This document shows positions 1-13,030 of a DNA stretch of 13,030 nucleotides, one piece after another. How positions within the stretch are numbered: the first letter of the stretch is position 1; each line of letters starts with the position of its first letter. This DNA is from Stephanodiscus triporus (taxonomy: Eukaryota > Bacillariophyta > Thalassiosirophyceae > Thalassiosirales > Thalassiosiraceae): NCBI GenBank assembly GCA_036939755.1, contig JALLAZ010000655.1, positions 1-13,030 of the forward strand. Direction: 5' to 3'. The notes beneath the pieces were generated by a model. It made no database searches. It saw only the letters and a program-made list of their open reading frames with translations, and was not told the DNA's origin. A program made the position numbers and the translations under genes.

Positions 1-339
1 TCGTCGGGGAAGACGCCGCCGGCGTCCTCCTATCGTCGCGAATACGCCGCCGCCGCTGACGACGACCTGGCTTGGGTCGTCATCGTATCACCAAAAATTT
101 AGGCGGCAGAAAACGCTGCGCCTGCACCGATCCCTATGGCCTCGTTGCCATCAAGAGCACACGGCGAGGTGACGATGATGATGACGACGACGACGATGAC
201 GACCCAAGCCAGGTCGTCGTGTCGGAGGACACTGGCGTCCCTCCCCGCGCTGCGACGGGACCTGGCGTCATCGTTCGGGGGACTCCGCGACGCGCTCCTA
301 CGGAATGAGGCGGCGTGAAAGGGAGGGGGGGGGAGGAGA
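1..339. other. GC-rich left edge, coding state unresolved
   Basis: This stretch is GC-rich with short overlapping open frames on both strands. Plus-strand frames give an Asp run (about 172-204) and, in another frame, a helix-like Leu/Arg/Ala segment ending at a TGA near 316-318. The first codons in frame 1 read SSGKT, which resembles the end of a P-loop, but the sequence after it does not look like an ATPase and the frame stops at about 100-102. It may be exons of the gene continuing to about 1060, interrupted by unrecognised introns. No product can be assigned. Confidence 0.3.
59..220. repeat. Perfect 28-bp inverted repeat with 106-bp spacer
   Basis: Bases 59-86 are the exact reverse complement of 193-220; the core reads CCTGGCTTGGGTCGTC on the left and GACGACCCAAGCCAGG on the right. 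The arms lie next to GAC/GTC trinucleotide repeats, but their centre is unique sequence, so the match is not merely a microsatellite effect. A transcript across it could fold into a 28-bp stem with a loop of about 106 nt. It could be the ends of a small non-autonomous element, an introner-like insertion, or a chance local inversion. No target-site duplication was recognised outside the arms. Confidence 0.8.
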
Positions 340-1088
340 ATGCGGCTCTCCTCGGCAGGACGCGTCGGTGATGACGACGACGACGAAGACGACGAAGGTG
401 CGATTCTCGCCGCCGCGTCGTTGGTGGGGGTGGAACTAGCCGCGACGACCGCCAGGGAGTGCGCGCGCGCGTTCCTCGAATCAGCGGGAGGATGCGCGGC
501 CGCCCTGTGGCGTTCGTGGTGGCGTCGCCGTTGTCCCATCCCGTTGCGTCGATCGTCTCGGGCGGCATCACGCCGCCGCGACCACTACCACCGCGACTGC
601 CGCGACGAAATCTTTCCTCGACGACGAGCTGCATCGTCCGGACGTTGACGTCGGCGCGACATCGGAGAGAATGCGCGTCTGGAAGAACTCCGTCTCGCTC
701 TTGACGAGGATCGACATGTCGCTGTGGGACCGCGTGGGGAGGGAGGTGCGCGATGAGTCCGTCGCGTACTCGGAACAACGGGGCAAGGAGGACGACGAGG
801 AGGAGGACGGAAATGACGCCCCCTTCATCGCGCCGATCAAAGTTTTCGATGGAGAGGAGGACCAACCCCCCGCGCGAATCGCGACGTCGTCCTCCTCGAC
901 GCTCGGGTCCGAAGGATTCGTCATTCGCGATTGTGGACGCTGGGACGACAAGCGAACGCGGTTTGACCGAGGATCGCGTCGTCGCACTCTTCTCGTACGC
1001 ATTCGAAAGGGCGGGACTGGGGAGGAAATGCCTCGTCGTGCTCGACGACGTGGACCGGATACTTTGGCTGCAATTTTTCAATAGCATT
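340..1088 (+). CDS. Possible AAA+-like ATPase exons, multi-exon or broken gene
   Basis: No single frame covers this region, but three plus-strand pieces look like protein. Frame 1 (340 to about 520) gives an acidic run then an Ala-rich amphipathic stretch. Frame 2 (about 560 to 915) gives an Ala/Thr-rich linker, a segment containing RMRVWKNSVSLLTRIDMSLW, and an acidic patch. Frame 3 (about 915 to 1088) gives EDRVVALFSYAFERAGLGRK followed by CLVVLDDVDRIL at 1029-1064, a good Walker B motif of the AAA+ type (hydrophobics, then DD), with the usual preceding helix. The best protein signal changes frame near 910-930 with no room for an ordinary intron, so an indel or pseudogene is possible. No convincing Walker A was found. 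The coding signal fades at about 1060, where the DNA turns AT-rich. The specific family is not identified; membership of AAA+ is inference. Confidence 0.4.
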
Positions 1089-1186
1089 GTAATAGCTAAA
1101 ACTTTCGAATGCATTCAAAATTATTCAGGCTTAGTAAATTCATATGAACTACTTCAATTCATTTTACTAACATAAACTTAATGCAG
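1089..1186 (+). other. Candidate 98-bp spliceosomal intron
   Basis: A GTAAT donor at 1089 and a GCAG acceptor ending at 1186 bound an AT-rich stretch with a perfect TACTAAC box (about 1165-1171), placed 15-20 bases before the acceptor as expected of a branch point. Splicing here keeps the Walker B frame open from the upstream piece (phase 0) into 1187-1309, which ends in TGA. The downstream reading is hydrophobic but unrecognised, and it conflicts with the minus-strand retroelement reading of the same DNA, so only one of the two can be right. Confidence 0.4.
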
Positions 1187-1428
1187 GAGTATGGTGTCCT
1201 CCCTCCTTCCCTCGACATCATCTGGACCGTCGTCGTCCCACGGATCGCCACGCTCCACCTCCTTCTTTCCGTCGCCGCCATCGTTTCCACCGGCGGTTGC
1301 AATTCATGAACATACCACAATAATTGATACGCAACCCCATTCTCTTCCCCCCTAATCCGATGAATCCAAAACGACCCCCGCCTCATCGCGTGGATGCAGT
1401 CCCACATCCAATGGCGCGCACCTTGCAT
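1159..1428 (-). pseudogene. Weak retroelement RNase H-tail remnant
   Basis: The minus strand is open for 89 codons from an ATG at 1428 and stays open further upstream. It contains GSFWIHRIRGEENGVAYQLL, which recalls the end of reverse-transcriptase-linked RNase H domains, where a conserved Gly, an Asn and Ala-Asp precede Leu-Ser-Arg. Here the Asp position reads Tyr and the Ser-Arg reads Leu-Trp, so if the match is real the copy is decayed. It begins just where the GC-rich gene to its left breaks off, which would fit an old insertion. No reverse transcriptase, integrase or LTR was recognised nearby. The family call rests on one short motif. Confidence 0.25.
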
Positions 1429-3657
1429 GGGACCATAGGGAGCGGCAGTGCCATGAGTTGGTGGTGCCGCTGATCAACCCATGGAGGGAGAGGGCCAAAG
1501 CCTCTGGGGGTTAGGGGGGCGCTGGCTCATGTTGCTTGTGTGTGTTTTGTGATTGTGTTTTGTGTTTTGGCTCGCATACTTAACCCATTTTGTAGAACAG
1601 AGCACCCAACCCATGCTGATATTTCCCCCCTCTTTAATTCAAGAACTAATGCAAAACCGCTCCCACCAAGCCCATCTGACACCTTGCAATGCACTGTGGA
1701 GGTGTCAGTGGCAGTAAAAATGGGGGGATGCAGTTAGGCTCGGCCTTCATTTTGAGGGGGGAAATATGGATTTTTTCATTCTAGTGTACGCTAGGTAGAA
1801 TAATTTAGACACCAGTTTTTTCTTTGAAATGTTACAGTACCATAGAAAAGTGCTCCATCTAAGATCAAATCCAGTCCTTATACATTATCGGAACTCGATA
1901 CAGCTCATAAGCCACATGCCACACATTCCTCAGCACATGTCAGGAAGAAACATGTGGGGAAGGACAAGTGCATCAAGGCTGCAGAAGATCTAAAAACATG
2001 ACATGTCCACGTAGTCATAAATTACTTTCAGTGCTGCAGGTGACAAAAGCTGCCAATTTGAAGAAGGAGGAGAGCATGAACAAAATGTTGAAATCTGCTT
2101 TCAAAACAGAGTCGTCTGACGTATGACAATGGCTGCACAATGTGGGAAGATGACTGCCAGCCATGTTGAGGGCACCAACAATGTGGGGAAGGGGACAAGC
2201 AAGGATGTTGGTCATGAAATGTCCATGGCTGGGATGACGTTGATGGCGGGAAAATGATGATGAAAACACAGCAGTTAGCCAATGGTGGCTTCAGAAGTAG
2301 CAACATTGTAAGCGGCGGCAGCATCTGCCTGATCAGCTGTGCATTGGATGACAAATTGTGTATCTGTTGTCATCATTGCTGCTCAAACAAGGTGGTTATG
2401 GGTTATGGTTAATGCAGGCAGTAACATCAGCAGTGATACTGGCAATGGCAACAATGGTGCCATAGGACATAATGATGACTGCAAGAATATAAAAATCACA
2501 GCAATGGCAGGTGTGGCAATGTGGGGATAATATCAGTGGCAGCAATGCCAGCTAGTATAAAATGGCCAGAGGTTGACAGCAGTGGCAACAATGGAGAACC
2601 AAACCAATGATGAAAGTTATGAAGAGAAGAGAAGGCAGTGATTTCACAATCAGGCACAAAAACCTGGGGGTGGAGATCATTGTGTTGCTGGGGGATTGAT
2701 TACAAACAGGTGATGTTGAAGGTATTACATTGGAACAGTATCAATGACAAACCATGTACTGTACATTTGATCTCAGCTTACCACCCCAAAACTGGGGGAA
2801 ATTCACCATGACTCCTGGTTGGGCAACAAACTTTTTTTGTAGCAAGAGGACTATTTTACTGAGCGAACTGTTCCTTGTATTTCTTAACTTGACTGTGCAG
2901 CCAATGTCGAAACAGCTGGTTTTCCTGAGATGAGCTGTGACAGATCATGTTATACGTGGATATTTGAGCTAATGCAGAAATGGTATCATTTGTGGGTCAT
3001 TCTCTAGTCACAGAGGGGGCCCTGAAACTTGCATTTGGGGTGGATATTGATGGAGAGAATGAGGGTGAAAGCCAGAATGAAGGTGTCAAATATGGCAGAT
3101 ACTATGATAGATTTGATGGGTGACATTGACATTGTTTCTGGGGGGGTTGGAGACAGCAATGATGACAACAAAGAAATGTGTCATCAACAAACTAAACACA
3201 TATAATATAAACATTGCAAACCAAAATATTCTTTAGTTTTAATGATGTAGAGTTGTTCCTCAGCATTTTGGCTGATTGCCAAATGTCTAGGCACTGCGGG
3301 AGGGGATGCATGGCAGCTGTGAATGTTGGTGCCATCATGGTCATTGTATTGTTGTTTACCTAGTTTTACCCAGAAATCATGTGCTTGACATCATTCGATA
3401 ACACAAAACCAACCCCTGTTGCACCATTATCTCCAACAATAATTGGCCACATCCAAAAAGGTCCTCTGGTCTTCAGAAAACCTGTCCAGGTGCCTTCTAG
3501 TGTAGCACTTACAGATGGATGATACGATAGTCATTTGGCTGGGCCCGGATTAAAACAAACAGTGCGAAGCTTGATCTCAGAGCGAGAGACCGGAATCAAC
3601 TCATTGCAATAAGCGTTATTTATATTGTTTCGAGTAACAACCAAGTCACAACATAGA
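1429..3657. other. 2.2-kb region without a convincing gene
   Basis: Open frames here are short and on both strands, and none has recognisable motifs. Visible structure includes a GT-rich tract at about 1530-1572, short G runs, and a loosely recurring word CAATGTGGG or CATGTGGGG at about 1951, 2138, 2179 and 2517. The text between about 2100 and 2620 is rich in ATGG/CAAC words (cryptic simple sequence). Base composition is clearly lower in GC than the blocks on either side. Decayed mobile-element DNA or ordinary intergenic DNA would both fit. The right end holds the 3' flank of the ankyrin gene. Confidence 0.6.
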
Positions 3658-5046
3658 TCAGATCCTCACACGACCGCGGCGACACTGTCGACAAACTAAT
3701 TGGCTATATGCCATCAATCGGAAGAGAGTGGTACACTGCACACCGCAAAAACTGCATCGCCGTCCTATCGCAGTCATTTTCTCGCTAGCACTCAATTCGT
3801 CACTTTTCCCCACGACGGCGGTAAGAGACGACGAAAAGTTGTTAGACAATGACAGCTCCCGTTTATCAGTTGGGCGTTTTTGCATAATAATAGCAGTTTT
3901 CGGCCGACTCGATGAGAATCCGTCATCACTGATGACAGGAACCTCATCGATATTGTCGTTATCGTTATTTCGAACGAGATCGACGGTCGTCGTCTTCCTT
4001 CCATCGGCCGTTGTACCGCCCCCAACGCCGTCTCCTTTGGGAAAAATATCGATTGACGAGGCGAGGGCCATTCGAAATGCATCCTCCCAAACGACGGAGC
4101 GACACCTCCCATCGCGACACGCCGCATCGCAGTCGTAGACGTTCCCCACATCGTCTGGAAACTCGTCGAATTCAGTCTGTACCTCGCCACGATACGGCGG
4201 GCTGAGCGGCCGCGGCCGTCCCCGACGACGGGAGTTCGTCACCGTCGTCTCGGACGAAGACGCGTCGTCGCGACCGACGTCGGCGGCGGCGCGCTCCAGC
4301 AGACGCAGACAATTTTCCCAATCCGCGCCGGTTCCGCCGGCGACGGCGTCCCACCTCCTCACCGACGCCCCCTCCGCCTCGGCCACGTCGGGCGGCATCG
4401 AGGCGCGCGCGCGCGCCGAATCGAGCGGGGTCGCCCCCGACGCATCCGCGGCCCGCAATGCCTCCCCGAGAATGCCCCGAAGTCGCATCTCGCGCAATAG
4501 CAGTTGGACCGCGAGGGGCCGTCCCCCCGCCACGGCCTTGTGAAGCGGCGTGCCGAGGTCTCCGTAGCTCGCGTCCCTTGCGAGCAGGTCCGCCCGACGA
4601 CGACGATGGCGACGACGGCGTCGAACGACGCCGCCGCCGTCATCTCGTTCGTCGCCGTCGTCGTCGTCCGCCCCCCAGGCGAGCAGAACCCGCATGGAGG
4701 AGATCGCCCCCGAGAACGAGGCCCGATGCAGCGGCGTGGCGCCGCCGCCGCGTCCGGCGCCGTCGTCGTCGAGGCCGGTGTCGACGTCGCGACCGGCCTC
4801 CCCGAGAAGCAGCGAGACCGCATCCGCGTGGCCGTGCTGGGCCGCCAAATGGAGCGGCGTTATCCCCCCGTCGTCACCGATCCTCGACGACGCCCAAGCG
4901 GACGACGACGACGAGTTGCGTATGCGACGGGCGAGGGAGGCGACGTCGCCGTATTCAGCGGACGTGGCCGACGAGAGGGAGAGCGGCGCTCTCTTGCAGG
5001 GACAGTCGGATCTCGATGAGGGGTGGGCGGTGGAAGAGGATGCCAT
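3658..5046 (-). CDS. Ankyrin-repeat protein with C-terminal CxxC-CxxC module
   Basis: The 462-aa frame starts at an ATG inside CCATGG and has an in-frame TGA 24-22 bases upstream, so the start is well supported. Ankyrin repeats are visible at about 60-93 (ITPLHLAAQHGHADAVSLLL), 101-126 (ATPLHRAS), 164-200 (GTPLHKAVAGG) and a weaker one from 203 (GATPLDSA); a degenerate one may precede them at about 28-57. The third repeat is split by a charged insert at about 127-151, first Asp-rich then Arg-rich, both coded by GAC/CGA trinucleotides. Residues 260-425 are low complexity and probably disordered. The end has C431-x2-C434 and C452-x2-C455, a likely zinc-binding knuckle, followed by a basic tail. 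Ankyrin repeats mediate protein binding; the partner is unknown. No signal peptide or membrane segment is evident. GC content falls from the 5' to the 3' end of the gene. Confidence 0.85.
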   Translation of the reverse strand: MASSSTAHPSSRSDCPCKRAPLSLSSATSAEYGDVASLARRIRNSSSSSAWASSRIGDDGGITPLHLAAQHGHADAVSLLLGEAGRDVDTGLDDDGAGRGGGATPLHRASFSGAISSMRVLLAWGADDDDGDERDDGGGVVRRRRRHRRRRADLLARDASYGDLGTPLHKAVAGGRPLAVQLLLREMRLRGILGEALRAADASGATPLDSARARASMPPDVAEAEGASVRRWDAVAGGTGADWENCLRLLERAAADVGRDDASSSETTVTNSRRRGRPRPLSPPYRGEVQTEFDEFPDDVGNVYDCDAACRDGRCRSVVWEDAFRMALASSIDIFPKGDGVGGGTTADGRKTTTVDLVRNNDNDNIDEVPVISDDGFSSSRPKTAIIMQKRPTDKRELSLSNNFSSSLTAVVGKSDELSASEKMTAIGRRCSFCGVQCTTLFRLMAYSQLVCRQCRRGRVRI

Positions 5047-5440
5047 GGTCGAAGGCGGGAGTACAGGTCAAAGCGCCGTTTTCCGAGCCGGAGGCGAGGA
5101 AGAATTATTGGTGCTCGTAACCTGTCAGTGTCCCATCCGCATGGTGCAGATAGGAGGTGACTACTCCTCTGAGTAGAAGAAGAGAGATAGGAATATGATT
5201 AGTGATTAGAGCTTATCATCTATCTACCTACCTAGTACGCAACAGTATCTAATGTTTTGTAGGTTATTATGCTTTACAAAGTACTCTACATATTACAGTT
5301 TCCAGTTCAATTGATGATTTTTTCATCGAACGATGTGGCGATGTATCCCTGAATAATGGCATCGCCAGGAGCCAGGAGCCAACAAAATGGTAGTCTTATC
5401 TTTGTCTTTGTCCGTACTGAGTGTTGGATGTCGTTACTTT
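5047..5440. other. Intergenic gap between Dicer 3' end and ankyrin 5' end
   Basis: Both neighbouring genes read leftward, so this gap must hold the Dicer 3' UTR and the ankyrin promoter. It is mostly AT-rich. A CTAT/CTAC-rich stretch at about 5217-5236 resembles one at about 9348-9365 in the divergent promoter to the right. No clear TATA box, poly(A) signal or RNA gene was identified, and the short plus-strand frames have no recognisable content. Confidence 0.55.
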
Positions 5441-8400
5441 TCACCTCCTTCCTTTTTGATAGAGCGATACAAGGTCGGAGATACCAGCGAAACTCATCCG
5501 CAATTCATCCGGGGACAACATCATCAGTTCCAAGAAGTATGGCCGAATCATTTCCCAGGCATCTTTGACCCCGATTGACAACGCAACTGCGCCAATAATG
5601 GACTTCATAGAAAATTGCAAGTCTTCTGAAGCATTGTTCGGAAGCTTCTTCAAGTGACCCATGAGCCGTCCTGCAGCGAGACCCATGTATTGAGGGTTCG
5701 GGCAACTATAGTAGCCATGGCGCTGAACACGCATCTGAAATTCCTCGCTTCCTCCATGGATGAACCAACCTCCGTTCTTCGCCCACTCTTTGGACCCCAA
5801 CAGATCTGCTTCATCCATGTAATCCTTCATAGTGATGGTGGCATCAGCGTTTTCATCAAACAGGCACTCGTGAAATCTGTTCTTTATGAGAATATACGCA
5901 AGAGAATCGTGCGACATCAACACAGTTTTCATCAAATGAATATCCCCCGAGGTGCTGGCAGGATAGAGATGGTAAATCTCAGATACAATACTCAGTTGCA
6001 GAGCAGCATTACCAACGTTAAAAATTTTGTCTCTGAGTTTGGCAAGGCTTTCCAGGCCAATGCAGTCTGGATTGTTCTCCTCGTTGTCAAGACTATCGTC
6101 GAATAGCGCAGAGTGCAGCAGCAAAGACGATATTGAATCTGACTGAAGGGTTTGTAATCGATCTATGCAGGTGATTCGTTCTCCTAGAAGTCGACAGAAA
6201 GCAGCACTCTTTCTTTGTAATATGAGATGAACATGGGGATAACGTTGTAGCATGCCATTTATTTGTTCCAGCTCGGCGGTTCCTGGACATTCATGGAATG
6301 GATATCCTGCAGTAAGACAGGTTCCTTTGCCACAGAACCAAATGCCAATGTGGTTATCACTGACGCCTGGCGCAAAATTATCTGGGAAACACGGCCCGAT
6401 CTCGTTGAGTAATCCCACTGTCATACATCCAGATTTGTCAAGCAAGAAAGTGGCCCCGATCAGGCTCTCTAGTGTGTCACTCAATTGTTTTTTCGCTACT
6501 TCTATTGTCGGTCTTTCGTTACATGCTTGGTAAAAAGCTCTCCATGATTTCGTTGATGACGAAATACCCGCATTGATCAATCTGTGCAGTCCTATTTGCA
6601 AGGCTGCTTTGAAAAGGACCATATTTTTCCCTTGATTAGTTATCACTTGCTCAAACATATCCAATACAAACTCAGTCGTGCTAGAGTGCATCTTTACGAA
6701 CAAGTTCAAAACAATAAAGTGTAATAAGACACTGTCCCCGAGTGTTTCCAACCGTTCATGACCCCGTACATAAGTAGTTGTACTTTCTGCTTCTTGCACG
6801 TCTCCCCTAGTGGCTTTGTCGATCAAGGGCACAATGTCGGTAATAGAGACTGGAATCGAAACCAGCGAAACATTATTTCTTTGAAGTTCACAAAATCTCA
6901 TTGCAAACAAACGCAGCAGGTAGTTTCGCTCTAATTTTCCAACGTAGTTTGACATTCGTTGGCAGAGGTACAAAAAATCTCGTGGCATTGGGAGGACAAG
7001 AGTTAGCTCTGGAACTAGCAGACCACGAGAAGCGAGAAGATTCGAGATAGATCTCTGAGATGACAGGTCAAATGTTGCAGTCAATGTAGCCTCTCCATAT
7101 ATTCGATGGAAAATTGTCGACTCATGCTGCTCATATGACAATCCAGCTACTGGCAGCGCAGCTATGAGAGGGGTGGAGCAACAACGGATGGAATATTTCC
7201 AAAACTGCTTGTAATACCGGACATGTGTGATTTCTGATAATTGGAGCCCCTCAAACGACAACAACGTTTTTTCCTTTAAGTGGTCAGAAAGTAGTGAAAT
7301 CATGTTTCCAGGAAAAAGCGGCGACGTTGAGGTCTCTGAAGAATCATCCTCATTCTCAGCTATCTTAGTTATGAACACCCGCCCTCCAAATCCAGTGGGT
7401 TGAATAAGAAATCGATTTCGAAGCTGGGATAGAGGAATCCTTTCGGCCGTTGCCAAAGGTTTGTGGCGCACAACATCTGACACGACTTTCCAATCGATTT
7501 CTATTTTTGTTGCACTTGTTGACCTTGGGCACAGCGGAACAAACATGTATGATCGACGGCCACCAGGCACGAGGTCGTCTTCGGACATCCTCGGTAGAAA
7601 ATCACCAAAAACCGGTGGCCCCATCCCATACGTCTTGCCATGGTCAAAAAGGACTTTATTGAAGCATTTGGTCAATGTGATAGGACATCCCCCCTCCCCG
7701 AGATTTATTAACGGAGACGCTTGCTCTATCTGTTGGGTCATTTCTGAAACTGTAACTTCAGTCTGATTAGTCATCATAACACGAACGTTTTCACCGCTGA
7801 CGACGGAACATAACGCCGATGACAGAGTAAAATCAGCCGAAAGCTTGTCTCGGTCATTGTACCCATCATCATACACACCGCAACCGCAAACAACACCGAT
7901 CCGTGTGGCTACATTCGCATCGAGACCGATGGCTTCTGATAGTGGGATCTCATTCCCTTCTTTCATCGCTAGAAAGACCAATTCCAACAAGAAGACCTTT
8001 GATTCAAACTTTGCAGTTGCCCATTTCGGCAGTGTAGCCTCATATGCAATATTTGGTTTAGAAACACTCATCGCAGACATGATGTAGTCACTGTCATCGT
8101 TCGTTGCTCCACGAGCCTTCATCCCACGGTTCAACTTGACGAAGGCATCATTGAATGAATCATCCGTACTCTGGTGGAAATCGCTAGATACTTCAAGAAG
8201 AGATTCATTGGGATCGTTGCAGTGTACATCTTTGACAGACACAATGCACTGCATCGCACACGGATTACAATTAGATACGAATTCGCCGTGAGGATTTTGG
8301 ACTGCACCATAGTAGCGGATGCTTTGCAATTGAAATCGTTCATTTGGCTTGCTACCATTTGAGACCATCCCATCCTCCTTCACATCGCTCCTTGTTTCGT

Positions 8401-9124
8401 TCGTAAGCCAGCCCGACGAATCGCAGTCGTAGTCAGGCTGTTCCCCTAGATCTACAGCAATTAATAGGTTCAAAGCAGCGCTTTTCTGAGCTGCTTTCTT
8501 CGATTTGAACTGGACTGTATTTGAATATTGCCTCCACTCTCCGCACAAATCAAGAAGAAGATGGCCGAGCGGGACACGACAAGGCGAATTTCCCCCATCA
8601 GTTTCCTTCGACAGCAGTTCTGTTTGGTATGTTGACAAAGGGAATTTTCCCGAGCCATGAACTGGATTCACATTCCATATCGCGGCTACATCACATGGGA
8701 TGACAATATCCGAAGTCCACCACAAATCATGAAGAGCCCCAGATGGATGAAATCGGAACCATGATTTAATGCTTTTGGAGTGCGCTTGTTTGTTCTGTTG
8801 GCGTTGAATGGCATCGTACCGAGACTGGAGGACTGCAATCGGCTGGAGCGGGCTGGCAGAAGAACTCGATAGAAAAAGACGGAAGAAGAGGAGGACGTCT
8901 CTATGTTTTTCTGCGGCTTTCGCGCGTCCGTTATTGCCATTCGATCCATTCCCTATGCACTCGTCGTTTGCAGTTTCCGAAGAGTCGATCCCGTCCAAAC
9001 TTTCCACCTCGTCGTTGTGGCTTTCGCATTCGCATGTTGCGCACGCCGACGCACTCTCCGGCGGGAACTTGACCCACGGAGTGAACGACAGCTTTTTACG
9101 CGGCGACGCGTCCAGCCCATTCAT
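5441..9124 (-). CDS. Dicer-like ribonuclease, no helicase, RNase IIIb degenerate
   Basis: The protein has 1227 residues in one uninterrupted frame. The first ATG (9124-9122) follows an in-frame TAA, so no N-terminal helicase is hidden directly upstream. Order of domains: low-complexity N terminus; Dicer-dimerisation-like region (about 90-230, ending in SKKAAQKSAALNLL); platform with IDWKVV (about 543-548); PAZ-like domain to about 660 (RYYKQFWKYS near 636); RNase IIIa (about 730-900) with ERLETLGDSVL and LSDTLESLIGA, carrying E793, D797, D883 and E886; an insert with C931, C936, H944 and C946; RNase IIIb (about 995-1195) where the aligned positions read F1035, N1039, F1171 and K1174. No C-terminal dsRBD follows. 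Dicers cut double-stranded RNA into small RNAs using one RNase III centre per strand; here only the first centre looks able to bind metal. Helicase-free Dicers are known in protists. The family call is firm; the inactivity of IIIb is inferred from my alignment. Confidence 0.93.
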   Translation of the reverse strand: MNGLDASPRKKLSFTPWVKFPPESASACATCECESHNDEVESLDGIDSSETANDECIGNGSNGNNGRAKAAEKHRDVLLFFRLFLSSSSASPLQPIAVLQSRYDAIQRQQNKQAHSKSIKSWFRFHPSGALHDLWWTSDIVIPCDVAAIWNVNPVHGSGKFPLSTYQTELLSKETDGGNSPCRVPLGHLLLDLCGEWRQYSNTVQFKSKKAAQKSAALNLLIAVDLGEQPDYDCDSSGWLTNETRSDVKEDGMVSNGSKPNERFQLQSIRYYGAVQNPHGEFVSNCNPCAMQCIVSVKDVHCNDPNESLLEVSSDFHQSTDDSFNDAFVKLNRGMKARGATNDDSDYIMSAMSVSKPNIAYEATLPKWATAKFESKVFLLELVFLAMKEGNEIPLSEAIGLDANVATRIGVVCGCGVYDDGYNDRDKLSADFTLSSALCSVVSGENVRVMMTNQTEVTVSEMTQQIEQASPLINLGEGGCPITLTKCFNKVLFDHGKTYGMGPPVFGDFLPRMSEDDLVPGGRRSYMFVPLCPRSTSATKIEIDWKVVSDVVRHKPLATAERIPLSQLRNRFLIQPTGFGGRVFITKIAENEDDSSETSTSPLFPGNMISLLSDHLKEKTLLSFEGLQLSEITHVRYYKQFWKYSIRCCSTPLIAALPVAGLSYEQHESTIFHRIYGEATLTATFDLSSQRSISNLLASRGLLVPELTLVLPMPRDFLYLCQRMSNYVGKLERNYLLRLFAMRFCELQRNNVSLVSIPVSITDIVPLIDKATRGDVQEAESTTTYVRGHERLETLGDSVLLHFIVLNLFVKMHSSTTEFVLDMFEQVITNQGKNMVLFKAALQIGLHRLINAGISSSTKSWRAFYQACNERPTIEVAKKQLSDTLESLIGATFLLDKSGCMTVGLLNEIGPCFPDNFAPGVSDNHIGIWFCGKGTCLTAGYPFHECPGTAELEQINGMLQRYPHVHLILQRKSAAFCRLLGERITCIDRLQTLQSDSISSLLLHSALFDDSLDNEENNPDCIGLESLAKLRDKIFNVGNAALQLSIVSEIYHLYPASTSGDIHLMKTVLMSHDSLAYILIKNRFHECLFDENADATITMKDYMDEADLLGSKEWAKNGGWFIHGGSEEFQMRVQRHGYYSCPNPQYMGLAAGRLMGHLKKLPNNASEDLQFSMKSIIGAVALSIGVKDAWEMIRPYFLELMMLSPDELRMSFAGISDLVSLYQKGRR

Positions 9125-9454
9125 GCCAGCAGACCGCACAATGTATTGCCTTGCTAGCCGCGTGTTTTATGGTGTCCATTTATGTACGAGTGGGAACATA
9201 ACTTTTTAAGAAAAAAGGATTGAAATTCTAATAATCCCATCGTCACTGGCATGTAGCGATAGGAGTAGAAGTGTTCTCATAACCTCTAATAATCCCATCG
9301 TCACTGGCATGTATCTAGCGATAGGAGTAGAAGTGAGTACTTAGGTACTTATCTATCTACGTACTATGGTAACAGAAATTGCGCGCGGTTGTTGGCAGTG
9401 GAATCTTTTGGGGGGGGGCATTCCCGCCAATAAAATAATAATTTACCAAAAAAC
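9125..9454. promoter_or_regulatory. Divergent promoter region, Dicer / SDR fusion
   Basis: About 330 bp separate the Dicer ATG (leftward) from the SDR-fusion ATG (rightward), so both 5' UTRs and core promoters must fit here unless a gene has distant exons. The SDR start is preceded by an A/T-rich leader with an in-frame TAA, and the Dicer start by an in-frame TAA about 40 bases upstream. A duplicated 47/51-bp segment occupies the centre. A run of nine G lies at 9410-9418. No definite TATA box or initiator was recognised. Confidence 0.6.
9227..9335 (+). repeat. Imperfect direct repeat, 47 and 51 bp
   Basis: Copy 1 (9227-9273) and copy 2 (9285-9335) are identical apart from four extra bases in copy 2 after the shared CTGGCATGTA (copy 2 continues TCTAGCGATAGG, copy 1 GCGATAGG). 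They are separated by 11 bp, giving a 58-bp period. The near identity implies a recent duplication or maintenance by selection. The position inside the divergent promoter suggests duplicated binding sites, but no known factor motif is claimed. Confidence 0.9.
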
Positions 9455-9761
9455 ATGTTGCCGAGCAAGGAGGGGGACGCGGATGACATAACGACGAAGG
9501 TCGTCATCACCGGCGGGGGTGGATTCCTCGGCCAGGTCCTCGCCAGGGAGATACTGAAGAGGGGCCGGCGCCTTCGATCGGGGTCCGTCGCGAGCGCGAG
9601 GGTCGTCGAGATCGTCCTCGCCGACATCGTCGAGCCGGAGGAATACCTGTTCGAAGACCTGGAGTCGTCCGCTCGAGCCGGCGGCGTCGCCCTGCGGTTC
9701 GAGGTGGGGGACGTGTCGGACGTCGACTACTGCAGGTCCATAATCGGCGTGCAGAACCGGG

Positions 9762-9794
<33 letters not shown>

Positions 9795-11518
9795 GGGAGG
9801 ACGATGACCGTCGCGGCCTGTCCGTGTTTCATTTGGGGGCCGTGATGAGCGGCGCGCCCCCCGACCTTGCCCTGAGGGTGAACCTCCAGGGGACGATCAA
9901 CATGCTCGAGGCCACGCGCGAGTGGCGGGAGGCGCATCCCCCCCCCCTCCCGCGACCTACTTTCATGTTCTCGTCGGCCGGGGCCACCGTCGGGGCCGGC
10001 CGCGACGCCGACTGGGTGACGCGCGACGACACCATCTCCGACGCGACCCGCTCCGCGCCCCACACCACCTACGGCACCACTAAGGCCTGCGCCGAGCTGT
10101 TGCTCGCGGATTACTCCCGACGAGGGTTTTGCGACGGACGGGGGGTGCGACTCCCCACAGTCGTCGTCAGGCCGGGTGCTCCGAACGCAGCCACCACTTC
10201 CTGCTTCTCTGCTGTTGTGCGAGAGCCTCTGTCGGGGAAGGACGTCGTCCTCCCCTTGGGGTCGGACGTGCTCCACGCCGTCACGGGGTACCGTGCCGCC
10301 ATAGGTGGGATACTTGCCGTGCACGACGCCGCCCCGGACGACGTCGATCGTCTCCTGGGGCACGACAGGACGGTTTTCCTCCCGACGAGGGCGGTTTCCC
10401 TCGGGCAGCTCGCGGGGGCGATGGCGAGCCTGGTCGAGCCCGACTCTTCCTCGAGGCTTGGGCGCCTGGCGTACGACGTGGACGAGACGCTGAGCGAGAT
10501 TGTGGGATCGTTCCCGACGAAGGTCAACTCCGGGAGGGCGCTGGCCCTGGGCGCGCCTCCCGCGCCTGCCGTCGAGGTCATGATCCGCGAGTACTGCGAG
10601 GACTTCGCGCGCGCATTGGCCGAGGGCGTCGCGCTGAGGGCGATGGAAGAGGACGCGCCCCCGCCCGCCGCGATCGAGCCCAATCGCGATCGCGTCGTGG
10701 CGCTCATCACCGGCGGCGGGAGTGGGATCGGACGCGCCGTCGCGGTGCAACTGGCCAGGGGGGGCTGGGGTGGAGTGGACGGAAGAGGCAACGATGGCGA
10801 CGGAAAGTCGCTGAGAGTTGGCTTGGTATTGGTGGGGAGACGGCCTGAACCGTTGGTGGCGACCAAGGAACTTTGCGAGGAATTCTCTGGCGCAGAGATT
10901 GACATCCTGACAATGCCCACGGACGTTACGAACGAAGACGACGTACGGCGGCTCATGGGATGCATCCAATCGCAATTTGCGAGAGTAGATCTCCTTTTCA
11001 ATAACGCTGGGATCAATATCGCACCTTCCTCGGTGGAGGATATCGATTCCGCCGACTTCCAGAAAGTAATTGACACGAACGTCACCGCATGTTGGAGGAT
11101 GGCCAAGGGAGTCATGCGGCTCATGTCGACTCAGCAACCACAGGGAGGACGCATCATAAATAACGGTTCCATTAGTTCGCACACTCCGCGTCCTGGCTCG
11201 GCGCCGTACACGGCATCGAAGCACGCGGTCCTCGGGTTGACGAAGTGCATCGCGCTCGACGGCAGGAGATCAAATATCACCTGTGGACAGATCGATTTCG
11301 GTAACGTGAACAGCGACATGACGAAGGCCGTCGGGGGTTCCGCCTACTCGATGAGCGCGGGGATGCCTCAGGCCAACGGTACGATTGCGCCGGAACCTTG
11401 CTTTTCGGTGGAGGATGCCGCAAAAGCAGTTTTTTCAATGGCGGCATTGCCTTTAGGGGCTAATGTTTTCAACATGACCGTCATGGCCAGTCAGATGCCC
11501 TATGTCGGACGAGGATAA
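9455..11518 (+). CDS. DenD-like extended SDR fused to a classical SDR
   Basis: One 687-residue frame holds two Rossmann enzymes. The first (about 15-385) has TGGGGFLG (G20, G23, G26), FHLGAVMSG, SSAG near 173 and YGTTK (Y206, K210). Its LLADYSRRGFCDGRGVRLPT and VVRPGAPNAATTS segments match the D-erythronate dehydrogenase (DenD) group of bacterial extended SDRs, which oxidise D-erythronate with NAD. After a Pro/Ala-rich linker, the second (about 412-687) is a classical SDR with TGGGSGIG (419-426), NNAG (516-519), a Ser at 572 and YTASK (Y585, K589), ending in MASQMPYVGRG, a tail I associate with a bacterial SDR group. Both catalytic sets look complete. Low-complexity inserts (G103-G111 plus acids; a Gly/Asp insert near 440) look like host-type expansions. 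The start follows an in-frame TAA. Substrates are unproven; a two-step oxidation of a sugar acid is one guess. Bacterial origin is plausible but untested. Confidence 0.92.
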
Positions 11519-11598
11519 ACGATATGTATAGTGACAAAAAGGCCCTGAGAAGACATAAAACTGTCTGCGGATAATATTATAAGATGGCGTCGCCGATT

Positions 11599-11816
11599 TC
11601 ATATCGTTACTTCCATCTGTGCCATGTCACATGAGAATTGACAAATTTCAGAAATCAAGTCGCCACTCCCAGAGAGCTCGCTCGCCTGGCTGCTGTCGTC
11701 ATCATTTGCCTCATCAAAGTCGACAGGCATCACAGGTCCTGTTATTCCGCTTTGGATAAAAAGTCGAGCTCATCATTTGTTGGCCTCTGGCGGGGGTAGA
11801 TTTCCATTTCGTACAT
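11599..11816 (-). CDS. Possible 3' coding fragments of an unrecognised gene
   Basis: Two minus-strand frames look like protein despite being short. The first (11816-11742, 24 residues from an ATG) contains MEIYPRQRPTNDELDFL and stops at TAA. The second overlaps it in another frame and runs to TGA at 11599; from an ATG at 11730 it gives 43 residues including MPVDFDEANDDDSSQASELS, an acidic, probably disordered C terminus. A possible acceptor, TAACAG, lies near 11737 just before the second piece. They could be terminal exons of a gene read leftward, perhaps the one at 12381-13030, or a decayed gene with a frameshift. No family is recognised. Confidence 0.3.
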
Positions 11817-11981
11817 ACTTGTGGATTATTTAGGGCGGCTGGCAGAGTTCAGACACACTAGGGACAGAGAGAGGAGGCGCAGGAATTAATATGGCTTTAC
11901 GTATGTTCCGTAGTACGGCAGGATCGTGGAGGACGGGAAGGGAAGGGGGTACCCCACCCATATCTGGATACCAGCTAACGA

Positions 11982-12007
11982 CTGTCTGTAACTAGCAGTA
12001 CAGACAG
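11982..12007. repeat. Short hairpin, 9-bp stem and 8-nt loop
   Basis: CTGTCTGTA (11982-11990) is the reverse complement of TACAGACAG (11999-12007), separated by ACTAGCAG. The stem is too short to claim a function and could arise by chance. Confidence 0.5.
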
Positions 12008-12380
12008 GCGTATCCTGGCACCCATCACAATAATGGCCTCCCGTATGTAGGATTTGTACCAGAACCTCTGCGGAGGCTAAAATCATTTTCGGCAGCCACC
12101 TTTCTCCTTAATGCTAGCGTCCCACCATGGTAATTTTCGCCAAAAACGCAATCTTGTGTAGCAGCAAGACCCCCCCCCCCATTCAAAATCCGCTCAGACT
12201 TAAGCTTCCACCATCATGCGGAATGACACTGGCCGCTCGGTGTCGCCTTGCCCACTGTACCAAGTCCCTCTTTGGGGCCCTCCTGTATGTGTGTTATTTG
12301 CATGGTTTGTGAGGCTTGTTGCCCTCTTGTTGCACCAATCCGCCATTGCCCATCCACGTCCCCTTCGTCATAGTCCTTCG

Positions 12381-13030
12381 TCATAGTCGCGCCCACCGTC
12401 GTGTTCGTGTTCCCCGTCGTTGACGCGTCCACCGTCGTGTTCGCATCCCACGCCACTGTCTCGTCATGCCCTCTATTGGCGTTCCGGCGGTGACCGGTTT
12501 TGATATCATTGCACAAAAAATAAAGGCCGTCGCCAGCGAGCATGCACCACCGTCGTCGTCGTCGGTGGCTGTCTCGATGGCCACCACCGGTCGGCTCTTA
12601 CACAGCTCCTTCCAATCGCATTCATCCGGTCGGGCAAGGGTGAATGCTAGGGATAATCCAATTTTATCTGACACTCGCGACTGTTTGGCGAAGCGACGTC
12701 GGACAGGACGTGTTACACCGGCGTCTGCTTCGTCGGTCGATGGCTCTTCGCAACGCTCGTCTCCCACGTCGGTTGATGGCCCTTCATGCCGCTCGTCCTC
12801 CACGTCGGTCGATGGCTCTTCACGCCGCTCGTCGCCCACGTCGGTTGCTGGCTCTTCGCGCCGCTCGTCGTACACGTCAGTCGATGGCTCTTCACGCCGC
12901 TCGTCGTCCACGTCGGTCGATGGCTCTTCACGCCGCTCGTCGTCCACGTCGGTCGATGGCTCTTTGACTCGCTCGTCATCCGGTTCGGTCGTCAGTTCGC
13001 TATCGGGGGGGTCATCTACAATCGCATCCC
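12381..13030 (-). CDS. Acidic repeat protein, N terminus beyond window
   Basis: The minus strand is open from the right edge to a TGA at 12381-12383, about 215 codons. No ATG is needed inside the window, so the start probably lies outside it. The visible part opens with acidic residues, then seven 12-residue units of the form DDERREEPSTDV (12982-12731), strongly charged and likely disordered. After these comes a non-repeat segment with RVSDKIGLSLAFTLARPDEC and WKELCKSRP, and an Asp run ending at about 12548. The last 30 or so residues are Arg/Trp/Thr-rich and look unnatural; a candidate intron at 12471-12550 would replace them with a Thr/Asn-rich tail ending near 12214. The units differ mostly by substitutions that keep the frame and the D/E/P pattern, which favours this strand. 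Function unknown. Confidence 0.5.
   Translation of the reverse strand, partial: DAIVDDPPDSELTTEPDDERVKEPSTDVDDERREEPSTDVDDERREEPSTDVYDERREEPATDVGDERREEPSTDVEDERHEGPSTDVGDERCEEPSTDEADAGVTRPVRRRFAKQSRVSDKIGLSLAFTLARPDECDWKELCKSRPVVAIETATDDDDGGACSLATAFIFCAMISKPVTAGTPIEGMTRQWRGMRTRRWTRQRRGTRTRRWARL
12471..12550 (-). other. Candidate 80-bp intron, minus strand
   Basis: On the minus strand a GT at 12550-12549 and an AG at 12472-12471 bound a stretch with an AT-rich centre (about 12510-12525). Removing these 80 bases joins the Asp-run codons to a frame containing ETVAWDANTT and TTGNTNTTVG, which looks more like protein than the unspliced Arg/Trp-rich frame and ends at 12214. An alternative acceptor two bases earlier (TAG at 12475-12473) would keep the original frame. 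Neither boundary has strong consensus. Confidence 0.25.
12731..12982. repeat. Tandem array, seven 36-bp units
   Basis: Units begin at 12731, 12767, 12803, 12839, 12875, 12911 and 12947, each 36 bp and starting CGTC(G/A)GT on the plus strand. The units at 12875 and 12911 differ at only one base, while the outer units are more diverged, as expected of an array growing by unequal exchange or slippage. The period is a multiple of three, and the minus-strand reading gives a 12-residue acidic repeat. There are no spacers between units. Confidence 0.92.

Follow-up and report, generated by a model that had tools for sequence, protein, structure and literature searches.

Dicer is usually described as a two-blade ruler that cuts both strands of its RNA. 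A Dicer-like gene of the diatom Stephanodiscus triporus raises the question of what becomes of such an enzyme when one blade loses the residues that hold its catalytic metal. The gene lies in a 13,030-nt stretch of DNA (the window), which is one contig (C649) of a 21.65-Mb draft genome in 1324 contigs. A first-pass annotation made from the letters of the window had claimed that the first RNase III domain of the encoded protein, IIIa, keeps all four metal-binding acids and that the second, IIIb, appears to have lost them all.

The window protein is the diatom Dicer, with a platform, a PAZ-like region, a connector and two RNase III domains, and without a helicase (Table 1). Pfam detected two Ribonuclease_3 (PF00636) stretches in it and, at E <= 1, no helicase family and no Dicer_dimer family. 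The tandem RNase III pair in one chain, a feature of Dicers, is thus seen both as two PF00636 stretches and in the predicted model, whose IIIa and IIIb parts each superpose on solved RNase III domains. In a fold search, the predicted core matched mouse Dicer, DCL3 and Giardia Dicer over its whole extent. The platform-PAZ-connector upstream of IIIa, also a Dicer feature, appears by predicted fold only: Pfam found no PAZ match in the window protein by sequence, and in 6 of 11 relatives scanned (P0016, P0029, P0039, P0043, P0050 and P0053) the PF02170 (PAZ) match fell below cut-off. The window protein carries no helicase plus DUF283 at its N-terminus, an arrangement that not every Dicer has; a Foldseek search with its N-terminal domain returned no match at E <= 0.001, the top rows being MLE dsRBDs at E 0.33. 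The four acids that a canonical two-site Dicer has in both metal sites are present in IIIa and missing from IIIb, which bars the name of canonical two-site Dicer and leaves membership of the Dicer family unaffected. Residues are numbered from the ATG at 9122-9124; the consensus of relatives has an M-x-G block similar to the start of the window protein, and most relatives begin so.

Table 1. Features of the Dicer-like gene in the window; row counts refer to the 46-row alignment described in the text.
Feature	Position	Strand	Basis or conservation
Dicer-like gene	5441..9124	minus	single open frame, 1227 aa plus TGA stop (5441-5443), ATG 9122-9124
Predicted helix-strand-helix domain, aa 65-226	8447..8932	minus	dsRBD-like only by weak fold matches
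Predicted beta-beta-beta-alpha domain, aa 264-337	8114..8335	minus	dsRBD/DUF283-like by shape only
Platform, PAZ-like region and connector, aa 400-740	6905..7927	minus	predicted fold; without the hydrophobic insert of 32/44 covering rows
RNase IIIa, aa 785-900	6425..6772	minus	all four metal-binding acids kept; Pfam, alignment, codons
E793 codon GAA, IIIa metal ligand	6746..6748	minus	E in 46/46 rows
D797 codon GAC, IIIa metal ligand	6734..6736	minus	D in 46/46 rows
D883 codon GAC, IIIa metal ligand	6476..6478	minus	D in 43/46, N in 3/46 rows
E886 codon GAG, IIIa metal ligand	6467..6469	minus	E in 45/46, A in 1/46 rows
RNase IIIb, probable pseudonuclease domain, aa 1001-1205	5510..6124	minus	profile and PDB alignment, predicted fold
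conserved R1031-D1032 pair, one helical turn ahead of F1035	6029..6034	minus	R in 46/46; D in 44, E in 2 of 46 rows
F1035 codon TTT, at metal-binding E position	6020..6022	minus	codon, PDB alignment, 46-row alignment
N1039 codon AAT, at metal-binding D position	6008..6010	minus	codon, PDB alignment, 46-row alignment
conserved acid D1168, one helical turn ahead of F1171	5621..5623	minus	acid in 40/41 covering rows
F1171 codon TTT, at metal-binding D position	5612..5614	minus	F in 40/41, V in 1/41 covering rows
K1174 codon AAG, at metal-binding E position	5603..5605	minus	K in 41/41 covering rows

Other reading frames in the window include an ankyrin-repeat protein of 462 aa (3658-5046, minus strand), a 687-aa frame in which epimerase-like and short-chain dehydrogenase domains are joined (9455-11518, plus strand), and an open frame with many DERREEPSTDV-like repeat units that continues past the contig end (12381-13028, minus strand). 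GC content is about 42-48% across the Dicer gene and positions 1500-3500, and rises to about 65-70% in adjoining stretches.

Relatives of the window protein were gathered by three protein searches, which gave overlapping sets of 17, 24 and 31 rows at the thresholds used, each after scoring only the 8000 or so candidates with the most words in common. The resulting alignment holds 46 rows, the window protein and 45 relatives; several are near-copies, so rows are not independent, and sampling is uneven. Seven of the 45 carry organism names, all of them diatoms (Cyclostephanos, Discostella twice, Thalassiosira twice, Cyclotella and Fragilaria), and we infer that the other 38 are diatom-type as well; the names also point to a Cyclostephanos-like diatom as host. 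The second IIIb motif lies outside the sequence of five of the 46 rows (P0015, P0020, P0038, P0050 and P0051). The searches also returned ten canonical Dicers (P0021-P0027 and P0054-P0056), which were kept outside the alignment. One very divergent relative, P0053, has weak La and RRM matches at its N-terminus, below cut-offs.

IIIa has an intact metal site in the window protein. Its codons read E793, D797, D883 and E886, as the first-pass annotation had it for the first domain. The N that replaces D883 in three rows and the A that replaces E886 in one indicate that IIIa is imperfect in some relatives. A second, truncated Cyclostephanos copy (P0019) stops before IIIb and reads LGN in place of the IIIa LGD; it was left out of the 46-row alignment, and with it D797 would be conserved in 46 of 47.

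IIIb keeps its predicted fold and lacks all four acids in every relative that covers the positions, with lysine fixed at the fourth. In a PF00636 search of the organism's own genome, the IIIb stretch alone reached 28.1 bits against a cut-off of 27. Aligned to the solved RNase III chains 1o0w, 2a11 and 7r97 (E 0.0072, 0.065 and 0.16), its K-I-F-N-V-G-N falls on the K/R-L-E-F-L-G-D of the Thermotoga, Mycobacterium and E. coli enzymes, which sets F1035 against the E of LEFLGD and N1039 against its D. Another 2a11 stretch, at 4.7 bits not significant alone, aligns F-S-M-K to D-G-M-E of Mycobacterium RNase III, with F1171 on D122 and K1174 on E125. This alignment and a shared S-x-x-GA block speak against a wrong register in the second motif. 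Profile comparison by hhalign matched diatom IIIb to canonical Dicer IIIb (E 2.5e-9, probability 96) and to canonical IIIa (E 4.4e-5, probability 69), using canonical profiles of nine rows with P0027 left out, in an alignment that ends before the second IIIb motif. Codons and RNase III alignment together confirm that the four metal positions read F1035, N1039, F1171 and K1174, as annotated.

The loss is common to the relatives. The annotation had held that relatives should share a real change and that close relatives with intact acids would point to an assembly error; all 45 relatives lack the acids where they cover the IIIb positions, and no relative with intact acids occurs in the alignment. 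Among the 46 aligned rows we found no acid at any of the four positions wherever they are covered: position 1035 is F in 28, Y in 6, G in 3, S in 3, T in 2, A in 2, N in 1 and V in 1, and position 1039 is N in 17, A in 15, S in 8, H in 4, V in 1 and T in 1. The second RNase III domain has ExxGD in all ten canonical Dicers. When four of these ten were added to the 46 rows for a tree, the two sets split at 100/100; several rows drew long-branch warnings. Judged from these sequences, the loss of the IIIb acids is old within the lineages sampled, and since it is common to the relatives and the acids are kept in canonical Dicers, both chance and a local assembly error can be dismissed as its cause.

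Sequence identity shows IIIb to be conserved to about the same degree as an active domain, and so not to be decaying. Mean pairwise identity over 34 of the 46 rows is 0.470 in IIIb (205 columns) and 0.421 in IIIa, and about 0.28 in the N-terminal and platform/PAZ parts; for core columns alone IIIa (0.519) exceeds IIIb (0.488). With slightly different limits and 39 of the 46 rows, IIIb similarity was at least that of IIIa in 641 of 741 pairs. Canonical Dicers also have IIIb above IIIa (0.508 and 0.477; nine rows, P0027 left out), so the excess is nothing special in the diatom rows. R1153 and K1174 are invariant in the 41 covering rows. The first-pass annotation's interpretation therefore stands in part: the loss is real and common to relatives and the rest of IIIb is conserved, which fits the structural partner among the options it had offered.

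Both active sites are intact in Giardia Dicer (2ffl), whereas only that of IIIa is intact in the diatom enzyme. Giardia Dicer also lacks a helicase (PMC3145265). The Dicers of T. pseudonana and P. tricornutum resemble the window protein in that the chain has a pair of RNase III domains but lacks a helicase (PMC4791657, PMC3145265, PMC3155517, PMC4247016), and the bare fact of the IIIb change is already partly published. A 2016 paper reports variations in both motifs of IIIb in T. pseudonana DCR and P. tricornutum DCR1 and in the second motif of P. tricornutum DCR1 IIIa (PMC4791657); the relevant section gives the IIIb variation in one sentence and leaves the replacing residues unnamed. A 2011 review took conserved key residues to support both proteins as true dicers (PMC3145265). 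By title or abstract opening, none of the literature matches listed treats a lost IIIb site as a feature of diatom Dicers. Our additions to the published accounts are the breadth of the loss, the fixed replacements and a hydrophobic insert described below.

Several known systems share part of this arrangement. Human DICER1 makes the 3p cut with IIIa and the 5p cut with IIIb, and tumour mutations at E1705, D1709, D1810 or E1813, including D1709N and E1813K, abolish 5p cutting and leave 3p cutting in place (PMC9990750); E1813K is used as an IIIb-dead change (PMC10273190). By our own correspondence, drawn from motif spacing and fold, these four residues match F1035, N1039, F1171 and K1174. The diatom N and K are then the residues of D1709N and E1813K, but a single-site disease mutation in humans is a fixed natural state at all four positions in the diatom. 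Trypanosome editosomes pair catalytic with non-catalytic RNase III domains (KREN1-3 and KREPB6-8), a pairing proposed to limit cutting to one strand (PMC9508840); those are separate RNA-editing proteins, whereas the diatom Dicer has both domains in one chain. The window protein has the residue pattern of such a mode, with metal ligands in one domain and none in the other, and the pairing would follow from its predicted Dicer-like fold. Mucor R3B2, which belongs to a silencing pathway, likewise has an RNase III-like domain whose catalytic residues are altered, with lysine at one catalytic position in three of four M. circinelloides paralogues, but it has a single RNase III domain plus two dsRBDs and keeps the catalytic acids in most members (PMC4395119). 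Budding-yeast Dcr1 and Entamoeba RNase III also have one active RNase III domain per polypeptide (PMC10328071, PMC5357909, PMC4521922) and, unlike the diatom Dicer, no second one.

IIIb is probably a pseudonuclease that completes an intramolecular IIIa/IIIb dimer, leaving one IIIa cutting site per polypeptide, because only IIIa has metal-binding acids. IIIb would also grip the second RNA strand, and the invariant K1174 might, as a guess, substitute for the positive charge of the metal. In each binding event only the strand served by IIIa would be cut, which by analogy with human DICER1 would be the 3p-side strand. Producing duplex small RNAs would then take either another round of binding or another molecule of the enzyme. 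According to a review, P. tricornutum DCR processes 26-31-nt double-stranded sRNAs (PMC11910954), which counts against one-strand cutting as the whole story and suggests that both strands are eventually cut, in two events or by two molecules.

The same duplex small RNAs (PMC11910954) would also fit an arrangement in which two molecules pair through their IIIa domains to cut both strands, much as in budding-yeast Dcr1, and IIIb is a structural remnant. Yeast Dcr1 makes sized siRNAs with a single RNase III domain through adjacent molecules (PMC10328071), and IIIa is the sole intact domain in the diatom chain. We nevertheless regard this arrangement as unlikely: IIIb is as conserved as IIIa, and the predicted model can be overlaid on the intramolecular IIIa/IIIb pair of solved Dicers, which suggests that the dimer face of IIIa is still taken up by IIIb.

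A partner acting in trans, with IIIa nicking one strand and another nuclease completing the cut, seems improbable. A T. pseudonana helicase-dsRBD protein has been proposed to work with the PAZ-RNase III protein (PMC3155517), but that suggested partner has no RNase III domain itself, and a Mini-III-like gene is the sole other PF00636 match in the S. triporus draft, in an intron-blind search of a possibly incomplete assembly.

Very improbable, in our judgement, is an IIIb kept active by a shifted metal site built from D1032 and D1168. These residues precede F1035 and F1171 by one turn on the site-bearing helices, and an acid stands at 1032 in 46 of 46 rows and at 1168 in 40 of 41; D1168 is possibly an alternative ligand or a salt-bridge partner. 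Two of the old metal positions, however, are taken by a lysine that never varies and a phenylalanine that almost never does, and RNase III ligand geometry is strict. Position 790, the IIIa counterpart of 1032, frequently has an acid as well (E 24, D 1, Q 20 and H 1 of 46), so D1032 is no novelty of IIIb. A pseudogene, frameshift or assembly error has a vanishingly small chance of explaining the loss, being ruled out by the codon reading and by identical losses in all covering rows of the alignment, with the frame open throughout, zero N in the window and one relative at 91-92% identity.

The draft genome suggests, at the level of sequence matches, that other RNAi parts are present: a Piwi piece just under cut-off and three RdRP matches, one with an internal stop, lie on contigs C2, C1063, C730 and C40. 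Its PF00636 search, intron-blind and on a possibly incomplete draft, recovered the two Dicer stretches and one further RNase III gene (L003, C21:26386-29526; 1432-2413, minus strand), which runs across two frames, probably because of an intron, and is Mini-III-like by its motif shape. A PF14622 search of the genome gave nothing at E <= 0.001 and also missed the window's own IIIa, so that blank is no evidence of absence. Searching with the Dicer protein found no second Dicer copy in the draft, within the same limits of intron-blindness and possible incompleteness. A dsRBD gene on C524, considered as a helicase partner of the T. pseudonana type, has no RNase III or helicase match and was rejected; a second dsRBD match lies on C142.

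Most relatives carry a hydrophobic insert that looks like a membrane hairpin by a hydropathy rule. It separates a platform block ending in IDW from a PAZ-side block NRF in 32 of the 44 covering rows (P0009, P0012-P0017 and P0028-P0052), between the columns of window residues W545 and N570 (window 7415-7492); it is missing from the window protein, P0001-P0008, P0010, P0011 and P0053, while P0018 and P0020 have no sequence there. Scored over 19 residues at a threshold of 1.6, 24 rows have at least two hydrophobic stretches and eight have one. The rule at 1.6 also fires outside the insert in 36 of 46 rows, often on RNase III helices, with a highest peak of 2.09; for 28 of the 32 inserts the peak exceeds 2.1. 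In the tree, the window protein belongs to a group of 13 rows (11 without the insert, two not covering) that forms one supported clade (99/98) among insert-bearing rows, and this nesting suggests one loss there. Unspliced introns are an unlikely source of the inserts of P0016, P0017, P0028, P0029 and P0030, which share residues within them. None of the matches listed in a literature search combining Dicer, diatom and transmembrane has a title on a membrane hairpin in Dicer. P0001, the window's nearest relative, has an 82-aa insert of its own slightly downstream (about residues 605-690), with hydrophobic stretches and a weak match, under the cut-off, to PF11016 DUF2854 (E 1.2e-4); from its sequence it may be an intron or a real hairpin.

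A broader reading, which we offer tentatively and regard as doubtful, is that RNAi across diatoms runs on a half-Dicer: an ancestral nicking enzyme whose IIIb turned into a fixed RNA clamp carrying a lysine and which the platform-PAZ hairpin anchors in a membrane in most of the lineages sampled. If so, one strand would be nicked or released per event, which would explain one-sided overhangs and unusual small-RNA sizes. Such overhangs are on record: miRNA-like duplexes of P. tricornutum have 2-nt 3' overhangs on one side only, which was judged incompatible with ordinary Dicer processing, a Dicer-independent route or atypical cutting by the Dicer-like enzyme of P. tricornutum being put forward instead (PMC4247016). 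These oddities of diatom small RNAs, together with the finding of no canonical miRNAs in P. tricornutum, become directly testable.

IIIb would offer a natural example of a nuclease domain converted to a structural domain, and the positions at which human DICER1 is mutated in tumours have changed naturally and permanently in the diatom enzyme. Against the model of Dicer as a two-blade enzyme, a major algal lineage has apparently kept a one-blade form under strong conservation.
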